Below, piece by piece: positions 1 through 64,000 of a stretch of DNA of 64,000 nt. Where the stretch lies: contig JAIMAG010000001.1 of the NCBI GenBank assembly GCA_023512135.1, positions 310,001-374,000 of the forward strand, read 5' to 3'. The translations under genes and the position numbers were made by a program. Positions within the stretch are counted from its first letter, which is position 1. Each line of letters opens with the position of its first letter. The DNA is from Terriglobia bacterium (GTDB lineage: Bacteria; Acidobacteriota; Terriglobia; Acidiferrales; UBA7541). Below the pieces are notes generated by a model. It had not been told where the DNA came from and did not search any database. It worked only from the letters and a program-made list of their open reading frames with translations.

Positions 1-1
1 A

Positions 2-838
2 TACCTGGAACTGCCCCCGGAAGCGTTTGAGCGGCAGATTTTCGTCAAGCAGAACGCCGGCGAGCGCTTTGCGGCGGACCTGGCAAGGCAACTCGCCGTG
101 CGCACGCCGCAGGGCGTGGTCGAGCACATCGCCATTGGCGCCGCGACTGATCCCTATCAGCCGGCCGAACGCCGTTTTGGCAACACGCGCGCAATCCTGG
201 AGCAGATTGCCGCCCGCCCCGGCCTGAGTGTTTCCGTGACCACGAAATCGGATCAGATCGTGCGCGACCTCGACGTGCTGCAGCGGATCGCGACGCATTC
301 GTTGCTGACGATCAACGTCAGCGTGACCACCCTGCGGCCGCGCCTGGCGCGGTGGCTCGAGCCGCGTGCGCCCCGGCCGGACCTGCGTCTGGCGGCGGTG
401 CGGCGGCTGCGGGAAGCCGGCCTCGCGGTCGGCGTGTTTGCCATGCCGGTGCTGCCCGGGTTGACCGATCGCGCGGAAGATCTGGATGCACTGGCCCGCG
501 CCGCCCGGGAGGCAGATGCCTGCTGGTTCTGCGGACAGGTTCTGTTTCTGATGCCGGCCTCGCGGAAAGTGTTCTTGCCGTTTCTGGAAGCAAAATTCCC
601 GCGGCTCGCGCGCAGCTACCGGCGATGGTACAGCCGCAACGGCTACGCACCAGAACAGTACCGCGAGCAGATCGCGCGGCGTTTCGCCGAGCTCCGCGCC
701 AAATACGGTCTCGCCGCCCGTCCGCAACCGGTGCGTCCTGATTGTACAAAGGTGTGTTGGGGAACGACGCATCCGCAGGCAGACCAGCTGGAACTGCTTC
801 CCGACAGAAATGAATTCACCCGTGCTTGTCTTGCGTAG
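2..838 (+). CDS. Radical SAM protein, SPL/Rv2578c-like (5' partial)
   Basis: The open frame runs in from the left edge of the window, so the start and the N-terminal [4Fe-4S] cysteine motif are missing. The visible 278 residues contain VEHIAIGAATDPYQPAE, a TKSD segment and a VMPVLPG-like strand (FAMPVLPGLTD). These are typical of the COG1533 radical SAM family that includes spore photoproduct lyase relatives and Rv2578c. Known members bind SAM and an iron-sulfur cluster, and their substrates are mostly undefined. Here the family call rests on the C-terminal two thirds of the barrel. The C-terminus has one CW pair (KVCWGT). Nothing follows in the same direction except the tRNA at 1084, so no operon context helps. 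Confidence 0.75.
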   Translation, partial: YLELPPEAFERQIFVKQNAGERFAADLARQLAVRTPQGVVEHIAIGAATDPYQPAERRFGNTRAILEQIAARPGLSVSVTTKSDQIVRDLDVLQRIATHSLLTINVSVTTLRPRLARWLEPRAPRPDLRLAAVRRLREAGLAVGVFAMPVLPGLTDRAEDLDALARAAREADACWFCGQVLFLMPASRKVFLPFLEAKFPRLARSYRRWYSRNGYAPEQYREQIARRFAELRAKYGLAARPQPVRPDCTKVCWGTTHPQADQLELLPDRNEFTRACLA

Positions 839-1083
839 GTCTGCAGAATATGTCCAGGTTGCCCGGCCATCTGCCTTTTCCTCGTAAAGCGATTGAGCGG
901 GCATTCGGGCGCCGGGAAAGTCACAACGCCCAACCAGCAAAAAAAGGCAGCCGGCAGAAATCGCCTGCGGCGGCGCGAGGCCCGCAAAGGTGAGGGTCGG
1001 GCTGACCCAGTCCCTACATTTGTCCTTGCAGCGCTTGGGCACGAATCGGGCATGCTACACTAGGCTCTGATGTTTCCCTCGCC

Positions 1084-1159
1084 GGGCCCGTAGCTCAGCG
1101 GTCAGAGCAGCGGACTCATAATCCGTTGGTCCCTGGTTCGAATCCAGGCGGGCCCACCA
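1084..1159 (+). tRNA. tRNA with CAU anticodon, probably tRNA-Ile2 (lysidine-modified)
   Basis: A complete 76-nt cloverleaf is visible: acceptor GGGCCCG pairs with CGGGCCC, followed by an encoded CCA. The D arm is TAGCTCAG..., the anticodon stem is GCGGA/TCCGT around loop CTCATAA, and the T arm has GGTTCGAATCC. The anticodon is CAT. Pairs C4-G69 and C5-G68 in the acceptor, and the variable segment TTGGTC, resemble E. coli tRNA-Ile2, which TilS converts to read AUA. Elongator tRNA-Met is the alternative. Confidence 0.92.
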
Positions 1160-1210
1160 GCGTCTTCCGACAGCTGCTCCACCTCCCCCGCTGACCCTGT
1201 GCGGGGTAAA

Positions 1211-1289
1211 CCTGCTGGCAACGCAGCAGGAAGAACAGAGAGCCGATTTTTCGTGCCAGATGGAGCCGAGCTTCTGCAGTGCTGGCACG
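1211..1289. other. Two hairpins in the tail of the EPS operon
   Basis: Between the tRNA and the last gene of the minus-strand EPS operon lie two perfect inverted repeats. CCTGCTG/CAGCAGG spans 1211-1230 with a 6-nt loop. CGTGCCAG/CTGGCACG has arms at 1252-1259 and 1282-1289. They lie 37-115 nt beyond the operon's stop codon. Read on the minus strand, neither is followed by a clear U tract, so they may only stabilise the mRNA 3' end. Confidence 0.35.
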
Positions 1290-1325
1290 GTGTGCGTTCG
1301 ACTCGTTTTGCCCGTACGGTTTGGA

Positions 1326-2540
1326 TCAGGCGTGACTTGACTCGGCGTGGCAGAGAGACCGGTACAGCTCGGCAACCGCACGAGCCGTGCTTTCGGCCGA
1401 GAAGCGTTCGTGCACTCGTGCGAGGGCAGCGGCACGCAGCCGTTCGCAGAGCTCGGGATCACGCAACACCAGCAAGCATCTGGCCGCCAGCTCGTCGGGC
1501 TGCTGGGTCGGCACCCAGAGCCCGCTGACCCCGTCCTCGACCACTTCGGCCATGCCCCCCACCGGGCGCACGACCACCGGCACACCGAGCGCCATCGCTT
1601 CGAGCAGCACCATCGGCAGACCTTCGTGATCCGAACAGAGAACGAACACGTCCAGGGCGCGGAGCACGTCGTAGATATCGGCGCGATGGCCGGTGAACAC
1701 CACATGTTCACTCAGTCCCAGTCGATGGGCCTGCTGGCGAAGCGGGCGCGCCTGGCTGCCTTCGCCAGCGATGAGGAAGCGGATGCCGGGGTCCTGCGCA
1801 ATCATCCTCCGCGCAGCTTCCAGGAACACGTCCAGTCGCTTGACCGGCTCCAGCCGGCCGGCGGTTCCCACTACGCGGCAATCGGCCGGCAATCCAAGCC
1901 GCTGCCGGGCCTGCTGCGGGGTCAGTGTCGAGCACACCCGTGCGGCATCGATGCCGTTCCGAATCACCACCACGCGCTCGTCGCCGAATCGGCGGGCGAG
2001 CTGCCGACGCAGGTTTTCGCTCACCGCAATCACGCGGTCGGTGCTGTACCGGGCTGCCAGACTGTCCAGCCAGTGCACCGTCAGCTGTCGTACTCGTTTC
2101 CAGCCGTGCACCGGCTCCGGTGCGCCGTGCTGCGTGCGGACCACCACCGGTATCCGGAGCCGGCTGGCCAGCAGTGCCGCCAGCAGGTTTTCTTTATAGC
2201 GGTGAGAGTGCAGCACCTGGACGTTCCGGCCGCGGAGGAAATCGGTCGCGCGACGCAGGAGGCCAAAAAACGAGAACTGACTTTCGGGAATCACCAGGAC
2301 TTCCACGCCGCATGCGCGAGCTTCGTCGGCCAGGCGTCCTTCGTTCAGGAAAATCGCGAGGAGCTGGAAGTCGCCGCTCCGGGCCAGGGAACGCAACAGG
2401 GTGGCCACCTGCACCTCCGCGCCCGCCCACAGGTCGCCCGAGGCGATGTGACAGACACTGATCTGCGGGCAGCGCGAGGTCTGTTCGCCCGCCGGTGCTG
2501 CCGGCGGCTCAAGCCCGACGGCTGGGTTGCCAACTGACAA
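1326..2540 (-). CDS. Glycosyltransferase family 4 (EPS assembly)
   Basis: A 404-residue GT-B glycosyltransferase. The N-terminal half opens with ISVCHIASGDLWAGAE, the usual glycine-rich donor/acceptor loop of GT4 enzymes. The C-terminal half has VVGTAGRLEPVKRLD, a FTGHR strand and the E-x7-E nucleotide-sugar motif (DHEGLPMVLLEAMALG). It probably adds one sugar to the undecaprenyl-linked repeat unit on the cytoplasmic face. It is the last gene of the long EPS operon. Its start overlaps the upstream GT2 gene by 32 bp, which suggests translational coupling. Donor and acceptor cannot be read from the sequence. The 25-residue alanine/proline-rich extension before ISVCHI is unusual, so a later start is possible. 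Confidence 0.88.
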   Translation of the reverse strand: MSVGNPAVGLEPPAAPAGEQTSRCPQISVCHIASGDLWAGAEVQVATLLRSLARSGDFQLLAIFLNEGRLADEARACGVEVLVIPESQFSFFGLLRRATDFLRGRNVQVLHSHRYKENLLAALLASRLRIPVVVRTQHGAPEPVHGWKRVRQLTVHWLDSLAARYSTDRVIAVSENLRRQLARRFGDERVVVIRNGIDAARVCSTLTPQQARQRLGLPADCRVVGTAGRLEPVKRLDVFLEAARRMIAQDPGIRFLIAGEGSQARPLRQQAHRLGLSEHVVFTGHRADIYDVLRALDVFVLCSDHEGLPMVLLEAMALGVPVVVRPVGGMAEVVEDGVSGLWVPTQQPDELAARCLLVLRDPELCERLRAAALARVHERFSAESTARAVAELYRSLCHAESSHA

Positions 2541-3648
2541 ATCGTTCTCCGGACAGATAGTACATCCAGGCCATCACCGTGGCGGCGCTGCCCAGCAGGA
2601 AAAAGCCCGCCGGACGCAGCAGCCTCAGCATGGGCAGGGGTTTCAGCAGCAGGGACAGCAGCCCGCCTCCGTACAACGCCATCTGCGCGAGCAGCGCCAA
2701 CCGGTACAGGTTTCCTGCCTGGTGCAGCGCGACGCTGGACGCCAGCAGACCGAGGGCCGCAAAGGGCACCAGCCAGCGGAACAGTTTATGGCTGGCGAGC
2801 TGCACGGCAAAGAAACCGTAGCGAAACGGATTCAGCAGATGGACATGCAGGAAAAGCACGTCCAGCCCGTGGACGATCGTACGCACCTTACGGGTCAGTT
2901 CATCGCGCTCGGAACGAACCAGTCCGTAGCGGCCGCGACACTCCGGATCCACAATGGTGCGCAGCCCCTTCTCGGCTGCGTGCAGGGGCAGAAAGAAGTC
3001 GCTGGACATCGTCGGGTGCCAGTCGTTGCAGATCTCGCGACGGGCTGCGAAAAACGAGCCACTGACGCCGATCAGAGATCCCGCGCGGGCTTCCAGCCGC
3101 CGCAACGCCATCTCCAGGTGCACGTAGATGCGTTCGCCCGCCCACGGCACCTTCTCGCCGAGCACTTCATCTTCGCTGCTCACACAGCCGACCGTCGGGT
3201 CGGCGAAATTGGAAACGATCTTCTGCAGCGCGTCGCGGTCAAGCTCCACCGAGCAGTCCGTGAACACAACGATTTCACCCTGCGATACCTGCAGTGCCAG
3301 CAACTGAGCAAAATGCTTTCCTTTTCGCTCCTTCGACTCGATACAGATCACACCCTGGTTTTCATACCGCCGTGCCACTGCGACGGTGTCATCGCTCGAA
3401 CCATCCGAGACAACGATGATTTCGCGCTTCTCGGCCGGATAGTCCAGCGCCAGCGTGTTCTCGATCTTGCGAGCCAGTTTCGCTGCTTCGTTATGAGCCG
3501 GGATGATCACCGTCACGGTCGGGAGCAGAGGCGCCCGCTGGTGGGAAATCCTTCGCCGCTGCGACACCAGCGCAACCAGCAAGGGGTAGCCCACGAACGT
3601 GTAGGCCAGAAATGCGGCGCACAGCCAGAAGATCCAGGTCCAAATCAT
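2509..3648 (-). CDS. Membrane-associated glycosyltransferase family 2
   Basis: A 379-residue GT2 enzyme. An N-terminal membrane helix (IWTWIFWLCAAFLAYTFVGY) is followed by a GT-A domain: PTVTVIIPAHNEA, then VVSDGSSDDT for the nucleotide, then TDCSVELD as the DXD-like metal site. Acceptor-side residues lie around GSFFAARREI. Three hydrophobic segments end the protein (LFRWLVPFAALGLLA, MALYGGGLLSLL, GFFLLGSAATVMAWMYYL). This layout is common in polysaccharide polymerising or chain-extending GT2 proteins such as IcaA/HAS relatives, although this one is short. The gene lies 4 bp after the upstream GT4 gene and overlaps the downstream one. The sugar specificity is not predictable. Confidence 0.87.
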   Translation of the reverse strand: MIWTWIFWLCAAFLAYTFVGYPLLVALVSQRRRISHQRAPLLPTVTVIIPAHNEAAKLARKIENTLALDYPAEKREIIVVSDGSSDDTVAVARRYENQGVICIESKERKGKHFAQLLALQVSQGEIVVFTDCSVELDRDALQKIVSNFADPTVGCVSSEDEVLGEKVPWAGERIYVHLEMALRRLEARAGSLIGVSGSFFAARREICNDWHPTMSSDFFLPLHAAEKGLRTIVDPECRGRYGLVRSERDELTRKVRTIVHGLDVLFLHVHLLNPFRYGFFAVQLASHKLFRWLVPFAALGLLASSVALHQAGNLYRLALLAQMALYGGGLLSLLLKPLPMLRLLRPAGFFLLGSAATVMAWMYYLSGERFVSWQPSRRA

Positions 3649-3652
3649 AGCT

Positions 3653-4768
3653 CTATCGCGACTCCAGAATCCGCGTGTAAAGCTCTTCGTACGCGTGGAT
3701 CATGCGGTCCAGCGTGAACTCGCGGTACAGCTTCGCCCGGGCTGCCGCGCCCATGCTGCGGCCCAGCTCCGGGTGGTCGAGCAGGCGGGCGATGCCGTCT
3801 GCCAGCTCATCCGCGTTGCCGGGCGCGACCAGAAATCCGGTGCACCCGTCTTCGACCGCTTCCTGCGGACCCCCTGACCGGGTTACCACCATCGGCTTGC
3901 CGGCGGCCATCGCCTCCAGCGCGACCAGCGGGAACCCTTCGCTGGTGGACGCCAGCACAAAAATGTCCAGTTCGTTCAGGATCCGCGGGACATCCGCACG
4001 AAAGCCCAGGAAGAAAAAACGATCGCGCAGCCCCAGCTCGTCCACCAGTCGGAACAGCGGCGCTCCGAGCCGCGAATCCACATCGCCGACAGCGAGGAAG
4101 CGCGCGTGTGGATAGCGCTGCGCCAGCCGATGTGCCGCCCGGATGAAGTACTCATGGCCTTTGCTCTGGCGAATGTTGGCTACCGTTCCGATCAGGATTT
4201 CACCGTTCTGGCACTGCAGCTCCTGCCGAAGCCGGCCGCGGGACACCGGTGCAAAGCGCTCGGGAGCGATGCCGTTGTAGATGCGGATCAACTTCTCCGG
4301 CGGGAATCCGGCTTCGGCGAGCAGGCTCCGGACGTGATCGCAGACCGTTACCACGGCAGCAGCACGGGAACGCACGGTTCGCAGCTTCACCGCCTGCCGC
4401 AGCTCGCGGGCATGCCGCAGTTCGATGGCACCATGGTACGTCACGACCGTGGGTCGGCCAGTCCACCAGCCCGCCAGGCAGCTGTAGAAATTCTGGTCGG
4501 GCAGGTGCGAATGGATCAGGTCTACGGCTTCGGCCCGCACCAGCCGCGCCAGCCCGCGCGGCACCCGCAGGTCGTACCACTTCCTGCCGTTGACGATGTG
4601 CGTCGAGACACCGGCAGCACAAAGCTGCTGGTACAACCAGTCATCCTTGGGCACGACCGCAATCGAGCGGAAACGCGTCGGATCGAGCTGCGTGGCCAGT
4701 TGCAGCAGAACCGTTTCGGCGCCGCCGGGCCCTGCCGTTTCAATCGTGTGGAGGATCGTGTACTTCAT
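3653..4768 (-). CDS. Glycosyltransferase family 4
   Basis: 371 residues beginning MKYTILHTIETAGPGGAE, a typical GT4 N-terminus with the GGAE loop. The C-terminal nucleotide-sugar domain has IGTVANIRQSKGHEYFIRA, the strand FFLGFR and the E-x7-E motif STSEGFPLVALEAMA. The same frame stays open far upstream, but the ATG at 4768 is the start because it overlaps the previous gene's stop as ATGA (4765-4768), a classic coupled junction. It probably adds one sugar to the EPS repeat unit in the cytoplasm. The donor is unknown. Confidence 0.88.
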   Translation of the reverse strand: MKYTILHTIETAGPGGAETVLLQLATQLDPTRFRSIAVVPKDDWLYQQLCAAGVSTHIVNGRKWYDLRVPRGLARLVRAEAVDLIHSHLPDQNFYSCLAGWWTGRPTVVTYHGAIELRHARELRQAVKLRTVRSRAAAVVTVCDHVRSLLAEAGFPPEKLIRIYNGIAPERFAPVSRGRLRQELQCQNGEILIGTVANIRQSKGHEYFIRAAHRLAQRYPHARFLAVGDVDSRLGAPLFRLVDELGLRDRFFFLGFRADVPRILNELDIFVLASTSEGFPLVALEAMAAGKPMVVTRSGGPQEAVEDGCTGFLVAPGNADELADGIARLLDHPELGRSMGAAARAKLYREFTLDRMIHAYEELYTRILESR

Positions 4769-6018
4769 CCCGATGATCCTCCTGCGGCGAGCACGTTCGG
4801 CTTCGGCGCCAGTTCTGCCCGCGCCGGCCGGCGGAACAGCTCGTGCAGGTAGAGCTTCAGCTCGAACCAGCCCGGAGCCGGGTCGTCCCAGCGCAGCACT
4901 TCGCTGCGCGTGTTCGGTGTGCCGGGGCGGAGAAAGTTGCCGAGCGCACGCCAGCGAGAAGCCGCTGCGGGCGCCAGCCGGCGAACCTGTTCCTGGTTTC
5001 GAAAGACAGCGAGCAGGTGATCGAGCTCGCCCAGTCGCCACCGGCTGCGCACCCACGGCCGATAGTGGAACTGCGGGGCCACAGGCTCGCCGGTGGCCAG
5101 CCGGTAGAGCAACAGCGGGAAATCCATCCCGGCATCGATCGCCAGTTGCAGCGAGCCCCAGAAGCGCGCGTTGATCTCCATCAGTTTCAGTTTCCCGTCG
5201 CGGCGGTCCTGCTTGTATTCGACCATGGCCGGCCCGTTCCATTCGAACGCCCGCAGCAGCGCGAACGACTGTTCCACCAGGGATTCGTCCAGCGGCAGGC
5301 TTTCGCGTAGCACGCTCACCCCGCCCCAGGGAGGCTTTTCCCGGAGCCGGCGGTGGCAGAAGGCCGCCTTCAGCTCCTGATTCCAGACCAGGAGAAACAC
5401 CCCGCGCCCTTCGCCTTCGATTTTTTCCTGCACCAGCGGCGCCGGGCCCTGCGCGGCCATCTCAGCATAGGCCTGCTGCAGCTCCGCTGCGGTCTGGGCG
5501 TAGTGGACCGACCCACTCACCCAGCCGCCGTTTTGCAGCGTCCGTGAGAACCGCGGTTTGATCACCACGGGAAAGGGCAGCCGGGCCGCAAACGCTGCCA
5601 GCGATTCTCCCGGCTGGCGCGTGAAGGTGGTGGGCACGGCGATGCCGAGCGTTTCGGCGATCTGCAGCACGGCAGCCTTGTCCTGCACGCGCCGCAAGCA
5701 GGCTTCCTCGCCGATGGGCAAGCACACCGAGGCAGGGAGCTCGGTCTGCAGCGGTGCGGCCAGCAGCGTGGTCACGTCGGTCATGGGCAGCAGGAGCCGG
5801 TAATCGCCGGAGTGCATCTCTTGCCGCAGGAATTGCTGGAACTCGCGCGGCCGCTCCCACGGCGAGGGATAGCAAACGCCGCGCGCGCAGTACCGGGAAC
5901 TGCCCGCCAGGCTTCGCGCCGCGCTGTGCCCGACGACCACCCGAATGCCCGCGCGGCCGAGCGAGCGCACCACGGCCAGCGTTGCGCGCTGGTCACCATC
6001 GGTGACAAAAACCGCCAT
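4765..6018 (-). CDS. ATP-grasp family ligase in EPS operon
   Basis: 417 residues. The N-terminus MAVFVTDGDQRATLAVVRSL is the pre-ATP-grasp Rossmann-like domain. The ATP-grasp fold follows, with FPVVIKPRFSR as the first lysine-bearing strand, LVQEKIEGEGRG as the adenine-binding hinge and KLMEINARFWGS as the metal-binding E-x-N-x-R strand. Such enzymes form acyl-phosphate intermediates and make amide or thioester bonds. EPS-linked members are thought to attach an amino acid or acid to a sugar or precursor, but no substrate is proven by sequence. I chose the ATG at 6018 (8 nt past the upstream stop, preceded by GGTAGGAA) over an in-frame upstream start inside the previous gene. Confidence 0.82.
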   Translation of the reverse strand: MAVFVTDGDQRATLAVVRSLGRAGIRVVVGHSAARSLAGSSRYCARGVCYPSPWERPREFQQFLRQEMHSGDYRLLLPMTDVTTLLAAPLQTELPASVCLPIGEEACLRRVQDKAAVLQIAETLGIAVPTTFTRQPGESLAAFAARLPFPVVIKPRFSRTLQNGGWVSGSVHYAQTAAELQQAYAEMAAQGPAPLVQEKIEGEGRGVFLLVWNQELKAAFCHRRLREKPPWGGVSVLRESLPLDESLVEQSFALLRAFEWNGPAMVEYKQDRRDGKLKLMEINARFWGSLQLAIDAGMDFPLLLYRLATGEPVAPQFHYRPWVRSRWRLGELDHLLAVFRNQEQVRRLAPAAASRWRALGNFLRPGTPNTRSEVLRWDDPAPGWFELKLYLHELFRRPARAELAPKPNVLAAGGSSG

Positions 6019-6025
6019 CGAGTTC

Positions 6026-7036
6026 CTACCTTCCCCAGGCAAGCCGGAAGCGGGTGACGGCTGCAGAAAAGTTTCCGTCCCGGCCCACCACGCAGCCCTC
6101 ATGGAGCAGGAAGCGGCGCACCGTCAGCAGGTCATCCTGGGCGCGATGCACACCGCTGCGCACGGTAAACGCGCAGGCAAACCCGGCCTCTTTCACGTGT
6201 TCCCGCACCTGCGGGTTCCAGTTCCCGTTCGGGTAAGCGAAGGCACGCACCGGCTGCTGGAGCTTCGTCTCAATCTGCTGCCGGGAATCAGACAGCTCGC
6301 GCATCACGGTGGCCTCATCTTCATAGGTCAGCAGCGGATGCGTGACCGTGTGCGAGCCGAAACGAATTCCGGCCCGCGCCATCTCGGCCGCTTCCTCCCA
6401 GCTCAACATCGCGTCGCCGTTGGCACCGCCGATCCCCTCGGTCAGGGGCCGCAAAATGTCTTCGCGCCGCGCCGCGGGCATGTGCTTCAGACACTCGATC
6501 CAGGCTTCGGGTTCGCTGTGTGCCTTGCAGCCTGCTTGCACAGCCCGCTGGCGGATCTGTTCCCGCAGAGCCGGGTCCTGCCAGGCGCGGAGAAGCTGTT
6601 CCGGCCAGAACGTCCGGTCGGTCCCGATGAAGCCGGTGGCCAGGAAAATCGTTGCCGGCAGACGATGCTGGAGCAGTAGCGGGAAGGCGGTGGTGTAGTT
6701 GTCGCGCCAGCCGTCATCGAACGTGATCAAGCAGGCCGGTCGGCCGTTGCTGGGCTCGCGGTCGCCGCTCAGGAATTCGTCCAGGGAGATGACCCGGAAA
6801 TTCTGGCCGAGGAATTCCAGCAGTCGGGCGAACGTGGTCGCGCGCATCACCATGCCCGGCAGCGAGTGGGCCCGGCGTTGCTGTTCCGGGTTCAGGATGC
6901 GGTGCAGCCCCAGCACGTAGACCGCGTTCGGGCGTCGGCTGCGAATAACCGGTGCGGCGCGGCGCAGCCTTCCGCTCGAGCCGTAGAGCAGTTCCGCCAA
7001 AGCAAAGCGGATTCGTTGGCGCCAGCTAGCGCGCAT
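6026..7036 (-). CDS. Polysaccharide deacetylase (NodB/CE4)
   Basis: 336 residues. CE4 motifs appear in order: CLITFDDGWRDN (catalytic base and metal aspartates), FGSHTVTHP (the H-x-x-x-H metal site) and AFAYPNGNWN. The enzyme should remove N-acetyl groups from amino sugars of the EPS or its lipid-linked precursor. There is no clear signal peptide; the N-terminus is basic (MRASWRQRIRFALAELLYG), so it may act at the inner membrane. The ATG at 7036 overlaps the upstream gene by 11 bp. An ATG at 7105 lies deeper inside that gene and is less likely. Confidence 0.88.
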   Translation of the reverse strand: MRASWRQRIRFALAELLYGSSGRLRRAAPVIRSRRPNAVYVLGLHRILNPEQQRRAHSLPGMVMRATTFARLLEFLGQNFRVISLDEFLSGDREPSNGRPACLITFDDGWRDNYTTAFPLLLQHRLPATIFLATGFIGTDRTFWPEQLLRAWQDPALREQIRQRAVQAGCKAHSEPEAWIECLKHMPAARREDILRPLTEGIGGANGDAMLSWEEAAEMARAGIRFGSHTVTHPLLTYEDEATVMRELSDSRQQIETKLQQPVRAFAYPNGNWNPQVREHVKEAGFACAFTVRSGVHRAQDDLLTVRRFLLHEGCVVGRDGNFSAAVTRFRLAWGR

Positions 7037-8351
7037 GGGCCACTGTTTCCTCAAAGACGCGTGCCAGCCGCTCCGCCTGGCGATCCCAGCGGAATTGGGC
7101 AACAAATTCCGGACGTCGCGGGTGGGGCAACGCGTCCTTTCTCTGATAGTTCTTTAGAACGGATTTCAGAATTTCCTTGATCCGGGCAGGATCCTCCGGG
7201 GGAAGTACCCAGCCGGCATCGGCACCCTCGATGAGTTCCTGGATTCCACCCGGACTGGTCACCGCCAGAATCGGACGCCCCGTGCGCAGATAATCGTAGG
7301 TTTTTCCGGCAATGGCCTGGCGGGAGTAGTCCGGCCGTCCCCAGAGCAGCAACAGGAAGTCGCTGGCCCGCAGCATCTGCAGCACTTGTGTGCGGTCGCT
7401 CAGGTAAGGATAGAATTCCGTGATTTCGTTCAGCGCCGAATTGCGGATGAACTCGACGATGCCGCTGTGCGGGTAACCGCCGATGTTCAACCGCAGACGG
7501 GCTTTCAGCTCCGGACATTCACCGAGCAGCTCGGCCAGCGCTTCGAAGAACTTGCCTTCGTTGCCGTGGTACACCGTGCCGAAGTGCGACAGGTGGACGA
7601 AGCCAGGGGGGAGAGCGTTCGCCGGGGTGGCGTCCAGGGCGGCGAAATCTTCTTCCCAGAAGCCGTTTCGAACGACTGCGAATTTTTCTGCCGGCAGGCC
7701 CTGCCGCTGGATCAATTCATCGGCGTGTCCCTGCATCATCACCACGACGCGGTCGGCACGGCGCATCACGTGGGCATACAGCCAGGAATCGGCCCGTGCG
7801 CGCAGCCGCTGCGGTTTGGGGTACCAGGGGTCCATGAATTCCGAAACCCAGGGCACCCCGAACAAATCCTTCAGCAGCAGACCCACCACAGGTGCCGCGC
7901 GGGGCGGTGTGGTCGTGTAGACAAGATCGAACGGCCGCTCCATGTGCAGGCGGACCGCCTGCAGCAGAGCAAACGGAATCCAGCCTGCCGTCTCATCGGG
8001 AAAATACAGTGTGGAACGCACCAGTGCCGCCATCCCCCGCAACCACCGGCCGACCTGCGAAGGTCCACGCCCGTTGTTGCTCGTCGGCAGAAACCCGGCA
8101 CGGCGCAGCACGGTGGCCGCCTGGTTGTCCAACTGCATGAGACGCAGATACGGTGTGCGAACGATCCGTACCTGCGGCGGCAGTTTTTCCAGCAGAGCCG
8201 GTTCGGATGCGTCGCGCTCCTCCCGGATGGTCAGCACGGTCGGTTCCCAGCCGTGGTCGGTGAGGTAGCGCGTCATTGCCGTCATGCGGTGGACGGCGCT
8301 GGTTCGTCGGGGTGGATAATCAAAGGAGATGATCAGAACTCGTTTTTTCAT
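7026..8351 (-). CDS. Glycosyltransferase family 4
   Basis: 441 residues starting MKKRVLIISFDYPPRRTSAV, the first strand and glycine-poor loop of GT4 proteins with a FDYPP signature. The C-terminal half has FVHLSHFGTVYHGNEG, a helix-rich donor domain and RPILAVTSPGG. It resembles uncharacterised GT4 proteins in EPS clusters. The canonical E-x7-E motif is not obvious: the equivalent segment reads LLLLWGRPDYSRQAIAGKTYDYL. The true start is the ATG at 8351; the frame is open upstream to 8498 but reads through 150 bp of apparent spacer. The first residues beyond that lack conserved features. Confidence 0.82.
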   Translation of the reverse strand: MKKRVLIISFDYPPRRTSAVHRMTAMTRYLTDHGWEPTVLTIREERDASEPALLEKLPPQVRIVRTPYLRLMQLDNQAATVLRRAGFLPTSNNGRGPSQVGRWLRGMAALVRSTLYFPDETAGWIPFALLQAVRLHMERPFDLVYTTTPPRAAPVVGLLLKDLFGVPWVSEFMDPWYPKPQRLRARADSWLYAHVMRRADRVVVMMQGHADELIQRQGLPAEKFAVVRNGFWEEDFAALDATPANALPPGFVHLSHFGTVYHGNEGKFFEALAELLGECPELKARLRLNIGGYPHSGIVEFIRNSALNEITEFYPYLSDRTQVLQMLRASDFLLLLWGRPDYSRQAIAGKTYDYLRTGRPILAVTSPGGIQELIEGADAGWVLPPEDPARIKEILKSVLKNYQRKDALPHPRRPEFVAQFRWDRQAERLARVFEETVAHAR

Positions 8352-8501
8352 CGTTCCAGCTCTTTCGTGGTCGACGGGGATCCAGCCGGGGGCGGCCCGA
8401 TGGCGATGAGGTTGTTTCGCCGCCCGGGCGCCTGGCCGGGTGGTCGCATCGGCGGCATGCTGCTGCGGATGATTCGGCATCGCCCCGGGTGTTCGCATCC
8501 G

Positions 8502-9713
8502 TCAGAACTCCCGCAGAATCCGGATCATGGCTTCGCGGTCCCGCACCGTCACCAGCGGATGCGTCGGCAAGGTGATCAGCCGACGCGCCAGCGATTCCGC
8601 AGCGGGACAATGGCACTGGGTAACCGACCAGTGCATTTGTGCCGCTGGAATGTCGCAAACTGCGCTGGGGTAGTATCCGCTCGCGCCCAGCCCGGCAGCT
8701 TGCAGACGCGCCAGGGCAGCTCGTCGAATCTCTTCACTCGCTGCGAGCACCGGCAGGCGGAGATACACCGGTTCGCTGCCCGGGAGCGGCTGGGGCAGTT
8801 GAAAACTCGAGCTGCCTTCCAGCGCAGCACACAGTGCCTGCGCGTTCGTTCGTCGAATCTGGTTGAGCCGCTCCAGCTCGGGCTGCATCTCGGCGAGCAA
8901 CGCTGCGGAGATGCTGCACAGTCGTGCTCGCGGAAAATCCGGCTGGTACTCCGTCACACCGAGCTTCAGGAAGGGGAGTGAGTCCGGCAACCAGTACAGC
9001 CCGGGGTGGAGCAGCAGTGCTCCGGCGAGCATCTGAGCGGCCACGGCGGCCGTGTGCGCCCACGAGGCCGGCGGCAACTGCGCCAGCTCTGCCTGGATGG
9101 CTTCGGCGATCGTTGCGTCCCGGGTCACGAGAATCCCGCCCTCGACCGCTGGCAGCGCCTTGCCCCGGCCCAGGCTGTAGAGGCCCACGTCTCCCATCGT
9201 GCCCGCCGGCTTTCCCTGAAGCGTGGCTCCCATGGCCTGGGCGGCATCGTCCACCACGAAGGCGCCTTTGGCGGCGGCAATCTGTCGGATGCGCGGAACA
9301 TCGCTCACCAGCCCCAGCAGGTTGCCTGCCACCACGCACAGCAGGTTTTTCTCCGGCAGAGACTCCAGATGGGCATAGTCGAAGTCGAGTGTTTCGGGCT
9401 GGATGTCGACCGGATGCATCTGCAGGCCGGCACGAGTCACAGCCGCCGGCACCGAAAAACAGGTGTACGCGGGTATGGCCACGACATTGCGCTCGGGCCG
9501 CAATCGGTGCAGCGCACGCAGCGCGACCCAGAGCGCTGTGCGGCCGGTGTTCACCGCGGAGACGTGCGGCACTGCCAGCCGGGACTCCAGAGCCCGCAGT
9601 GCGCGTTCGTGCGTTCCGTTGGCCGCCACGGCTTTGCTGAGGGCGGTCAGCAGAACCCGCCCGCCGAGTGGCACTCCCGCAGGTGGCAATCTCCTTGGCA
9701 TCGTTCCGTGCAT
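8502..9713 (-). CDS. DegT/DnrJ/EryC1/StrS-type PLP aminotransferase
   Basis: 403 residues of the sugar aminotransferase fold. NTGRTALWVALRAL binds the cofactor phosphate. FVVDDAAQAMGA carries the PLP-pyridine aspartate and glutamine. YSLGRGKALPAVEGG contains the expected Schiff-base lysine. Relatives transfer an amino group to keto-sugar nucleotides, so an amino sugar in the EPS is likely. The start codon directly follows the upstream stop (TGA-ATG at 9716-9711), giving tight coupling; an internal ATG at 9701 is an alternative. A 150-bp gap follows before the next operon gene. Confidence 0.85.
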   Translation of the reverse strand: MHGTMPRRLPPAGVPLGGRVLLTALSKAVAANGTHERALRALESRLAVPHVSAVNTGRTALWVALRALHRLRPERNVVAIPAYTCFSVPAAVTRAGLQMHPVDIQPETLDFDYAHLESLPEKNLLCVVAGNLLGLVSDVPRIRQIAAAKGAFVVDDAAQAMGATLQGKPAGTMGDVGLYSLGRGKALPAVEGGILVTRDATIAEAIQAELAQLPPASWAHTAAVAAQMLAGALLLHPGLYWLPDSLPFLKLGVTEYQPDFPRARLCSISAALLAEMQPELERLNQIRRTNAQALCAALEGSSSFQLPQPLPGSEPVYLRLPVLAASEEIRRAALARLQAAGLGASGYYPSAVCDIPAAQMHWSVTQCHCPAAESLARRLITLPTHPLVTVRDREAMIRILREF

Positions 9714-11096
9714 TCAGCGTGTGGTCGGTACCAGAAACTCTTCCTCAGACGTCTCGTCCACGCGGACTTTTTCGATTCGCGCAACCGGCTTGGGTCGAGC
9801 AGCAATGGTGTGCAGGCTGGTGCTCAGGCTCAGCAAGATCCAGATGTGCGGGTAGTACAGAACCGAAACGAATGCCGCACTGGCCATGAATCCGATCATC
9901 CCGAGATCAAGCCCGAGGGCCAAACAGTAGAAGAAGCTTTGCTTGCCGTCAGGGTCGGTAGCCAGAATGTGTTTTCGGGTCAGCGCGTTCTGTCGGAAGA
10001 ATAAAACGAACAAAAGAATCAGCGGCACCAGTCCCACCAGCCCCAGCTCGGTCAGCGCTTCGATGTAGACGCTGTGGGAGACGAACGGCCCGGGGTGAGG
10101 ATCGTTTTCGTTGTAGTGTTCGAAGCGAACGATCGGGTAGTTGTGCGGGCCCACCCCGAAGATCGGGTAGTCCCGGAACATCTTCAACCCTTGCTTCCAG
10201 AGGTAGATGCGGTGGCTGGCCGTTCCATCCTGTTCCCAGTTCATCCCGGATTCCACGCGGTCTTTGCTGGCCTCGGGCAAGAAGTAGATCACCCCGATGA
10301 CGACGATCACGACCATCATCAGCGCCGCGCTTTTTTTGGGATTCCGAAAGAGTGCGGCTGCGCCGGAGGCCAGTGCACCCACCAGCGCTCCCCGGGAACC
10401 ACAGACCAGAATCGCGGCCAGGAAGATCAACGTCGAAGCGAACAACATCATGCGGATCAGCTTGCTTTCCCGGGCGAAGAACAGATAGCCGGCCACGGGA
10501 AAGATCACGCACATCCCGACTCCGAAGTCGCTGGCATTGGAGAAGAAACCGGTCGAGCCCGCCCCCACACCGAATTTGGCCAGCGCCCAACCGGGCACAC
10601 CGGAAGCCAGCAACATGAGATAGCTGCGGACAACGAACTGCGCCATTTTCAGGTTCAGCAGGAGCAGCAGAAGCAGGAACACGCGCAGCCGCCAGTCATT
10701 GGTCAGCACCCGGGTGATCAGGAAATAGATCACCAGCCAGCGCAGAATGTCGAAAAATCCGGTCCAGGCCCGGTCGCTGTGCACAGCCAGCAACGTGACA
10801 AACAGTACGGAGATCAGAAACAACAGGAGCAGGCGGTCCATCCAGAGGGCGGCGGGGGGACGACGGGCAATTCCCCGCGGAGCCAGAATCCACCCGACGA
10901 TGCCGAGCGCCACCGCAATCTTTCCGACCTGCAGTGGCGCGAGTACGGGATACATCGCGCTCAAGCGGGTGTATTCCACCAGCAGGTAGAACAGCAGGCC
11001 GACGAATGCCAGGTCCCAGCGACGCTCTCGGGCAGGTCGCTCCCAGGCTGCCGGGACGGAATCCAGCGTCGTCTCGAATTGGACAGCCCGGCTCAC
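9714..11096 (-). CDS. O-antigen ligase-like membrane protein
   Basis: 460 residues with about ten hydrophobic segments and the Wzy_C/O-antigen ligase signature: VCGSRGALVGALASG in one loop, and the large periplasmic loop containing HRIYLWKQGLKMFRDYPIFGVGPHNYP. This family moves lipid-linked glycans to an acceptor or polymerises repeat units in the periplasm. In PEP-CTERM loci such proteins are suspected of polymerising the EPS or glycosylating sorted proteins. No other polymerase is visible in the operon, so it may be the Wzy. The start is GTG at 11096, overlapping the upstream stop by one base (TAGTG). The open frame continues upstream to 11384 inside the next gene and is ignored there. Confidence 0.85.
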   Translation of the reverse strand: MSRAVQFETTLDSVPAAWERPARERRWDLAFVGLLFYLLVEYTRLSAMYPVLAPLQVGKIAVALGIVGWILAPRGIARRPPAALWMDRLLLLFLISVLFVTLLAVHSDRAWTGFFDILRWLVIYFLITRVLTNDWRLRVFLLLLLLLNLKMAQFVVRSYLMLLASGVPGWALAKFGVGAGSTGFFSNASDFGVGMCVIFPVAGYLFFARESKLIRMMLFASTLIFLAAILVCGSRGALVGALASGAAALFRNPKKSAALMMVVIVVIGVIYFLPEASKDRVESGMNWEQDGTASHRIYLWKQGLKMFRDYPIFGVGPHNYPIVRFEHYNENDPHPGPFVSHSVYIEALTELGLVGLVPLILLFVLFFRQNALTRKHILATDPDGKQSFFYCLALGLDLGMIGFMASAAFVSVLYYPHIWILLSLSTSLHTIAARPKPVARIEKVRVDETSEEEFLVPTTR

Positions 11097-12466
11097 TACC
11101 GACTCCCGCGGCCCAGCACTACGGTCTTGATCGTTTGCAGAACGATGTACAGATCCAACGAGAGGGAAATGTTCTTGATGTAGTAGAGGTCGTAGCGGAG
11201 CTTTTCCTTCGATTCTTCTATCGATGCACCGTAGTGGTAGTTGATCTGCGCCCAGCCGGTGATGCCCGGCCGAATGATATGCCGCAGATGGTAGTAGGGA
11301 ATGTGCGCAGTGAGTTTTTCGACGAACTCCGGCCGCTCCGGGCGCGGTCCGACGAACCCCATGTCGCCACGGAGCACGTTCCACAGTTGAGGGAGTTCGT
11401 CGAGCCGCGTCTTGCGCAGGAAGCGTCCCACGGGTGTGATCCGCGGGTCGTTGTCGCCGGCCCAGGTCGGTCCGACGTCGGCTTCGGCGTCTGCGCGCAT
11501 CGTGCGGAATTTGTAGCAGTAGAACACGCGGCCGAACTGTCCGACACGTCGTTGCCGGTAGAAGACGGGTCCCGGCGAGGTGAACCGGATGGCCAGGGCG
11601 ATCAGCGGAATCAGGGGAAGCACCAGGATCAGCAGCGCCAGCGAAATCAGAATCGAGACCAGACGACGCACCAGCAGAAACGTCGAATTCAAGCGGAAGC
11701 CCTCGGAAAAAATCAGCCAGCTGGGATACAGCTGGTCCACTTCGATTTTTCCGGAGACTTTCTCCAGCAATGCGGTGGCGTCGTCAATTTTGACGCCCTG
11801 CAGTCGCAGCTCCAGCAATTCCCGCACGGGCATGATGCTGCGCCGATCTTCCAGCGCAACAATCACGCGGTCCACACGCGCATAGCGCGCCAGCTCGGTC
11901 AGCCGATGTCCTAGCGTCTCGCGGTTCAGCGAGCCGTTTTGCAGAGCGCCGGCCCAGCCGATCACCTCCATACCCAGTTCGGGGCGCGTGCGCAGGGTTT
12001 CGACCAGACGCTGGGCACGCTCGCCGCTGCCGAGCACATAGACGCGTTCGCGCAGGAACGACTTCTGCAACAGCCACTCAAAAAACCGGCGCCAGGAGAG
12101 CAATCCCGCCGTTGCCAGCAGTAGTCCGATCGTGAACACGTTGTTTCCGATCAGGAACGCCGGAAACAGATAAGTGACCATGGCCAGCAGCAGCGAGAGT
12201 CCGCCCAGCGCGAACAGCAGCCGTATGTACAGTTCGTTCCGGTCCCGCTGCAGATCGTACAGATCGAAGTAGTAGAAGCCGAGCAGGGCCAGACCGCTCA
12301 CCGCCAGCACCTTCGCCACGCCGTTTTCGTAGTTCAGGATGAGGTAGGCGTCGGAACCACAACAGATCACGACGGCCAGCAACAACGAGGCGGCCAGGAT
12401 CAAAGCCTCGGTGCCGACCAGCACCAGCGTCCGAGTCGGATAGTAAACACTGAACAGTCGAATCAC
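11096..12466 (-). CDS. Undecaprenyl-phosphate glycosylphosphotransferase, PEP-CTERM/EpsB type
   Basis: 456 residues. An N-terminal block of four or five membrane helices is followed by a CoA-binding-like nucleotide fold (RVYVLGSGERAQRLVE). The C-terminal bacterial sugar transferase domain has FYRQRRVGQFGRVFYCYKFR, LRKTRLDELPQLWNVL and MGFVGPRPERPEFV. It transfers a sugar-1-phosphate from a UDP-sugar to undecaprenyl phosphate and so starts the EPS repeat unit. Architecture and neighbours match the PEP-CTERM-associated subfamily known as TIGR03013. It is a sensible first committed step of this operon. Confidence 0.92.
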   Translation of the reverse strand: MIRLFSVYYPTRTLVLVGTEALILAASLLLAVVICCGSDAYLILNYENGVAKVLAVSGLALLGFYYFDLYDLQRDRNELYIRLLFALGGLSLLLAMVTYLFPAFLIGNNVFTIGLLLATAGLLSWRRFFEWLLQKSFLRERVYVLGSGERAQRLVETLRTRPELGMEVIGWAGALQNGSLNRETLGHRLTELARYARVDRVIVALEDRRSIMPVRELLELRLQGVKIDDATALLEKVSGKIEVDQLYPSWLIFSEGFRLNSTFLLVRRLVSILISLALLILVLPLIPLIALAIRFTSPGPVFYRQRRVGQFGRVFYCYKFRTMRADAEADVGPTWAGDNDPRITPVGRFLRKTRLDELPQLWNVLRGDMGFVGPRPERPEFVEKLTAHIPYYHLRHIIRPGITGWAQINYHYGASIEESKEKLRYDLYYIKNISLSLDLYIVLQTIKTVVLGRGSR

Positions 12467-12473
12467 GGCTGTC

Positions 12474-13373
12474 CTAGTCCTTCCGTTTCCCGTTCTGGGG
12501 ATACCGATACTGGTAGTAGGAGCCGTAGCTGGCTGCTGGGGGCACGCAGTTCAGCACGGCTCCCAGCAGCGGTTTATCGCGAAATTCCTGCCGCACCTTC
12601 TGGGCCAGGTCGAACGGCGTTTGCGCTGCGCGCACCACCAGCAACACGCCATCGGCCAGCCCCGCCAGCAGCGCCGCGTCGGAGACGGGAATCGCGGGCG
12701 GCGAATCGATGACAATCCAGTCGAACAGCGGCGCCATCTGCTGGAGCAATTCCCGCAAGCGTCCATTGATGAGCAGTTCGTTCGGATTGGAAGCCGAGCG
12801 TCCACCCGGGATGAAGAACAGATTGCCCTGCGGACTCCGCTGCACGATCGAGAACAGGTCAGCATCGCCGCGCAAGTAATCGCTCAGGCCGGGGTACAGA
12901 TTCGTGCCGAGCGAAAGGTGCAGCCGCGACCAGCGCAGGTCGGCGTCGATCAGCAGCACGCGCCGCTCGTGCTGACGCACGAACACCTGCGCCAGATTGG
13001 CGGCCACGAAGCTTTTCCCCTCGGCGGGCAGCGCACTGGTAATCAGCAGCGTTTTCAGCGGGTGTTTTTCTCGCACTTTGTAGAGTCGTGCACGCAGGGT
13101 GCGGAACTCTTCGGTGCCGGCGCTGTGGCTGTGCGGCTGCAGGAACAGCATCGTTTTCGGGTCCGGATGCCACTCCCCCTGCGGACAGCGCTCGAGCAGC
13201 GTCTCCAGGGTCAGGGGGGCCGGCTCGGTGGCCGGGGCTTCGGCCGCTGGCGTCGCCCGTTCAAACGGGACCGCGGTGGACTCGAACCGGGCGGACACAC
13301 TGGTCTCCGACTGTGCCTGCTGCGCCGCTCGCTCCATTTCTGCTCGTTTCAGGGCTTCGTGAATCCGGCTCAT
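12474..13373 (-). CDS. Tyrosine autokinase, CpsD/BY-kinase of EPS locus
   Basis: 299 residues. The N-terminus MSRIHEALKRAEMERAAQQ is the standard lead of PEP-CTERM-locus tyrosine kinases. The kinase core has Walker A TSALPAEGKSF, Walker A' VLLIDADLRWSR and Walker B IVIDSPPAI. A tyrosine-rich tail (YGSYYQYRY) ends the protein and is the likely autophosphorylation cluster. These enzymes control chain length with the Wzz-type partner by cycling their phosphorylation state. Here the cytoplasmic kinase is separate from the membrane component (14337-15872), as in Gram-positive systems. Its start overlaps the ATPase stop by 4 bp (ATGA). Confidence 0.9.
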   Translation of the reverse strand: MSRIHEALKRAEMERAAQQAQSETSVSARFESTAVPFERATPAAEAPATEPAPLTLETLLERCPQGEWHPDPKTMLFLQPHSHSAGTEEFRTLRARLYKVREKHPLKTLLITSALPAEGKSFVAANLAQVFVRQHERRVLLIDADLRWSRLHLSLGTNLYPGLSDYLRGDADLFSIVQRSPQGNLFFIPGGRSASNPNELLINGRLRELLQQMAPLFDWIVIDSPPAIPVSDAALLAGLADGVLLVVRAAQTPFDLAQKVRQEFRDKPLLGAVLNCVPPAASYGSYYQYRYPQNGKRKD

Positions 13374-14326
13374 AGCTTCCTTTCCCGCGGAGTTGCCGGC
13401 GGTTCTTCTGGCGTGCGCATCTGGTCCACCAGGGTAGCCAGCGCCTTCAGGGCTTCCATCAGGGTGAGGTTTTCACCGTTCGATCGGTCGGGGACTTTGG
13501 GCGCCACCGGCTCGATCCGGTCCAGATCGAATTCCCGCGCCACTTCGCTGATGGTTTCTGCGCCGATGTTTTCCTTGCCGTCAACGAACGCGCTGATCAG
13601 GGCGTGCTCGCACAGCAGGTTGATCACCCGCGGAATGCCGCGCGAGTACCGATGGATTGCTTCCAACGCGTCCGGCAGGAAGATGGTTCGGCCGTCGCTG
13701 CCCGCAATCCGCAACCGTTCGTGGATGTATCCCCGGGTTTCCTCGAGATTCAGCGGGTGCGTTTTTGCGCGCAGGGTGATCCGCTGGCGCAACTGGCGCA
13801 GTTGCGGTTGATTGAGTTTTTCCTCCAGTTCCGGCTGCCCTGCCAGGACAATCTGGAGCAGCTTTTCGGTCGCAGTCTCCAGATTGGTCAGCAGGCGGAT
13901 CTCTTCCAAAACCTGGGGCGAAAGGTTCTGCGCTTCATCGACGACCAGCACGGCGGTTTCGCCGGCCTTGTAGCGGTCGAGCAGCCACTGGTTCAGCTTG
14001 AGCAGCACCTGGCTTTTCTGCTTCGTATCGCACGGGATGCCGAAATCGGCCATCATGAAGTCGAAAAACTGCGAAACATTCAGCCGGGAATTGAACACGA
14101 ATGCTGTGGCCACTCGCTCGCGACGCAGCCAGTCCAAGAGTTTGTTCAGCAGCGTAGTTTTTCCGGTGCCGACTTCGCCGGTCAGCAGAATGAATCCCTT
14201 GCGGCTCTGGATGCCGTAGGTGAGGCAGGCCAGAGCCTCCTGCGTGTGCCGCGTCAGGAACAGATAGCGCGGGTCCGGATTGACGTTGAACGGATTCTCT
14301 TGCAGACCGAAATGTTTTTTGTACAT
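13370..14326 (-). CDS. ExeA/XrtA-associated AAA ATPase
   Basis: 318 residues starting MYKKHFGLQENPFNVNPDPR, the hallmark of the ExeA-like family. Walker A is LLTGEVGTGKTTLLN and Walker B is AVLVVDEAQNLS. A C-terminal helical domain carries the conserved GIPRVINLLCEHAL. In PEP-CTERM loci this subfamily (TIGR03015) is called a putative secretion ATPase; its exact role is unproven. The ATG at 14326 fits the family start; an open stretch up to 14638 lies inside the upstream gene. It is 10 bp from the Wzz-type gene and overlaps the autokinase gene by 4 bp. Confidence 0.9.
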   Translation of the reverse strand: MYKKHFGLQENPFNVNPDPRYLFLTRHTQEALACLTYGIQSRKGFILLTGEVGTGKTTLLNKLLDWLRRERVATAFVFNSRLNVSQFFDFMMADFGIPCDTKQKSQVLLKLNQWLLDRYKAGETAVLVVDEAQNLSPQVLEEIRLLTNLETATEKLLQIVLAGQPELEEKLNQPQLRQLRQRITLRAKTHPLNLEETRGYIHERLRIAGSDGRTIFLPDALEAIHRYSRGIPRVINLLCEHALISAFVDGKENIGAETISEVAREFDLDRIEPVAPKVPDRSNGENLTLMEALKALATLVDQMRTPEEPPATPRERKL

Positions 14327-14336
14327 CAGTTCGCCC

Positions 14337-15872
14337 TCAGACCCGTGCCTGTTGTGCGTGCGACGGAGGTCGCACTCGCGCCACTTCCTTCTTCCAGAAG
14401 CGGGAAGGCTTGCCGTTGGCCTCTTGCACCACGGGCAGCAGCGCCAGCGTGGGCAGCCCGAGCAGCGCCTGGATATCGCGTTCGTTGCGGATGGATTTGT
14501 CCCGCATCTCGAGCAGCACGGCAATGCCCCCGCCCAGCACCAACCCGGCCAGCAATCCACCCAGTGCGAATTGCAAGCGGTTCGGGTAGGAAGGCCGCTC
14601 GGGTAGATTGGCCGGGTCCATGATCCGGAATTGCTCACCCTGCTGGTCGCGTTCGAGCGCTTGTCCCATCTCGGATTGCGCCTTTTTGGCCAGCAGTTCG
14701 TTGTAGAACCGCTGTGCGGTGTCGTAGTCGCGCGTCAATTCCTTGTACTGCTGCTCCACCATCGGACTGAGCTGCACTCGCGCCTGATAGACCTTGATCT
14801 GCTCCTGGAGCCGTTCCTGCTCCCGGGTTTTTTCCCGGATGGTCAGATCGAGCTGCCGGATTTGACTCCGCAACTGCTGGATTTGTGGCGGCTCAATCAG
14901 GCGGCTGCTTTGCCCTTCGGTTTCCACAGGCGGATTGGCTTCCGCTTCGGCGATTCTTCGCTCCAGGTCTGCGATGGTTTGCTTCATGTGCGTCACATCG
15001 GGGTGGTTTTCCGTGTAGCGCGCTTGCAGATCGATCAACTGTTTTTTGCGCAGCTCCAGCTCGTCCTGCAGCGTGCGTGGATTCGTGCCGAGCTGCGTGC
15101 TCTGCCAAGCCGCCAGTTGCTGCTGCAACTGGGTTTCCGCAAACGACTTTTCCTGCTGGGCGCGGTTGATCATCTGCGTGACGGCTTCGAGCTGAGTGTT
15201 CAGACCCATCAGTAGGTTCAGATTCGTCTGCTCCTGTCCCGGGAGTTGTCCGATGTAGCGCCGCTTGAATTCGGCGAGCCGGGCATCTTCGGCGTCCAGC
15301 TTCGCCTTGGCCTCGTCCAGCTGCTTCTGCAAAAACGCCGTGGTCTGCTGGGCACGGCTCTCGCGCCATTTCAGGTTTTCCTCCATGAACATGGAGGTGA
15401 TCTGCTGGCAGATCTGCTGCGCCAGATGCGCGTCGGACCACGTGAAGCTGATGTAGAACCCCGGCAGCCCCTGGCCCCCGCCCGCCCCGGCAAGCGTTTG
15501 CACGGGGGTCACTTTGATGGCCTGGCGCAGCCGGTTGATCAGATCCTCGAGCGGTACCTGCGCCTTTTGTTCTTCGCTGAACAGCGGGTAACGGTCGATC
15601 AACGGCTGCAGCCGTGAACGGCTCAGGATCTGCTCCCGCATCGTGCCCAGGCGCTGATTCAGCTCGTCGGTGATCACCGGGGGCACGAACCGGTCGGGCA
15701 CCTTCTGCTGTTCCACCAGCACCAGCGTTTGCGAGGTGTACTGATCCTGGATCGTCAGCGAGTACCCGAACGATCCTGCGCACACCAGCACCGCCGGGAT
15801 GACAATGATCCAGATGCGCCGCCAGGCAATCTCCAGATATTCTTCGATCGTCAATTCACGATGTCCGAGCAT
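14337..15872 (-). CDS. Wzz-type polysaccharide chain-length determinant, PEP-CTERM subfamily
   Basis: 511 residues. It starts MLGHRELTIEEYLEIAWRRI and has one N-terminal membrane helix (IIVIPAVLVCAGSFGYSL). A long periplasmic coiled coil rich in Q, E and R spans roughly residues 160-400. A proline-rich segment (DPANLPERPSYPN) precedes the second membrane helix (FALGGLLAGLVLGGGIAVLL). This is the PCP fold that sets polymer length and spans the periplasm together with Wza and the tyrosine kinase. The domain order matches TIGR03007. There is no kinase domain here, consistent with the separate kinase at 12474. Confidence 0.92.
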   Translation of the reverse strand: MLGHRELTIEEYLEIAWRRIWIIVIPAVLVCAGSFGYSLTIQDQYTSQTLVLVEQQKVPDRFVPPVITDELNQRLGTMREQILSRSRLQPLIDRYPLFSEEQKAQVPLEDLINRLRQAIKVTPVQTLAGAGGGQGLPGFYISFTWSDAHLAQQICQQITSMFMEENLKWRESRAQQTTAFLQKQLDEAKAKLDAEDARLAEFKRRYIGQLPGQEQTNLNLLMGLNTQLEAVTQMINRAQQEKSFAETQLQQQLAAWQSTQLGTNPRTLQDELELRKKQLIDLQARYTENHPDVTHMKQTIADLERRIAEAEANPPVETEGQSSRLIEPPQIQQLRSQIRQLDLTIREKTREQERLQEQIKVYQARVQLSPMVEQQYKELTRDYDTAQRFYNELLAKKAQSEMGQALERDQQGEQFRIMDPANLPERPSYPNRLQFALGGLLAGLVLGGGIAVLLEMRDKSIRNERDIQALLGLPTLALLPVVQEANGKPSRFWKKEVARVRPPSHAQQARV

Positions 15873-15926
15873 GGTTCCCCGATTTTTGGATGGCGGGAGG
15901 TTTTTCTCTCCCGCATCTTCGATGCA

Positions 15927-17390
15927 CTATTCGATTTCAATCGGCCGGTAGCCGAACCGGAATCCGATTCCGAACATATGCCGCAGCATCACTCGCCCGC
16001 ACTCCGTTCCCACACAGATGGGGAAGCTGGACTGCTGTCGCTGCACGTCGTAGCTGAAGAAAATATCCGTGTAGCGTCCCAGGGGCCGTCCGAAGCTCAT
16101 GCCGCCCAGAACCGAGTGGAACCGTCGGCCGTCGGTCCCGCGCACAGCGAGTTCTGCATTCCGCGAGTAGGCCAGTCGCGTGTTCCAGCCCCAATGCCGG
16201 GTAAGCTGCCGGTTCCAACCCAGCTCCACGTGGTGAGTCCGGGCACCGGTGAAGACGCCCGAGCCACCGTTCAAGAAGTGGTAGTACGAAAGATAGAGCG
16301 TGCTGCGTTGGAACAGATAGTTCAGCACGCCGCGCACCGACCAGGAGAGCCGCTCGTTCCGCAACCCGCCCGGCGCCGACTGGATCAGCAGGTCCGGGCC
16401 GCCCGAAATCACCAGAGCCATGCGATCGCTGATCTGGTGCCCATAGCCTAGGTGCAGGTTGTGCGAGGTCACCACCAGATCCGAACCAATGAACCAGAAC
16501 CGACCATGCGTGTATCCGACGGCCAGGGTGTCCTGGGGGCTGATCAGATAGTTGTAGCCGGCAGAGAAATTGGCGCTGCGTCCATCCAGCAGGTCGCCAT
16601 CCAGAAAATGCAGCACGCCGAAGGCCCCTGAAGCTGTTATCGAGCTGCGCCGCGTCAACTGCCGCAGCACCTGTCCGACCGCTGCGTTGCTGATCCGCCG
16701 GCTGTCCCCGCTGAAGAAATCCTGGCTGGGCAACAGGGATGTGTTCAGGATAGGGCCGCCTTCTCCCAATCCATGGCCGATGCCGATATCCCCCGGATTC
16801 AGCAATCCACCCGCGGGCAGACCGAAGGCCGATTCCGGCAGCAGGGAGAAGTAGTCGCTGAGCAGAAACTGCCAGTTGCGTAAGGTGATTCGTTGCGTGA
16901 ATCCGGCCTGGTGAAAGAACCGGTTCCGGTCCCCGGCCTCGGTGCGGCGATTCGGGATCAGCCCGCCGCCCGAGTAGTGTGCGGTGAGCTGATAGTTCCG
17001 CCAGAGGCGATCCACGGTGATGCCGGCGTTGAACAGACTGTAGGAGAACAGATCCGCGTCGCCGACGGTTACGCCGCGCCGGTTTGTGTCCACGGTCTGG
17101 CTCAGGTGCAGATGAGGAACAAAGTAGCTCCGGGTCTGCCCCATCCGCTGCAGGGTGACGGCTTCGACGCCCGTCAGCGGCGGCGGGGTTTCCGTCTGCT
17201 GCCGCGCAGGCAGAGACTCTTCCTGATTGCGAGCCGCACTGGTGCTTTCCCGTTGCTCCACTGGCCCGTACGGCTCGACGCGGTTGCTGACGCGCGGGTC
17301 GCGGCTCGGCTCTTTCTGCTGGGCCGTTGCCTGGGGGACGCAGAGCAGCAGTCCAAAGGTGATGCCTGCCACCAACAATTTCCGTGTCAT
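15927..17390 (-). CDS. Outer-membrane beta-barrel of EPS locus
   Basis: 487 residues. The signal peptide is MTRKLLVAGITFGLLLCVPQATAQ (positions 1-23). A low-complexity, charged linker follows, then many alternating amphipathic strands rich in Y, F, G and R, ending near FGYRPIEIE. The length and location, between Wza-like and Wzz-like genes, resemble the uncharacterised barrel found in PEP-CTERM EPS operons, possibly TIGR03016. It may form or support the EPS exit pore, but this is inference. The start at 17390 has a strong Shine-Dalgarno (GGGGGAGAG); a longer frame to 17534 reaches into the upstream gene. Confidence 0.78.
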   Translation of the reverse strand: MTRKLLVAGITFGLLLCVPQATAQQKEPSRDPRVSNRVEPYGPVEQRESTSAARNQEESLPARQQTETPPPLTGVEAVTLQRMGQTRSYFVPHLHLSQTVDTNRRGVTVGDADLFSYSLFNAGITVDRLWRNYQLTAHYSGGGLIPNRRTEAGDRNRFFHQAGFTQRITLRNWQFLLSDYFSLLPESAFGLPAGGLLNPGDIGIGHGLGEGGPILNTSLLPSQDFFSGDSRRISNAAVGQVLRQLTRRSSITASGAFGVLHFLDGDLLDGRSANFSAGYNYLISPQDTLAVGYTHGRFWFIGSDLVVTSHNLHLGYGHQISDRMALVISGGPDLLIQSAPGGLRNERLSWSVRGVLNYLFQRSTLYLSYYHFLNGGSGVFTGARTHHVELGWNRQLTRHWGWNTRLAYSRNAELAVRGTDGRRFHSVLGGMSFGRPLGRYTDIFFSYDVQRQQSSFPICVGTECGRVMLRHMFGIGFRFGYRPIEIE

Positions 17391-17400
17391 CTCTCCCCCT

Positions 17401-18018
17401 TTACGGGACGACAATCGTGTCGCCCGGTTTGAGTTCGATGTTCTGTTCGGTCCGCTTTCCCTTGAGCACATCCTTGTACTTGAACGGGTACCGCACCTGC
17501 TGGCCACCTTCGTTTCGCAGGACGTAGATTTCATTCAGATTCGCCCACTGCGAGAATCCACCGGCACCCGAGAGCGCCTGCAGCACGGTCATTCCGGGCA
17601 GCAGCGGGTATGCGCCCGGGCGGCTCACTTCGCCCAGCACGTAGAAGTGGCGACTGTTGATCTCGGTGACGATCACCGTCACCTGGGGGTCGGCGATGAA
17701 TTTCTTCAGTCCGAGGGTGATGCTCTCGGCCAGCTCCATCGGGGTCAGACCGGCGGCCTGCACGTCGTTCAGCAGCGGCAGGGAAATTTTCCCGTCCGGG
17801 CGCACCGGCACGGTGCGCGTGATCTCCGGCTCCTTCCACACACTGATGGTCAGCACATCCTGCGGGCCAATCCGATAGTCAGCGGAGGGCCCCGGCGCGG
17901 ACATACGTGCTCCATTTCCGTTGCCCGGGGATTCTGCCCTGGTGCGATTGCTGGTCTGCTGTGCCGGAAGCGGTGCTACGGTCAGCAGCAGCACAAGCAG
18001 CAGTGTTCTGATTCGCAT
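17401..18018 (-). CDS. Wza-like polysaccharide export protein (SLBB/Poly_export)
   Basis: 205 residues. The signal peptide is MRIRTLLLVLLLTVAPLPAQQ. The Poly_export motif YRIGPQDVLTISVWKEPE is followed by an SLBB domain (HFYVLGEVSRPGAYPLLPGMTVLQALS) and the terminal IELKPGDTIVVP. Known relatives form the outer-membrane or periplasmic part of the EPS translocon. This is a short, single-SLBB version without a visible lipobox or a C-terminal helix, so the pore may need the barrel encoded next to it. The ATG at 18018 has AAGGAG eight bases upstream; the extra in-frame residues to 18069 overlap the regulator gene and are discounted. Confidence 0.9.
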   Translation of the reverse strand: MRIRTLLLVLLLTVAPLPAQQTSNRTRAESPGNGNGARMSAPGPSADYRIGPQDVLTISVWKEPEITRTVPVRPDGKISLPLLNDVQAAGLTPMELAESITLGLKKFIADPQVTVIVTEINSRHFYVLGEVSRPGAYPLLPGMTVLQALSGAGGFSQWANLNEIYVLRNEGGQQVRYPFKYKDVLKGKRTEQNIELKPGDTIVVP

Positions 18019-18049
18019 AGTTCGCACTCCTTTTCTTCCTTGTGGTTCC

Positions 18050-19018
18050 TCACGTGGCCGTGGATTCATCCAAGCCGATCTGCTTCAGCTTGTAGAGCAG
18101 TGCCTTGTAGCTGATTTGCAATTCCTGAGCGGCCCGCTTGCGGTTCCAGCGCGTGCGCGTAAGAACCTTCAGAATCAGTTCGCGTTCGGCTTGCCGGGAA
18201 GCCGCCCGCGCCGCTTCTTTCAGGGAGATGCCTTTGGCCCCGCCGTTTTCGCTTCGCACGGCGGTTGCCTGCCAGTTCAGCTCCGCCAGTGCCGCACGCT
18301 CATCGCCCAGCGCGACCATTTTCTTCACTGTGTTTTCCAGTTCTCGAATGTTCCCGGGCCAGGCATATTCCATGAGGGCGCGCAGAGTTCGCGACGTCAG
18401 CACCGGCTGCGGCCGGCCGAACAGCTCCGCGTACTTCCGCAGGAAATGCTCCGCCAGCAACGGGATATCTTTCTTGCAATGGCGTAGCGGCGGCAGGCGC
18501 AGGCAAACTCCGTTGATCCGATAAAACAGCTCTTCGCGGAAGCGACCGGCGCGCACCAGCTCTTCCAGCTGGCGGCTGGTGGAGCAGATCAGGCGCGCCG
18601 CCGGCAACGACCTGTTTCCGTTGCTCTCCGGCAGCACGTGCAACAGCTTCGGTTGCAAGGCAGGGTCCAGCTCGGCCACCTCGTCCAGAAACAGCGTTCC
18701 ACTGAACCCGTGCCCGCCAGATTCCGGCTCCCCGCGCAGCAGGCGATCGAGCGTTTGCAGATCCGTCAGTGCCGCACAGTTGACTTTGATGAAGGGCTGC
18801 TGGCTCCGCCGTGAACGCCGATGCAGTTCCAGCGCAATGACTTCCTTGCCCGTGCCACTCTCCCCTTGGAGCAAAACCGGAATGTCGGTGGGCGCAATGT
18901 CTTCGACGAATCGCTCCAACGCCTGCATCGCCGGACTGCTCCCACAAACAAACGGCCTCACCTCCGCTCCGGCCAGCGGCTCCTCGACTACCATGGCTTC
19001 CGTTACCTTTAGTTCCAT
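18050..19018 (-). CDS. Fis-type AAA+ regulator without GAFTGA loop
   Basis: 322 residues, first gene of the EPS operon. There is no receiver domain, only about 25 N-terminal residues. The AAA+ core has Walker A LLQGESGTGKE, Walker B GTLFLDEVAEL and the GRFREELFYR segment. The Fis-type HTH is NRKRAAQELQISYKALLYKL. The segment between NCAAL and GTLFLDE is only 22 residues, versus 33 in the NtrC-type protein at 31109. The GAFTGA loop that contacts sigma-54 is absent, and Sensor I reads CSTS rather than ATN. The protein may bind and hydrolyse ATP but is not expected to open sigma-54 promoters by itself. It may act as a repressor, a co-oligomer or a sigma-70 regulator. Confidence 0.85.
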   Translation of the reverse strand: MELKVTEAMVVEEPLAGAEVRPFVCGSSPAMQALERFVEDIAPTDIPVLLQGESGTGKEVIALELHRRSRRSQQPFIKVNCAALTDLQTLDRLLRGEPESGGHGFSGTLFLDEVAELDPALQPKLLHVLPESNGNRSLPAARLICSTSRQLEELVRAGRFREELFYRINGVCLRLPPLRHCKKDIPLLAEHFLRKYAELFGRPQPVLTSRTLRALMEYAWPGNIRELENTVKKMVALGDERAALAELNWQATAVRSENGGAKGISLKEAARAASRQAERELILKVLTRTRWNRKRAAQELQISYKALLYKLKQIGLDESTAT

Positions 19019-19078
19019 CCCTGCCTCCGGGATATTCCGAACGGTCAGAGCAATCCTTGTTTGGGCAAACAGACAACT

Positions 19079-19094
19079 AGCACGGCGGATGCCA
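19079..19094 (-). promoter_or_regulatory. Candidate sigma-54 promoter of the EPS operon
   Basis: Minus-strand TGGCATCCGCCGTGCT has GG and GC at the correct spacing. It differs from the TTGCW consensus only by G for T at the first base of the -12 element. The expected start site is near 19068, about 50 nt before the regulator ATG at 19018. Confidence 0.55.
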
Positions 19095-19156
19095 CCCGGT
19101 TGGGTTTGCTTGGAAAGAAGCTGCTGGGCTTAAATCTTTTATTGAAAATGAGTTGA

Positions 19157-19170
19157 GGAAGGCTGCTTCC
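19157..19170. promoter_or_regulatory. Enhancer-like palindrome GGAA-N6-TTCC (EPS operon side)
   Basis: GGAAGGCTGCTTCC is an exact match to the palindrome seen upstream of other sigma-54 promoters here. It is 62 bp upstream of the minus-strand -24 element. This is a usual distance for an enhancer-binding protein site. Confidence 0.5.
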
Positions 19171-19358
19171 GTCCGGCTTCTAATGTTGAAAAACTCGAGG
19201 TGCGACCGCGTTTCCACTAAGTGGCAACAATTTTCCCTTGGACTTGACTTTTGCTCGCCAGCGACTTCTACAAATTCCAAAGATAAGTTCTTTTTTATCT
19301 ATAAATTGTCACGGGACCTCGGGTTTTAGGTGCCGGGCTACTGAATTGTCGAGCGAGC

Positions 19359-19393
19359 GGAAACAGTTTTCTTAACTCTGGAAACAGTTTTCC
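19359..19393. promoter_or_regulatory. Tandem enhancer-like palindromes upstream of exosortase
   Basis: Two copies of GGAAACAGTTTTC lie at 19359-19372 (last base T instead of C) and 19380-19393 (exact GGAA-N6-TTCC). They are 21 bp apart, two helical turns, so they face the same side of the DNA. They are centred about 105 and 125 bp upstream of the predicted start site near 19490, typical for enhancer-binding protein dimers. Confidence 0.6.
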
Positions 19394-19463
19394 ACACAAT
19401 CGTCCACGCTTTTCATTTCCGATTTGTAATAAAGGGTTTACAACTGTCCGTTCCAGGTTCGGA

Positions 19464-19479
19464 TGGCAGAGAGATTGCA
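19464..19479 (+). promoter_or_regulatory. Sigma-54 promoter of the exosortase gene
   Basis: TGGCAGAGAGATTGCA matches the TGGCAC-N5-TTGCA consensus at 15 of 16 relevant spacing and core positions. Transcription should start near 19490. An in-frame ATG at 19463 overlaps this element, so it cannot be the start codon of the exosortase gene if the promoter is real. Confidence 0.75.
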
Positions 19480-19513
19480 CAATGCGCTTGTCCGGAAGAC
19501 TAGCTCGCCGCCG

Positions 19514-20410
19514 ATGAACACTGTGACCGAACGCTGGATGGCTTCTGAGTCGGAAGGCCGATTCGATTTGCGCCGATGGATCTGGCCTGCCTTCTTATTG
19601 GCCTTGCCCGTAGGGTTTCTTTATTCTGGCGTGCTTGCCCTGCTCGTCCGCGACTGGTGGAACGACCCTGACTTCTCGCATGGTTTTTTTGTGCCGTTGT
19701 TCGCCGGTTTCGTAATCTGGCAGCGACGCCAGCGGCTCGCGCAGCTTCCTGTACAACCTTCCTGGCTGGGATTGGTCGTCATTGCCGGCTCGCTCTGCAC
19801 CCTGATTGTGGGTGTGCTCGGCGCCGAACTGTTTCTGCAGCGGTCCTCCCTGGTGCTGCTGCTGATGGGACTGGTGATTCATTTCTTCGGCTGGAGCTGG
19901 TTTCGCGCGCTGCTGTTTCCGCTGGCCTGTCTTTTCCTGATGATTCCCATTCCCTCGATTATCTACAATCGGATCGCATTCCCGTTGCAGTTGCTGGCTT
20001 CGCAGGTGGCGGCCACGTTGCTGGCCGCCAGCCGGGTGCCCGTTCTGCTGGAAGGCAACGTCATCCAGTTGCCGCACATGATGCTGGAAGTCGTGGAGGC
20101 ATGCAGCGGTCTCCGTTCTCTGGTCTCGCTCATTACACTGGCCATCATTTACGGGCATTTGCTTGAGCCGAACCTGTTTCGCCGCGCCGTGCTCGTGTTC
20201 AGCGCCGTGCCTGTGGCCGTGCTGGCCAATTCCCTCCGCGTCGCCGGCACGGGTTTGCTGGGCCATTACTGGGAACCGGAAAAGGCCCAGGGATTCTTCC
20301 ACACCTTTTCTGGACTGGTGGTTTTTCTGATTTCCTTGTTTTTGCTGTTTGCACTCCACGGGGCTCTGCGCATGTTCGAAGGGCGGTGGAAGAGAAGGAG
20401 CACACGGTGA
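19514..20410 (+). CDS. xrtA: Exosortase (PEP-CTERM transpeptidase-like membrane protease)
   Basis: 298 residues, about eight membrane helices. The catalytic triad of the family is present: cysteine in VVEACSGLRSL, arginine in ANSLRVAGTG and histidine in GFFHTFSG. Exosortases cleave PEP-CTERM tails in the inner membrane and hand the protein on for export or attachment. The surrounding EPS gene set is the one normally found with XrtA, hence the symbol, although the subtype is not certain from sequence. I place the start at 19514, downstream of the sigma-54 promoter; no good Shine-Dalgarno is visible, and ATG 19538 is another option. It is followed by epsI with a 4-bp overlap. Confidence 0.9.
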   Translation: MNTVTERWMASESEGRFDLRRWIWPAFLLALPVGFLYSGVLALLVRDWWNDPDFSHGFFVPLFAGFVIWQRRQRLAQLPVQPSWLGLVVIAGSLCTLIVGVLGAELFLQRSSLVLLLMGLVIHFFGWSWFRALLFPLACLFLMIPIPSIIYNRIAFPLQLLASQVAATLLAASRVPVLLEGNVIQLPHMMLEVVEACSGLRSLVSLITLAIIYGHLLEPNLFRRAVLVFSAVPVAVLANSLRVAGTGLLGHYWEPEKAQGFFHTFSGLVVFLISLFLLFALHGALRMFEGRWKRRSTR

Positions 20411-21057
20411 AGCTGATTCCCCGGGTACGATTCCTTGCTGTGCTGGTTTTGCTGATCGGCACGGCCGTCTTTCTCGAAGCGCGCAGCCGGCCGGAACAAC
20501 TGCCGCCGCGGAAGCCGCTCGAAGAATTTCCGCACGTCCTCGATGCGTGGGTCGGGCGCGATCTTGCCATCGCGGAAGACGTCAAGCAGGTGCTCGGCGC
20601 CGATGATTACCTTGTCCGGCTCTACCAGCGCAATCCCGAAGAGCAACCGATGGACCTGTTCATCGTTTTCTTCAAAAGCCAGCGCACGGGAGCTACGATT
20701 CATTCCCCGCAGAACTGTTTGCCCGGGGCTGGCTGGGCTCCAGTCGAGCAGGGGCGCCTGACGATCGAGCTGCCGGACCGCGCGCCGATCACAGTCAATC
20801 GCTACATCATCGCCAAAGGATTGGACCGCCAGTTCGTTCTCTACTGGTACCAGGCCCATGGGCGCGTAGTAGCCAGTGAATACTGGGCCAAGTTTTTCCT
20901 GGTCTCCGATGCCATCCGCTTCAATCGCACCGATGGCGCCCTGGTTCGTGTCATCAGTCCGGTGGGAAGGGGAGAGTCAGTCAGTCAGAGTGAGCAGCGC
21001 GCCGTAGAATTCGCCCGCCGAATCTACCCCGAGCTGCGCGAATTCATCCCTGAATAA
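20407..21057 (+). CDS. Exosortase-associated EpsI family protein
   Basis: 216 residues. One N-terminal hydrophobic segment (VRFLAVLVLLIGTAVFLEA) anchors or exports the protein. The EpsI family signature is seen in IHSPQNCLPGAGW and in FVLYWYQAHGR. EpsI is fused to the C-terminus of the exosortase in many XrtA systems and separate in others, as here. It is probably periplasmic and of unknown chemistry, though it is needed for EPS in Methylobacillus. The GTG at 20407 overlaps the exosortase stop (GTGA) and has AAGGAG upstream. An earlier GTG at 20386 lacks a suitable ribosome site. Confidence 0.88.
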   Translation: MKLIPRVRFLAVLVLLIGTAVFLEARSRPEQLPPRKPLEEFPHVLDAWVGRDLAIAEDVKQVLGADDYLVRLYQRNPEEQPMDLFIVFFKSQRTGATIHSPQNCLPGAGWAPVEQGRLTIELPDRAPITVNRYIIAKGLDRQFVLYWYQAHGRVVASEYWAKFFLVSDAIRFNRTDGALVRVISPVGRGESVSQSEQRAVEFARRIYPELREFIPE

Positions 21058-21195
21058 TTCCTGAAAATATTCGTGCTTTGAAAGGTTTCGGGTACGCCGT
21101 CAGAAAGGAAAGTTTTTATCGCTTGTGCTCGCTGGTTTCGCCAAGCTTGCAACTCTTTGCACATCGAAACGATTTGTCGCTTAGCAACCGGCTTC

Positions 21196-21210
21196 TGGAG
21201 TGCTTTTCCA
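21196..21210. promoter_or_regulatory. Degenerate enhancer-like dyad upstream of PEP-CTERM gene
   Basis: TGGAGTGCTTTTCCA is an inverted repeat similar to the GGAA-N6-TTCC sites, but one base shorter inside and with one mismatch. It ends 63 bp before the sigma-54 element at 21274, close to the distance seen elsewhere. I count it only as a possible degraded site. Confidence 0.3.
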
Positions 21211-21273
21211 GTTTGTATCTCTTGATTTAGCAAAGGTTAGGGGCAGTGGCCGGGAAGATAAAATTTTTTACTT

Positions 21274-21289
21274 TGGCCCCTGAGTTGCA
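21274..21289 (+). promoter_or_regulatory. Sigma-54 promoter of the PEP-CTERM gene
   Basis: TGGCCCCTGAGTTGCA has TGG and TTGCA at exact -24/-12 spacing. The preceding 21057-21273 is AT-rich and gene-free. The predicted start site is near 21300, about 50 nt before the ATG at 21350. Confidence 0.72.
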
Positions 21290-21349
21290 AGAAAAACAGC
21301 GATTAACTGCTGTGAATTCTGTTTCCCCTAGAGGGTGGGTGAGAAACAC

Positions 21350-22072
21350 ATGAGAAAACTCTGGATGTGGCTGATTTTCGTTGGGGTGGTCGGTTTTTTG
21401 GGTGTTTCGACGGTACGGGCTGACTCAGTCAGCGAATGGGTAACGGGCAGTGGGGCCACCGCCGGTGGCCAACCGGTGAGTGCTTCTGCGGTGATTACAA
21501 TCGGAGCTGGCGGCAATGTGACTGTCACGCTCACCAACAATTTCTCCAACCCCACGAGCCGCAGCCAAGCCGTCAGCGGCTTCATTATCATTTTCAGTGA
21601 TGGGAGCACTTCCGGCACCATCACCAGCAGCAGCTCCAATTTGATCAACATCAATTCTGATGGAACCATCACCAATCTTGGATCCGGCTCCACGGGCTGG
21701 AAAACCGAAACTTCCAGCGGGGGCCTTTCCATCTGCACCATCTGTCCCAACACCGGCAATGCCTTCGCACCACCCTCCCACCTGCTGATCGGTCCTCCCG
21801 GCAGCGGAGGCACATACAGCGCAGCCAATGCTTCCATCACGGGAACAAATCCAGGGTCTCCGGACCCGTGGCTGCAAACGGCGGCCACATTCAACCTGAA
21901 CATTCCGGGTCTTTCTCCGGGAGCCACGGTGGTAGGAGTCATTTTCTTGTTCGGCACGGACTCGGAACAAGTTCCTGGCGTGTTCATTCCCGAGCCCGGC
22001 ACGCTGGCCTTGGTGGGCAGCGGTTTGCTTGCGATTGGCCGGCAGTGGCGTCGGCGTCGCAAGGCTGCGTAG
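21350..22072 (+). CDS. PEP-CTERM sorted exported protein
   Basis: 240 residues. The signal peptide is MRKLWMWLIFVGVVGFLGVSTVRA. The middle is rich in S, T, G and N with beta-strand character (ITIGAGGNVTVTLTNNF, GFIIIFSDGSTSG). The C-terminus is a textbook PEP-CTERM tail: IPEPGTLALVGSGLLAIG, then RQWRRRRKAA. The exosortase should cut near the PEP, releasing or anchoring a cell-surface protein. Two cysteines (CTICP) could form a disulfide or bind metal. No catalytic domain is recognised; a matrix or adhesion role is inferred from the family. It is the only PEP-CTERM substrate I see in the window. Confidence 0.9.
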   Translation: MRKLWMWLIFVGVVGFLGVSTVRADSVSEWVTGSGATAGGQPVSASAVITIGAGGNVTVTLTNNFSNPTSRSQAVSGFIIIFSDGSTSGTITSSSSNLININSDGTITNLGSGSTGWKTETSSGGLSICTICPNTGNAFAPPSHLLIGPPGSGGTYSAANASITGTNPGSPDPWLQTAATFNLNIPGLSPGATVVGVIFLFGTDSEQVPGVFIPEPGTLALVGSGLLAIGRQWRRRRKAA

Positions 22073-22124
22073 AAAAGGGTTTTTTGGAATCGTACGGGTG
22101 AGTCTGGCTGCTGCGGGATAAGAG

Positions 22125-22160
22125 GGAAAACCTTTTCCACTTCCGGGTAAGGTAGTTTCC
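22125..22160. promoter_or_regulatory. Tandem enhancer-like palindromes upstream of prsT-like gene
   Basis: GGAAAACCTTTTCC (22125-22138) is an exact GGAA-N6-TTCC palindrome. GTAAGGTAGTTTCC (22147-22160) is one base off and 22 bp away. A third, one-mismatch copy GGAAAAGCTTTTGC lies at 22214-22227, 49 bp before the sigma-54 element. Confidence 0.5.
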
Positions 22161-22276
22161 CTGGTCTCGTTTCCCTGTTGTTTCGATCCCCACCGTTGCT
22201 TCTCCAATTGAGCGGAAAAGCTTTTGCTACAGTGAAATAGGGAAGGATCGGCGGGTGGCTCCACGCCCTTTCTGCG

Positions 22277-22292
22277 TGGCGAGGGAATTGCA
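22277..22292 (+). promoter_or_regulatory. Sigma-54 promoter of the TPR lipoprotein gene
   Basis: TGGCGAGGGAATTGCA has TGGC and TTGCA in exact register. The predicted start site near 22304 leaves an approximately 78-nt leader before the ATG at 22382. The rest of the 22073-22381 gap holds the palindromes above and no gene. Confidence 0.72.
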
Positions 22293-22381
22293 ACACTTTG
22301 CAGCGAAGCATTTTGTTCCATCAGCCGGAGCGGTATGTTCTTGGCTGAAAGATGCGAAATTCAGAGAAGGTGAATTTTCCG

Positions 22382-24676
22382 ATGCGTGCACCTCGCTGGT
22401 TGGTCCTGGCGGTCCTGGTCGGTTTGACGGCGGGCTTGCTTGCGGGTTGTTCCCGCGATCCCAATGTCCGCAAGCAAAAATATTTCGAGAGCGGCACGCG
22501 CTATTTCGAAGCCGGCAAATACCGGGAAGCGGCCATTCAATATCTCAACGCGGTCCAAGTGGACCCAGCCTATGCCGAGGCCCACTACCAGTTGGCGCAG
22601 TGTTACATGCGGCTGGGTGCCTGGACCGCGGCCTATCAGGAGCTTCTGCGCACCGTTGACCTGGCTCCGGAGAATTTGAAGGCTCAGATCGAGCTGGGCA
22701 ATCTGCTGCTCGCCGCGCGCGAATTCCAGGCTGCCCGGGAGCGCGCCGAGCTGGTTCTGCAGCGTGACCCCAACAACGTGGATGCGCACATCCTGCTGGC
22801 CAACTCTTACGCTGCGCTGCAGAATCTGCCCGCCTCGCTCGAGCAGATGCAGAAAGCCATCCAACTCGATCCCGACCGCGCCCGCAGCTACCTGAATCTG
22901 GCCTTCCTGCAGGCCAGCGCTCGGGAAGTTGCGGCCGCCGAAGCCAGCTTTCTGCGCGCCATCGAGCTGGATCCCCAATCGGTGCCCGCGCGACTGGCCC
23001 TGGGCAATTTCTACCAGCAGCAGCAGAAGTGGGATCGTGCCGAAGAACAGTTCCTCCGGGCCGCGGAGCTCGAACCGAGCAATCATCTTCCGGTGGCCGC
23101 ACTGGCTCGGCTCTACCTCGGACGGAATCAGCGTGAACGGGCCGAGCAGCTCCTGCGGGAGGCTAAGCCGCGCTTTTCGAACAATCCGGAAGGGTATCGC
23201 CTGCTCGGCGATTTCCTTTTTGCGGTGGGGGAACTGGATCGCGCCCTGGAGGAATTCCTCGTCCTCTACGATGAGCACCCGCGCGACCTGACCGTCAAAA
23301 AGAACCTGATCCAGTTGCTGATTCTCCGGAACCGTCTGGAGGAAGCGACCCGGCTGAACGATGAGATCCTCAAAGAAAACTCGCGCGATGTGGAAGCACT
23401 GATCTACCGCGGACAGATTTTGAATCGCCGCGGACTGTACGACGATGCGATTCAGGTGCTCCAGTCGGCTGTGAAGTCAGACGCGAACAATGCCATTGCC
23501 CGTTATCACTTGGGTGTGGCGTTCAGTCAGCTCGGCAACCTGGCCCGTGCCGAAAGCGAATGGCGCGAGGCGGTGCGGGCGAATCCGCGCATGAGCGGAG
23601 CGCTGCAGGCGCTGGCTGCCGTCGGCCTGCGCCGGAACGACTTCGAACTGGTGGCTACCAGCGCCGAAGGACTGATTGCGGCGGAACCGTACTCCCCCAA
23701 CGGCTACGTGCTGCGCGCCATGGCTCGCGTTGCCCGCAGAGATTTTGCTGCCGCGGAAGCGGATCTGAACACTGCGCTGCGTCTGGCGCCGGATTCTCCG
23801 GTTGTCTACACCCGGCTGGCGGGCCTGCGGCTGCTCCAGCGGCGCTTCGCGGATGCGGAAAAGCTCTACGAGACCGCGCTGCAGAAAGACCCCGCCCACG
23901 CAGAGGCCCTGCGTGGTCTGGTGGCCGTTTTTGTGCAGCAGAAGCGCCCGGACCGTGCCCTGCAGCGCGTCGAGCGCCAGATTGCCCAGGCGCCGGACAG
24001 CAGTCCGCATCGGCTGCTCTACGGCCGACTGCTCGCCGCCGAGGGACAGAACGACCGCGCACGCGAGCAGTTGCAGCGTGCCATCGAGCTCGACAAAAAC
24101 AATGTGGAAGCCTTCCTCACGCTCGGCGCGCTGCTCGCGGCGCAGGGTTCGGTCGCAGACGCCGTGGCCACCTATGAACGGGCCATTCAGGAAAATCCAC
24201 GTGATGTGCGCGGCTACATTCTGCTTGCTGCGCTGGAAGACGAAGCCCGCGGGAACTGGCAGCGCGCGCAACAGCTTTATGAAAAGGCGCTGCAGGTGGA
24301 GCCTGACTATCCGGTTGCAGCCAACAATCTTGCCTATCTGCTGCTGCAGCGCGGCGGCAACGTGGACCTGGCCCTTTCGCTGGCTCAGACCGCCCGCAGC
24401 AAACTTCCGGAACTGCCCAACGTGGCCGATACGCTTGCGCTGGCCTACTACCGCAAAGGGGCTTACGGCCTGGCGATCGACCTGCTCAAAGAAGCTCTGG
24501 AGAAGGCTCCGGACAATCCGACCTACCACCTGCACATCGGTTTGGCTTATCAGAAGTCGAATCAGCCGGAGAAGGCGCGCCGGCACCTGGAGCGCGCTCT
24601 GGCCCTGGCACCGCAGCATCCAGAATCTTCCGAGGCCCGTCAGGCGCTGGCGCAGCTCGGGGGAAGCTCGGACTGA
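22382..24676 (+). CDS. prsT: PrsT-like TPR lipoprotein of the PEP-CTERM system
   Basis: 764 residues. The lipoprotein signal is MRAPRWLVLAVLVGLTAGLLAGC, with lipobox LLAGC. Repeated 34-residue TPR units follow along nearly the whole chain, for example EAHYQLAQCYMRLGAWTAA, AARYHLGVAFSQ-like and NPTYHLHIGLAYQKSNQ. This length and architecture fit PrsT (TIGR02917), which accompanies exosortase systems and is thought to be a periplasmic or outer-membrane scaffold for EPS export or protein sorting. The next residues after the lipidated cysteine are SRDP. The first in-frame ATG at 22352 precedes a sequence without signal-peptide character, so 22382 is preferred. The deacetylase gene follows after 4 bp. 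Confidence 0.88.
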   Translation: MRAPRWLVLAVLVGLTAGLLAGCSRDPNVRKQKYFESGTRYFEAGKYREAAIQYLNAVQVDPAYAEAHYQLAQCYMRLGAWTAAYQELLRTVDLAPENLKAQIELGNLLLAAREFQAARERAELVLQRDPNNVDAHILLANSYAALQNLPASLEQMQKAIQLDPDRARSYLNLAFLQASAREVAAAEASFLRAIELDPQSVPARLALGNFYQQQQKWDRAEEQFLRAAELEPSNHLPVAALARLYLGRNQRERAEQLLREAKPRFSNNPEGYRLLGDFLFAVGELDRALEEFLVLYDEHPRDLTVKKNLIQLLILRNRLEEATRLNDEILKENSRDVEALIYRGQILNRRGLYDDAIQVLQSAVKSDANNAIARYHLGVAFSQLGNLARAESEWREAVRANPRMSGALQALAAVGLRRNDFELVATSAEGLIAAEPYSPNGYVLRAMARVARRDFAAAEADLNTALRLAPDSPVVYTRLAGLRLLQRRFADAEKLYETALQKDPAHAEALRGLVAVFVQQKRPDRALQRVERQIAQAPDSSPHRLLYGRLLAAEGQNDRAREQLQRAIELDKNNVEAFLTLGALLAAQGSVADAVATYERAIQENPRDVRGYILLAALEDEARGNWQRAQQLYEKALQVEPDYPVAANNLAYLLLQRGGNVDLALSLAQTARSKLPELPNVADTLALAYYRKGAYGLAIDLLKEALEKAPDNPTYHLHIGLAYQKSNQPEKARRHLERALALAPQHPESSEARQALAQLGGSSD

Positions 24677-24680
24677 ATCG

Positions 24681-25664
24681 ATGCACGACCGCAGCGTCTA
24701 CGACGCCACGCCCTCCGCCCGTCTCGAGCCGGAAAAGCCTCGCCGGGCCGAGCCGGCGAGCTGCCGCCGGCCGAATGCGCTCAGCGTGGACGTCGAAGAC
24801 TATTTCCACGTCGAAGCTTTCGCGGATCGCGTCCGGTACGAAGACTGGCCCAGCTTTCCCGGCCGCGTGGTGCGGAACACACAGCGGCTGCTCGAACTGT
24901 TCGCCCGGCACGGTGCCCGGGGGACATTTTTCATCCTCGGCTGGGTGGCTGAACGCGAGCCCGCTCTGCTGCGCCAGATCGTTGCTGCCGGTCACGAGAT
25001 TGCTTGCCACAGCTACCGCCATGCCGCGCTCTGGCGGCTCACCCCGGAAGAGTTCCGCGCCGATACGCGTCGCGCGGTACAGTGCATCGAAGATGCGGTC
25101 AGCGTTCCAGTGGTTGGTTATCGCGCTCCCACCTTCTCCATTGTGCCCCGGACGCTCTGGGCACTCGAAATTCTGGCCGAAGAAGGTTTCCTCTACGATT
25201 CCAGCGTCTTTCCCGTGGCGCACGATCTTTACGGAATTCCCGATGCGCCCCGCTTTCCATTCCGCTGGGAGCTCGCCGCGGGTCGAAGCCTGTATGAGAT
25301 TCCGCCGATGACGGTACGGCTGGCAGGCCGCAACCTGGCGATTGCCGGCGGCGGGTACCTGCGGCAATATCCGATGTGGTTTACCCGCTGGGCGGTTCGA
25401 CGCGTACAGCAAAGCGAGCGTCGCCCGGTGCTCATCTATCTCCATCCCTGGGAGACGGACCCGGCGCAACCTCGATTGTCGGGTCGCTGGAAGTCGCGAC
25501 TGCGCCACTACCGCAATCTGGAGCAGATGGAAGCCCGCCTCGACGAGCTACTGAGCAACGGCTGGTTTGTGCCGTTCCGCGAATTTTTGGAGTGGGAACG
25601 TCAGCACGGCCACCTGACTGCGGTTTCTCCCACTTGCTTCGACGGCTCTTCGCAGAAGCACTGA
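24681..25664 (+). CDS. Polysaccharide deacetylase, PEP-CTERM-locus type
   Basis: 327 residues with about 30 disordered residues first. The CE4 core starts NALSVDVEDYFHVEAF, which combines the catalytic aspartate with the D-x-E-D-x-F signature of the PEP-CTERM deacetylase subfamily (TIGR03006). It continues with EIACHSYRHA (metal H-x-x-x-H) and GYRAPTFSIV. The enzyme probably deacetylates the EPS or peptidoglycan-like glycans. It sits 4 bp after the TPR gene and likely shares its sigma-54 transcript. The same frame is open far upstream within the TPR gene (to 23802); only the ATG at 24681 after the TPR stop makes sense. Confidence 0.9.
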   Translation: MHDRSVYDATPSARLEPEKPRRAEPASCRRPNALSVDVEDYFHVEAFADRVRYEDWPSFPGRVVRNTQRLLELFARHGARGTFFILGWVAEREPALLRQIVAAGHEIACHSYRHAALWRLTPEEFRADTRRAVQCIEDAVSVPVVGYRAPTFSIVPRTLWALEILAEEGFLYDSSVFPVAHDLYGIPDAPRFPFRWELAAGRSLYEIPPMTVRLAGRNLAIAGGGYLRQYPMWFTRWAVRRVQQSERRPVLIYLHPWETDPAQPRLSGRWKSRLRHYRNLEQMEARLDELLSNGWFVPFREFLEWERQHGHLTAVSPTCFDGSSQKH

Positions 25665-25678
25665 GGAAAGGCTTAGCA

Positions 25679-25700
25679 GCACACACGGGAGCCGGTGTGC
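25679..25700. terminator. Hairpin in convergent gap
   Basis: GCACAC (25679-25684) pairs with GTGTGC (25695-25700) in the 89-bp gap between the converging deacetylase and regulator genes. There is no run of T on either side, so terminator function is only suggested by position. Confidence 0.3.
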
Positions 25701-25753
25701 GCACTGACTGGGTGGAAGAAACAGTTCAGTTTGGAAGCAGACGGAGGCCCGTT

Positions 25754-26830
25754 TCAGTCGGCTGACTGTTCTGCCGTCAGTTCTCCGACGGAAAACGAGT
25801 GCGGCCGTGCTCGTTTTGCCGGCAGGCCGGCCTGGCGGATCTTGTAGAGCAAAGCCCGGTAGCTGATATTCAGCGCCCGCGCGGCGCGCTTGCGATTCCA
25901 GCTGTTCGCTTCGAGCACTTGCAGGATGACCTTCCGTTCCAGTTCGAGCACCGCCTGCCGGGTCAGTTTCTTCAGGGAAACGGAGCCGTCTGCCGGGATG
26001 TGCGGAGCCAGGTGCGTTGCTTCCTGCCCGCGGGCCACCAGTTCTTCGGCCATGGCATCTTCCGAGCCCAGGATCACATACCGCTTCATCAGGTTTTCGA
26101 GTTCCCGGATGTTGCCGGGCCAGGAATACCGCTGGAGTTGCCGCATCAATGGCTGCGAAAGAGGTTGGGCCGCCCGGTTGTATTTTTCGCCGTACACCTG
26201 CAGGAAGTAGTTCACCAGGTCCGGGATATCGACGAGGCGCTCGCGCAGCGGGGGCAGCTCGATATTCACCACGTTGATGCGGTAGAACAGGTCTTGCCGG
26301 AAATTTCCGGCCTCGATTTCGTCTTCGAGTTGTCGATTGGTGGCGCACACCACCCGCACTTCGACCTTTTTGTCCTCCTGAGCTCCGATCCGGCAGAACT
26401 GTCCGTCCTGGAGCAGTTGCAGGAGTTTGGCCTGCAGGGCCGGCTCGAGCTCACCGACTTCGTCGAGGAACAGCGTGCCGCGGTGGGCCATCTCCACCCG
26501 GCCGGGCTTGGTGCCGTAGGCGCCGGTGAACGCGCCCTTTTCGTAGCCGAACAGCTCGCTCTCCAGCAGAGTGCCGGGAATCGCCGGGCAGTTCACCTTC
26601 ACAAAAGGACCGTTCGCCCACGGTGACTGCCGGTGCAGCAGCTTGGCCACCATCTCTTTCCCCGTGCCGCTCTCGCCGCGAATGAGCACCGGAACGTTGG
26701 CCGTGGCGACCTTTTCGACCCTCTGGCGCACCGCCCGCATCGCCTCCGAGCGGCCGTAGATGATGTGCTCGGGCGGAATGTCGTTGGTCGGGACCGACAG
26801 TGAAGGCCTGGGCTGGGCAGTAGCAGACAT
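25754..26830 (-). CDS. Sigma-54 enhancer-binding regulator (AAA+ and Fis HTH)
   Basis: 358 residues with no receiver domain; the N-terminus is only about 35 residues before a FIYGRS-like start of the AAA+ core (HIIYGRSEAMRAVRQ). Walker A is RGESGTGKEM, the sigma-54 loop GYEKGAFTGAYG is intact, and Walker B is GTLFLDEVGEL. The Fis HTH NRKRAARALNISYRALLYK is nearly identical to those of the other two regulators in this window. With no sensory domain, activity may be set by expression or partners. The ATG at 26830 follows GAAGGGA, a good ribosome site; GTG at 26863 is upstream. It is my best candidate for the activator of the local sigma-54 promoters. Confidence 0.9.
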   Translation of the reverse strand: MSATAQPRPSLSVPTNDIPPEHIIYGRSEAMRAVRQRVEKVATANVPVLIRGESGTGKEMVAKLLHRQSPWANGPFVKVNCPAIPGTLLESELFGYEKGAFTGAYGTKPGRVEMAHRGTLFLDEVGELEPALQAKLLQLLQDGQFCRIGAQEDKKVEVRVVCATNRQLEDEIEAGNFRQDLFYRINVVNIELPPLRERLVDIPDLVNYFLQVYGEKYNRAAQPLSQPLMRQLQRYSWPGNIRELENLMKRYVILGSEDAMAEELVARGQEATHLAPHIPADGSVSLKKLTRQAVLELERKVILQVLEANSWNRKRAARALNISYRALLYKIRQAGLPAKRARPHSFSVGELTAEQSAD

Positions 26831-26856
26831 TTGTCCCTTCAAACCACAATGTTCTA

Positions 26857-26872
26857 TGCACACTACGCACCA
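26857..26872 (-). promoter_or_regulatory. Possible sigma-54 promoter of the second regulator gene
   Basis: Minus-strand TGGTGCGTAGTGTGCA has GG and GC in register but departs from consensus at C4 and T12. It would give a 16-nt leader containing the ribosome site. A rival sigma-70 promoter cannot be excluded. Confidence 0.35.
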
Positions 26873-27027
26873 AAATCAGGCCAAATGGCCGGCCTGTGGA
26901 AGTTTGCAGGGAAATCCGCAGAAGCATTTGTATTTCTATGTAAAAAAAGAGCTTAGTGGCAATTCCCATTCAGCCCACGCCGCTCGCTCGCCTTGCTGAG
27001 TCGAGGTGCACCAGCATGGTTAAGGAA

Positions 27028-27061
27028 GGAAAAACTTTTCATAGCGAGGAAGTTTGTTTCC
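27028..27061. promoter_or_regulatory. Tandem enhancer-like palindromes between regulator and MFS gene
   Basis: GGAAAAACTTTTCA (27028-27041, one mismatch) and GGAAGTTTGTTTCC (27048-27061, exact) are 20 bp apart. The second sits in a larger palindrome, GAGGAAGTTTGTTTCCTC (27046-27063). They are 155-176 bp upstream of the minus-strand candidate promoter and could also serve the divergent MFS gene. The remaining 26873-27216 gap shows no gene. Confidence 0.5.
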
Positions 27062-27216
27062 TCGGCGGGATCGAAATCGTCTTTTCCGAAACGTAGGTTC
27101 GTATTCGGTGTCGTCCAGCTCAGTTTATGCCGAACTGGTTCGGCGAGTTTTCTCGCCGGACAAGGCTCGCGCCGGAGACCCGGCTGGACGTATACTTGCC
27201 GGTGTCCGCCTCATCC

Positions 27217-28464
27217 ATGCAACGCAAAGTTCTCGCCAGTTGGTGTCTGTACGACTTTGCGAATTCCTTCTACGCGGTGTTGCCCGCGGTGCTCTGGACC
27301 GTGTACTACCGCACGGTGATTGTCGGCAACGAGCAGGGACTGGGCGACCAGTGGTGGGGGCGCGCGATTTCCTCGGCGATGCTGATTGTTGCTGCGACTT
27401 CGCCGATGATGGGGGCGATCGCAGACTACGCTGGGGTGCGCAAGCGGCTGTTGTTTGTCTACACGGTGGTGGCCGTCGCAGCCGTGGCCCTGTATGCGAC
27501 AGTTGAGCCGGGCATGGCGCTATGGGGTTTGGTGGTCACGGTGGTTTCCTACGTTGGATTTGAGGGGGCCCAGGTTTTCTATAACTCCTATCTGCCCGAG
27601 CTGGTTCCTCGGGAATACCAGGGCCGGGTTTCGGGTTGGGGCTTTGCCACCGGCTATGCCGGTTCGTTGGTCGCGCTGGTCGTGGCACTTCCGCTGGCTG
27701 AGCGCGGCCATTTCGATTTGACCTGGCTTCTGATTGCCAGCGCTTTTCTCCTGTTCTCCTTACCGGCCTTCTTCTGGCTGCCCGGGGATCGTCCTGCCCA
27801 GCTCGGTGTTGGACGCGCCGCCCGCGCCGGAGTGCGTGAATCCTGGCGTACGTTCGGCGACATCCTGCGCCTGCGCGAAACCAGACGCTTCCTGCTGGCG
27901 TACTTCTTCTACGAAGACGGTGTGAACACGGTCATCGTTTCCGCCGCCGCCTTTGCCAGCACCACCCTGCGGTTCGAGACTTACGAGCTGATCCTGTTGT
28001 TCGCCATCGTGCAGATCTCGGCGCTGGCGGGCGCCTATCTGTGGGCCCGGCCGACCGACCGACTCGGTCCTCGCCGCGTTGTTCTGCTGCTGCTCGTGCA
28101 ATGGACTGCGGTCGTCGCCGCCTCCTATTTTGTCACTTCGAAAGAGCAGTTTTTCGTCATTGCGGTGTTTGCGGGCAGCGGTCTCGGAGCGATCCAGGCG
28201 GCCTCGCGTGCGTTCATGGCGGGACTGATCCCGCCCGGCCGCGAGGGTGATTTCTTCGGTTTCTATCACTTGTGCGGGAAGTCGGCAGCGGTGCTGGGGC
28301 CGCTGCTGTTCGGAGAGATCTCCGCCGCCACCTCGGGCAATCAGCGTCTGGCGATTCTTTCGGTGCTGGTGCTGTTTGTGACCGGCGGACTGTTGTTGAG
28401 CCGCGTGCGCGCCGGCGGGCCGACGGTGGAGCCCTCCCGCGCCCTCCCGTCTCCGGCTTCGTGA
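27217..28464 (+). CDS. MFS transporter, UMF1/Atg22-like
   Basis: 415 residues, twelve hydrophobic segments. MQRKVLASWCLYDFANSFY is the family's start signature (W-x-L-Y-D-F-A-N-S). A loop after helix 2 reads PMMGAIADYAGVRKR, the MFS A-motif equivalent. A proton- or ion-coupled exporter or permease is expected; the substrate is unknown. The frame is open to 27127, but residues before 27217 are not family-like. A GG-N10-TTGC match (TGGACGTATACTTGCC) overlaps 27185-27200 just before the start. It would leave only about 6 nt of leader, so I do not call it. TATACT within it may be a sigma-70 -10. Confidence 0.85.
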   Translation: MQRKVLASWCLYDFANSFYAVLPAVLWTVYYRTVIVGNEQGLGDQWWGRAISSAMLIVAATSPMMGAIADYAGVRKRLLFVYTVVAVAAVALYATVEPGMALWGLVVTVVSYVGFEGAQVFYNSYLPELVPREYQGRVSGWGFATGYAGSLVALVVALPLAERGHFDLTWLLIASAFLLFSLPAFFWLPGDRPAQLGVGRAARAGVRESWRTFGDILRLRETRRFLLAYFFYEDGVNTVIVSAAAFASTTLRFETYELILLFAIVQISALAGAYLWARPTDRLGPRRVVLLLLVQWTAVVAASYFVTSKEQFFVIAVFAGSGLGAIQAASRAFMAGLIPPGREGDFFGFYHLCGKSAAVLGPLLFGEISAATSGNQRLAILSVLVLFVTGGLLLSRVRAGGPTVEPSRALPSPAS

Positions 28465-28479
28465 GGTGCGGCTGAGCCC

Positions 28480-28914
28480 TCACCGCTGGGGATAGATCAG
28501 GGCTTCCAGCATATCGGCGCGCGCCTTGTGGTCGGAAGCGATCACCCGCAACAGGTCCTGCACCGAGATCATTCCCCGGTAGCCGGCCTTCTTGTCCACA
28601 ACGAGCAGATGGTAGATACCGTGTTTTTCCATCAGGCGCAGGCACTCGTCCAGGGAAGCGTCGGGCGGCACGATGATCAGGTTCGTGCTCATGATTTCGG
28701 AAACACGCATCCATGCGGGACACTTGTTCTCGGCAGCCACCTTGTCCGAAATATCGCTTTGCGAGACGACGCCGACCAGATTGCCCTTCTGGTCCCGCAC
28801 CCCGACAGCGCGCACGGCCCGTTCCCGCAGATAACGAGCGGCCTCGTGCACGGTCATGTCGTCGGGGATGGAGTAAACTTCTTTGCGCGATTCGATCAGG
28901 TCCGCAACTTTCAT
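28480..28914 (-). CDS. Two-CBS-domain protein
   Basis: 144 residues, almost entirely a Bateman pair. The first CBS is about residues 5-60 (YSIPDDMTVHEAARYLRERAVRAVGV) and the second about 75-130 (NLIIVPPDASLDECLRLMEKHGIYHLLVV). CBS pairs bind adenosyl nucleotides or SAM and report energy state. No enzymatic domain is attached, so it is a free-standing regulator of an unknown partner. It converges on the MFS gene with only 15 bp between stops. Confidence 0.88.
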   Translation of the reverse strand: MKVADLIESRKEVYSIPDDMTVHEAARYLRERAVRAVGVRDQKGNLVGVVSQSDISDKVAAENKCPAWMRVSEIMSTNLIIVPPDASLDECLRLMEKHGIYHLLVVDKKAGYRGMISVQDLLRVIASDHKARADMLEALIYPQR

Positions 28915-29066
28915 GGGGACCTCCTGTTCGTACCGGATCAGAGCGCTGCCGAAATAGTAAGCCGGCAGTGCCCGCAGCGCAACCAGAATCCTTCGCTGTT
29001 GCGTTGTCTCCGTGGGTGCAGCCTTCTAGAATCGCCTGTGCCGCCGCGCGCTCTGCAGGAGGGATT

Positions 29067-29747
29067 CTGGAAGCTGTAGCCCAGACATTTCGCTGGATTC
29101 ACCGGGCGCCGCAGGGCATCGGGGCTCTCTCACCGCTCGCGCCCCGGCTGGGCGTGTTGAGCGGCACCTTCAACCCACCGACCCGCGGCCACCTGGCCAT
29201 TGGCACGGCAGCCCTGGAGCAGCTCGCTTTGCACGAAGTGCTCTTTGTGCTGCCCGAGCAGCCACCGCACCGCCAGGTACCCGAGGCCTCGCTGGAGCAG
29301 CGTGCGGAGATGCTGCGTGCCGCCGTGGCAACCGAGCCACGGTTCTCTGCCGCGGTGACGCAGGGTGGGCTGCTGCTCGACATCCACGAAGCCATCCGAA
29401 CCCACTATCCCGCGGAAACAAAATTTTTCTTTCTGGTGGGCCGCGACGCTGCCGAACGGATTTTGCTCCATTGGCCCTACGCAGACCCGGCACGCGCGCT
29501 GGCGGAGATGTTTGCGCGCTTCGAGCTGGGTGTGGCGGACCGCCAGGGCCCGTTCCGTCTGCCCTCCGATGTCCCGGCAGCGGCCTATGCCCCCCGGATT
29601 CACCGGCTGCAGATTCCTGTCGCGCTGGAAACGATTTCCGCAAGCCAGGTGCGCGAGCGGATCGCACGCGGCGAACCCGTCGCTGACCTGCTGCCGGACG
29701 AAGTCGCAGCCTTGATCCGTCGCCATGGCCTATACCGCAGCTCCTGA
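29067..29747 (+). CDS. nadD: Nicotinate-nucleotide adenylyltransferase-like NadD
   Basis: The core starts LGVLSGTFNPPTRGHLAIG, the nucleotidylyltransferase motif (usually GGTFDPIHxGH), and ends with ETISASQVRERIARGEP and a LLPDEVAALIRRHGLY tail, the NadD signature. It should adenylate nicotinate mononucleotide during NAD synthesis. The core is intact, but asparagine and threonine replace the usual D and I in the first motif. No ATG or GTG lies near the core; the frame is open back to 28713. I place the start tentatively at a CTG (29067) after AGGAGGG at 29057, so the first 28 residues are doubtful. Confidence 0.72.
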   Translation: MEAVAQTFRWIHRAPQGIGALSPLAPRLGVLSGTFNPPTRGHLAIGTAALEQLALHEVLFVLPEQPPHRQVPEASLEQRAEMLRAAVATEPRFSAAVTQGGLLLDIHEAIRTHYPAETKFFFLVGRDAAERILLHWPYADPARALAEMFARFELGVADRQGPFRLPSDVPAAAYAPRIHRLQIPVALETISASQVRERIARGEPVADLLPDEVAALIRRHGLYRSS

Positions 29748-29782
29748 CGCCTCTCAGCCGGAACGATGCTAGACTGCTCTCC

Positions 29783-30244
29783 ATGAGCAGCACGCCTGCC
29801 CCACGGCCGAGAGTCCGATGTCGCCGCTGGTGGCGTGACAGCTTGCTCGTTCTGTTTGTTTTCGCCAGCCTGCTCGCTGGCTGGTACTGGCTTTCCCCAG
29901 CTTCCAGCCCCATCCACTACCTGTTCACGACCGAGGCGCTGCCCGCCGTTCCTCGTGAACCTCGGCCGGCGACGCTCGACCCCGCTCCGATCCCGCCGCC
30001 GTGGAAGGAAGGCTACCGAATCGCCCGCGAACGTCCGGAGGTGCTGGAACGGCTGGCCTGCTACTGTGGCTGCTACTGGAGTCAGGGCCACCAGAATGCA
30101 CTCGATTGCTTCCGCGATCGCCACGCCGAGGGCTGTCCGCTTTGCCTGCGCATGGCCCAGCGTGCCGAACAGCTCGATCGCGCCGGGTATTCTTTCGAAG
30201 AAATCAAGCGGCTCACCGATCGCGAATTTTCCTCGTCGCGCTGA
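29783..30244 (+). CDS. Membrane-anchored PCYCGC-motif protein
   Basis: 153 residues. A basic, proline-rich lead is followed by one membrane helix (SLLVLFVFASLLAGWYWL, about residues 20-38) and a proline-rich linker. The C-terminal domain contains LACYCGCYWSQGHQNALDCF and GCPLCLRMA, five cysteines in a PCYCGC-family arrangement (PF13798-like). Binding of a metal such as copper or iron through these cysteines is plausible, but the family is uncharacterised. The gene begins 36 bp after nadD. A hairpin with arms GGCCTGT/ACAGGCC (30250-30281) lies just beyond the stop. Confidence 0.7.
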   Translation: MSSTPAPRPRVRCRRWWRDSLLVLFVFASLLAGWYWLSPASSPIHYLFTTEALPAVPREPRPATLDPAPIPPPWKEGYRIARERPEVLERLACYCGCYWSQGHQNALDCFRDRHAEGCPLCLRMAQRAEQLDRAGYSFEEIKRLTDREFSSSR

Positions 30245-30417
30245 ACCGGGGCCTGTAGGTGACGTTCTGGCGCCACAGGCCAGTGCGTGCAGTCGTCGGG
30301 CCTGACGGATTACGGCTGGCTGTAGAAAAACCGGGAGACGACGCGAAGTCGATGGAGGAATCTTTGTTTCTGGGGGTTGGCCCGCGGAGTTTCGCCCGTG
30401 CTGGAGAATGCGCGCGC

Positions 30418-30753
30418 CTAGGCCAGGCCCGCTTCGGCGCGGATAATGTCGTATTTCTCGATGACCGCGGCGATGCCGATCGGCATCTCGCCGTTCTGTC
30501 GCCGCTCGACGCGGACGACGCGACCGTGAGCGCGAATATAGACTTCCGGGCCGCGGGTGATTTCAGCCGGCAGGGTCAGCGTGAAGTCCAGCTCCATCCC
30601 CGGAGCCAATTCTCGATGCACGGTGAAGTAGACGCCACGTGTGGAAATGTCTCGCGTGCGTCCGCTGCTAGGCTCCGTCTCCGGTTCAGCAACCGTGCGA
30701 ATGACGACGGGAAGGGAAAGCTCATACCGACGAGCCATACGGCGCTCTGCCAT
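30418..30753 (-). CDS. PilZ domain protein
   Basis: 111 residues, essentially one PilZ domain. The N-terminal RRMARRYELSLPV supplies the R-x-x-x-R c-di-GMP clamp, and DISTRGVYF gives the D-x-S-x-x-G motif. Binding of c-di-GMP is expected; the effector partner is unknown. A near-perfect sigma-54 promoter lies 62 bp upstream. The right neighbour at 31109 points the same way but is 355 bp away, so this gene is probably transcribed on its own. The start at 30753 is the first ATG; the ATG at 30738 is also possible. Confidence 0.85.
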   Translation of the reverse strand: MAERRMARRYELSLPVVIRTVAEPETEPSSGRTRDISTRGVYFTVHRELAPGMELDFTLTLPAEITRGPEVYIRAHGRVVRVERRQNGEMPIGIAAVIEKYDIIRAEAGLA

Positions 30754-30814
30754 AAATTAGGGGTGCCCCCTCTACAAGTTTCAATTGCGCCTTGCTCGTA
30801 TAACTTGGAACGAG

Positions 30815-30830
30815 CAATCACAGTGCCAAA
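30815..30830 (-). promoter_or_regulatory. Sigma-54 promoter of PilZ gene
   Basis: Minus-strand TGGCACTGTGATTGCT is a perfect TGGCAC-N5-TTGCW match, the best in the window. The start site should be near 30804, giving a leader of about 50 nt. It lies in the gene-free 30754-31108 gap. Confidence 0.8.
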
Positions 30831-30915
30831 GCAGTGCTTTTCTTCTGTCGAAAGGCTCGGCCTGTGAATTCGTTGCCCGAAGTCCCACCCCAGTGTCCCC
30901 GAATCTCTAAGCCTA

Positions 30916-30945
30916 AGTAAACCCTGTTTTTACAAACAGTAAACC
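30916..30945. promoter_or_regulatory. Direct and inverted repeats upstream of PilZ promoter
   Basis: AGTAAACC occurs at 30916-30923 and 30938-30945, 22 bp apart. Between and overlapping them is the perfect dyad CTGTTT-TTAC-AAACAG (30924-30939). It lies about 95 bp upstream of the sigma-54 element. It differs from the GGAA-N6-TTCC sites, so it would bind another factor. The rest of 30754-31108 holds nothing else I recognise. Confidence 0.4.
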
Positions 30946-31108
30946 ACAATGGTACCGCACCGGTGGAAGGAATGTACCTCAGCGTTCTGACCTTACTTCC
31001 GACACGGAATGCCTTTGGCCGCGCTTGCACCCGGGCCGTGAGATTTCCACACGGTCAGGCGAGGCATTCCAGTGCGAAGAATGTGCAACAGATTGCAGCC
31101 CAGAGCTG

Positions 31109-32545
31109 CTAGCCGGTTCGCGGTATGGGAGTCGTTGGGCTCGAACGAGGTCCCCGCCCACCATCCAGTTTGAACTGGCGCATTTTGTAGAGCAAGGCCT
31201 TGTAGCTGATGCCCAGCAGGCGCGCTGCTTCTTTGCGGCTCCAGTTGGTTTTCTCCAGGGCGTCGGCGATGGCTTCCATTTCCGCTTCGTCCTTCAAACT
31301 GCGCACCAGCTCTTTCAAGCCCTGCTCGCGAGGTTGGGCTGATTCCTCCCGCGGTGAGGTTCGCTGGCGGGTTGCGGCCATTTCCAGCAGTTCGCGGAAG
31401 CTCGATTCGTCGTCTTCCAGAATTACATACCGCTTGACGAAGTTTTCCAGCTCACGCAGGTTGCCCGGCCAGGGGTAGCGCATGGCCGCTTCCATCAGGT
31501 GGCTGGAGGGACGGCGCGGGTGTTTGTTGTATTTGTCGGCATACTTTTCCAGGAAGTGCTGGAACAGTACGGGGATTTCGCGTGCCCGCTCGCGCAACGG
31601 GGGTACGTGGATGGAGAACACGTTCAGGCGGTAGTAGAGGTCTTCGCGGAACCGGCCGCACCGGATGGCTTCCCGCACGTTCACATTGGTGGCGGCCAGC
31701 ACCCGCACGTCGGAGTGCACCAGGTGTCGACCGCCCAGCCGCGAGAACTGGTTGTCCTGGAGTACGTGCAGCAGCTTCGCCTGCAGGTGCGTGGGCATTT
31801 CAGCGATTTCATCCAGGAAGATCGTTCCTTTGTTCGCCAGTTCGAATTTTCCGGGCTTGGCTCGAACGGCACCCGTGAAGGCGCCCTGTTCGTAGCCGAA
31901 CAGCTCCGATTCAAGCAGCTCGCCGGGCAGGGCCGCGCAGTTCACCTTCACGAAGGGCTGGTGGGCACGGGGCGAGCGCAGATGAATCATCCGCGCCACG
32001 ACTTCTTTGCCCACACCGCTCTCGCCGGAGATGAACACCGGCACGTCCACCGGCGCAATCTGGAGAATTTGCTGCCGGATTTTCACCATCTGCGGGCTGG
32101 CGGCCAGGAAGCAGAGGTCCTCGGTCAATTGCTCGCAGTATTCCCGCAGGGCCTGGTTTTCGGCGCGCAGTTGTCGTTTCTGGCGGCACTTCAGCATGGC
32201 CGCGTCGAGCTCGGATTTCTCGAACGGTTTCGTCAGGTAGTCGTAGGCGCCCAGGCGGATCGCTTCGACGACGGTGCCCACCTCGTTGGAGCAAGAGAGC
32301 ATGATCACGTTCAGGGTGGGATCGATCTGCATCATCTCGCGCAGGGTTTCCAGGCCGTCCATCTCCTCCATCAACACGTCGAGGATGATGAAATCCGGAC
32401 GTTCTCCGGCGCCGATGCGTTCGAGCGCCTCTTTGCCGCTGGCGACGGTTTCGACCTGGTATCCGTCCACTTCCAGCAGCGTCTGCAGGTACTTGCGGAT
32501 GCTCGGTTCGTCATCCACGACCAGGATGCGTTCTTTTTCTGCCAT
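31109..32545 (-). CDS. NtrC-family response regulator
   Basis: 478 residues. The receiver domain is about residues 5-120: acidic pair VDDEPS, phosphoacceptor aspartate in FIILDVLMEE and lysine in LTKPFEK. The AAA+ domain has Walker A SGESGVGKE, an intact sigma-54 loop GYEQGAFTGAVR and Walker B GTIFLDEIAEM. The Fis HTH is SRKEAARLLGISYKALLYK. It should activate sigma-54 promoters when phosphorylated by the kinase encoded just upstream (30-bp gap). The position in a PEP-CTERM-rich region makes it a functional analogue of PrsR, though orthology is not shown. Confidence 0.93.
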   Translation of the reverse strand: MAEKERILVVDDEPSIRKYLQTLLEVDGYQVETVASGKEALERIGAGERPDFIILDVLMEEMDGLETLREMMQIDPTLNVIMLSCSNEVGTVVEAIRLGAYDYLTKPFEKSELDAAMLKCRQKRQLRAENQALREYCEQLTEDLCFLAASPQMVKIRQQILQIAPVDVPVFISGESGVGKEVVARMIHLRSPRAHQPFVKVNCAALPGELLESELFGYEQGAFTGAVRAKPGKFELANKGTIFLDEIAEMPTHLQAKLLHVLQDNQFSRLGGRHLVHSDVRVLAATNVNVREAIRCGRFREDLYYRLNVFSIHVPPLRERAREIPVLFQHFLEKYADKYNKHPRRPSSHLMEAAMRYPWPGNLRELENFVKRYVILEDDESSFRELLEMAATRQRTSPREESAQPREQGLKELVRSLKDEAEMEAIADALEKTNWSRKEAARLLGISYKALLYKMRQFKLDGGRGPRSSPTTPIPRTG

Positions 32546-32575
32546 TGCTTGGCCTGCCTCCTGAAAGGCTGCGCG

Positions 32576-33793
32576 TCACTCGAGATCGGTGGGCAGCAGA
32601 AAGGTGAACGTGGCACCGCGGCCGACTTCGCTGTCCACCCAGATCTTGCCGCGATGGGCCTGAACCAGGCGCTTGGCGATGGCCAGCCCCAGGCCCATCC
32701 CGGAGGAAGAGCGGTCCACGCGCACGAAGTCCTCAAAAATTTCCTGGTGAAATTCCGGGGCGATCCCCGTGCCGCTGTCCGTCACCGAAACTTTCACGCT
32801 GTTGAACTGCGTTGCTTGGGTTTGCCGTCGTTCCACGGCCGGCACGAGCTGGGCGATGCGTCGCTCCCAGAAGTGCGGTTCGGCTGTGATCCGCACCCGG
32901 CCGCCCGCCGGGGTGTGTTTGAGCGCATTGTCCAGCAGATTCACGATGACCTGCTGCACCTTTTGATAGTCGAACTTGAAGGCAGGAAGTTCGGGCGCCA
33001 AGTGCGTTTCCAGTCGTACCTGCTTGCGCAGGGCGGCATCGTGCCAGCGAGAAACGATCTCCTCGATGCAGTCCCGCAGGTCATTCTGGCGTATGTGCAG
33101 CACCAGCTTGCCGCTCTCCAGCGCTGAGTAGTTCAGGAACATGGAGACCAGGCGCACCAGTCGTTCGCAGCTTTCTTTGGATTCCTGCAGGATGTCGCGC
33201 TGTTTTTCGTTCAGTCTGCCGAGCGAGCCCGACAGCAGCAGGTCGTAATAGCCTTTCATGACCGCCAGCGGAGTTTTCAGCTCATGCGCCGCCGATGCCA
33301 GAAACACGGTCTTTTGCCGGTTCACTTCCTGCAGCCGCAGGTAGGCAGCCAGCAGATTCCGGTAGGTAATCTCTCGTTCTTGCAGCAGCTCCTGCATGGT
33401 CTGCTGCAGGTTGCTCTCTGCAGGCACCGTCGGGGACGGTTCGATGTAAACGACCAGCCAGTCCGGCTCCGGCAGCCAGCGAATCCGCATCCGCACCTGT
33501 TCGCCGTGGCATTCGACCGGAAGGCAGACTTCCTGCTCGCCGCTCTCCAGCGGGACAAACACGCTGCGGGCATCCAGCCGCAACAGATCGGCAAACAAGT
33601 TCGGGCGCTCCGGCCCGCTCAACTGGAAGCCGTGCTCTTGCAGACATTGCTGGGCGCGAAGATTCGCAAACAGGATGCGACCGCTTCGCTCGGCTACCAG
33701 CAGCGGCCGGTCCAAACCGTCCAGCAGCGAAGAGATCAGCGAAAGGGCAAGCACGCCCCCGTTCTGCTGCTCGAGCGTGATGGTCTTACCCAA
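32576..33793 (-). CDS. Soluble sensor histidine kinase
   Basis: 405 residues. No membrane helix is visible. The N-terminal 110 residues resemble a PAS-like sensor (LDRPLLVAERSGRILFAN). HisKA carries the phosphoacceptor histidine in ASAAHELKTPL (about residue 170). The HATPase domain follows with VIVNLLDNALKHTP (N box), DSGTGIAP (G1) and GMGLGLAIAK (G2). It is the obvious partner of the NtrC-type regulator downstream. PrsK kinases are usually larger and membrane-bound, so I do not use that name. The start is TTG at 33793 after GGGAGGGG, a strong ribosome site. Confidence 0.9.
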   Translation of the reverse strand: MGKTITLEQQNGGVLALSLISSLLDGLDRPLLVAERSGRILFANLRAQQCLQEHGFQLSGPERPNLFADLLRLDARSVFVPLESGEQEVCLPVECHGEQVRMRIRWLPEPDWLVVYIEPSPTVPAESNLQQTMQELLQEREITYRNLLAAYLRLQEVNRQKTVFLASAAHELKTPLAVMKGYYDLLLSGSLGRLNEKQRDILQESKESCERLVRLVSMFLNYSALESGKLVLHIRQNDLRDCIEEIVSRWHDAALRKQVRLETHLAPELPAFKFDYQKVQQVIVNLLDNALKHTPAGGRVRITAEPHFWERRIAQLVPAVERRQTQATQFNSVKVSVTDSGTGIAPEFHQEIFEDFVRVDRSSSGMGLGLAIAKRLVQAHRGKIWVDSEVGRGATFTFLLPTDLE

Positions 33794-33893
33794 AAAGCCC
33801 CTCCCTGGACACCCCGCACATTTTCAATCTGAGTCTGTTGATGAGGAGTTCCTTTGGTTAAGCTGTCTTGCTTACAGCGGGAAGCGGGAAGGA

Positions 33894-33922
33894 ATACTCG
33901 CAGATGGACAAATCCGTGTCAA
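33894..33922 (-). promoter_or_regulatory. Sigma-70-type promoter of kinase-regulator operon
   Basis: Minus strand TTGACA (33922-33917) is followed after 17 bp by GAGTAT (33899-33894). The -35 is perfect and the -10 weak. The predicted start near 33887 leaves a leader of about 95 nt. It suggests constitutive supply of the two-component pair. Confidence 0.4.
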
Positions 33923-33989
33923 TGGGAAATGCGTTCTATTTTGCACAATTTGAGAAAAGAAGTTGTTCATATGAATCCGATTGTCCTGT

Positions 33990-34023
33990 GGAAATTATTT
34001 TCCACTTGTGGAAAACAAAATTA
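33990..34023. promoter_or_regulatory. Enhancer-like palindrome and half site upstream of PilZ gene
   Basis: GGAAATTATTTTCC (33990-34003) is an exact GGAA-N6-TTCC site, flanked to give GTGGAAA/TTTCCAC arms. A half site, GGAAAACAAA, follows at 34010, 20 bp on. A weak sigma-54-like TTGTACTCTAATTGCA lies at 34074-34089, 70 bp downstream of the exact palindrome, the same spacing as at the exosortase promoter. The rest of 33794-34125 is gene-free and AT-rich. Confidence 0.45.
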
Positions 34024-34125
34024 AATGCTTGAAAGTAAAAGGAATAGTTCAATGTCGACTCCCCTGCTGTCATTTGTACTCTAATTGCATGAAGAAGCGA
34101 GGACTAGAACGAGAGTACCAAAGCG

Positions 34126-34485
34126 ATGACTGAGTTTCGTCAGAAGTTCGGCGCGGATCTGTCAAACCTTTCTTTGCCCGAGCGGCGGCGTTCGCCGAGA
34201 CTCCGATTGCAGGTTCCGGTTTTTCTCCGTGGCGTAGATGCCAGAGGGGAAGAGTTCCTGGACCTGACCAAGACACTGAATATCAGTGCTGTGGGCGCTG
34301 TTGTGGCCACCACGCGGCTGTTTCACATCGACGAATTGCTCTTGCTGACGGTGCCCGCGCCGGCCACACCGGCCAGCCGCATCCTGCCGCCACCTGCTGC
34401 TCCGATTCCCGCGAGGGTGCGGCGACTTCAAATGGCCGAGGAAGTGCGTTTGCTGGGGGTGGAATTTCTGAAGCCACTCGAATGA
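34126..34485 (+). CDS. PilZ domain protein
   Basis: 119 residues. PERRRSPRLRLQVPVF provides the arginine clamp, and LNISAVGAVV is the N-x-S-x-x-G motif. The C-terminal part reads VRLLGVEFLKPLE, the last PilZ strand. It has an insertion of prolines and alanines in the middle (APATPASRILPPPAAPIPA), longer than usual. It should bind c-di-GMP and act through an unknown partner. Possible sigma-54 control is described under the site at 33990. Confidence 0.83.
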   Translation: MTEFRQKFGADLSNLSLPERRRSPRLRLQVPVFLRGVDARGEEFLDLTKTLNISAVGAVVATTRLFHIDELLLLTVPAPATPASRILPPPAAPIPARVRRLQMAEEVRLLGVEFLKPLE

Positions 34486-34654
34486 CGGTTTTGCCTGCGA
34501 AGAGTTTTGTGCTTGCTGCTCCCCAGCCCAGACCGCAGATGCAGCGAAAATGCCTTTTTGTCCCACCCCATTCCATTTTTCGGCAAGACTCGTTTCCTGA
34601 AGGCATTTTTATTCGGTTTGCAGATTCCCGGACACCGGCAGAATCTTTTTGCGA

Positions 34655-34670
34655 TGGTATGCTGTTTGCT
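34655..34670 (+). promoter_or_regulatory. Sigma-54 promoter of GGDEF-PilZ gene
   Basis: TGGTATGCTGTTTGCT has TGG and TTGCT in exact register. The predicted start near 34681 leaves about 76 nt before the ATG at 34757. I see no GGAA-N6-TTCC palindrome upstream of it in 34486-34654. Confidence 0.65.
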
Positions 34671-34756
34671 CGGAAAGTTGTGGAGAGGAAGTGTGTGCGC
34701 GGGTTGCCGCGCAGCGAGGACAGGACACCTGAAAAACATCTGAGCACCCAGCCCCG

Positions 34757-35872
34757 ATGAACACCGAGGACACTTTTCTCGAATTGCTGGTCGACACGCT
34801 GGAGGGGCTTGACCGTCCGGCGCGGGCCCAGTTTTTGCAGCGCTTCTTCCGCACCGTGGCCCACGTCGATCTGACCGAGGAGCTGGCGCTGCACTACTGG
34901 GAGCAGGTGCTCGAACGCCGCAAGGAGCTCTCTGAAAGCCAGGGGAAGCCAGTTTCGCTGAAAACGGCGCTGGTTTCCGTGATGGCTTCCACCGACCTGT
35001 TGCGCCTGCCCATTCTGATGGAGTATGCCGAGCTGAAGCAGTTGCGCATCAATGCGGCCACTGATGCGCTCACCGGCCTCTACAATCGCCGGCTCTTCGA
35101 CGAACAGTTCACGCGCGAGCTGAACCGCGCGCAGCGTCATGCCCATCCGCTCGCCCTGATTATCCTCGATCTCCACATGTTCAAAGAGGTGAACGATCGC
35201 CACGGACACGTTCAGGGCGACCGCGTGCTCGAGGCGGCCGCGAGAACTTTGTGGCGTTCGATTCGTGCTTCGGACTATGCCTTTCGCATCGGCGGCGATG
35301 AATTTGCTCTGCTCCTGCCCCAGGCCGATGCCGATGATGCCCACAAGCTGGCTCAGCGCGTCCGCACGAATTACGAAGCAGCGGTGCTTCCGATGAAGCT
35401 CGACCTGCTGCCGGCCATGGACTACGGCGTTGCGGTCTACCCGGAGGACGGCGATACCAAAGAAGCACTGATTCGGGTTGCGGACGAGCGCCTCTACCAG
35501 ATGAAGGGGCAGCCCTTGCAGAAGCCGGCCGCCCGCCGCGAAGCACCGGTGGAACGTCCCGCGGCTTCCCCGCGCCCGGAGCCGGTGGCCAAGCCAGCCG
35601 CGGGAGTCGAACGTCGCCGTTGGGAGCGCGTCTCGCTCTCCGGCACCCGTGCCTACGCCGTGCTGGGTGAAGAAGGTGGCCAGACGGCTCGTGTCGTGGA
35701 CCTCAGCTATGGCGGCGTGGCCCTGCAGATGGACAACCCCGAACAGACTCCCAATCTTTTCCAGGCGGTGCTCCACGTGCCCATCCTGCCGCCGGTCAAG
35801 GTCAACCTGCGCAAGGCCTACGTTCGCGCCGGCCCCAACGGCCCGCGCGTGGGCTGTGCGTTCGTCTCCTGA
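34757..35872 (+). CDS. Diguanylate cyclase with C-terminal PilZ domain
   Basis: 371 residues. The N-terminal 110 residues are helical and unassigned (TFLELLVDTLEGLDRPAR...). The GGDEF domain spans about 110-255: TDALTGLYNRRLF, active site FRIGGDEFALLLP and inhibitory I-site RASD five residues before it. After a proline-rich linker (about 260-285) a PilZ domain follows, with RRRWERVSLSG and VDLSYGGVAL. It should make c-di-GMP from two GTP and also bind the product, so local feedback is likely. The I-site and PilZ make two separate product sensors. It probably feeds the neighbouring PilZ proteins and EPS control. Confidence 0.92.
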   Translation: MNTEDTFLELLVDTLEGLDRPARAQFLQRFFRTVAHVDLTEELALHYWEQVLERRKELSESQGKPVSLKTALVSVMASTDLLRLPILMEYAELKQLRINAATDALTGLYNRRLFDEQFTRELNRAQRHAHPLALIILDLHMFKEVNDRHGHVQGDRVLEAAARTLWRSIRASDYAFRIGGDEFALLLPQADADDAHKLAQRVRTNYEAAVLPMKLDLLPAMDYGVAVYPEDGDTKEALIRVADERLYQMKGQPLQKPAARREAPVERPAASPRPEPVAKPAAGVERRRWERVSLSGTRAYAVLGEEGGQTARVVDLSYGGVALQMDNPEQTPNLFQAVLHVPILPPVKVNLRKAYVRAGPNGPRVGCAFVS

Positions 35873-35935
35873 GGCCCGGCTGCGCCGACCTCGCTTTGCA
35901 ACCCGACGTGTTCCTGCTAGCCTAGCGAGCGGCTC

Positions 35936-36931
35936 ATGTCTGCCTTCGGTCGCGTTCTCGTCACCGGCGGCGCCGGTTTCATCGGTTCGCACCTCTGTGA
36001 AGCGCTGCTGCGCCGCGGCGTCCAACTGACCATCGTGGACCGCCTGGACGACTTCTATGCCCCCGCCTGGAAGCGGGCCAACCTCGAAGACCTGCGCGCG
36101 ATTGCGCCGTTTGTCTTCTCTCCGGCCGATATTTGCGACTTCGCTGCGCTCGAGCACGCGTTCGCAACCGCGCACCCGGACGCGGTCGTTCATCTGGCTG
36201 CGCGGGCCGGCGTGCGACCTTCGGTCGAGCAGCCGCTGCTGTTTGAACGCATCAACGTGACCGGCACGCTGCATGTCCTCGAGCTCTGCCGCCGATTCGG
36301 TGTTCGCAAGCTCATTTTCGGCTCTTCCAGTTCGGTCTACGGGGCTTCGGCGCGCGCACCGTTCCGCGAGGATCAGGCGGATCTTCGTCCGGTTTCGCCC
36401 TATGCCGTGACGAAACTGGCCGGCGAGACGTACTGCTACACCTACGCACACCTGTTTCGCCTGCCCGTGATTTGCCTGCGCCTGTTCACGGTCTACGGCC
36501 CGCGCCAGCGGCCCGACCTGGCCATCCACAAGTTCGTCGCTTTGCTGGAAGCCGGCCAGCCCCTGCCGATCTTCGGCGACGGCTCCAGCGGGCGCGACTA
36601 CACCTATGTGGACGACATCGTGGCCGGCATGCTCGCCGCCCTGGAGTTCGATCCGGCGACGACGTCTCCGGGGGCGCCGTTCGAGGTTTTCAACCTGGGC
36701 AACTCTCGCCCGGTGACGCTGCGCGAGCTGGTCGCGGCGCTCGAGCGCGTCACCGGACGCGCGGCCCGGTGCGAGTACCGGCCCGCGCAGTCCGGCGATG
36801 TTCCGCTCACCTGGGCCGACATCGGCAAAGCCGAGCGGTGGCTCGGCTATCGGCCGGCGACGCCGCTCGAAGAAGGCCTGCGCCGGTTCGTGGCCTGGTA
36901 TCGCTCGGCGGACCCCCGTCGCCGCGCATAA
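35936..36931 (+). CDS. NAD-dependent sugar-nucleotide epimerase (UDP-glucuronate 4-epimerase-like)
   Basis: 331 residues of an extended SDR. The NAD site is LVTGGAGFIGSHLCE; the catalytic SSS and YxxxK are in GSSSSVYG and SPYAVTKLAGE. LRLFTVYGPRQRPDLA is typical of UDP-glucuronate/UDP-glucose 4-epimerases, with RPD matching the glucuronate type. The product would be a uronic acid or hexose precursor for the polysaccharides made by the two clusters. It follows the GGDEF gene after 63 bp. Confidence 0.85.
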   Translation: MSAFGRVLVTGGAGFIGSHLCEALLRRGVQLTIVDRLDDFYAPAWKRANLEDLRAIAPFVFSPADICDFAALEHAFATAHPDAVVHLAARAGVRPSVEQPLLFERINVTGTLHVLELCRRFGVRKLIFGSSSSVYGASARAPFREDQADLRPVSPYAVTKLAGETYCYTYAHLFRLPVICLRLFTVYGPRQRPDLAIHKFVALLEAGQPLPIFGDGSSGRDYTYVDDIVAGMLAALEFDPATTSPGAPFEVFNLGNSRPVTLRELVAALERVTGRAARCEYRPAQSGDVPLTWADIGKAERWLGYRPATPLEEGLRRFVAWYRSADPRRRA

Positions 36932-36960
36932 GCGGAGCATACCCGGTGTAAAGATTTCGC

Positions 36961-36996
36961 TGGACAACCGGAATCGAATCATAGATAATTTTCTAT
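36961..36996 (+). promoter_or_regulatory. arsR promoter with overlapping operator
   Basis: TGGACA (36961-36966), 17 bp, then GATAAT (36984-36989) form a sigma-70 promoter. The dyad ATAGA-N6-TCTAT (36981-36996) covers the -10 and ends one base before the ATG at 36997. The predicted start site is at or next to the ATG, so the mRNA would be leaderless. Confidence 0.65.
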
Positions 36997-37323
36997 ATGA
37001 AAGCTGCGGCGAAACGCCCGGTACCCGGCGAGGCTGTGGATGTGCAGTTGAAAGCCGTTGCAGATCCCACACGCCGAAGGATTCTGGAGCTGCTGAAGCG
37101 CCGGGGCTGCTGCACGCTGGAGGCGGTGCGGGCCTCCGACCCGGGCATGTGCGTCTGTGACCTGGAAGCGCAACTCGGGCTCACCCAGCCGACCGTCACC
37201 TACCATCTGCAGCTGCTGCGCGAGGCCGGGCTGATCACGACGCGCCGGATCGGCCGGTGGCTCTATTGCCGGCGCAACGAGGAAGCGCTCGACCGCCTGG
37301 GCCAGTGGCTGAAGGACCTATGA
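36997..37323 (+). CDS. arsR: ArsR-family metalloregulator
   Basis: 108 residues of winged-helix fold. The arsenite-binding type motif is present as GMCVCDLEAQLGLTQPTVTYH, matching the ELCVCDL pattern on the recognition helix region of ArsR type I. An extra CC pair (RRGCCTLEAV) lies nearby. It should release DNA when As(III) binds. The arsM gene starts 60 bp downstream in the same direction with its own dyad. An autoregulatory operator precedes the gene. Confidence 0.9.
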   Translation: MKAAAKRPVPGEAVDVQLKAVADPTRRRILELLKRRGCCTLEAVRASDPGMCVCDLEAQLGLTQPTVTYHLQLLREAGLITTRRIGRWLYCRRNEEALDRLGQWLKDL

Positions 37324-37342
37324 AAATTTTTTCGCTGTACAG

Positions 37343-37362
37343 ATAGAAGAACATCAATCTAT
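37343..37362. promoter_or_regulatory. Second ArsR-type dyad between arsR and arsM
   Basis: ATAGA and TCTAT are separated by 10 bp in ATAGAAGAACATCAATCTAT. The same half-sites form the operator before arsR, with a 6-bp spacer. It ends 20 bp before the arsM ATG. Confidence 0.5.
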
Positions 37363-37382
37363 GAAAGGAGCGAGCCAGAGCC

Positions 37383-38156
37383 ATGAGCCAGACCTTTTCG
37401 GACAAAGAAGCCATTCACACTGCGGTGACCCGCACCTATGGTGCAGTGGCCAGAAGCCGCCACCTCACCCCGCCGGAGACCGCCTGCTGTGGGCCACAGG
37501 AGCTGCCCATCGCCGATTACTCTCCCGAAGAAATCGCTTCCGTGCCGCCGGGTGCGTACCTCGGCGAAGGGAGCGGCAATCCGGTGCGTTTTTCCGGTCT
37601 GGTGCCGGGGGAAATTGTGGTGGACCTGGGTGCGGGCGCCGGCATGGATTCGTTTCTCGCTGCGAACCGGGTCGGCCCGAGCGGCCACGTCTACGGTTTT
37701 GACCTGACGCCGGAGATGGTCCGCCGCGCCCGAAGGTTGGCTGCCGCAGCCGGCATCCGCCATGTCAGTTTCGAGCAGGCCGATATCGAACATCTGCCAC
37801 TCGCCGATGCTGTGGCGGATGTGGTCATCAGCAATTGCGTCATCAACCTGACGCCGGACAAGCGTGCCGTGTATCGCGAAATTTTCCGGGTCCTGCGGCC
37901 GGGCGGAAGGCTGTCGGTGGCCGACATCGTGCTGCGCGGCACGCCGGAGGCGGTGGCGGCGTTTCGCACTTCTGCGACCGCGGAGAACTGGTGTGCCTGC
38001 GTTTCGGGGGCGCTGCGCGAGGAAGACTATCTGGCGGCGATCCGCGAAGCCGGCTTCACCGACGTCGAAATTGTGGCCGAGCGCCCCGGACAGTTTCAGC
38101 CGGGCGGCGATGTGCGCAGTGTCGCCGTTACGATCACCGCGCGCAAACCGGCCTAG
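37383..38156 (+). CDS. arsM: Arsenite S-adenosylmethionine methyltransferase
   Basis: 257 residues. The SAM fold has VVDLGAGAGMDSFLAA. The four arsenic cysteines of ArsM are represented by ETACCGPQELP near the N-terminus, ISNCVINL and ENWCACVSGAL. The enzyme methylates arsenite to less harmful or volatile species. AGGAG lies 13 nt before the ATG. Codon use and the divergent neighbour give no sign of recent transfer. The dyad before the gene implies ArsR control. Confidence 0.93.
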   Translation: MSQTFSDKEAIHTAVTRTYGAVARSRHLTPPETACCGPQELPIADYSPEEIASVPPGAYLGEGSGNPVRFSGLVPGEIVVDLGAGAGMDSFLAANRVGPSGHVYGFDLTPEMVRRARRLAAAAGIRHVSFEQADIEHLPLADAVADVVISNCVINLTPDKRAVYREIFRVLRPGGRLSVADIVLRGTPEAVAAFRTSATAENWCACVSGALREEDYLAAIREAGFTDVEIVAERPGQFQPGGDVRSVAVTITARKPA

Positions 38157-38227
38157 CGGCCGCGGACGCGCTCTTTCGTACGGAGACCACCGGAACCGCT
38201 CGCGCGGAGCTGCGGAGTTCGCGTCGT

Positions 38228-38962
38228 TCAGTCGTACTTTTCGTAGTGAATCTGCTTGCGGTCGAGTCCGAATTCGTTCTTCAGGATGGCGCGGACGTCG
38301 TCCACCATCGCCTTCAGTCCGCAGATGTACGCGGCGAAGTCGCGCGTGCCGCCGAACCGCAGTCGAAGCTGCTCCTGCACGTAGCCTCGCGCGCCGTTCC
38401 AGTCTGCCGGCGGCCGGCTGAGGGTGGGCACGAAGTGGAAATTCCGGTGTTGCCCGGCGAGCTGTTCGAACTCGGTGCGGTAGAGGATCGTCTCCGGGTA
38501 CCGCGCCCCGAAGATCAGCCAGGCCTGCGTGCTTTCGGGCAGGCCGCGTCCGAGCAGGTCGTGCAGCATGCCGCGAATCGGGGCGATGCCGGTGCCCGTG
38601 GCCAGAAAGACCAGGCGCGCGGGCAGCGGCTGCTGCACCACAAAAAAGCCGTGGGGTCCGCTGAACTCCATTTCCGCCCCGGGCGCCAGGTCGCACAGAT
38701 AGTTAGAGAACACGCCGCCGCGGACGCGGTTCAAGCACAGGTCGAACCGGCGCCCGTCGTCCGGCGCCGAGGCGATGGAGTACGCCCGCGTCAGCTCCTG
38801 ACCGTGGTGCCGCAGCACCATGGAGATGAACTGTCCGGCAAGAAAATCGAACCTTCCGCCGGAGGTGACCTCCCACTCCAGGTGCATCGTCTCCGGCGCC
38901 AGTTCGCGGCTGTGGCGCAGCACGGCGCGGTATCGTTTCGGCGCGGGGAAATTCGGACGCAT
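38228..38962 (-). CDS. Ferredoxin/flavodoxin-NADP reductase family protein
   Basis: 244 residues. FAD domain: TRAYSIAS is the R-x-Y-S motif, with a glycine-rich follow-up. NAD(P) domain: LVFLATGTGIAPIRGML. The C-terminus ends YEKYD, as in FNR-like oxidoreductases without a ferredoxin domain. Electron donor and acceptor are unknown, but a reductase for ferredoxin or an oxygenase is plausible. The gene converges with arsM, with 71 bp between stops. The following 38963-39232 shows no gene that I can support. Confidence 0.88.
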   Translation of the reverse strand: MRPNFPAPKRYRAVLRHSRELAPETMHLEWEVTSGGRFDFLAGQFISMVLRHHGQELTRAYSIASAPDDGRRFDLCLNRVRGGVFSNYLCDLAPGAEMEFSGPHGFFVVQQPLPARLVFLATGTGIAPIRGMLHDLLGRGLPESTQAWLIFGARYPETILYRTEFEQLAGQHRNFHFVPTLSRPPADWNGARGYVQEQLRLRFGGTRDFAAYICGLKAMVDDVRAILKNEFGLDRKQIHYEKYD

Positions 38963-39232
38963 AGCTTGCAGGCTCGCGCCTGCAACTTCATTCTACCTGA
39001 TTCGCACGCCGGAGTTGAACGTTCGGACTGCGGCAGGGAACTGTTCGGTGGCCAGAGAAACGTCGGGCCCGGGTGGGCGGAGTCCTTGTCGGGGATGGAC
39101 TTTGCCCGGAGGTGCGTCCCGAGCCCGAATTACCGCTCCGGCCTGTGAGCCGGAGGAGTCGGATCAAGAGAGTGTATGAGGTAACTCTAATTTAGCACAA
39201 ACTGCGGCCGGCGCCAACTCTGGTTTTCCTCG

Positions 39233-39742
39233 CTACGGCCGCCACTTCGAAAAGACGTAGTCGGTAGCTTTCTGCGCGGCGTGGCACTGGAAGCACTCGG
39301 TGGCAGCATCTTGGACGGCGCGCCGGCTCGGGTCGCCACCGGCAAACGCTTCGAACCCCCAGCCGCCCGTCGCTGCATACTTTCGCGAGTCTTTCACCAT
39401 GACGGCCAGCACTTTGCGGCTGCCCTCCACATAGGCGCCGCTTTCCAGCCGCGCCTCCAGCAGGTCGAACACAAAAATGCTTCCATCCGGGTATTTTGGA
39501 TTTTCTTGGCGCAGGGCCTGCGCACCGCGCTCGTTCACGTAGACATGGTGGATGCCGCCAAAGGCATCAAACAGCGGATGCGCTTTGTCGTGGATGACCA
39601 TGGATTTGACGTGCGTCCAGTTCCGGTAACCAGCCGGGAACTGGATGGTGCTTGCTGCCGGCGCCTGGGCAAAAGCCAGCGCCGTCACCGCAGCAGCCAC
39701 GACAGCGGCTGCTCCCAGCCATACGGTTCGTTCTTTCTGCAT
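39233..39742 (-). CDS. Cytochrome P460 family c-type haem protein
   Basis: 169 residues. Signal peptide MQKERTVWLGAAAVVAAAVTALAFAQA. The fold signature includes YRNWTHVKSMVIHDKAHP and GGIHHVYVN. The single haem motif is CFQCH near the C-terminus. P460 proteins, in ammonia oxidisers, oxidise hydroxylamine with nitric oxide as a by-product; other members have unknown roles and lack the lysine crosslink. Whether this one forms the crosslink cannot be told from sequence. It is periplasmic and stands alone, with its own promoter and operator. Confidence 0.88.
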   Translation of the reverse strand: MQKERTVWLGAAAVVAAAVTALAFAQAPAASTIQFPAGYRNWTHVKSMVIHDKAHPLFDAFGGIHHVYVNERGAQALRQENPKYPDGSIFVFDLLEARLESGAYVEGSRKVLAVMVKDSRKYAATGGWGFEAFAGGDPSRRAVQDAATECFQCHAAQKATDYVFSKWRP

Positions 39743-39769
39743 TGCCGTCCTCCTGCAATCACTGCTGCG

Positions 39770-39800
39770 AATTTACTGACCAATTGTTACTTGTCAAGTA
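39770..39800 (-). promoter_or_regulatory. P460 promoter with overlapping dyad operator
   Basis: Minus strand TTGACA (39797-39792), 16 bp, then TAAATT (39775-39770). The perfect dyad TACTTG-T-CAAGTA (39788-39800) covers the -35. The expected start near 39763 leaves a 21-nt leader with GCAGGAGG. Confidence 0.6.
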
Positions 39801-39969
39801 CTGAGCCAGTTATATGCGAATCGGTTACACGCAAACCTGCGCAGCGCAAAGGAGTAAACATGCAGCTTCCGCATTCTCTGCCGAAACATTTTCGCCCCGT
39901 CCGACGTATCTGGAATGGGTAGCTGCTGCCCGTGCAAACTTGGTTTTCCGGCGTCTTCCAATTTGGCGG

Positions 39970-41355
39970 ATGGTTTGGCTGACGGCTGTGCTTGCGGTGG
40001 TGGGCGGGAGCACAGGACAGTCTCCTGCGACGCGCCGGTCGGAACGATTGGCACTCGCCGACGTCACCGTCATCGATGGCACCGGTGCTCCTCCGCGGCC
40101 GCACCGGACCGTACTGGTGTCCGATAGCCGCATCGTTGCCATCCACGATGCCCGCACGTGGCGTCCTCCCGAACAGACGCGCGTCATCCACAGCCGGGGC
40201 CGGTATCTGATTCCGGGCCTGTGGGACATGCACGTCCACCTCAGCATGGGTGAAGCTTCCCTGCTGCCTGTCTTCCTTGCCCAAGGTGTGACGGCAGTGC
40301 GCGACCTCGGGGGCGACTTCTCTGCCGTGCGTGCCTGGCAGCAGGAAATCGCCGCCGGTACGCGCATCGGCCCGCGCATCTACACGGCAGGACGGATCCT
40401 GGAGAGCCCGCGCTTCCTGGAAATACTCGCGCGACTGGCCAGTGCGCTGGAGCCGCCTTTCCGCGATCAGCTCCACGCGATTCGCGCGGAACGCATCCCC
40501 GTCGGTGACGCCGACCAGGCCGAGCAGGCCGTGCGCGAACTGGCCCTGCAGGGCGTTGCCTGTATCAAGTTCCGGTCGAACACCACAGCGGAAATTTTTT
40601 CTGCTATCGTTGCTGCCGCGAACCGCGTCCGCCTGCCCGTGGCCGGACACTCTCCGCAGGGTATCTCGCTCAGCGAAGCAGCCACCGCCGGGCAGAAAAG
40701 TTTCGAGCACGTTTTCATGAGCCCGGAAGAAGCCACACTGCCGCTTGCGGAAGTGGATCGCTTTGCCGATGCGTTGAAGCGAGCTCAGGGCTTCCTGGTG
40801 CCCACGCTGGTCACCTTTCACGCCACCCGGCTGATGGCTGCTGAACTTATGGACCAGCGCCTGAAGGCGCTGAGCCAGACAAACGAAGCGTGCGGTCGTG
40901 CTGTCCCTGCGCGCCTCGCCGATGCCTGGCGGCTGCATCGCCTGCTCGACCAGTTCGAACAGCCGCAGGACTGGGTCGCCGTCTACCAGGGTGCCGTGGA
41001 GCGGCTTCGCCGCCTGCATCGAGCTGGCGTCCAGTTCCTGGCCGGAACGGATTTCGGTGCGCGCTTCGTCTGTCCCGGCTCCGGCCTGCACGAAGAGCTT
41101 GAGCGCCTGGTTGCCGAGATTGGCCTGACCCCGGGCGAGGCCCTGCAGGCCGCCACTCGAAATGCGGCCCAGTTCTTCGGCGAAGAGCAACGCTCGGGAA
41201 CCATCGAGGTCGGCAAGCTGGCCGATATGGTGCTGCTCGAGACCAACCCGCTGGACGATATCCGCAATACGCGTCGCATCGCTGCGGTGATCGCGGCCGG
41301 CGTCTATTACGATCGCAGCGCACTGCAGCGTCTGCTGACCCGCTCCCACCCCTAA
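39970..41355 (+). CDS. Exported imidazolonepropionase-like amidohydrolase
   Basis: 461 residues. The start MVWLTAVLAVVGGSTGQ looks like a signal peptide; the longer frame to 39814 has no good signal. Amidohydrolase motifs: IPGLWDMHVHLSMG (H-x-H metal site), AGHSPQG and FEHVFM for further metal ligands, and LAGTDFGARF (catalytic aspartate). The C-terminal GTIEVGKLADMVLLE is family-typical. It probably hydrolyses cyclic amides or dipeptide-like substrates in the periplasm; the substrate is unknown. The carboxylated lysine candidate is in IKFRSN. Confidence 0.82.
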   Translation: MVWLTAVLAVVGGSTGQSPATRRSERLALADVTVIDGTGAPPRPHRTVLVSDSRIVAIHDARTWRPPEQTRVIHSRGRYLIPGLWDMHVHLSMGEASLLPVFLAQGVTAVRDLGGDFSAVRAWQQEIAAGTRIGPRIYTAGRILESPRFLEILARLASALEPPFRDQLHAIRAERIPVGDADQAEQAVRELALQGVACIKFRSNTTAEIFSAIVAAANRVRLPVAGHSPQGISLSEAATAGQKSFEHVFMSPEEATLPLAEVDRFADALKRAQGFLVPTLVTFHATRLMAAELMDQRLKALSQTNEACGRAVPARLADAWRLHRLLDQFEQPQDWVAVYQGAVERLRRLHRAGVQFLAGTDFGARFVCPGSGLHEELERLVAEIGLTPGEALQAATRNAAQFFGEEQRSGTIEVGKLADMVLLETNPLDDIRNTRRIAAVIAAGVYYDRSALQRLLTRSHP

Positions 41356-41440
41356 TGTTTCGGCTACTGCGGACAAAGACGCGCTTTGCCGGACGGGCGA
41401 GCTGTTCCGAAGGGCGAAGTGGCAGAAGATGTTTTGGGGA

Positions 41441-41812
41441 TCAGTTTGGATGTAGCGGGGTGGGGGGATGTGCGGTCCAGTCTTCGGGGGGAAATTCCAT
41501 GCACCAGAAGTGCGGCGAAGGACTGAGAAATTCCACGCCCACGCGCTGCCCCTTCGGGCCGGCATCACCCAGATAGACCACGCGGCATTCCTGTTCTTCC
41601 TCGGTTGCGGGGTTGTGCAGGGTGAGCAGGGTGCCCAGCTCGACCGTTTCGTTCAGGTAGAGCAGCGCGCCATGGGCGCTGACCACGATCGTTTCGCACC
41701 GTTCGCGGAAACGCCGGCCGTGCCGGTTTTTGCCGGACGCGCGGATCGGGATGCGGATGAACACGCGCGAGCTTCGCCGCGGCGCGGAAAAATGCGTCTG
41801 CACCTCGCCCAT
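41441..41812 (-). CDS. PilZ-like domain protein
   Basis: 123 residues. APRRSSRVFIRIPIRASGKN provides arginines as in PilZ, and TIVVSAHGALLYLN replaces the D/N-x-S-x-x-G motif with V-x-S-x-x-G. C-di-GMP binding is therefore less sure than in the other three PilZ proteins. VGVEFLSPSPHFW is the terminal strand. The ATG at 41812 is preferred; the longer frame to 42025 runs through the region upstream of the M20 gene. Confidence 0.7.
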   Translation of the reverse strand: MGEVQTHFSAPRRSSRVFIRIPIRASGKNRHGRRFRERCETIVVSAHGALLYLNETVELGTLLTLHNPATEEEQECRVVYLGDAGPKGQRVGVEFLSPSPHFWCMEFPPEDWTAHPPTPLHPN

Positions 41813-41996
41813 ACCGTACTCATCTTTGCCTACGGGCCCGACAGCGTCAACCGTCGTTGCGTAACAGCAACGGAGACGACCGCCCGCAGCCGGGGCACCG
41901 ATTCGTCTTGCTGGCCCTCGACTTCGCGATACAATGGAGAGCTTTCCGCCGGCTGGGCCTGCGGGCGGAAGGCCTGTTGCCCGGAAGGAGTTTCGC

Positions 41997-43391
41997 ATGC
42001 AGCTTGCCGAATATATCGACAGCAAACGTCAGCAACACCTGAACGAACTGCTCGAATTTCTCAGCATACCCAGTGTGAGCACGAAATCGGAACACAAGGC
42101 CGACATTCAGCGCGCGGCCGAGTGGGTGGCGAATGCGCTTCGTCGGGCCGGATTCGAGAAAGTCGAAATCGTGCCCACCGCAGGCCACCCGGTGGTGTTT
42201 GCCGAGTGGACCGGCGCGCCGGGCAAACCCACCGTGCTGCTCTACGGCCACTACGACGTGCAGCCGCCGGAGCCGCTCGAGCTGTGGACCTCGCCGCCCT
42301 TCCAGGGTACCGTGCGCAACGGCAACCTCTACGGCCGGGGCACTGCCGACGACAAGGGGCAGGTGCACATCCACCTGAAAGCGCTGGAAGCCCTGATGGA
42401 GCACGAAGGCCGGCTGCCGGTGAACGTGAAAGTGATGATCGAAGGCGAAGAAGAAACCGGCAGCACGAACCTGTGGAACTTCGTTGAAAAATTCCGCGAC
42501 CGCCTGAAGGCGGATGCCCTGGTCGTTTCCGACACGTCCATGCTGGCCAAGGGCGTTCCGTCCGTCACCTACGGTCTGCGCGGGCTGAACTACTACCAGA
42601 TCGAAATTACCGGCCCGGCGCAAGACCTGCACTCGGGCGTTTTCGGGGGGCCCGCGCCTAACCCCTTGCGCATTCTGTGCGAGCTGTTCGCCAAATTGCA
42701 CGACCGGAACAATCGCGTCGCCATCCCCGGTTTTTACCGGGACGTCGCGCCGCTTTCCAGAAAGGAGCGCAAGGCGCTGAACGCGCTGCCTTGGAGCAAA
42801 AAAGAATTCCTGAAGACGGTGGGAGCGAAAGGGCCGGGGTACGTGCCGGAGAAAGGCTACTCGATTATCGAGCAGCTCTGGTGCCGGCCCACGCTCGAGC
42901 TGAACGGCATCTGGGGCGGCTACACCGGCGAAGGAGCGAAGACGGTCATCCCTTCGAAAGCCTGGGCCAAGTTCTCCACGAGGCTCGTGCCGAATCAAGA
43001 CCCGGAGAAAATTGCCAAGCTGGTGGAAAAGCACATCCGGAAGCTGCTGCCGAAAACCGTCACCTGTGAATTCAAAGTGCTCAGCATGGGCAAGCCGTGG
43101 GTGGCGCCGTTCGATCATCCTTTCTTCCAGGCGGCGCAGCGCGCGCTGGAACGCGGTTTCGGGAAAAAGGCCGTGTTCATCCGCGAAGGCGGCTCGATTC
43201 CATTTGTTACGCAGATGTACGACACCTTCCGCGTGCCCTGCATCCTGATTGGCTTCGGTCTGCCCGACGAGAATGCCCACGCACCGGACGAACACCTGAA
43301 CCTGGAAAACTATTTCGGAGGCATCAAGTCCATTGCCTTCTTCTATCAGGAGCTGGGAAAGCTGGAGGCCAACGGGAGCAAGAGAAAATAG
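41997..43391 (+). CDS. M20 family metallopeptidase (dipeptidase/deacylase)
   Basis: 464 residues. Metal ligands: LLYGHYDVQPPEP (histidine and aspartate), GRGTADDKGQ, and EGEEETGS (catalytic base and ligand). The lid domain includes the ITGPAQDLHSGVFGG segment, with a histidine as in dimeric M20 dipeptidases. It most resembles cytosolic non-specific dipeptidases (CNDP-like). The ATG at 41997 has GGAAGGAG upstream; a 41934 start has none. It precedes the second polysaccharide cluster by 36 bp and may be co-transcribed without being part of that pathway. Confidence 0.88.
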   Translation: MQLAEYIDSKRQQHLNELLEFLSIPSVSTKSEHKADIQRAAEWVANALRRAGFEKVEIVPTAGHPVVFAEWTGAPGKPTVLLYGHYDVQPPEPLELWTSPPFQGTVRNGNLYGRGTADDKGQVHIHLKALEALMEHEGRLPVNVKVMIEGEEETGSTNLWNFVEKFRDRLKADALVVSDTSMLAKGVPSVTYGLRGLNYYQIEITGPAQDLHSGVFGGPAPNPLRILCELFAKLHDRNNRVAIPGFYRDVAPLSRKERKALNALPWSKKEFLKTVGAKGPGYVPEKGYSIIEQLWCRPTLELNGIWGGYTGEGAKTVIPSKAWAKFSTRLVPNQDPEKIAKLVEKHIRKLLPKTVTCEFKVLSMGKPWVAPFDHPFFQAAQRALERGFGKKAVFIREGGSIPFVTQMYDTFRVPCILIGFGLPDENAHAPDEHLNLENYFGGIKSIAFFYQELGKLEANGSKRK

Positions 43392-43427
43392 GCGGCTGGG
43401 CCGTAACCGGTGCCGTGGGACGCCTGC

Positions 43428-44591
43428 ATGCGCATCCTGATGGTGAGTCAGGTGTACGATCCATTCCACCATCTGGGCGGACCCGCCTTCAAAGTCCGCG
43501 CGCTGGCCGAACACCTGGCTCGCCGCGGCCAGAGCGTAGCCGTGCTGACCACCTCTCTCGGGCCGCAGCAGCCGCCGGGGCGCGTCTGGCAGGGCTCTGT
43601 AGAAGCCATCTATCTGAAGCCGTGGCTTCGCTACCGCGCCACGACCTGGAACGCCGGGCTGGTTTCCTTCTGTCGTCGGGAATTGCGTCGCTTCGAGCTG
43701 GTGCACATCTTTGGCCTCTATGACCTGCTCGGGCCGATCGTTGCCCGCTTCTGCCGCCGCTGGCGGATTCCTTATCTGATTGAGCCGCTGGGCATGACCC
43801 GTCCGATCGACCGCAGCTTCCGGCTCAAGCGGCTCTGGCACGGGTTGTTCGGAGACGACTACCTGCACCGGGCACGCGCGCTGGTGGCCACTTCCGAGCA
43901 GGAACAGGAAGAGCTGCTGGCCGAGGGTTTTCCCGCCGAACAGATTTTTCTCCGCTACAACGGGCTTGACCTGAACCAGTTCCGCGAGCTGCCCCCGCGC
44001 GGTGCGTTCCGCCGCAGGCACGGCATCGCGCCGGAGGAGCCGCTGCTGCTTTTCCTCGGCCGCCTGATTCCGCGCAAAGGCGCCGATCTGGCTATCGAAG
44101 CGTTCGCCCGCGCACTGCCGACCACTGGGCACCTGGTGATTGCCGGGCCGGAAGGCGAAGTTGGATATTTGCATACACTGAAGCGGATGAGCGAACGGTC
44201 AGGCTGTGCTGAGCGCGTTCTTTTTACCGGGGCTTTGTTCGATCGCGAAAAACTGGAAGCGCTGGTGGATGCGGATGTTTTCCTGCTGCCCTCGCGGTAC
44301 GAGAATTTTGCAAACACGGCTGCCGAGGCGGTGGCCTGCGGCACGCCGGTGATTATCACCGAGCACTGCGGCATCAGCCGGCTGGTCGCTGACCGCGTGG
44401 GGTTGGTGGTGCCGCGCGAGGTGTCGGCGCTGACCGAGGCCATTCGCCGGTTGATTTCTGACGCGGAACTCCACGAACGCTTCCGCCGGGCCTGCCCCGA
44501 ATTCGCTGCCAGATTGAGCTGGGAGACCCTGTCGCAGGTTGCCGAGCAGCACTACCTGCACCTGCTGGACCGACAGAATGCCCGCGATTGA
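43428..44591 (+). CDS. Glycosyltransferase family 4
   Basis: 387 residues. MRILMVSQVYDPFHHLGGP opens the acceptor domain. Donor domain motifs: LFLGRLIPRKGADLAIEAF and the E-x7-E motif YENFANTAAEAVA. It should transfer a hexose or a derivative to the second polysaccharide. The start at 43428 is preferred over 43410 because of the strand-forming MRILMVSQ. It is first of the co-directional genes 43428-56388. Confidence 0.88.
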   Translation: MRILMVSQVYDPFHHLGGPAFKVRALAEHLARRGQSVAVLTTSLGPQQPPGRVWQGSVEAIYLKPWLRYRATTWNAGLVSFCRRELRRFELVHIFGLYDLLGPIVARFCRRWRIPYLIEPLGMTRPIDRSFRLKRLWHGLFGDDYLHRARALVATSEQEQEELLAEGFPAEQIFLRYNGLDLNQFRELPPRGAFRRRHGIAPEEPLLLFLGRLIPRKGADLAIEAFARALPTTGHLVIAGPEGEVGYLHTLKRMSERSGCAERVLFTGALFDREKLEALVDADVFLLPSRYENFANTAAEAVACGTPVIITEHCGISRLVADRVGLVVPREVSALTEAIRRLISDAELHERFRRACPEFAARLSWETLSQVAEQHYLHLLDRQNARD

Positions 44592-44633
44592 TTTTCGTTT
44601 TGCAGCGAGTTGCCTTTCTGCCGGAGCCACCTG

Positions 44634-46592
44634 ATGTGCGGCATTTGCGGCGTCATCGGACCCGAGGTCACGGCCCGCGCGACGGATGCGGAGGCCGCTG
44701 TTCGCAGGATGCTGGCCGCGCTGGTTCACCGCGGCCCGGATGACGAAGGGCTCCTGGTGGACCCGCCGGTGGCCCTCGGCATGCGCCGGTTGAGCATCAT
44801 TGACCTCGCCGGCGGACACCAGCCCGTCTTCAACGAAGATGACACTGTGTGTGTTGTGCTGAATGGAGAAATCTACAACTACCAGTACCTGCGCACTGTG
44901 CTGGAATCGCTGGGGCACCGCTTCCGCACCCATTCCGACACCGAAACCGTCGTGCACGCCTTTGAGCAATGGGGCCCGGACTGCGTACGGCACCTGCGCG
45001 GAATGTTTGCCTTCGCTGTGGTCGAGTGGGCGCGCGGCGCCGGCAGAAGGCCGCTCCGAATCTTCCTGGCACGCGACCGACTGGGCATCAAGCCGCTCTA
45101 CTACACCTTTGCCGAAGGCAACCTGCTCTTTGCCTCCGAAGTGCGTGCTCTGCTTGCCAGCGGCTGGATCAGCAGAACGCTGAATCCGGCGGCGCTTGAA
45201 AGCTATCTGCTATTCGGCTCGGTCAGCGAGCCGGAAACTCTGCTCGAAGGCATCTTCTCGCTTCCCCCCGGCGAGACTGCGACCATCACGCTGGATCCGG
45301 AACGGCCGGTCAGTCTGCAGACCGAGCGCTACTGGTCGGCCAGCGAGCTTGCACCGGAACTGTCGATGTCATCCCGCCGCCCGCGCGCGCTTCGGGGTGC
45401 GCGCGCATCGGTTCGCGAAGCACTCGAGCACTCGATTCGACTGCATCTGCTGGCCGATGTGCCCGTTGGCATCTTCCTCAGCAGCGGCATAGATTCAACT
45501 GCGGTCGCGGCTCTCGCCGCACGCCTGCACCCGGGCATCCACACCTTCACCGTGGTCTTTCCTGAAGCCGACTACAGCGAAGCGGCACTGGCCCGGCAGA
45601 CCGCCCGCCATTTGCAGACGACCCATCGGGAGCTGCCCCTGAGCGGGGAGGAGATGCTCGTCCGCGTCGAAGCCGCCGTGGCCGCGCTCGATCAGCCCAG
45701 CATGAATGGCATCAACACGTACTTTGTTTCCTGGGCAGTGAGGCAGGCCGGATTGAAAGTGGCGCTGTCGGGGCTGGGTGGCGACGAGGTCTTTGGCGGC
45801 TATCGTACGTTTCGCTCTGCGCCCTGGCTGGAGCGCTTGTGCCGTCTGTCGGGCCCGCTGCCCGGTGTGTTGCGCGCGGCGCTGGCTCCGCTGCTGCGGC
45901 GGGCTGCCGACAGTCCCGATGCCCAGCGCAAGTTGCTCGCCGCCTGGCAGAATCCAGCAGTGCTGCCGCACCCGTTCTACTTCACCCGGCTGCTGTTTGC
46001 TCCCGAGCAGGTTCGAGCGCTGCTCCGCGATGCTGGCGCCTCGGACAAAGCCTGGCGCCGCTGGCTCGGCCATGCCGTCGCCGAAAGCGCCGGCTGGGAT
46101 GCCTTCAGCCGGACGAGCTGGCTGGAAATGCGTTCCTACCTGGTGAACACCCTGCTGCGCGACACCGATGCGATGAGCATGGCCCACTCGCTCGAAGTTC
46201 GCGTACCGCTGCTCGACCACGTGCTCGTGGAGACAGTCGGCCGGCTGCCCGTCGCCGTGAAGAGGCGTCCCGGCCACCCGAAGGCCCTGCTCGTGGAAGC
46301 CCTGGGCGCGCTTCTGCCTGCAGAGGTCGTTCGCCAGCCCAAGCGCACCTTCACGCTGCCCTGGGAACATTGGCTGCGCGGACCGTTGCAAGAAAATGTC
46401 GCTGCTCAGCTTCGGCAATTGACACCGGCGCTGAAAGCGGCTCTAAATGAAAGGGCCGTGCGGCAGGTGTGGGAAGATTTTCTGGCGCGGCGCACCAGTT
46501 GGTCTCGTCCCTGGAGCCTGTTCGTGCTGAACGCCTGGGTGCAGCGGCACATCGAAAGCAACAGCTCAGCCGGCGCGGCCGAACTCGGCTGA
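44634..46592 (+). CDS. asnB: Glutamine-hydrolysing asparagine synthase-like amidotransferase
   Basis: 652 residues. The start is MCGICG, so the mature N-terminal cysteine is the glutaminase nucleophile; an open frame exists 24 bp upstream but would block it. The glutaminase domain holds RRLSIIDLAGGHQP. The synthase domain has the PP-loop FLSSGIDSTAVAAL and a conserved GLGGDEVFGGY. In EPS loci, these enzymes are thought to amidate uronic acids or sugars rather than make asparagine (family TIGR03108 type). That fits a uronate-containing polymer here. Confidence 0.88.
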   Translation: MCGICGVIGPEVTARATDAEAAVRRMLAALVHRGPDDEGLLVDPPVALGMRRLSIIDLAGGHQPVFNEDDTVCVVLNGEIYNYQYLRTVLESLGHRFRTHSDTETVVHAFEQWGPDCVRHLRGMFAFAVVEWARGAGRRPLRIFLARDRLGIKPLYYTFAEGNLLFASEVRALLASGWISRTLNPAALESYLLFGSVSEPETLLEGIFSLPPGETATITLDPERPVSLQTERYWSASELAPELSMSSRRPRALRGARASVREALEHSIRLHLLADVPVGIFLSSGIDSTAVAALAARLHPGIHTFTVVFPEADYSEAALARQTARHLQTTHRELPLSGEEMLVRVEAAVAALDQPSMNGINTYFVSWAVRQAGLKVALSGLGGDEVFGGYRTFRSAPWLERLCRLSGPLPGVLRAALAPLLRRAADSPDAQRKLLAAWQNPAVLPHPFYFTRLLFAPEQVRALLRDAGASDKAWRRWLGHAVAESAGWDAFSRTSWLEMRSYLVNTLLRDTDAMSMAHSLEVRVPLLDHVLVETVGRLPVAVKRRPGHPKALLVEALGALLPAEVVRQPKRTFTLPWEHWLRGPLQENVAAQLRQLTPALKAALNERAVRQVWEDFLARRTSWSRPWSLFVLNAWVQRHIESNSSAGAAELG

Positions 46593-46595
46593 CGT

Positions 46596-48356
46596 ATGTA
46601 CATCCTCGGCATCAACGCCTTCCACGGAAACGCTTCAGCGGCGCTGGTCGCCGACGGCCAGCTGGTGGCCGCGGTCGAGGAAGAACGCTTCAATCGCGTC
46701 AAATACGCGGCCGGCTTCCCGGTGCAGGCTATCCGCTACTGCCTGGCCGAAGCGGGCATCAAGCTGCAGGAAGTGGACCATGTGGCCATCCCGCGCGACC
46801 CGTGGGCGCGGCTGGGCCGCAAGCTTTTCTACGCCGTCCGCATGCCGCAGTTCGCCCGCGAACGAGCCCGGGTCCTGGCGCGGTTCGCCGGCATCGAGGA
46901 CCTGCTGGCGCAGTCCTTCGGTGTGCCGAGGGAAACGCTCGGGGTGCGTTTCCACCGTGTGGAACACCACCGTGCGCACCTGGCGAGTGCGTTCTTCGTT
47001 TCACCGTTCGACCAGGCTGCCGTGCTATCCGCCGATGGCCTGGGCGATTTTGCCAGCACGATGTGGGCGACCGGCCGCGGCCACCAGATCACTGTGCACG
47101 GCGCCGTAGCCTTTCCCCACTCGCTCGGTCTCTACTACACGGCGATCACGCAGTATCTGGGCTTCCTGAAATTCGGGGACGAGTACAAGGTCATGGGCCT
47201 GGCCGCCTACGGCGAGCCTGCCTACGGCGAGGAGTTCCGGCGCATCCTGCGTGTCGCCGACGGGATGCAGTTCCGGCTCGGTTTGGAATATTTTCGCCAC
47301 CATCGCGAAGGCGCGGAGATGAGCTGGGCTGAGGGGGACAAAACGCCCGAGCTCGGCCGGCTGTTTTCCGCGCGACTCGTCGAGCGCCTGGGCCCGGCTC
47401 GTGACCCTGCGGAGCCGCTCGAGCAGAGGCATCGCGATATCGCCGCCACGCTGCAGGCGCGGCTGGAAGACGCTTACTTTCATCTGCTGAACACACTCTA
47501 TGCGCGCACCGGGCTGAAGACACTCTGCCTGGCCGGTGGCGTGGCCTTCAACTGTGTGGCCAACGGCAAAATTTTCGAACGCACACCCTTCGAACAGGTC
47601 TACGTGCAGCCGGCGGCGGGCGATGCCGGCCTGGCCGTCGGCGCTGCCTTCCACGTCTATCACCAGGTGCTCGGCCAGCCCCGTCGCTTCGTCATGGATC
47701 ACGCCTATTGGGGGCCGGGGTTCTCCCCCGAGCAGATCCGCCGTGCGCTCGACGCCAGCGCGGTTGCCCGCAGCGGTTTGCTGATCGCCGAGCTGCCACC
47801 CGAACGGCTCGTTCGGGAAACTGCGCGCCGGATTGCGGCGGGCAAAATCGTCGGATGGTTCCAGGGACGCGCTGAGTGGGGACCGCGCGCGCTCGGCAAT
47901 CGCAGCATCGTCGCCGACCCGCGCCGCCCGGAAATGAAACAGATACTGAACGAGCGCGTCAAGCACCGGGAAAGCTTCCGCCCGTTCGCGCCATCCATCC
48001 TGGAAGAGGCCGTGGGCGACTACTTCACCTGCACCCACCCCTCGCCCTTTATGACCCTGGCCTATCCGGTTCGTCCAGAGCGCCGCGAGGCGATCCCGGC
48101 TCCCACCCACGTGGATGGCACGGGCCGCCTGCAAACTGTCCGGCGGGACACCAATCCGCTTTACTGGCAACTGATCAAGGAATTCGAGACCTGCACCGGA
48201 GTGCCCGTGGTGTTGAACACGTCTTTCAATGACAATGAACCGATCGTCACGCGCCCGGAAGAAGCTCTGGACTGTTTTCTGCGGACGAAGATGGACGTAC
48301 TCGTCCTCGGCCCCTACCTGATCGAAAAACCGGAGCCCGCCGCTCCGCCACTCTAG
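46596..48356 (+). CDS. Carbamoyltransferase, NodU/CmcH family
   Basis: 586 residues. N-terminal Kae1-like domain: MYILGINAFHGNASAALV, metal histidines in VEHHRAHLASAFF and an ADGLGDF acidic motif. The C-terminal domain has GWFQGRAEWGPRALGNRS and PVVLNTSFNDNEPIV, both hallmarks. The enzyme makes carbamoyl-adenylate from carbamoyl phosphate and ATP and carbamoylates a sugar hydroxyl. It starts 4 bp after asnB and is followed by a GT4 gene after 4 bp. It would decorate the polysaccharide or its precursor. Confidence 0.9.
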   Translation: MYILGINAFHGNASAALVADGQLVAAVEEERFNRVKYAAGFPVQAIRYCLAEAGIKLQEVDHVAIPRDPWARLGRKLFYAVRMPQFARERARVLARFAGIEDLLAQSFGVPRETLGVRFHRVEHHRAHLASAFFVSPFDQAAVLSADGLGDFASTMWATGRGHQITVHGAVAFPHSLGLYYTAITQYLGFLKFGDEYKVMGLAAYGEPAYGEEFRRILRVADGMQFRLGLEYFRHHREGAEMSWAEGDKTPELGRLFSARLVERLGPARDPAEPLEQRHRDIAATLQARLEDAYFHLLNTLYARTGLKTLCLAGGVAFNCVANGKIFERTPFEQVYVQPAAGDAGLAVGAAFHVYHQVLGQPRRFVMDHAYWGPGFSPEQIRRALDASAVARSGLLIAELPPERLVRETARRIAAGKIVGWFQGRAEWGPRALGNRSIVADPRRPEMKQILNERVKHRESFRPFAPSILEEAVGDYFTCTHPSPFMTLAYPVRPERREAIPAPTHVDGTGRLQTVRRDTNPLYWQLIKEFETCTGVPVVLNTSFNDNEPIVTRPEEALDCFLRTKMDVLVLGPYLIEKPEPAAPPL

Positions 48357-48359
48357 CCG

Positions 48360-49571
48360 ATGCACATTCTGCTGCTGAACCAGTACTATCCGCCCGACAC
48401 CGCCGCCACCGCCAGAATGGCCGCCACGATTGCCGAGACGCTGGCGGCGCGTCACCGGGTGACCGTGCTCGCTGCTCGTCCTTCCTACGACCCCACCGAA
48501 TTTCACCCCTACTATCTGCTGCGGCGCGAGGAGCACGGCAATCTGACGATCGAGCGTGTGGGTGCCACTGCTTATCCGCGCTTTCGCATGCGCGGTCGCG
48601 TGGCCAACTACCTCAGCTATCTGGCGCTGGCTGTGCCCCGTGCGCTGGTTCTCCGTGCCGATCTGATCCTGGCCATGACCGACCCACCCATAGCGGGCTT
48701 GGCCGGGGCGCTGGTCGCGTGGTGCAAGCGCCGACCGTTTCTCTACAACATCCGGGATTTGTACCCTGACATGGCGATCGGCGGTGGCATACTCCGGCCG
48801 GGCTGGTTCACGCGCTTCTGGGAATGGCTCCACCGCCGTGCTTTGCGCCGAGCTGACTGCGTGGTTGTCCTCGGCGAAGACATGCGCGAACGCATCCTGG
48901 CCAAAGGTGTGGCCGCCGAGCGTGTCTGCATTGTGCGCGACGGTGCCGCCATCCCGGAAACGCTCCCTTCGCCCGACCATCCTGTCACTCAGCAGGTGCG
49001 CTGCGGGTTTCCCTTCGTGTTGCTCCATGCCGGGAATCTAGGCTTCTATGGCGCCTGGGAAACACTGCTCACGGCGGCACGAAAGTTGCATGCGGCAGCG
49101 CCGGGACACATCGGATTGGTGTTCGTCGGCGATGGTGCCGTGCGAAAGCGGCTGGAAGCGGCTCTGGCCGAAGAGGCTTCGCCGGTGCGCTGGCTGCCCT
49201 TCCGTCCGGCCAGCGAAGTGCCTTACGTGCTGGCTGCCGGCGACCTGCATATCGTCACGGTGCGTCGCGGGCTGCAGGGTGTGGTGGTGCCCAGCAAGCT
49301 CTATCCCATTTTGGCTGCAGGACGACCGGTTCTGGCGGTGGCCCCGGAAGAATCCGATGTGGCCCGCATCGTCCGCCGCACCGGCTGCGGTCTGGTCGCC
49401 GACCCGGACGACCCGGACGCGGTGGCCCGTGCCGTGCTTACTGTTTACCAGGATAGAACCCGACTGGCCGAGATGGGACAGCGCGCGCGGGAAGCCGCGA
49501 GGGAATATGATAGAGTGAAACAGCTCGAACGATTTATGGAACTCATCGAATCCCTCACAGCGAGCCCCTGA
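48360..49571 (+). CDS. Glycosyltransferase family 4 (WcaI/WbuB-like)
   Basis: 403 residues. MHILLLNQYYPPDTAATARM is the signature of WbuB/WcaI-like fucosyl or N-acetyl-fucosaminyl transferases. The middle has YNIRDLYPDMAIGGG (D-L-Y-P-D common to this subgroup). The C-terminal half has VVVPSKLYPILAAGRPVLAV in the place of the E-x7-E motif. The donor is probably a deoxy-sugar nucleotide, but no synthesis genes for one are in view. Confidence 0.88.
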   Translation: MHILLLNQYYPPDTAATARMAATIAETLAARHRVTVLAARPSYDPTEFHPYYLLRREEHGNLTIERVGATAYPRFRMRGRVANYLSYLALAVPRALVLRADLILAMTDPPIAGLAGALVAWCKRRPFLYNIRDLYPDMAIGGGILRPGWFTRFWEWLHRRALRRADCVVVLGEDMRERILAKGVAAERVCIVRDGAAIPETLPSPDHPVTQQVRCGFPFVLLHAGNLGFYGAWETLLTAARKLHAAAPGHIGLVFVGDGAVRKRLEAALAEEASPVRWLPFRPASEVPYVLAAGDLHIVTVRRGLQGVVVPSKLYPILAAGRPVLAVAPEESDVARIVRRTGCGLVADPDDPDAVARAVLTVYQDRTRLAEMGQRAREAAREYDRVKQLERFMELIESLTASP

Positions 49572-49580
49572 GGAGGAAGG

Positions 49581-50618
49581 TTGGCTGTCAAGCATGCGGA
49601 AAGCTTCTGGGCAGGCAAGAAGGTGCTGGTCACCGGCGGCGCATCTTTCATCGGTTCGCACCTGGTGGACCGGCTGGTCGAGGGCGGCGCGCGCGTTCGC
49701 GTGGTGGACGATCTGACCAGCGGGCGGCTGGAGAACCTCGCTGCGCACCTGAGCAATGGACAGGTGGAGTTCCGCCAGGCCGACCTTCGCGAACCCGGTA
49801 TCGCGCGCCAGGCTATGGAAGGTGTTCACGTCGTCTTCCACCTGGCCGCCGACCATGGCGGACGCGGCTATGTGGATTTGCATCAGGCAGGGCCGGCGTC
49901 GAACCTCTTCCTGGACGGACTGATCTTCTGGGAAGCGCTGCGGGCTCGCGTGGACAAGGTCGTGTTCGCTTCTTCCGGCTGCGTCTATCCCAACTATCTG
50001 CAGTCCGACCCGGACCAGGAACTGTATCTGACCGAAGACGTCGTCCGGCCCCCGCACGATGCCGACAACATGTACGGCTGGGCCAAGCTGATGGGTGAGC
50101 TGACTCTGCAGGCCTACGCCAGGGAGCACGGCCTGAAGGCCGCCTCCTGCCGCTACTTCACCGTGTATGGTCCGCGGGGCGTGGAAAATCACGCCGTGAT
50201 TGCCATGATCGCCCGCGCCTTCATCCGCCAGAATCCCTTCGAAGTCTGGGGCGACGGCAACCAGGTGCGCAACTGGACCTATATTGACGACATCGTGTCC
50301 GGTACCCTGCTCGCGGCCGAAAAGATCGACGACGGCACCGCGGTCAATCTCGGCACCATGGAGCGCGTGCGCGTGCTCGATGCGGTGAAGATGATTCTGG
50401 AATACACCGGCCATCGCGCGGAAATCAAGCTCCGGCCCGACATGCCCACCGGTCCGCTGAATCGCGTGGCGGACAATTCCCTGGCCCGGCGGCTGCTCGG
50501 CTGGCAGCCGCAGGTGCCGTTTCGCGAGGGTGTCCGCCGCACCATTGACTGGTATTTTTCGACCAAAAAGCCCGAGGAGGTCCGTGCCATTCTCCATCGC
50601 ATGCTGACCGAACGATGA
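49581..50618 (+). CDS. NAD-dependent sugar epimerase/dehydratase (GDP-mannose 3,5-epimerase-like)
   Basis: 345 residues of the extended SDR fold. LVTGGASFIGSHLVD is the cofactor site, SSGCVYPN and NMYGWAKLMGE carry the catalytic serine/tyrosine/lysine, and RYFTVYGPRG follows. The SSGCVYP and YGWAK pattern recalls GDP-mannose 3,5-epimerases and GDP-fucose synthases. The start is TTG at 49581, placed right after AGGAGGAAGG, since no ATG lies near. The gene lies 9 bp after the GT4 gene. Confidence 0.82.
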   Translation: MAVKHAESFWAGKKVLVTGGASFIGSHLVDRLVEGGARVRVVDDLTSGRLENLAAHLSNGQVEFRQADLREPGIARQAMEGVHVVFHLAADHGGRGYVDLHQAGPASNLFLDGLIFWEALRARVDKVVFASSGCVYPNYLQSDPDQELYLTEDVVRPPHDADNMYGWAKLMGELTLQAYAREHGLKAASCRYFTVYGPRGVENHAVIAMIARAFIRQNPFEVWGDGNQVRNWTYIDDIVSGTLLAAEKIDDGTAVNLGTMERVRVLDAVKMILEYTGHRAEIKLRPDMPTGPLNRVADNSLARRLLGWQPQVPFREGVRRTIDWYFSTKKPEEVRAILHRMLTER

Positions 50619-50640
50619 GCTGGCCGCATCGGGAGGCGCC

Positions 50641-51696
50641 TTGGCCGATCTGATCACCTTCAGCATCGCACTGATTGCCTCGTTCGGCTTGACCGTGCCC
50701 ATTCGTCGGCTGGCCCTGCGCATCGGAATGGTCGATCTGCCCAACCCGCGCAAAGTGCACCGCACGCCCATGCCCCTGCTCGGCGGGTTGGCCATCTACG
50801 CTGGCTTTGTACTGGCGATTCTGTTTTCGACCAGCAGCCAGGTGCGCAGCCAGATGGTAGGGATCCTTGCCGGCGCCACCCTGCTCGCAGTCATCGGATT
50901 CCTGGATGACCGCGGCTGGCTGCACCATCAGGTCAAACTGTTTGTCGGCATGCCGCTTGCGGCTCTGCTGCTGCTGGCCTCCGGCATTCGCGCCGGTGTG
51001 GTGTCGTACTGGCTGCACAGCCCTGCCGGTCATCTGCTCGACGCCGCGCTGACGATCTTCTGGGTCGTCGGGATTACCGCCGCGTTCAGCATTCTGGACC
51101 ACATGGATGGCCTGTGCGCGGGCATTGCCGCCATCGCCGCTGCCTTTTTCGCTCTGCTGGCCATCCAGAGCGGTCAGGTTCTGGTCAGCACGCTGGCGGC
51201 CGCGGTGCTCGGTGCTGCACTCGGCTTCCTGCGTTGGAATTTCCGTCCGGCCAAAATCTTCATGGGAGATGGCGGAGCGCTTTTCCTCGGCTTCCTGATG
51301 GCTGCGCTGGGTCTGAAACTACGACTCACCACTGTCACCCCGCTGGCCAGTTGGCTTGTGCCGGTTTTGATTCTCGGCGTTCCCATCTTCGACACCACCT
51401 TAATCACCATCTCCCGCGTGCGACGCGGCCTGCTCCCGTTTGCCTCGCCGGGGAAAGATCACACCGCACACCGGCTCGCCAACCTCGGACTGGGACATCG
51501 CGGAGCCGTGCTGACACTCTACGGCGCCGGCCTCGCCTTTGGACTGTTGGCCTGGCTGCTCGTTCGACTGCCAGAAACAGCCGTGCTGAGCCTGGCCGGT
51601 GCGATCGCCTTCGCCATGTTGCTGGCGGTCGCCGCACTGGAACGCGCTCCCTATGAGCGCCAACAGAAATCTTCTACCTCCGCCCAGATTCCGTAA
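50641..51696 (+). CDS. WecA/MraY-type UDP-sugar:undecaprenyl-phosphate sugar-1-phosphate transferase
   Basis: 351 residues, about ten hydrophobic segments. Motifs of the PNPT family: VDLPNPRKVHRTPMPLLGG near the N-terminus, FLDDR as the first aspartate pair, ILDHMDGLCAG, and KIFMGDGGALFLGF. The HTAHRLANLGL segment matches the WecA-type HIHH-region. It starts the lipid-linked glycan by adding GlcNAc-1-P or a similar sugar. It is distinct from the initiating enzyme of the first operon (11096). The start is TTG at 50641, with GGAGGC upstream. Confidence 0.88.
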   Translation: MADLITFSIALIASFGLTVPIRRLALRIGMVDLPNPRKVHRTPMPLLGGLAIYAGFVLAILFSTSSQVRSQMVGILAGATLLAVIGFLDDRGWLHHQVKLFVGMPLAALLLLASGIRAGVVSYWLHSPAGHLLDAALTIFWVVGITAAFSILDHMDGLCAGIAAIAAAFFALLAIQSGQVLVSTLAAAVLGAALGFLRWNFRPAKIFMGDGGALFLGFLMAALGLKLRLTTVTPLASWLVPVLILGVPIFDTTLITISRVRRGLLPFASPGKDHTAHRLANLGLGHRGAVLTLYGAGLAFGLLAWLLVRLPETAVLSLAGAIAFAMLLAVAALERAPYERQQKSSTSAQIP

Positions 51697-51955
51697 CCTC
51701 AGAACTTTTCCTCAGCCATTCCTCATTGGCACAGTTTTTCCCATTCAGAAACGCTTTCCCGATTTTGGCCGCTCCGTTATACTGCTCCGCCAAAGTGTTG
51801 GCCTGTCCGGGGCAACGCAGCAAACACGGCGCTGACTGAGCAGGCTGCGCTGTTTTCTGCTCCCGGCGAAGGAGCACGGGGCCTCGCGCCGGTTGTGTTG
51901 GCTGCGGGTGGCCGTGCAAACTTTGGGCAAGGGCGACTTTCACTTTCAGAAGCAG

Positions 51956-53137
51956 ATGGGCGCCGAACACGCTTCCCGCTCCGTGCACATTGTAGGAGGT
52001 TCTGCGGCTGGCTTTTACGCTGCCTATTTGCTGGCCCGGGCCGGTATGTCGGTCACGGTGCTCGAGCAGGCCGAGCGGTTGGAGCCGATGCCGCGCACGC
52101 TGATTGTCACCAGCCGCATGCGCGACCTGCTGGACACGGCACTGCGGGACACCTCTGTAGTTGTCAACGAAATTCGACGCTTCGAGCTGTACGCGGACGG
52201 CCGCGTAGCCGAGGTGTCGCTTAGCCGCCCCGACTTGATCGTGGAGCGATCGCGCCTGATTCGTAGTTTGGCGGAACAGGCGCAGCACGCCGGTGCTCGG
52301 ATTGCACTCGGCCGTCGTTTCCTGGGTCTGGAGCCAGACGGTCGCGGCCTGCTGCTGCATGCTCAGAACAACGGCCACGTCGAGCAACAACAGACGCGGG
52401 TCGTTGTGGGCGCCGATGGCGCTTTCAGCCGCGTCGCGGAGGCTGCCGGCTGGCCACGTCCGCAAACGGTCCCGTTGATTCAGGCGGTCGTTCACCTGCC
52501 GCGGGATCTTTCGCCCGACACCGTTCGCGTCTGGTTCGTGCCGGAGGACACTCCCTATTTCTACTGGCTGATTCCCGAATCAGAATCCCACGGAGTCCTG
52601 GGCCTGATCGGTCCGGAGGGAAAATACCGTGGGCAGCAGACGCGGAATTGTCTCGAGCAGTTTCTGCAGCGACGCCGCCTGCACCCACTCAGCTACCAGG
52701 CTGCGCGGATTCCGGTCTACACCGGCTGGGTGCCGGTGCGGCGTCGGCTGGGCGAAGCTGACGTCTATCTGGTCGGCGACGCCGCGGCCCAGGTGAAAGT
52801 GACGACCGTTGGCGGGTTGGTCACCGGTTTCCGTGGTGCGGCCGGTGTTGCCGAAGCCATTCTGAATGGGGGTCGGAGCCGCCAGTTGCGCGCCCTGCGT
52901 CGCGAGCTGGACCTGCACCTGCTGATTCGCCGGGCGCTGCACCGTTTCACGCAGAACGATTACGCCCGTCTGCTCGACGCGCTGAACGAGGCTACACGCG
53001 CCGCGCTCGGCCTGTACACCCGCGACGAAGCGGGCAAGCTGCTCTGGAGCCTTTGCCGTCGCCAGCCGCGTCTGCTGCTTTGGGGGCTGCGGGCCTTGCT
53101 GGCCAACGGTTCGTTTCCGCAGCGCCAGGGCAGTTGA
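51956..53137 (+). CDS. FAD-dependent oxidoreductase, geranylgeranyl-reductase-like
   Basis: 393 residues. HIVGGSAAGFYAAYLLARAG is the dinucleotide-binding motif with E in SVTVLEQAE. VVVGADGAFSRVAEAAG carries the GD motif, and VYLVGDAAAQVKVTTVGGL the third FAD motif. The fold matches the geranylgeranyl reductase family of prenyl-chain reductases, halogenases and hydroxylases. In this polysaccharide cluster a role in saturating the polyprenyl carrier or tailoring the polymer is possible but unproven. The start is tentative: ATG 51956 has a weak ribosome site, and GTG 51983 is closer to the core. Confidence 0.8.
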   Translation: MGAEHASRSVHIVGGSAAGFYAAYLLARAGMSVTVLEQAERLEPMPRTLIVTSRMRDLLDTALRDTSVVVNEIRRFELYADGRVAEVSLSRPDLIVERSRLIRSLAEQAQHAGARIALGRRFLGLEPDGRGLLLHAQNNGHVEQQQTRVVVGADGAFSRVAEAAGWPRPQTVPLIQAVVHLPRDLSPDTVRVWFVPEDTPYFYWLIPESESHGVLGLIGPEGKYRGQQTRNCLEQFLQRRRLHPLSYQAARIPVYTGWVPVRRRLGEADVYLVGDAAAQVKVTTVGGLVTGFRGAAGVAEAILNGGRSRQLRALRRELDLHLLIRRALHRFTQNDYARLLDALNEATRAALGLYTRDEAGKLLWSLCRRQPRLLLWGLRALLANGSFPQRQGS

Positions 53138-53191
53138 CGCATCGGCCCATGCCTGCCCTGCTGCAAACTACCGGGCCGTGAACGCAGGGGC

Positions 53192-54892
53192 GTGTACACG
53201 CTAGGCATATCCGCGCTGACGCACGATACGGCTGCGGCCCTGCTCAGCCCGTCCGGCGAGGTTATCGCTGCCTTCGAAGAAAGCAAGCTGCTTCGCCAGC
53301 GGGAGAGCACCGGTATCCCGCGCAACGCGATCCAGTTCTGCCTGCAGCAGGCCGGAATCGGCTGGCAGGAGCTGGCCGGCGTCGCGGTCGCCTGGCGGCC
53401 GCTGCGTGCCTGGATGCGGCAGGCCTGGTTCCGCTGCAAGACTCTCCCGCTGGCACCGCTGGCCAGCGGCTACTACCAGGCGCGTCTGCTCGGCGAGCTG
53501 GGCCGGGAGTTGAACAATTTCCGAATCCTTCGCCTGCTGGCGGGGCACGGGCCTGTGGCTGGTGTCGATCACCAGCTTGCCCATGCGGCCAGCGCCTTCT
53601 TCGCTTCGCCTTTCGAACGCGCCACCGTTCTGACGCTGGACGAACAAGGCGATGGCTTTACGGGCATGATCGCGGTGGGGGAAGCCACGCGGATCCGTCC
53701 TTTGCGTCGTATCGCGTTTCCCCACTCGCCGGCGTGGGTCTACACCATGGTGACGGACCTGCTCGGCTTTACCCGACGCCGCGACGAGCACAAAACCCAG
53801 TGGCTGGCCCTGCAGGGCGAGCCTCACTACCGGGATGTGTTCCTGCAACTGCTCGGCGCCCGCCGCCCAGACGCTCCGCGGCTGAACCGGCGGTATTTCC
53901 GGCGTGGCTTTACGCAGCGCATGGCTTTCTCGCCGGCGGCTCTCGCCGCGCTCGATCTGGATCCGAAGGCGCCCCGTCTGCGCGATGCGACTCATGGCAG
54001 CCGGATTGCCGCCAGTCTCCAGCATGCCTGCAGTGAACTGGTCCTCGCCTTGGCAGAAGCGGCGTGCCGGCAGACGGGCATCCGGCAGCTCTGTCTGGCT
54101 GGCGGGCTTTTCCTGAACTCGCCGCTGGTCGCTGACCTGCAGGAACGATTCGGCGCCGAGCCGGTCTTTGTACAGCCGGCCGCAGGCAACGAAGGTACGG
54201 CGCTCGGGGCTGCCTGGCTCCACTTCTACTCGTCTGGCACGCGTTCGCGTGCGCCGGCACCGGCGAGCATGGCGCTGGGGCCGGAATTCACCGACGAAGC
54301 CGCCAAGCGCGTTCTGGACAACTGCAAGGCCCGCTATCGCTGGCTCGGCACCGAGGCCGAAAAGCTGGAGCAGACGATTCGCCTGTTGCAGGCCGGCAAA
54401 ATTGTCGCCTGGTGTCAGGGACGCGCCGAATTCGGGCCCCGTGCGCTGGGCCATCGGAGTCTGCTGGCCTCGCCCTGGGCGCCGTACGTAAAAGAAAACT
54501 TGAACGAATACATCAAGCACCGCGAGGGCTTCCGGCCGTTTGCCCTCTCGGTGCCTGCCGAAGCCGCAGACCGCTACTTCACTTCTCCGGGTCCGAACCC
54601 CTGGTTGACCACGCTGGCCCGCATACGCCCGCCCCATCGCGAGCGGCTCCAGGCGTTCACCCTGCCGGGGGATCGCGTGCGATTGCATGTGGTCGGGCGC
54701 GCGGCGAATCCACTGTTTCACCGGCTGCTGCAGCAATTCGGTGAGCAGGCTCCGGCCCCGCTGCTGGTGAACACCTCGTTCAATTTGTTCGGCGAACCGC
54801 TGGTCGTCACCCCGCGCGACGCGGTGCGCAGCTTCTTCTGCTCCGGTGTGGACGCCCTGGTGCTCGGCAACTTTCTGCTCACCAAAGATTGA
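53192..54892 (+). CDS. Second carbamoyltransferase, NodU/CmcH family
   Basis: 566 residues, distantly similar to the 46596 protein. MYTLGISALTHDTAAALL, VDHQLAHAASAFF and DEQGDGFTG form the N-terminal metal domain. AWCQGRAEFGPRALGHRS and LLVNTSFNLFGEPLVV form the C-terminal domain. Start GTG 53192 with GCAGGGGC upstream. It probably carbamoylates another position or another sugar. It is 54 bp after the FAD protein gene. Confidence 0.9.
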   Translation: MYTLGISALTHDTAAALLSPSGEVIAAFEESKLLRQRESTGIPRNAIQFCLQQAGIGWQELAGVAVAWRPLRAWMRQAWFRCKTLPLAPLASGYYQARLLGELGRELNNFRILRLLAGHGPVAGVDHQLAHAASAFFASPFERATVLTLDEQGDGFTGMIAVGEATRIRPLRRIAFPHSPAWVYTMVTDLLGFTRRRDEHKTQWLALQGEPHYRDVFLQLLGARRPDAPRLNRRYFRRGFTQRMAFSPAALAALDLDPKAPRLRDATHGSRIAASLQHACSELVLALAEAACRQTGIRQLCLAGGLFLNSPLVADLQERFGAEPVFVQPAAGNEGTALGAAWLHFYSSGTRSRAPAPASMALGPEFTDEAAKRVLDNCKARYRWLGTEAEKLEQTIRLLQAGKIVAWCQGRAEFGPRALGHRSLLASPWAPYVKENLNEYIKHREGFRPFALSVPAEAADRYFTSPGPNPWLTTLARIRPPHRERLQAFTLPGDRVRLHVVGRAANPLFHRLLQQFGEQAPAPLLVNTSFNLFGEPLVVTPRDAVRSFFCSGVDALVLGNFLLTKD

Positions 54893-55035
54893 GTCCTTCC
54901 GGAGGCTCCCGGGATGTATCCGGTTGCCCGTTTGGTCGCCGGCAGAATTCCCTCTGGTCATTTCCGCCCTGCCTGCGCCAAAATGTCCTGTTTTCGAGTC
55001 CGTACCGAAACGCTTTGAATACGAGGGAGCAGGCC

Positions 55036-56388
55036 GTGCGCATTGCGATCATTGGCTCTGGCTATGTGGGACTGGTCACCGGCGGCTGCCTGGCAGAAGT
55101 CGGCCACGAGGTGATCTGCGCCGATAACGACGAGGAAAAATTGAAAATTCTCGCGGCGGGCCGACTGCCGATCTACGAGCCGCATCTGGACCAGATCGTT
55201 GCCGAAAACCGCCGTGCCGGCCGACTCTCCTTCACCGGCGATGTCGCCGCCGCCGTCCGGTTCGGCGAGGCGATTTTTATTTCCGTGGGCACGCCCCCGC
55301 TCGAAACCGGCGATGCCGACCTTTCGGCGATCGACCGCGTGGCGCGGGTGATTGCGGAATCGGCCCAGTCGCCCAAGCTGGTCATTGAAAAAAGCACCGT
55401 GCCGGTGCAGACAGGCCAGCAGTTGAAACGCGCCCTGACCGTCTACGGGCGCACCACCGGGATCTGTTTCCGCGTCGCCTCGAATCCCGAATTTCTGCGC
55501 GAGGGCACGGCGGTGCTCGATTTCCTCCATCCCGATCGCATTGTCGTTGGTGTGGAAGACAAACAGACGGAACAGCAGCTCCGGGAAATCTACCAGCCGA
55601 TTCTGGACCAGAAATTCAACTGTCCGGTGCATGCCCCGGAGTGTCCGCCGGCGGCACCGCCGCCCTTTGTCGTCACCACGATCAACAGCTCGGAGCTGAT
55701 CAAGCATGCATCGAATTCTTTCCTGGCCCTGAAAATTTCGTATGCGAATGCCCTGGCGGATCTCTGCGACCGGCTCGGGGCCAACATTGACGAAGTCACC
55801 CGCGCCATGGGCTACGACCCGCGCATCGGCCCGCACTTCCTGCGTGCCGGTCTGGGTTTCGGAGGATTCTGCCTGCCGAAAGACATCCAGGCTTTCATCC
55901 GGCTGGCCGAACGCGCCGGCATCGATTTCCGTCTGCTGAAGGAAGTGGAAAACATCAACAAGCAGCGCCTGGACCGTTTCCTGGAGATGGTTCGCCAGGC
56001 ACTCTGGGTGCTGGTCGAAAAACAGATCGGCATCCTCGGTCTGGCCTTCAAGCCGAACACGGACGATATCCGCTTCGCCCCGGCCATTGAAATCATCCGC
56101 CGGCTGCGCGCCGAAGGCGCGCAGATCCGCGCCTACGATCCTCAGGCGATGGAACGGACCCGTGCCGTCTTCCCGGACCTGCAGTTCGGCGCGGATGCTT
56201 ACGAAGTGGCCGACGATGCCGATGCCTTGTTGATTGTGACCGACTGGCAGGAATTCCGCACGCTCGACTGGGGTCGCATCCGGGAACGGATGGCGCGGCC
56301 GCTGGTGATCGACGGCCGCAACCTGCTCGACCCCGCAACGATGCGCAACCTGGGCTTCGAATACTATTCGATGGGCCGTCCCTGCTGA
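55036..56388 (+). CDS. ugd: UDP-glucose 6-dehydrogenase
   Basis: 450 residues. MRIAIIGSGYVGLVTGGCLAE binds NAD; ASNPEFLREGTA and the catalytic cysteine in GFGGFCLPKD are present, and GLAFKPNTDDIR follows in the third domain. It oxidises UDP-glucose to UDP-glucuronate. That substrate feeds the downstream UDP-glucuronate decarboxylase and the 4-epimerase at 35936. The start is GTG 55036, preceded by GAGGGAGCAGGC. The frame is open upstream to 54889 but without family-like sequence. Confidence 0.95.
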   Translation: MRIAIIGSGYVGLVTGGCLAEVGHEVICADNDEEKLKILAAGRLPIYEPHLDQIVAENRRAGRLSFTGDVAAAVRFGEAIFISVGTPPLETGDADLSAIDRVARVIAESAQSPKLVIEKSTVPVQTGQQLKRALTVYGRTTGICFRVASNPEFLREGTAVLDFLHPDRIVVGVEDKQTEQQLREIYQPILDQKFNCPVHAPECPPAAPPPFVVTTINSSELIKHASNSFLALKISYANALADLCDRLGANIDEVTRAMGYDPRIGPHFLRAGLGFGGFCLPKDIQAFIRLAERAGIDFRLLKEVENINKQRLDRFLEMVRQALWVLVEKQIGILGLAFKPNTDDIRFAPAIEIIRRLRAEGAQIRAYDPQAMERTRAVFPDLQFGADAYEVADDADALLIVTDWQEFRTLDWGRIRERMARPLVIDGRNLLDPATMRNLGFEYYSMGRPC

Positions 56389-56390
56389 GG

Positions 56391-56412
56391 CCTGCGGCAT
56401 CGCGGCCGCAGG
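56391..56412. terminator. Perfect hairpin between converging sugar genes
   Basis: CCTGCGGC and GCCGCAGG form an 8-bp stem with loop ATCGCG. It lies between the stop codons of ugd (56388) and the decarboxylase (56414), filling the 25-bp gap. There is no T tract on either strand, so it may act as a bidirectional terminator only with help of Rho. Confidence 0.5.
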
Positions 56413-56413
56413 G

Positions 56414-57358
56414 TCATCGGCGAGACTGCTCGAACTGCTTGCGAAAGTGCTCGAGCGTCCGGCGCAGGCCTTCCTCGAGGCTCACCCGGGGCTCCCACTG
56501 CAGCAGCTTCCGGGCTTTGGTGATGTCCGGGCAGCGGCGCTTGGGGTCGTCCTGCGGCAGCGGCTTGAACACGATCGGCACATTCGAGCCGGTCAGCGCG
56601 CGAACGCGCTCGGCAAATTCCAGGATGGTGATCTCCTGGGGATTGCCCAGGTTCACCGGCTCGTGCTCATCGGCATGCATCAGCCGCCAGATGCCCTCGA
56701 TCAGATCCGAAACGTAGCAGAAGCTGCGCGTCTGTCGTCCGTCGCCGTAGACGGTGATGGGCTGGCCGGTCAACGCCTGATGCACGAAGTTGGGCAGCGC
56801 GCGGCCGTCGTTCAGCCGCATGCGCGGACCGTAGGTGTTGAAGATGCGCACGATCCGTGTGTCCACGCCGTGGGCGCGGTGGTAGGCCATGGTCATCGCT
56901 TCGGCAAAGCGTTTGGCCTCGTCGTACACTCCGCGCGGACCGATCGGGTTCACATGCCCCCAGTAGCTTTCCGGCTGCGGAGTCACTTCCGGGTCGCCGT
57001 AGCACTCCGACGTGGACGCCAGCAGGTACTTTGCCTTCTTGGCCAGCGCCAGCCCCAGGGTGTTGTGGGTGCCCAGCGCGCCGACCTTCAGCGTCTGAAT
57101 CGGCAGCTTCAGGTAATCCACCGGACTGGCGGGGGAGGCAAAATGCAGGACGTAGTCCACCGGCCCGGACACGTCAATGTAGTGCGTCACATCCTGCCGG
57201 CGAAACTGAAACCGCGGGTGTTCGAGCAGGTGCGCGATGTTCGAATCCACACCGGTGATCAGATTGTCCAGACAGAGAACCTCCCAGCCCTCTGCAATCA
57301 TGCGGTCGCACAGGTGCGATCCGAGAAATCCAGCTCCGCCGGTGATGACAGCCCGCAA
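56414..57358 (-). CDS. UDP-glucuronate decarboxylase-like SDR
   Basis: 314 residues. [18 protein letters not shown] binds NAD. The catalytic serine is in [18 protein letters not shown], with tyrosine and lysine in [11 protein letters not shown]; this SECYG...YDEAKR pattern is specific to UDP-xylose synthase. It converts UDP-glucuronate, made by the converging dehydrogenase, to UDP-xylose or a keto-pentose. The start is TTG 57358, placed by GAGGAGG upstream; the open frame to 57418 lacks a ribosome site. It points away from the EPS cluster. Confidence 0.9.
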
Positions 57359-57591
57359 CTGGCCTCCTCTGTTTGCAAGCTCAGATGACACCACAGCCGG
57401 CACGCCGGCAGGCCGCACTATAAGGCAAAATCTTGGCGTCGGCTACGGCTGCCGTTTTGCTGATGCGTATCGGTCAGCGCCGCTGTTTGCGCCATGGAAA
57501 CTGGCGCCCAGGCAGGTTGCCTTTTACCGGAAAACCGCATCTAGAGTAGGGACAAGCCCAGCCACAAGCAGCGGAGAGGAAGGAAATCTTT

Positions 57592-58200
57592 ATGCGGAAA
57601 TTCACTTTTGCGCTCGCAGGTAGCCTGCTGGCTCTGTTGTTCTTCTGGGTCCCTGCCGTCGGGGCACAGTCGGTTCTGTTCGACGGCACCTCACTCGAAC
57701 AACGCCGCGCGGCTGCGCTGCTGGTTCCCGCCGACGTTACAGGCGACGACTATGCGCTGTTTGCGCGCCTCGAGTACGGTCTGACCGGCTATTTCAACTT
57801 CTTCGGCCAGCTGGGCGGACGGTTCGACGGTGGCGGCACCCTGCTGCCCGGACTGGGCTGGAGCGCCACGCTCTATGAGCAGTCCGACCGGCTGCCCCTG
57901 AACATCGGCCTGTTCAATTCGTTCCTGTTCCCCATCGAAGACGGACTGGGCCCGGATGCCTTTGTCACCATTGCACCGGTGCTCAGCCATCGTTTCGGTC
58001 CGGCTGACGACGTGCACACGACAGTCTACGGCGGAGCCACTTCCACCTTTATCGTGGGACCCGGCGGCACCGACGTGAACGCGTTGTTCGGCGTCCGGGT
58101 GGCTGGCATCGGCGGGGAGCAAAGCCGCTGGGATTTCGTGGCGGAAGTGCAGGCGGGTGAATCCTCGCGTTTCGCGCTCGGCTTCCGCTATCGGTTCTGA
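57592..58200 (+). CDS. Small outer-membrane beta-barrel protein
   Basis: 202 residues. Signal peptide MRKFTFALAGSLLALLFFWVPAVGAQ. The mature part has alternating amphipathic strands (TGYFNFFGQLGGRF, FVTIAPVLSHRF, TVYGGATSTFIV) and ends FALGFRYRF, with the terminal phenylalanine used by the BAM machinery. About eight strands are likely. No function is recognised. AGGAAGG precedes the ATG. It stands alone between the decarboxylase and a large GT2 gene that converges on it. Confidence 0.75.
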   Translation: MRKFTFALAGSLLALLFFWVPAVGAQSVLFDGTSLEQRRAAALLVPADVTGDDYALFARLEYGLTGYFNFFGQLGGRFDGGGTLLPGLGWSATLYEQSDRLPLNIGLFNSFLFPIEDGLGPDAFVTIAPVLSHRFGPADDVHTTVYGGATSTFIVGPGGTDVNALFGVRVAGIGGEQSRWDFVAEVQAGESSRFALGFRYRF

Positions 58201-58291
58201 GCTGCGCTCGACTGCCCGAGGCCAGGCCCGCCGGGCACGCGCAGCAGGGAGGCCGGGCTCGGAAGCCAGCCGGGCGGGGAGAGGTGCGTTC

Positions 58292-59926
58292 TTAGAAGCT
58301 GGGCGCGCCGGTGGCTGCGGGACGGACTTCGGCGGGCCGGCGGACACCAAGCCGCAGCCGTTCCAGCCATGGCTGCGCCAGCGACATCAGTCCTGTGTAC
58401 AGGTAACCGCCTACAAATAACAGCAGGAAGGGCACCGTGGCGTAATTTTCGTTTTGCACGGCGTAGACCACTGTGGCCGTGAAATACAGTCCCAGGCCGA
58501 TTTCCGCAAACGGTAGCCAGCCGGCCCGGTTCCGGTAGGCCTTCCTCCACCACGTATCCTGCGCGCTTTCGATGCGGTACTTCGGCGTCCGGGCAAATTC
58601 TGTCTGCCGGCCCAGCAGAGCCTCCAGCACCGCAATCGAGTTCCGCACGGCCAGGCCGATGCCCAGGGCCATCACGAAGGGCAGATAGAAAAAGGTCCGT
58701 TTCCAGGTTCGCGGGTAGAGGGTGCGCTGGGCCACCAGATAGAAACTGGAAATCGAGCAGGTTGAAGCCAGAAACAGCGGCAGATCGATCACCAGCATCT
58801 GGAACCAGCCCTGGTAGAATCGCACGATCATGGCCGGCAACAGCATCGTGGAGAGCAGAATCATCAGCGGGTAGCTGATGTTCGCGGTCAGGTGGTAGCA
58901 GGCTTCGACCTTCACATGCCACGGCTGCTTCGAACGCAGCAGTTGGGGCAGAATCTTTTTCGCGGTCTGGATCAGTCCTTTGGCCCAGCGTGCCTGCTGG
59001 GTTTTGAAGGCGTTGATCTCCACGGGCAGTTCGGAGGGGCATTCGATTTCCGGCAGGTAGAGAAATTTCCAGCCGCGAAGCTGTGCTCGATAGGAAAGGT
59101 CGGTGTCTTCGGTGAGCGTATCGTGCTGCCAGCCCCCGGCATCTTCAATTGCCGCGCGGCGCCACACGCCGGCCGTTCCGTTGAAATTGAAAAACGTGCC
59201 GCGGCGCGAGCGCGCCCCGTGCTCGATCACGAAGTGTCCGTCCAGCAGAATGGCCTGCACTTCGGTGAGCGTGGAGTAGTTCCGGTTCAGGTAGGTCCAA
59301 CGCGCCTGCACCATGCCCACCTGCGGGTCGGCAAAATAGGGAATCGTTCGCCGCAGAAAATCCGCAGGGGGAATGAAATCGGCGTCGAAGATGACGATGA
59401 ATTCTCCTGTGGCGTGTCGCAAACCGTTGGCCAGCGCGCCGGCTTTGTATCCGGAGCGATTGGTGCGGTGCAGGTAGGAAATCGCATAACCCAGTGCCTG
59501 GTAGCGCTCCACGCAGGCGCGGGCAATTTGCCGGGTTGCATCGGTCGAATCATCGAGAACCTGGATTTCCATCAACTCCCGCGGGTAATCGAACCGCGCC
59601 ACGGCGTCCACCAACCGCTCCACCACGTAGCGCTCGTTGAAGATGGGAAGCTGTATGGTAACCTTGGGCCAGCGCGAGATGGGCGGCGGAGGGCCGGGCA
59701 CGTGGTCCCGGTATTTGAAGAAATAGTAGACGAGCCAGTAGCGATGGATGCCGTAGAGGGCCAGCACGCCCAGCACCAGAAAGTACGGAATCATCACCGC
59801 CAGGTCGAACGCGTTCAACTGATACAGCCCGATGAACGGATTCCTTGCGGGATCGAAATTCCGCTCCCAGTATTCCCGGATCGGGTTCTGCAACCACCAC
59901 AGCGCGAACAAGAGATTACTGTTCAT
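58292..59926 (-). CDS. Large membrane glycosyltransferase family 2 (glucan/mannan synthase-like)
   Basis: 544 residues. An N-terminal membrane helix (FDLAVMIPYFLVLGVLALYG) precedes a GT-A domain with VTIQLPIFNERYVVERL, QVLDDSTDAT (first aspartate), FDADFIPPADFLRR (DXD), TEDTDLSYRAQLRG (catalytic aspartate) and QQARWAKG (the Q-x-x-R-W motif). Five or more C-terminal helices follow. This set marks a processive synthase that polymerises and exports a beta-glycan, similar to glucomannan or cellulose synthase catalytic subunits. No PilZ domain is attached. The gene diverges from the GT-C gene by only 35 bp. Confidence 0.9.
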   Translation of the reverse strand: MNSNLLFALWWLQNPIREYWERNFDPARNPFIGLYQLNAFDLAVMIPYFLVLGVLALYGIHRYWLVYYFFKYRDHVPGPPPPISRWPKVTIQLPIFNERYVVERLVDAVARFDYPRELMEIQVLDDSTDATRQIARACVERYQALGYAISYLHRTNRSGYKAGALANGLRHATGEFIVIFDADFIPPADFLRRTIPYFADPQVGMVQARWTYLNRNYSTLTEVQAILLDGHFVIEHGARSRRGTFFNFNGTAGVWRRAAIEDAGGWQHDTLTEDTDLSYRAQLRGWKFLYLPEIECPSELPVEINAFKTQQARWAKGLIQTAKKILPQLLRSKQPWHVKVEACYHLTANISYPLMILLSTMLLPAMIVRFYQGWFQMLVIDLPLFLASTCSISSFYLVAQRTLYPRTWKRTFFYLPFVMALGIGLAVRNSIAVLEALLGRQTEFARTPKYRIESAQDTWWRKAYRNRAGWLPFAEIGLGLYFTATVVYAVQNENYATVPFLLLFVGGYLYTGLMSLAQPWLERLRLGVRRPAEVRPAATGAPSF

Positions 59927-59961
59927 CTTGCTGTTCCATCTGCGGCCACTGCCGCATTGCG

Positions 59962-61371
59962 ATGCTGACTCGCCTGCGTTCCCACTTCGCGCGGCAAACG
60001 CAAATCGCCGCGTGCGGTGCGGTGGTCCTCGGACTCCTTTTTGTCACGCTGCTGGGTCTGCGTGACCTGAAGACCTACGTCGTAGAAACCATCGCCATCG
60101 GGTTGGCGGCTGGCCTCGCCTATCTGATTGTACTCTATTTGCTCGAGCGGGCGCCGGAATATCCGGGCACGCTCTGGTGGGTTCTGCTCAGCGCGATTGT
60201 GTTTCGGCTGCTGCTGTTGCCTCTGCCGCCATCGCTTTCCGACGACCTGCACCGGTACCGCTGGGAAGGGTTCATCCAGCAGCTCGGGGCCAATCCGTAC
60301 CTCACCCGCCCTGCCGACCCCGCTTTTGCCCCGCTCATGGAGGAATTCCGTGCCCGCGGGGAAGTTATCCCCGGCGCGGACATTCCTGCCGTGTACCCGC
60401 CACTGGCCGAGCAGATCTTCCGCCTCGCCGCCGAAGCGGCCCGTGCGGCTCCCAGTGCAGCCCTGATTTGGTTCAAGCTGCCCGCACTCGCCGGCGATCT
60501 GTTTCTTCTCTGCCTGCTGGCTTGGTGGATCCGCACTACCGGTGGCCGCAGCGTTCAGCTTGCCATCTACGCCTGGAATCCTTTGGTTGTAGTGGAGTTC
60601 GCCGCCAGCGGTCACTACGATGCGCTCGCCGTTGCTGCAGTGCTCGCCGCGATCCTCGTGCTTGCCCGAAGCCGCCAGACGGTGTCGGCTGTGCTGTTCG
60701 CTGCCGGCGTACTGCTGAAGTGGTTTCCGGCAACGTTGCTCCCGCTCTGGCTGCGGCGCCTCGACTGGCCCCGTTCCCGACGTGCCTGGCAGGCGCTGGC
60801 CGCAGCGGCCCTGCTGAGCCTGCTCTGCGCATGGCCCTACCGCGCGGCCTGGCCCGAGGTGCTGGACGTGCTCGCCTATTTCGAGTCGCGCTGGCACCAC
60901 AACAACGCCAGCCTCTACGCGCTGCTCACCTGGTTGGCCGACCCTGCCGCGCCGCAGGACCCGCAGGTGGCCATCCCTCCGGGTGCCGCGTTTCACGACC
61001 TGGCGGCCGGACTGGGTCTCGGCGTGGTTGCCGGGATTGCGCTGTGGGCTGCTGCGCGCAAGCTCGACGTACTGCACGCCGCCTATCTTCTTTTCGGCGC
61101 TACGTTGCTGTTCGCGCCGAACGCTTTCCCCTGGTATTTCACCTGGATGGTGCCGCTGCTGGTGTTCTTCCCGCATCCGGCATGGCTGTTGCTGACGGTG
61201 CTGCAGTTTCTTTCCTACCACGTACTGATTGACTATCAGGCTTCCGGGGTCTGGCGGTTCCAGCCGCAGATGCTCTGGCTGGTCTACGGTCCCTTCTACG
61301 CCTGGCTCGCAGCAGCGGGGCTGCGCTCGAATCACAACTTGTGCGCCGCTCTGTCGGGCTACCGATCCTGA
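59962..61371 (+). CDS. GT-C mannosyltransferase-like membrane protein (GT87/DUF2029-like)
   Basis: 469 residues with about eleven hydrophobic segments. LSDDLHRYRWEGFIQQLGANPYL is a loop with the acidic pair used by polyprenyl-phosphate-dependent transferases. FAASGHYDALAVAA and FPWYFTWMVPLLV resemble the mannosyltransferase GT87 family. It likely moves a sugar from a polyprenyl-phosphate donor on the outer face of the inner membrane. The start at 59962 is the first ATG that gives a membrane-protein N-terminus. It overlaps the converging DUF486 gene by 13 bp. Confidence 0.8.
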   Translation: MLTRLRSHFARQTQIAACGAVVLGLLFVTLLGLRDLKTYVVETIAIGLAAGLAYLIVLYLLERAPEYPGTLWWVLLSAIVFRLLLLPLPPSLSDDLHRYRWEGFIQQLGANPYLTRPADPAFAPLMEEFRARGEVIPGADIPAVYPPLAEQIFRLAAEAARAAPSAALIWFKLPALAGDLFLLCLLAWWIRTTGGRSVQLAIYAWNPLVVVEFAASGHYDALAVAAVLAAILVLARSRQTVSAVLFAAGVLLKWFPATLLPLWLRRLDWPRSRRAWQALAAAALLSLLCAWPYRAAWPEVLDVLAYFESRWHHNNASLYALLTWLADPAAPQDPQVAIPPGAAFHDLAAGLGLGVVAGIALWAAARKLDVLHAAYLLFGATLLFAPNAFPWYFTWMVPLLVFFPHPAWLLLTVLQFLSYHVLIDYQASGVWRFQPQMLWLVYGPFYAWLAAAGLRSNHNLCAALSGYRS

Positions 61372-61688
61372 AAAATGAAAAAGGAGGCCAGCAGAATGAA
61401 GCCGAAGCCCACCAGAACGTTCCAGCGCAGCCCTTCCCGCAGATAAAACATCGAAAACAGACAGAACACCACCAGGGTGATGATTTCCTGAATGGCTTTC
61501 AGTTGTGCTGCACTGAACTGTCCGTGCCCGATTCGATTGGCCGGCACCTGAAAGCAGTATTCCACGAAGGCAATCATCCAGCTCACCAGTATGACCCGCC
61601 CGAGCGGCGCATCTTTGTATTTCAGATGTCCGTACCACGCAGCAGTCATGAACAGGTTGGAGATGGTCAGCAACACAATCGTTTTCAT
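61359..61688 (-). CDS. DUF486 family small membrane protein
   Basis: 109 residues, four membrane helices. MKTIVLLTISNLFMTAAWYGHLKYKD and VSWMIAFVEYCFQVPANRIG are strongly conserved in this DMT-related family (PF04342). A multidrug-type transport role has been guessed for relatives, but none is proven. The start at 61688 is chosen because the frame to 61805 has no family-like residues. Its 3' end overlaps the GT-C gene by 13 bp. Confidence 0.85.
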   Translation of the reverse strand: MKTIVLLTISNLFMTAAWYGHLKYKDAPLGRVILVSWMIAFVEYCFQVPANRIGHGQFSAAQLKAIQEIITLVVFCLFSMFYLREGLRWNVLVGFGFILLASFFIFQDR

Positions 61689-61837
61689 CGCAGCAAACGC
61701 CACCCCTTCTGTCTGAAAGAATGCAAACGAAAAAGTTTGTGCGACGGGCTGGTTGCCGTCAAGCAGCCGGCGCGAATTCCGCACCCCGTCGCAGGAGGCG
61801 GGCATGCGCCGTCCCGCTGTGGCTGCGGAGAAACCGG

Positions 61838-63007
61838 TCAGACGTTCAGCGTCAGGGTGACCAGCGGCGTGTTCCGGGCGTTTGCGGCCGTGGGTTCGAT
61901 CGGCGGCAGCTTGGAGCGGTCCACCGGCCGGTACAGCGTGTCGCGCTCGACGGGCTCGCGTCCGGCGGCGCGAATCAGTCGTTCGAGCTCGGCGCGCGGG
62001 GTAAACTGCGCTGTGGTTGCTCCGGCATCGTGATAGATTTTTTCCTCGATCACGGTGCCGTCGATATCATCGGCGCCGAACCGGAGTGCAATCTGAGCCA
62101 CGCGCGGGGTGAGCATGATCCAGTACGCCTTGATGTGCTCGAAATTATCGAGCAGCAGCCGGGAGACGGCGATGTTCTTCAGGTCGTCGAATCCGGTGGG
62201 GCCGGGCAGATGGCTGAGCGCGGTGTTCGCCGGATGGAAGGCCAGCGGGATGAAGGCGACGAACCCTTTCGTTTCGTCCTGCAGGGCGCGCAACTGCAGC
62301 AGATGGTCCACGCGTTCCTCTTCAGTTTCGATGTGGCCGTAGAGCATCGTGGCGTTGGAACGCAGTCCGAGCTGGTGCGCCGTCCGGGCGATTTCCAGCC
62401 ACATCATTCCCGAGGTCTTGTGATCGCAGATGACCTTGCGCACTCGCGGATGAAAAATTTCCGCCCCGCCACCGGGCAGCGAGTCCACGCCGGCTTCTTT
62501 CAGGGCCAGGAGCACCTCGCGGATGGATTTCTTCGTGATCCGCGCCAGGTAGTGCACTTCTACCATGGTGAACGCTTTCAGGTGCACATGAGGGAAGCGC
62601 TGCTTCAGTCCCCGGATCAGGTCCAGATAGTAGTCGAAGGGCAGATCCGGGTGCAGACCGCCGACGATGTGGAATTCCGTGGCGCCTTCGCGCACACCCT
62701 GCGCCGCCCGCTCCCAGACCTCCTCGAGCGCGTAGGTGTAGGCCCCGGGTGCATCCGGGTCGCGGCCGAACGCGCAGAGCCGGCAGTGCGCCACACAGAC
62801 GTTGGTCGGATTGATGTGGCGATTGATGTTGTAGTAGCAGACGTTGCCGTGCCGCTTCTCTCGCACATAGTTCGCCAGCCAGCCCACCGCAAGCAGGTCG
62901 TGCGTGCGGTAGAGCGCGATGCCATCGTCGAAAGACAGTCGTTCGCCGGCCAGCACCTTTGCGGCGATGGGCTTCAGTCGCGCGTCCTGGATTTGCAGTT
63001 CTCCCAT
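61838..63007 (-). CDS. mqnE: Aminofutalosine synthase MqnE (radical SAM)
   Basis: 389 residues. The [4Fe-4S] motif is CVAHCRLCAFG (C-x3-C-x2-C). FHIVGGLHPDLPFDYYLDL and LPGGGAEIFHPRVRKV are typical of MqnE rather than the cyclisation enzyme MqnC. The enzyme joins SAM-derived adenosyl radical and the enolpyruvyl substrate in the futalosine route to menaquinone. The UbiA-type gene 76 bp upstream is in the same direction, and other mqn genes probably lie outside the window. The first ATG fits the family length. Confidence 0.9.
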   Translation of the reverse strand: MGELQIQDARLKPIAAKVLAGERLSFDDGIALYRTHDLLAVGWLANYVREKRHGNVCYYNINRHINPTNVCVAHCRLCAFGRDPDAPGAYTYALEEVWERAAQGVREGATEFHIVGGLHPDLPFDYYLDLIRGLKQRFPHVHLKAFTMVEVHYLARITKKSIREVLLALKEAGVDSLPGGGAEIFHPRVRKVICDHKTSGMMWLEIARTAHQLGLRSNATMLYGHIETEEERVDHLLQLRALQDETKGFVAFIPLAFHPANTALSHLPGPTGFDDLKNIAVSRLLLDNFEHIKAYWIMLTPRVAQIALRFGADDIDGTVIEEKIYHDAGATTAQFTPRAELERLIRAAGREPVERDTLYRPVDRSKLPPIEPTAANARNTPLVTLTLNV

Positions 63008-63083
63008 CGTGCGAACCCGAATCGCGAGGCCGACGGCACATCACCTCTGCCGTCTGCCGCCACTCCCCTGCTGATTCCCCGCC

Positions 63084-63968
63084 TCAAGATACGCTCAACC
63101 AGAGGGCAGCGCTCCAGGAGAGGAAAAACAACACGCTAATATAGCCATTTACGGTGAAAAACGCAGCATTGATCTTGCTCAGATCGTGCGGCCTGACCAG
63201 CGCATGCTCATAGGCCAGAAGCGCTGCCACCGCAGCAACGCCCGCCCAGGCTGGCCAGGGCAGCCGGAAGCTCCACGCCAGCCACCCGAGCAGCAGCACC
63301 ATCGCTGCGTGCATGGTCCGCGCAATTCCGAGCGCCCGCGCGATCCCGAACCGTTTCGGGATCGAGTAGAGCCCGGCCTGAATATCGAACTCCAGGTCCT
63401 GGCAGGCATAGAGCACGTCGAAGCCGGCTACCCAGAGGGTCACCGCAGCGCTCAGAATCAGCATGCGCCCATCGAGCCCGCCGGCAATCGCAATCCAGGC
63501 TGCTGCCGGCGACATCCCCAGGCAGAAGCCCAGTACCAGGTGCGACCAGGCGGTGAACCGCTTCGTGTAGGAGTAGAAAAACAGCACCGCCAGCACCAGC
63601 GGCGAAAGTCGTAGCGCCAGCGGATTCAACTGCCAGGCGGCCAGCACGAGCAGCGCAGCGCTCACCAGCGCAAACAGCCAGGCAAAGCCCACGGAGAGCT
63701 CGCCGGTGACCAGAGGCCGGTTCTGCGTGCGGGGATTGCGTCGGTCGTATTCGAGATCGGCGATGCGGTTCATCGTCATTGCCGCCGAGCGGGCGCCGAC
63801 CATAGCCACCACGATCCATCCGAGCTGTTGCCCCGTGGGCCACAGGCCGGGCATGCCGTCGAATCGAGCGGCCAGCAGCGCTCCAACGAGTGCGAACGGC
63901 AGCGCAAAGACGGAGTGCTCGAATTTGATCATCTCGAGCGTGGTGCGGATTCGTCGCGCGATGGCCAT
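63084..63968 (-). CDS. mqnP: UbiA-family prenyltransferase (menaquinone, MqnP type)
   Basis: 294 residues, about nine membrane helices. First aspartate-rich motif: MTMNRIADLEYDRRNPRT. Second: YACQDLEFDIQAG. Both bind the prenyl diphosphate through magnesium. In futalosine gene clusters this UbiA homologue attaches the prenyl chain to the naphthoate ring, so I use mqnP, but a 4-hydroxybenzoate prenyltransferase cannot be excluded by sequence alone. It begins 32 bp inside the right edge, so an upstream operon partner may be missing. Confidence 0.85.
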   Translation of the reverse strand: MAIARRIRTTLEMIKFEHSVFALPFALVGALLAARFDGMPGLWPTGQQLGWIVVAMVGARSAAMTMNRIADLEYDRRNPRTQNRPLVTGELSVGFAWLFALVSAALLVLAAWQLNPLALRLSPLVLAVLFFYSYTKRFTAWSHLVLGFCLGMSPAAAWIAIAGGLDGRMLILSAAVTLWVAGFDVLYACQDLEFDIQAGLYSIPKRFGIARALGIARTMHAAMVLLLGWLAWSFRLPWPAWAGVAAVAALLAYEHALVRPHDLSKINAAFFTVNGYISVLFFLSWSAALWLSVS

Positions 63969-64000
63969 CGTTCCGGTCTCTAGCGGTCTTTCTCACCGCG

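Follow-up and report, generated by a model that had tools for sequence, protein, structure and literature searches.

The GAFTGA motif of enhancer-binding proteins is established as a requirement for the opening of sigma54 complexes (PMC10274813, PMC3162934). NtrC of Caulobacter and NtrC of Rhodobacter capsulatus are NtrC-type proteins with a natural loop-1 deletion (PMC10274813), and TyrR, DhaR and HupR are relatives of sigma54 activators that have no functional GAFTGA (PMC3162934). The characterised enhancer-binding proteins without GAFTGA have so far been read as defectors to sigma70 control.

A further GAFTGA-less protein, here called dEBP, is encoded at 18050..19018 on the minus strand of the window, i.e. 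the whole stretch of 64,000 nucleotides that was analysed. It shares the missing loop with the proteins named above. The two NtrC proteins differ from it in that they are two-component response regulators of nitrogen control acting at sigma70 promoters, and TyrR, DhaR and HupR differ in their other sensory domains and their metabolic targets. No link of TyrR, DhaR or HupR to a sigma54 operon of their own is known to us. The defective dEBP, in contrast, appears to have remained within the sigma54 system, since a sigma54-type promoter precedes its own operon together with a positioned enhancer.

The dEBP protein

The dEBP reading frame was open along its length, and the product of 322 amino acids comprises an AAA+ domain, a lid and a Fis-type HTH. 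Profile searches gave matches to Sigma54_activat (PF00158, 2.9e-33), the AAA lid (PF25601) and HTH_8, and no match to Response_reg. As 51 residues precede Walker A, the protein has no N-terminal sensory domain. The scores against the PrsR profile TIGR02915 (201 bits) and the TyrR profile NF008085 (160.6 bits) were under the curated cut-offs of 502.6 and 576, respectively. The predicted fold (pLDDT 86) matched that of NtrC1 (1ny5) with a VIA Z of 23.7 and an rmsd of 2.4 over 222 aligned residues; for VpsR, Z was 22.0, the PDB match spanning residues 24-240 only.

dEBP was aligned with two intact GAFTGA proteins of the window, encoded at 25754..26863 and 31109..32545, both on the minus strand. 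The distance from NCAAL to GTLFLDE was 22 residues in dEBP and 33 in each of the other two, which confirmed the original prediction that GAFTGA is missing and that this stretch is 11 residues shorter than in the 31109 protein. From FLDE to sensor I there were 31 residues instead of 37, i.e. 6 fewer, and part of loop 2 was missing in addition to the GAFTGA loop 1. Walker A (GESGTGK), Walker B (FLDE) and the arginine-finger region (FREELFYR) were retained and sensor I read CSTS, as had also been predicted; the sensor-I Asn is missing. The genome encodes 12 other full sigma54-activator proteins, and the 11 that were read over this part (all but L041) carried loop 1, with the variants GAFTDA, GSFTGA and GAFTSA in one protein each. 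An rpoN gene was found in the same genome. Having lost both sigma54-contact loops, dEBP should be unable to activate sigma54 or to open sigma54 complexes.

Conservation and descent

Homologues in relatives formed a graded series from 87% identity downward. Loci from relatives and from the class yielded at least 68 proteins without GAFTGA and 43 with GAFTGA. When the columns of loops 1 and 2 were removed before tree building, the 68 dEBP-type proteins grouped in one clade (SH-aLRT 99), which spans the four families f1, f3, f6 and f11 of the class. Sister to this clade (SH-aLRT 91) were three f9-family proteins, all fully intact, whose genes also lie directly upstream of wza, i.e. in the place of dEBP. 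The single clade, together with an intact sister in the same gene place, argues for the descent of dEBP from an intact sigma54 activator that lost loop 1.

The original prediction had considered that the deletion might be either a conserved subfamily trait or an error unique to this assembly. The former was borne out, as GAFTGA was absent from 68/68 members of the clade. The latter is contradicted by the clade and by an orthologue in the same-genus genome G001, which is 87% identical and shares the deletion. Over eight close pairs, dN/dS was 0.05-0.21 for the AAA+ domain and 0-0.12 for the HTH, and by this measure the dEBP genes are under purifying selection. A sequencing error, a frameshift or a decaying pseudogene was ruled out by the G001 orthologue, the 68 members and the dN/dS of 0.05-0.21.

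The median spacing from Walker A to Walker B was 49 in the dEBP clade vs 60. The Walker A Lys was kept in 67/67 readable members, the Walker B Asp in 57/68 and the catalytic Walker B Glu in 44/68. The Glu-switch Asn was present in 13/68 members, compared with 40/43 of the intact set, and the sensor-I Asn in 3/68, compared with 38/43. The two arginine fingers were kept in 65/68 and 63/68 members, while sensor II and the HTH were near invariant across all 68. The f11 members (L208, L211, L212, L213, L215 and L220) were the most degenerate, with alterations in the Walker A surroundings, in Walker B and in a finger; a clear palindrome of the kind described below was absent from those of these f11 loci that were scanned.

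In a phylum sample, no match at dEBP level was found outside the class among the matches listed; 222 genomes without a match stood outside that list, and the result is a weak one. Our literature searches found nothing on this GAFTGA-less subfamily and nothing that combined GAFTGA with Acidobacteria.

The exopolysaccharide operon

The gene next downstream of dEBP encodes a putative Wza-type exopolysaccharide (EPS) export protein (17401..18069, likely start near 18018). The putative products of the following genes, all on the minus strand like wza, are an outer-membrane beta-barrel-type protein (15927..17534), a Wzc-type chain-length protein (14337..15872), an XrtA-associated-type ATPase as the marker of this operon type (13370..14638, true start near 14326), a tyrosine-kinase-like ATPase (12474..13373) and a sugar transferase (11096..12466). 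An exosortase gene of the EpsH family (19463..20410, plus strand; PF09721, E 7e-75) is divergent from dEBP. In nearly all homologous loci the dEBP gene was immediately ahead of wza, and it was nearly always the first gene of a wza-wzc EPS export operon. Most loci continued after wza with the beta-barrel-type protein, wzc, the XrtA-type ATPase and the kinase.

Among 61 relatives, dEBP was present in 25 of the 26 with an XrtA-type ATPase at an identity of at least 60%, and in 1 of the 35 others. Of the 26 dEBP carriers among the relatives, 11 had the exosortase gene alongside in divergent orientation, and 8 had no match to PF09721. The original prediction had placed the protein in an exosortase/EPS context; the EPS export operon was upheld, and the exosortase was rejected as the main association, as several carriers have no exosortase match while the EPS operon of the XrtA-ATPase type fits 25/26. 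In the sole relative with the operon and without dEBP (L287, G034:C39:102000-118000), no sigma54 site scoring at least 18.5 was found in 16 kb. The XrtA-associated-type ATPase was multi-copy in some relatives, with 11 matches in G029 and 6 each in G008 and G033.

Promoter and upstream palindrome

Promoters were scanned for with a fixed sigma54 consensus, using thresholds and a start-codon rule of our own. A -24/-12 promoter of the dEBP-EPS operon, TGGCATCCGCCGTGCT, was predicted at 19079..19094 on the minus strand. Between -140 and -20, an interval picked after a first scan, a sigma54 site was found ahead of 46/63 dEBP genes, compared with 2/63 on the reverse strand and 2.8% of random windows of the same loci. 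When the full 500 nucleotides upstream were scanned, 54 of the 63 genes had a site, against 4.5 in shuffles. As the genomes are related, these counts are not independent events, and P values overstate independence. No second promoter was found between dEBP and wza (3/63 sites, with 3.2 expected by shuffle). A sigma54-like site, though a weaker one, lay 77-90 nt ahead of the f9 sister genes. The sigma54-type promoter of dEBP itself goes beyond the original prediction, as do the degraded loop 2 and the lack of an N-terminal sensory domain.

A possible sigma54 promoter of the divergent exosortase operon, TGGCAGAGAGATTGCA, lies at 19464..19479 on the plus strand, which would place the start of the exosortase at an internal Met near 19514. 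A similar sigma54-type site was found near the 5' end of 22/34 exosortase genes, most of the 34 being from dEBP loci. Two more sites on the plus strand were found in the scan, one at 21274..21289 ahead of a PEP-CTERM gene at 21335 and one at 22277..22292 ahead of a TPR (PrsT-like) gene at 22352. They fit the picture in Proteobacteria, namely the RpoN dependence of pepA and the PrsR system (PMC9850573, PMC1569441). A TTCCACT half-site was located about 142 bp upstream of the TPR-gene site. Elsewhere in the genome, a PEP-CTERM gene had a sigma54-type site, TGGTAAGGGAATTGCT, at L244:897-912 (G000:C19), and AAGTGGAAAA-like half-sites were seen upstream of it by eye.

Unbiased dyad and word counts upstream of the promoters gave the palindrome CCAC-N3-GTGG, which was refined to the consensus TTCCACTNAGTGGAA. 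In the window, this candidate palindromic enhancer (UAS) is represented by TTCCACTAAGTGGCA at 19212..19226 (unstranded), about 132 bp upstream of the -24 element. The UAS was 127-138 bp from the -24 element in 26/47 promoters and in 0-3/47 in the other windows tested, the matrix having been built from the same promoters. In about half of the dEBP loci a clear UAS was present, at around 133 bp upstream; it was not seen in most f11 members.

The exact UAS had a single match in the dEBP genome, at 19212-19226, and was not seen as a genome-wide regulon site. It was found in 7/27 genomes of a first set, which includes G187 and G189 as genomes not known to carry dEBP, and every match was at the dEBP locus. 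In a second set of 27 genomes, all without dEBP, it was found in one, at an unrelated place. This co-occurrence and the position of the site suggest that dEBP binds the palindrome at 19212-19226.

Candidate partner proteins

The original prediction had proposed that dEBP opposes or modulates the protein encoded at 25754..26863, an intact GAFTGA enhancer-binding protein without a receiver domain, and that the two bind similar DNA. The promoters of 25754 orthologues were enriched in GTGAAA and not in GTGGAA, which is a related but different half-site, and the recognition helix of these orthologues is mostly ISYRALLYK, whereas that of dEBP is ISYKALLYK. Several 25754 orthologues from the genera g5 and g6 had no Walker B Glu; four of those from g6 were also without a normal Walker A. 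GAFTGA was kept in these. Orthologues with Walker B DG were L053:10785-11969, L054:17587-18783, L055:7865-9103 and L058:5851-6966; L207:4219-5298, L233:12521-13642, L203:10811-11932 and L069:4727-5842 combined Walker B DG with Walker A GPKGSGK and a sensor-I Asp. All eight kept GAFTGA, and with their changed Walker B they show the opposite kind of degeneration to dEBP.

The 31109 protein is a PrsR-type response regulator with an intact GAFTGA. A gene for a putative sensor histidine kinase (32576..33793, minus strand) adjoins it and is conserved beside it. 31109 and its orthologues were intact wherever read and have the ISYKALLYK helix in common with dEBP. Because the 25754 orthologues differ in helix and half-site and are degenerate in g5 and g6, we infer that 31109 is more likely than 25754 to be the working activator or partner.

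Discussion

That dEBP acts at its own sigma54 locus appears likely. We give an even chance to the more specific reading that it is a former sigma54 activator which was retained in its place in the EPS operon and restrains EPS expression by feedback at the sigma54 enhancer. A negative sign of regulation is likewise evenly poised; the sign is not readable from sequence. By this mechanism, dEBP would have lost sigma54 contact and kept its place at the head of an EPS export operon that has a sigma54 promoter, and it would bind the upstream palindrome. Activation of the dEBP-EPS promoter from the same enhancer would fall to an intact enhancer-binding protein, most probably 31109; that an intact activator must work there is argued by the conserved spacing and by the resident dEBP, which should be incapable of doing so. 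The dEBP product would occupy the enhancer or join mixed AAA+ rings, and activation would be damped. The outcome would be negative feedback on the expression of EPS genes and probably also of the exosortase. The exact UAS goes with dEBP, and in the simplest account the protein, once bound there, would compete or mix with an intact paralogue. The general idea of a protein that opposes or modulates a GAFTGA-bearing one thus gains weight from the sigma54 promoter ahead of the gene and the positioned enhancer that goes with it, although the named partner 25754 is weakened.

We favour feedback restraint, followed by a co-activating mixed ring and then by sigma70 control. A pure DNA competitor needs neither Walker A nor arginine fingers, and their conservation therefore fits a co-activating mixed ring too. 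In that case dEBP on the enhancer would bring a paralogue with GAFTGA into a mixed ring and would itself be needed for activation, in the style of HrpR/HrpS or VnfA1/VnfA3, which to our knowledge have not been described as lacking the sigma54-contact loop. The conserved nucleotide-binding and ring-interface residues, the conserved spacing of UAS and promoter and the tie of the UAS to the presence of dEBP are all consistent with such a targeting subunit, and mixed activators have been published (PMC9542535). We nevertheless regard it as rather unlikely, since the catalytic Glu is missing in 24/68 members and the Glu-switch Asn in 55/68, and the partner is putative, the 25754 paralogue itself being degenerate in two genera.

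Regulation of a sigma70-type promoter, at the dEBP locus or of other genes, was the other possibility in the original prediction. It would follow the example of TyrR, the NtrC proteins of R. capsulatus and Caulobacter, and VpsR; the characterised GAFTGA-less relatives act so (PMC10274813, PMC3162934), and VpsR likewise controls an exopolysaccharide. It is less favoured because the dEBP locus is itself sigma54-type, and we consider it improbable: the locus carries sigma54-type promoters in a scan for sigma54 sites only, and the sole exact UAS copy in the genome sits there. It is very improbable that the palindrome serves another activator only and that the role of dEBP is unrelated or residual. 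The UAS was not found in roughly half of the loci, nor in most f11 members, which would agree with this; purifying selection and the near-invariant HTH of dEBP speak against it, and genomes with intact paralogues and without dEBP have no exact UAS, one unrelated match aside.

Beyond the single locus, we lean slightly towards a class-wide family of natural sigma54 anti-activators or targeting subunits, which would control their own sigma54 operon from a positioned enhancer, where they would mix or compete with an intact paralogue. As judged from the aligned residues, such a family would have lost the sigma54-contact loops and much of the hydrolysis machinery and kept the ring, nucleotide-binding and DNA-binding parts. 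If feedback restraint or a mixed ring is true, dEBP would represent a naturally occurring dominant-negative or mixed-ring subunit of an AAA+ activator. Questions of ring composition, such as how many GAFTGA subunits are needed and whether an inert subunit targets or poisons the ring, would become testable with natural proteins. Export of exopolysaccharide in this bacterial class would also have a specific control point in dEBP.

HrpR/HrpS and VnfA1/VnfA3 are paralogous enhancer-binding proteins acting jointly at one sigma54 promoter, in which we propose a likeness to dEBP; PMC9542535, which describes them, does not present them as being without the sigma54-contact loop, a term not found there. 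PrsR (TIGR02915) resembles dEBP in its AAA+ domain and Fis HTH and in an EPS/exosortase context with sigma54 sites, but it has a receiver domain and GAFTGA, and dEBP has neither. VpsR of Vibrio cholerae carries an N-terminal, receiver-like domain, and dEBP is without such a domain. Both have the enhancer-binding-protein fold without a proper GAFTGA and a link to exopolysaccharide (PMC3162934). VpsR has been described as acting with sigma70 (PMC10274813), whereas the dEBP gene lies behind a predicted sigma54 promoter.

Follow-up and report, generated by a model that had tools for sequence, protein, structure and literature searches.

Among described systems, the closest to the locus reported here is the PrsK/PrsR regulon of PEP-CTERM proteins in Proteobacteria (PMC1569441; the pepA gene of Aquincola, PMC9850573; DVUA0057 of Desulfovibrio, PMC3333781). 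Both there, as far as the available text of these sources goes, and in our locus, sigma-54 elements with an upstream site are found before PEP-CTERM genes, and the exosortase, EpsI, a PrsT-type TPR protein and EPS genes occur together. In the accessible part of Haft 2006 (PMC1569441), the motif pair, or sigma-54 box, of PEP-CTERM genes is described in Proteobacteria only, and more motifs and regulators are said to await discovery.

The other relevant group consists of relatives of sigma-54 activators that lack the GAFTGA loop. In the available portions of two papers, NtrC of Caulobacter and of R. capsulatus and VpsR are loop-less and linked to sigma-70 promoters (PMC10274813), as are TyrR, DhaR and HupR, the case of VpsR being argued from its deletion (PMC3162934).

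We report here on a 495 bp gap, positions 19019-19513 of the window (the whole 64,000-nucleotide stretch of Terriglobia bacterium DNA that was analysed). It separates a leftward regulator/EPS-export operon, whose ATG ends at 19018, from a rightward exosortase operon, whose ATG begins at 19514, and the interval of the initial annotation is exact. The first leftward gene encodes EBP1, a loop-less enhancer-binding protein, and further EPS genes, among them one for a chain-length protein above cut-off, lie leftward past that of the polysaccharide export protein.

Compared with the PrsK/PrsR regulon, as it is presented in the portions of those sources at hand, the site is different, GGAA-N6-TTCC here and a 17-nt motif ending in TTTACA there, the exosortase operon itself is under a promoter of this type, and a loop-less paralog belongs to the regulon. 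The PrsT-type TPR protein scored 337 bits with TIGR02917 (cut-off 312.2). PrsK histidine kinase (TIGR02916) gave 19 matches in the genome, none of them over cut-off, and two proteins of the window, the response regulator (390 bits) and EBP1 (201 bits), fall below the PrsR cut-off of 502.6 bits (TIGR02915). Judged from its genes and sites, the present regulon would work like the proteobacterial one without being that system. As for EBP1, it has in common with the GAFTGA-less proteins (NtrC of Caulobacter and R. capsulatus, VpsR, TyrR, HupR), in the available text on these, an AAA+ domain with Walker A, a Fis-type HTH and a deleted sigma-54 contact loop, and with VpsR a connection to polysaccharide. 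Unlike them, it is devoid of a receiver domain, is encoded behind a sigma-54-type promoter, and lies near a complete paralog whose HTH is similar. A literature search, in which the site itself was not sought under other wording, returned no paper joining exosortase, Acidobacteria and sigma-54; those that it returned on exosortase and Acidobacteria, judged by their listing, do not appear to concern such a regulon.

Results

Two opposed sigma-54-type elements

Coordinates of all features are reported in Table 1. The initial annotation had placed opposed sigma-54-like elements at 19079 (minus strand) and 19464 (plus strand). Both are present, with GG and GC at the -24 and -12 positions, 10 bases apart, and both are kept in a second genome of the same genus, G001. 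The genome has one RpoN match over cut-off. In the whole window, sigma-54 elements with at most 2 mismatches number 38 for 39 expected, which is the chance level, so that the motif alone is no proof, and it is position and conservation that make the case. When the 495 bp were shuffled 5000 times, preserving dinucleotide content only, two elements with intact GG and GC were reached in 21 shuffles, the mean being 0.09.

Table 1. Positions (window coordinates) of the genes, sigma-54-type elements and palindromic sites of the locus.
Feature	Position	Strand	Sequence	Remark
Polysaccharide export protein	17401..18069	-		overlaps EBP1 end
EBP1, enhancer-binding protein without receiver domain or GAFTGA loop	18050..19018	-		first leftward gene
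Leftward -24/-12 sigma-54-type element	19079..19094	-	TGGCATCCGCCGTGCT	motif match and conservation
Exact palindrome	19157..19170	.	GGAAGGCTGCTTCC	lost in G001; probably chance
Enhancer-type site of leftward promoter	19223..19236	.	GGCAACAATTTTCC	one mismatch; in conserved block 19212-19237
Enhancer-type site of rightward promoter	19359..19372	.	GGAAACAGTTTTCT	one mismatch
Enhancer-type site of rightward promoter	19380..19393	.	GGAAACAGTTTTCC	exact; 21 bp from 19359
Rightward -24/-12 sigma-54-type element	19464..19479	+	TGGCAGAGAGATTGCA	34 bp before exosortase ATG
Exosortase (EpsH family)	19514..20410	+		profile match on ORF from 19463; ATG 19514 in frame
EpsI-family protein (DUF3485)	20386..21057	+		profile match
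Sigma-54-type element before PEP-CTERM gene	21274..21289	+		kept in G001
PEP-CTERM protein	21350..22072	+		
Enhancer-type site before PrsT	22125..22138	.	GGAAAACCTTTTCC	kept in G001
Sigma-54-type element before PrsT	22277..22292	+		kept in G001
PrsT-type TPR protein	22352..24676	+		above NCBIfam cut-off
EBP2, complete enhancer-binding protein with GAFTGA, candidate activator	25754..26830	-		ORF open to 26863
Weak sigma-54-like element before EBP2	26857..26872	-		8 of 11
Two enhancer-type sites upstream of EBP2	27028..27061	.		20 bp apart (27028, 27048)
NtrC-type response regulator with GAFTGA and related HTH, second candidate activator	31109..32545	-		
Histidine kinase	32576..33793	-		adjoins response regulator

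Orthologous loci were compared for conservation. A minus-strand element was found 30-200 bp before EBP1 at 20 of 25 loci, for 0.45 expected (the 25 being the window, 20 loci and four short loci, with L026, L027 and weaker matches left out). Related loci are not independent, and counts by genus, here 10 of 12, are the safer figures. Divergent sorting genes are present at 11 loci, counting the window, and 8 of these have the plus-strand element. These observations point to a regulatory region from which two sigma-54 promoters diverge, which we consider likely.

Palindromic sites at conserved distances from the promoters

Three GGAA-N6-TTCC-type sites had been noticed earlier between the elements. 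All three exist (19157 and 19380 exact, 19359 with one mismatch), but the first is not conserved, and the site at 19223 had been overlooked. In the shuffled sequences, the 2 exact palindromes compare with a mean of 0.02 (reached in 0 of 5000), and the 4 with at most one mismatch with 0.38 (reached in 3 of 5000). In the same-genus comparison with G001, site 19223 is kept within a 26-bp block with one difference, 19380 is kept, and 19359 is kept as GGAAATGGTTTTCT; the palindrome at 19157 is lost and is probably a chance match.

The distance of the sites from the promoters is conserved as well. At 133-151 bp from the leftward element, a palindrome with at most one mismatch was found at 10 of the 25 loci, compared to 0.013 expected, and one with at most two mismatches at 15 (0.047 expected), while other 19-bp distance windows gave 0-2 and 1-6 loci respectively. 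Counted by genus, element and site occur together in 6 of 12 at one mismatch, and in 9 of 12 at two. On the other side, sites 19359 and 19380 are 91 and 70 bp from the rightward -24 element, and at 5 of the 8 loci with a plus element (11 divergent loci examined), a site precedes it by 70-104 bp. What this analysis reads off the DNA, as motif matches and alignments, comprises the promoters, the sites and their spacing, the order of the genes, and the loop deletion described below.

The site is probably longer than the palindrome scored here. At orthologous loci, several sites are continued by ACTnnGTGG, and at 33988-34005 of the window, between the histidine kinase gene and a small rightward frame, the sequence GTGGAAA-TTAT-TTTCCAC forms an 18-bp palindrome, after which comes a further GTGGAAA half. 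A clear sigma-54 element with GG was not found next to this palindrome. Because of these extensions and this palindrome, the fuller site, judged by eye, is probably GTGGAAA-N4-TTTCCAC.

EBP1 has lost the sigma-54 contact loop

Profile matches of EBP1 are to the sigma-54 activator domain and to HTH_8. In all 21 EBP1 proteins inspected (L003, L023, L024 and L025 left out), the GAFTGA-bearing segment is deleted, meaning that EBP1 cannot be a normal sigma-54 activator. All 21 retain Walker A and the Fis-type HTH, and 20 of them the arginine-finger pattern. The Walker B motif has an altered DE in five; in L064, the alignment has DE present. EBP1 orthologs form one clade with a support of 100/100, in a tree from which two enhancer-binding proteins were omitted, as the pattern found no Walker A in them. 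The dN/dS ratio relative to G001 is 0.10. An AAA+ pattern scan of the contigs of the named genomes returned no EBP1 ortholog and 80 generic enhancer-binding proteins; none of these 80 is devoid of the loop, the 8 that failed the regular expression all having a visible variant of it.

EBP2 is the most likely activator

EBP2 has the GAFTGA motif, the AAA+ domain and the HTH of a sigma-54 activator. Among 13 enhancer-binding genes compared, the recognition region ISY(K/R)ALLYK is common to EBP1, EBP2 and the NtrC-type response regulator, and the only other near match is VSYKTLLAK (L035). Upstream of the first 6 EBP2 genes, a sigma-54-like element with at least 8 of 11 positions was found within 88 bp, and a palindrome with at most one mismatch further up, in 6 cases out of 6. 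Of 15 further EBP2 genes, every one encodes a GAFTGA-type motif; a palindrome of this kind lies at most about 420 bp upstream in 14, and an upstream element with at least 8 of 11 positions is present in 11. Only 3 pass the strict sigma-54 criterion, for 0.03 expected, which, like the weak element of EBP2 in the window, counts against the model. Nine of these 15 belong to genomes for which no EBP1 ortholog is listed, and the palindrome is present in all nine. Since it precedes EBP2 genes, including these nine, the data fit with EBP2 being the main binder of the palindromic site, and EBP1 an addition. The activator is most likely EBP2, and possibly also the response regulator. Near the two-component genes, at 34757-35872 of the window, is the gene of a GGDEF protein that weakly matches PilZ, which hints at a cyclic-di-GMP input to the locus.

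Sigma-54 elements and palindromes elsewhere in the genome

The palindromes upstream of EBP2 are also kept in G001. PEP-CTERM genes were examined in a set of 32 whose locus had been retrieved (29, plus three from this genome; other matches, and two below cut-off, left out), with start codons picked by an ad hoc rule. Of the 32, 16 have a sigma-54 element with at least 9 of 11 positions 15-200 bp upstream, all three from this genome included; 0.7 were expected, and on the opposite strand a single gene of the 32 has one. Full palindromes are mostly missing upstream of the 32 genes, which counts against the regulon model.

Genome-wide, the excess of palindromes over control is 3.7 fold in genomes with EBP1, 4.3 fold in family members without it (that is, with no match at the level of L002-L025), and 2.8 fold in other families. 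The palindrome count per genome was therefore rejected as an EBP1 marker, the excess being no higher in EBP1 genomes; as it is similar across the groups, it marks neither EBP1 nor EBP2, which speaks against EBP2 as the main binder of the site.

Palindrome and sigma-54 element pairs were examined in 16 stretches of this genome, among the places listed. At one of them (L072, G000:C37:31570-31788), outside long reading frames, palindromes and a sigma-54 element (31570/31773) precede a glycosyltransferase-like gene, which is likely to be a distant member of the same regulon. A more widely spaced pair, outside long reading frames, precedes another C37 gene, and a C27 pair is situated among short frames whose nature is unclear. 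A number of further candidates were dropped, as they were inside reading frames.

A perfect sigma-54 element of another kind of surroundings, TGGCACTGTGATTGCT, is found at 30813-30828 of the window (minus strand), before a small minus-strand gene, and is conserved in G001. Upstream of it, at about 30912-30945, is a conserved stretch with repeated GTAAAC/TTTACA, unlike the GGAA palindrome. These repeats resemble the TTTACA end of motif 1 of Proteobacteria, as given in the available text of Haft.

Discussion

We propose that a loop-bearing enhancer-binding protein binds GTGGAAA-N4-TTTCCAC-like sites, namely 19223 when serving the leftward promoter, and 19359 and 19380 when serving the rightward promoter. 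The bound activator would open RpoN polymerase at both promoters, and the EPS export and exosortase/EpsI genes would come on together; PrsT and EBP2's own gene would be under the same kind of site. EBP1, in which the DNA-binding helix and the ATP-binding motif are retained and the sigma-54 contact loop is missing, may act as a brake on the shared sites. The earlier suggestion that EPS and sorting genes are switched together agrees with opposed sigma-54-type promoters of one regulon facing both operons; co-expression, like the identity of the binder and the direction of its effect, is what we infer from this arrangement.

Concerning EBP1, we tentatively prefer a built-in feedback brake, occupying the same sites as the activator, to a role at sigma-70 promoters. 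According to the latter explanation, which is possible if somewhat doubtful, EBP1 would be a regulator similar to VpsR or to GAFTGA-less NtrC, acting on sigma-70 promoters of the EPS genes, and only its own operon promoter would be under sigma-54. Loop-less relatives are indeed reported active at sigma-70 promoters in the available parts of PMC10274813 and PMC3162934, but EBP1 is without a receiver domain. In R. capsulatus NtrC, ATP binding without hydrolysis is reported, in the text at hand, to be sufficient, which fits with the Walker A kept in EBP1 and the Walker B altered in 5 of 21; the resemblance of the EBP1 HTH to that of EBP2, and the position of the EBP1 gene under the same kind of site, rather favour a common regulon.

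A second question is whether the 495 bp act as one hub. One set of bound oligomers reaching either promoter had been put forward in the initial annotation; a shared activator set on the central sites would then serve both promoters, and the two sides could not be regulated separately. We find this quite unlikely. Since separate sites exist at conserved spacings for each promoter, it seems that mostly each promoter has its own enhancer (leftward, 19223; rightward, 19359 and 19380). Moreover, the leftward promoter persists at four loci of one genus (L051, L052, L053 and L056) where no divergent exosortase was found and the leftward gene is preceded, in tandem, by EBP2; its site has at most one mismatch in L052, L053 and L056, and two in L051. 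Site 19223 and the plus -24 element are separated by 227 bp, and enhancers of such kind can act that far. In L064 and L066, from two genomes of genus g12, a site between the promoters is the only one listed upstream of the plus element, so that sharing is possible in some genomes; the leftward element of L064 is, however, weak (8 of 11 positions). Separate enhancers for the two promoters thus remain the reading that we retain for most loci.

Chance matches to the motif, at promoters of the ordinary kind, are a most improbable explanation, as the position, spacing and conservation across genera of the elements go against it, despite the chance-level number of such elements over the window.

A bolder proposal, which we regard as rather unlikely, is that EBP1 is the first member of a new class of regulators, namely a loop-deleted relative of sigma-54 activators that is made from a sigma-54 promoter and acts as a negative-feedback decoy on the enhancer sites of the activator, limiting the regulon of EPS and protein sorting, and that it occurs in 12 genera or more. 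The locus poses the puzzle of why a sigma-54 promoter would make a relative of sigma-54 activators that is unable to engage sigma-54. It would represent a second concrete PEP-CTERM-related sigma-54 regulon, with its own site and its own candidate activator.
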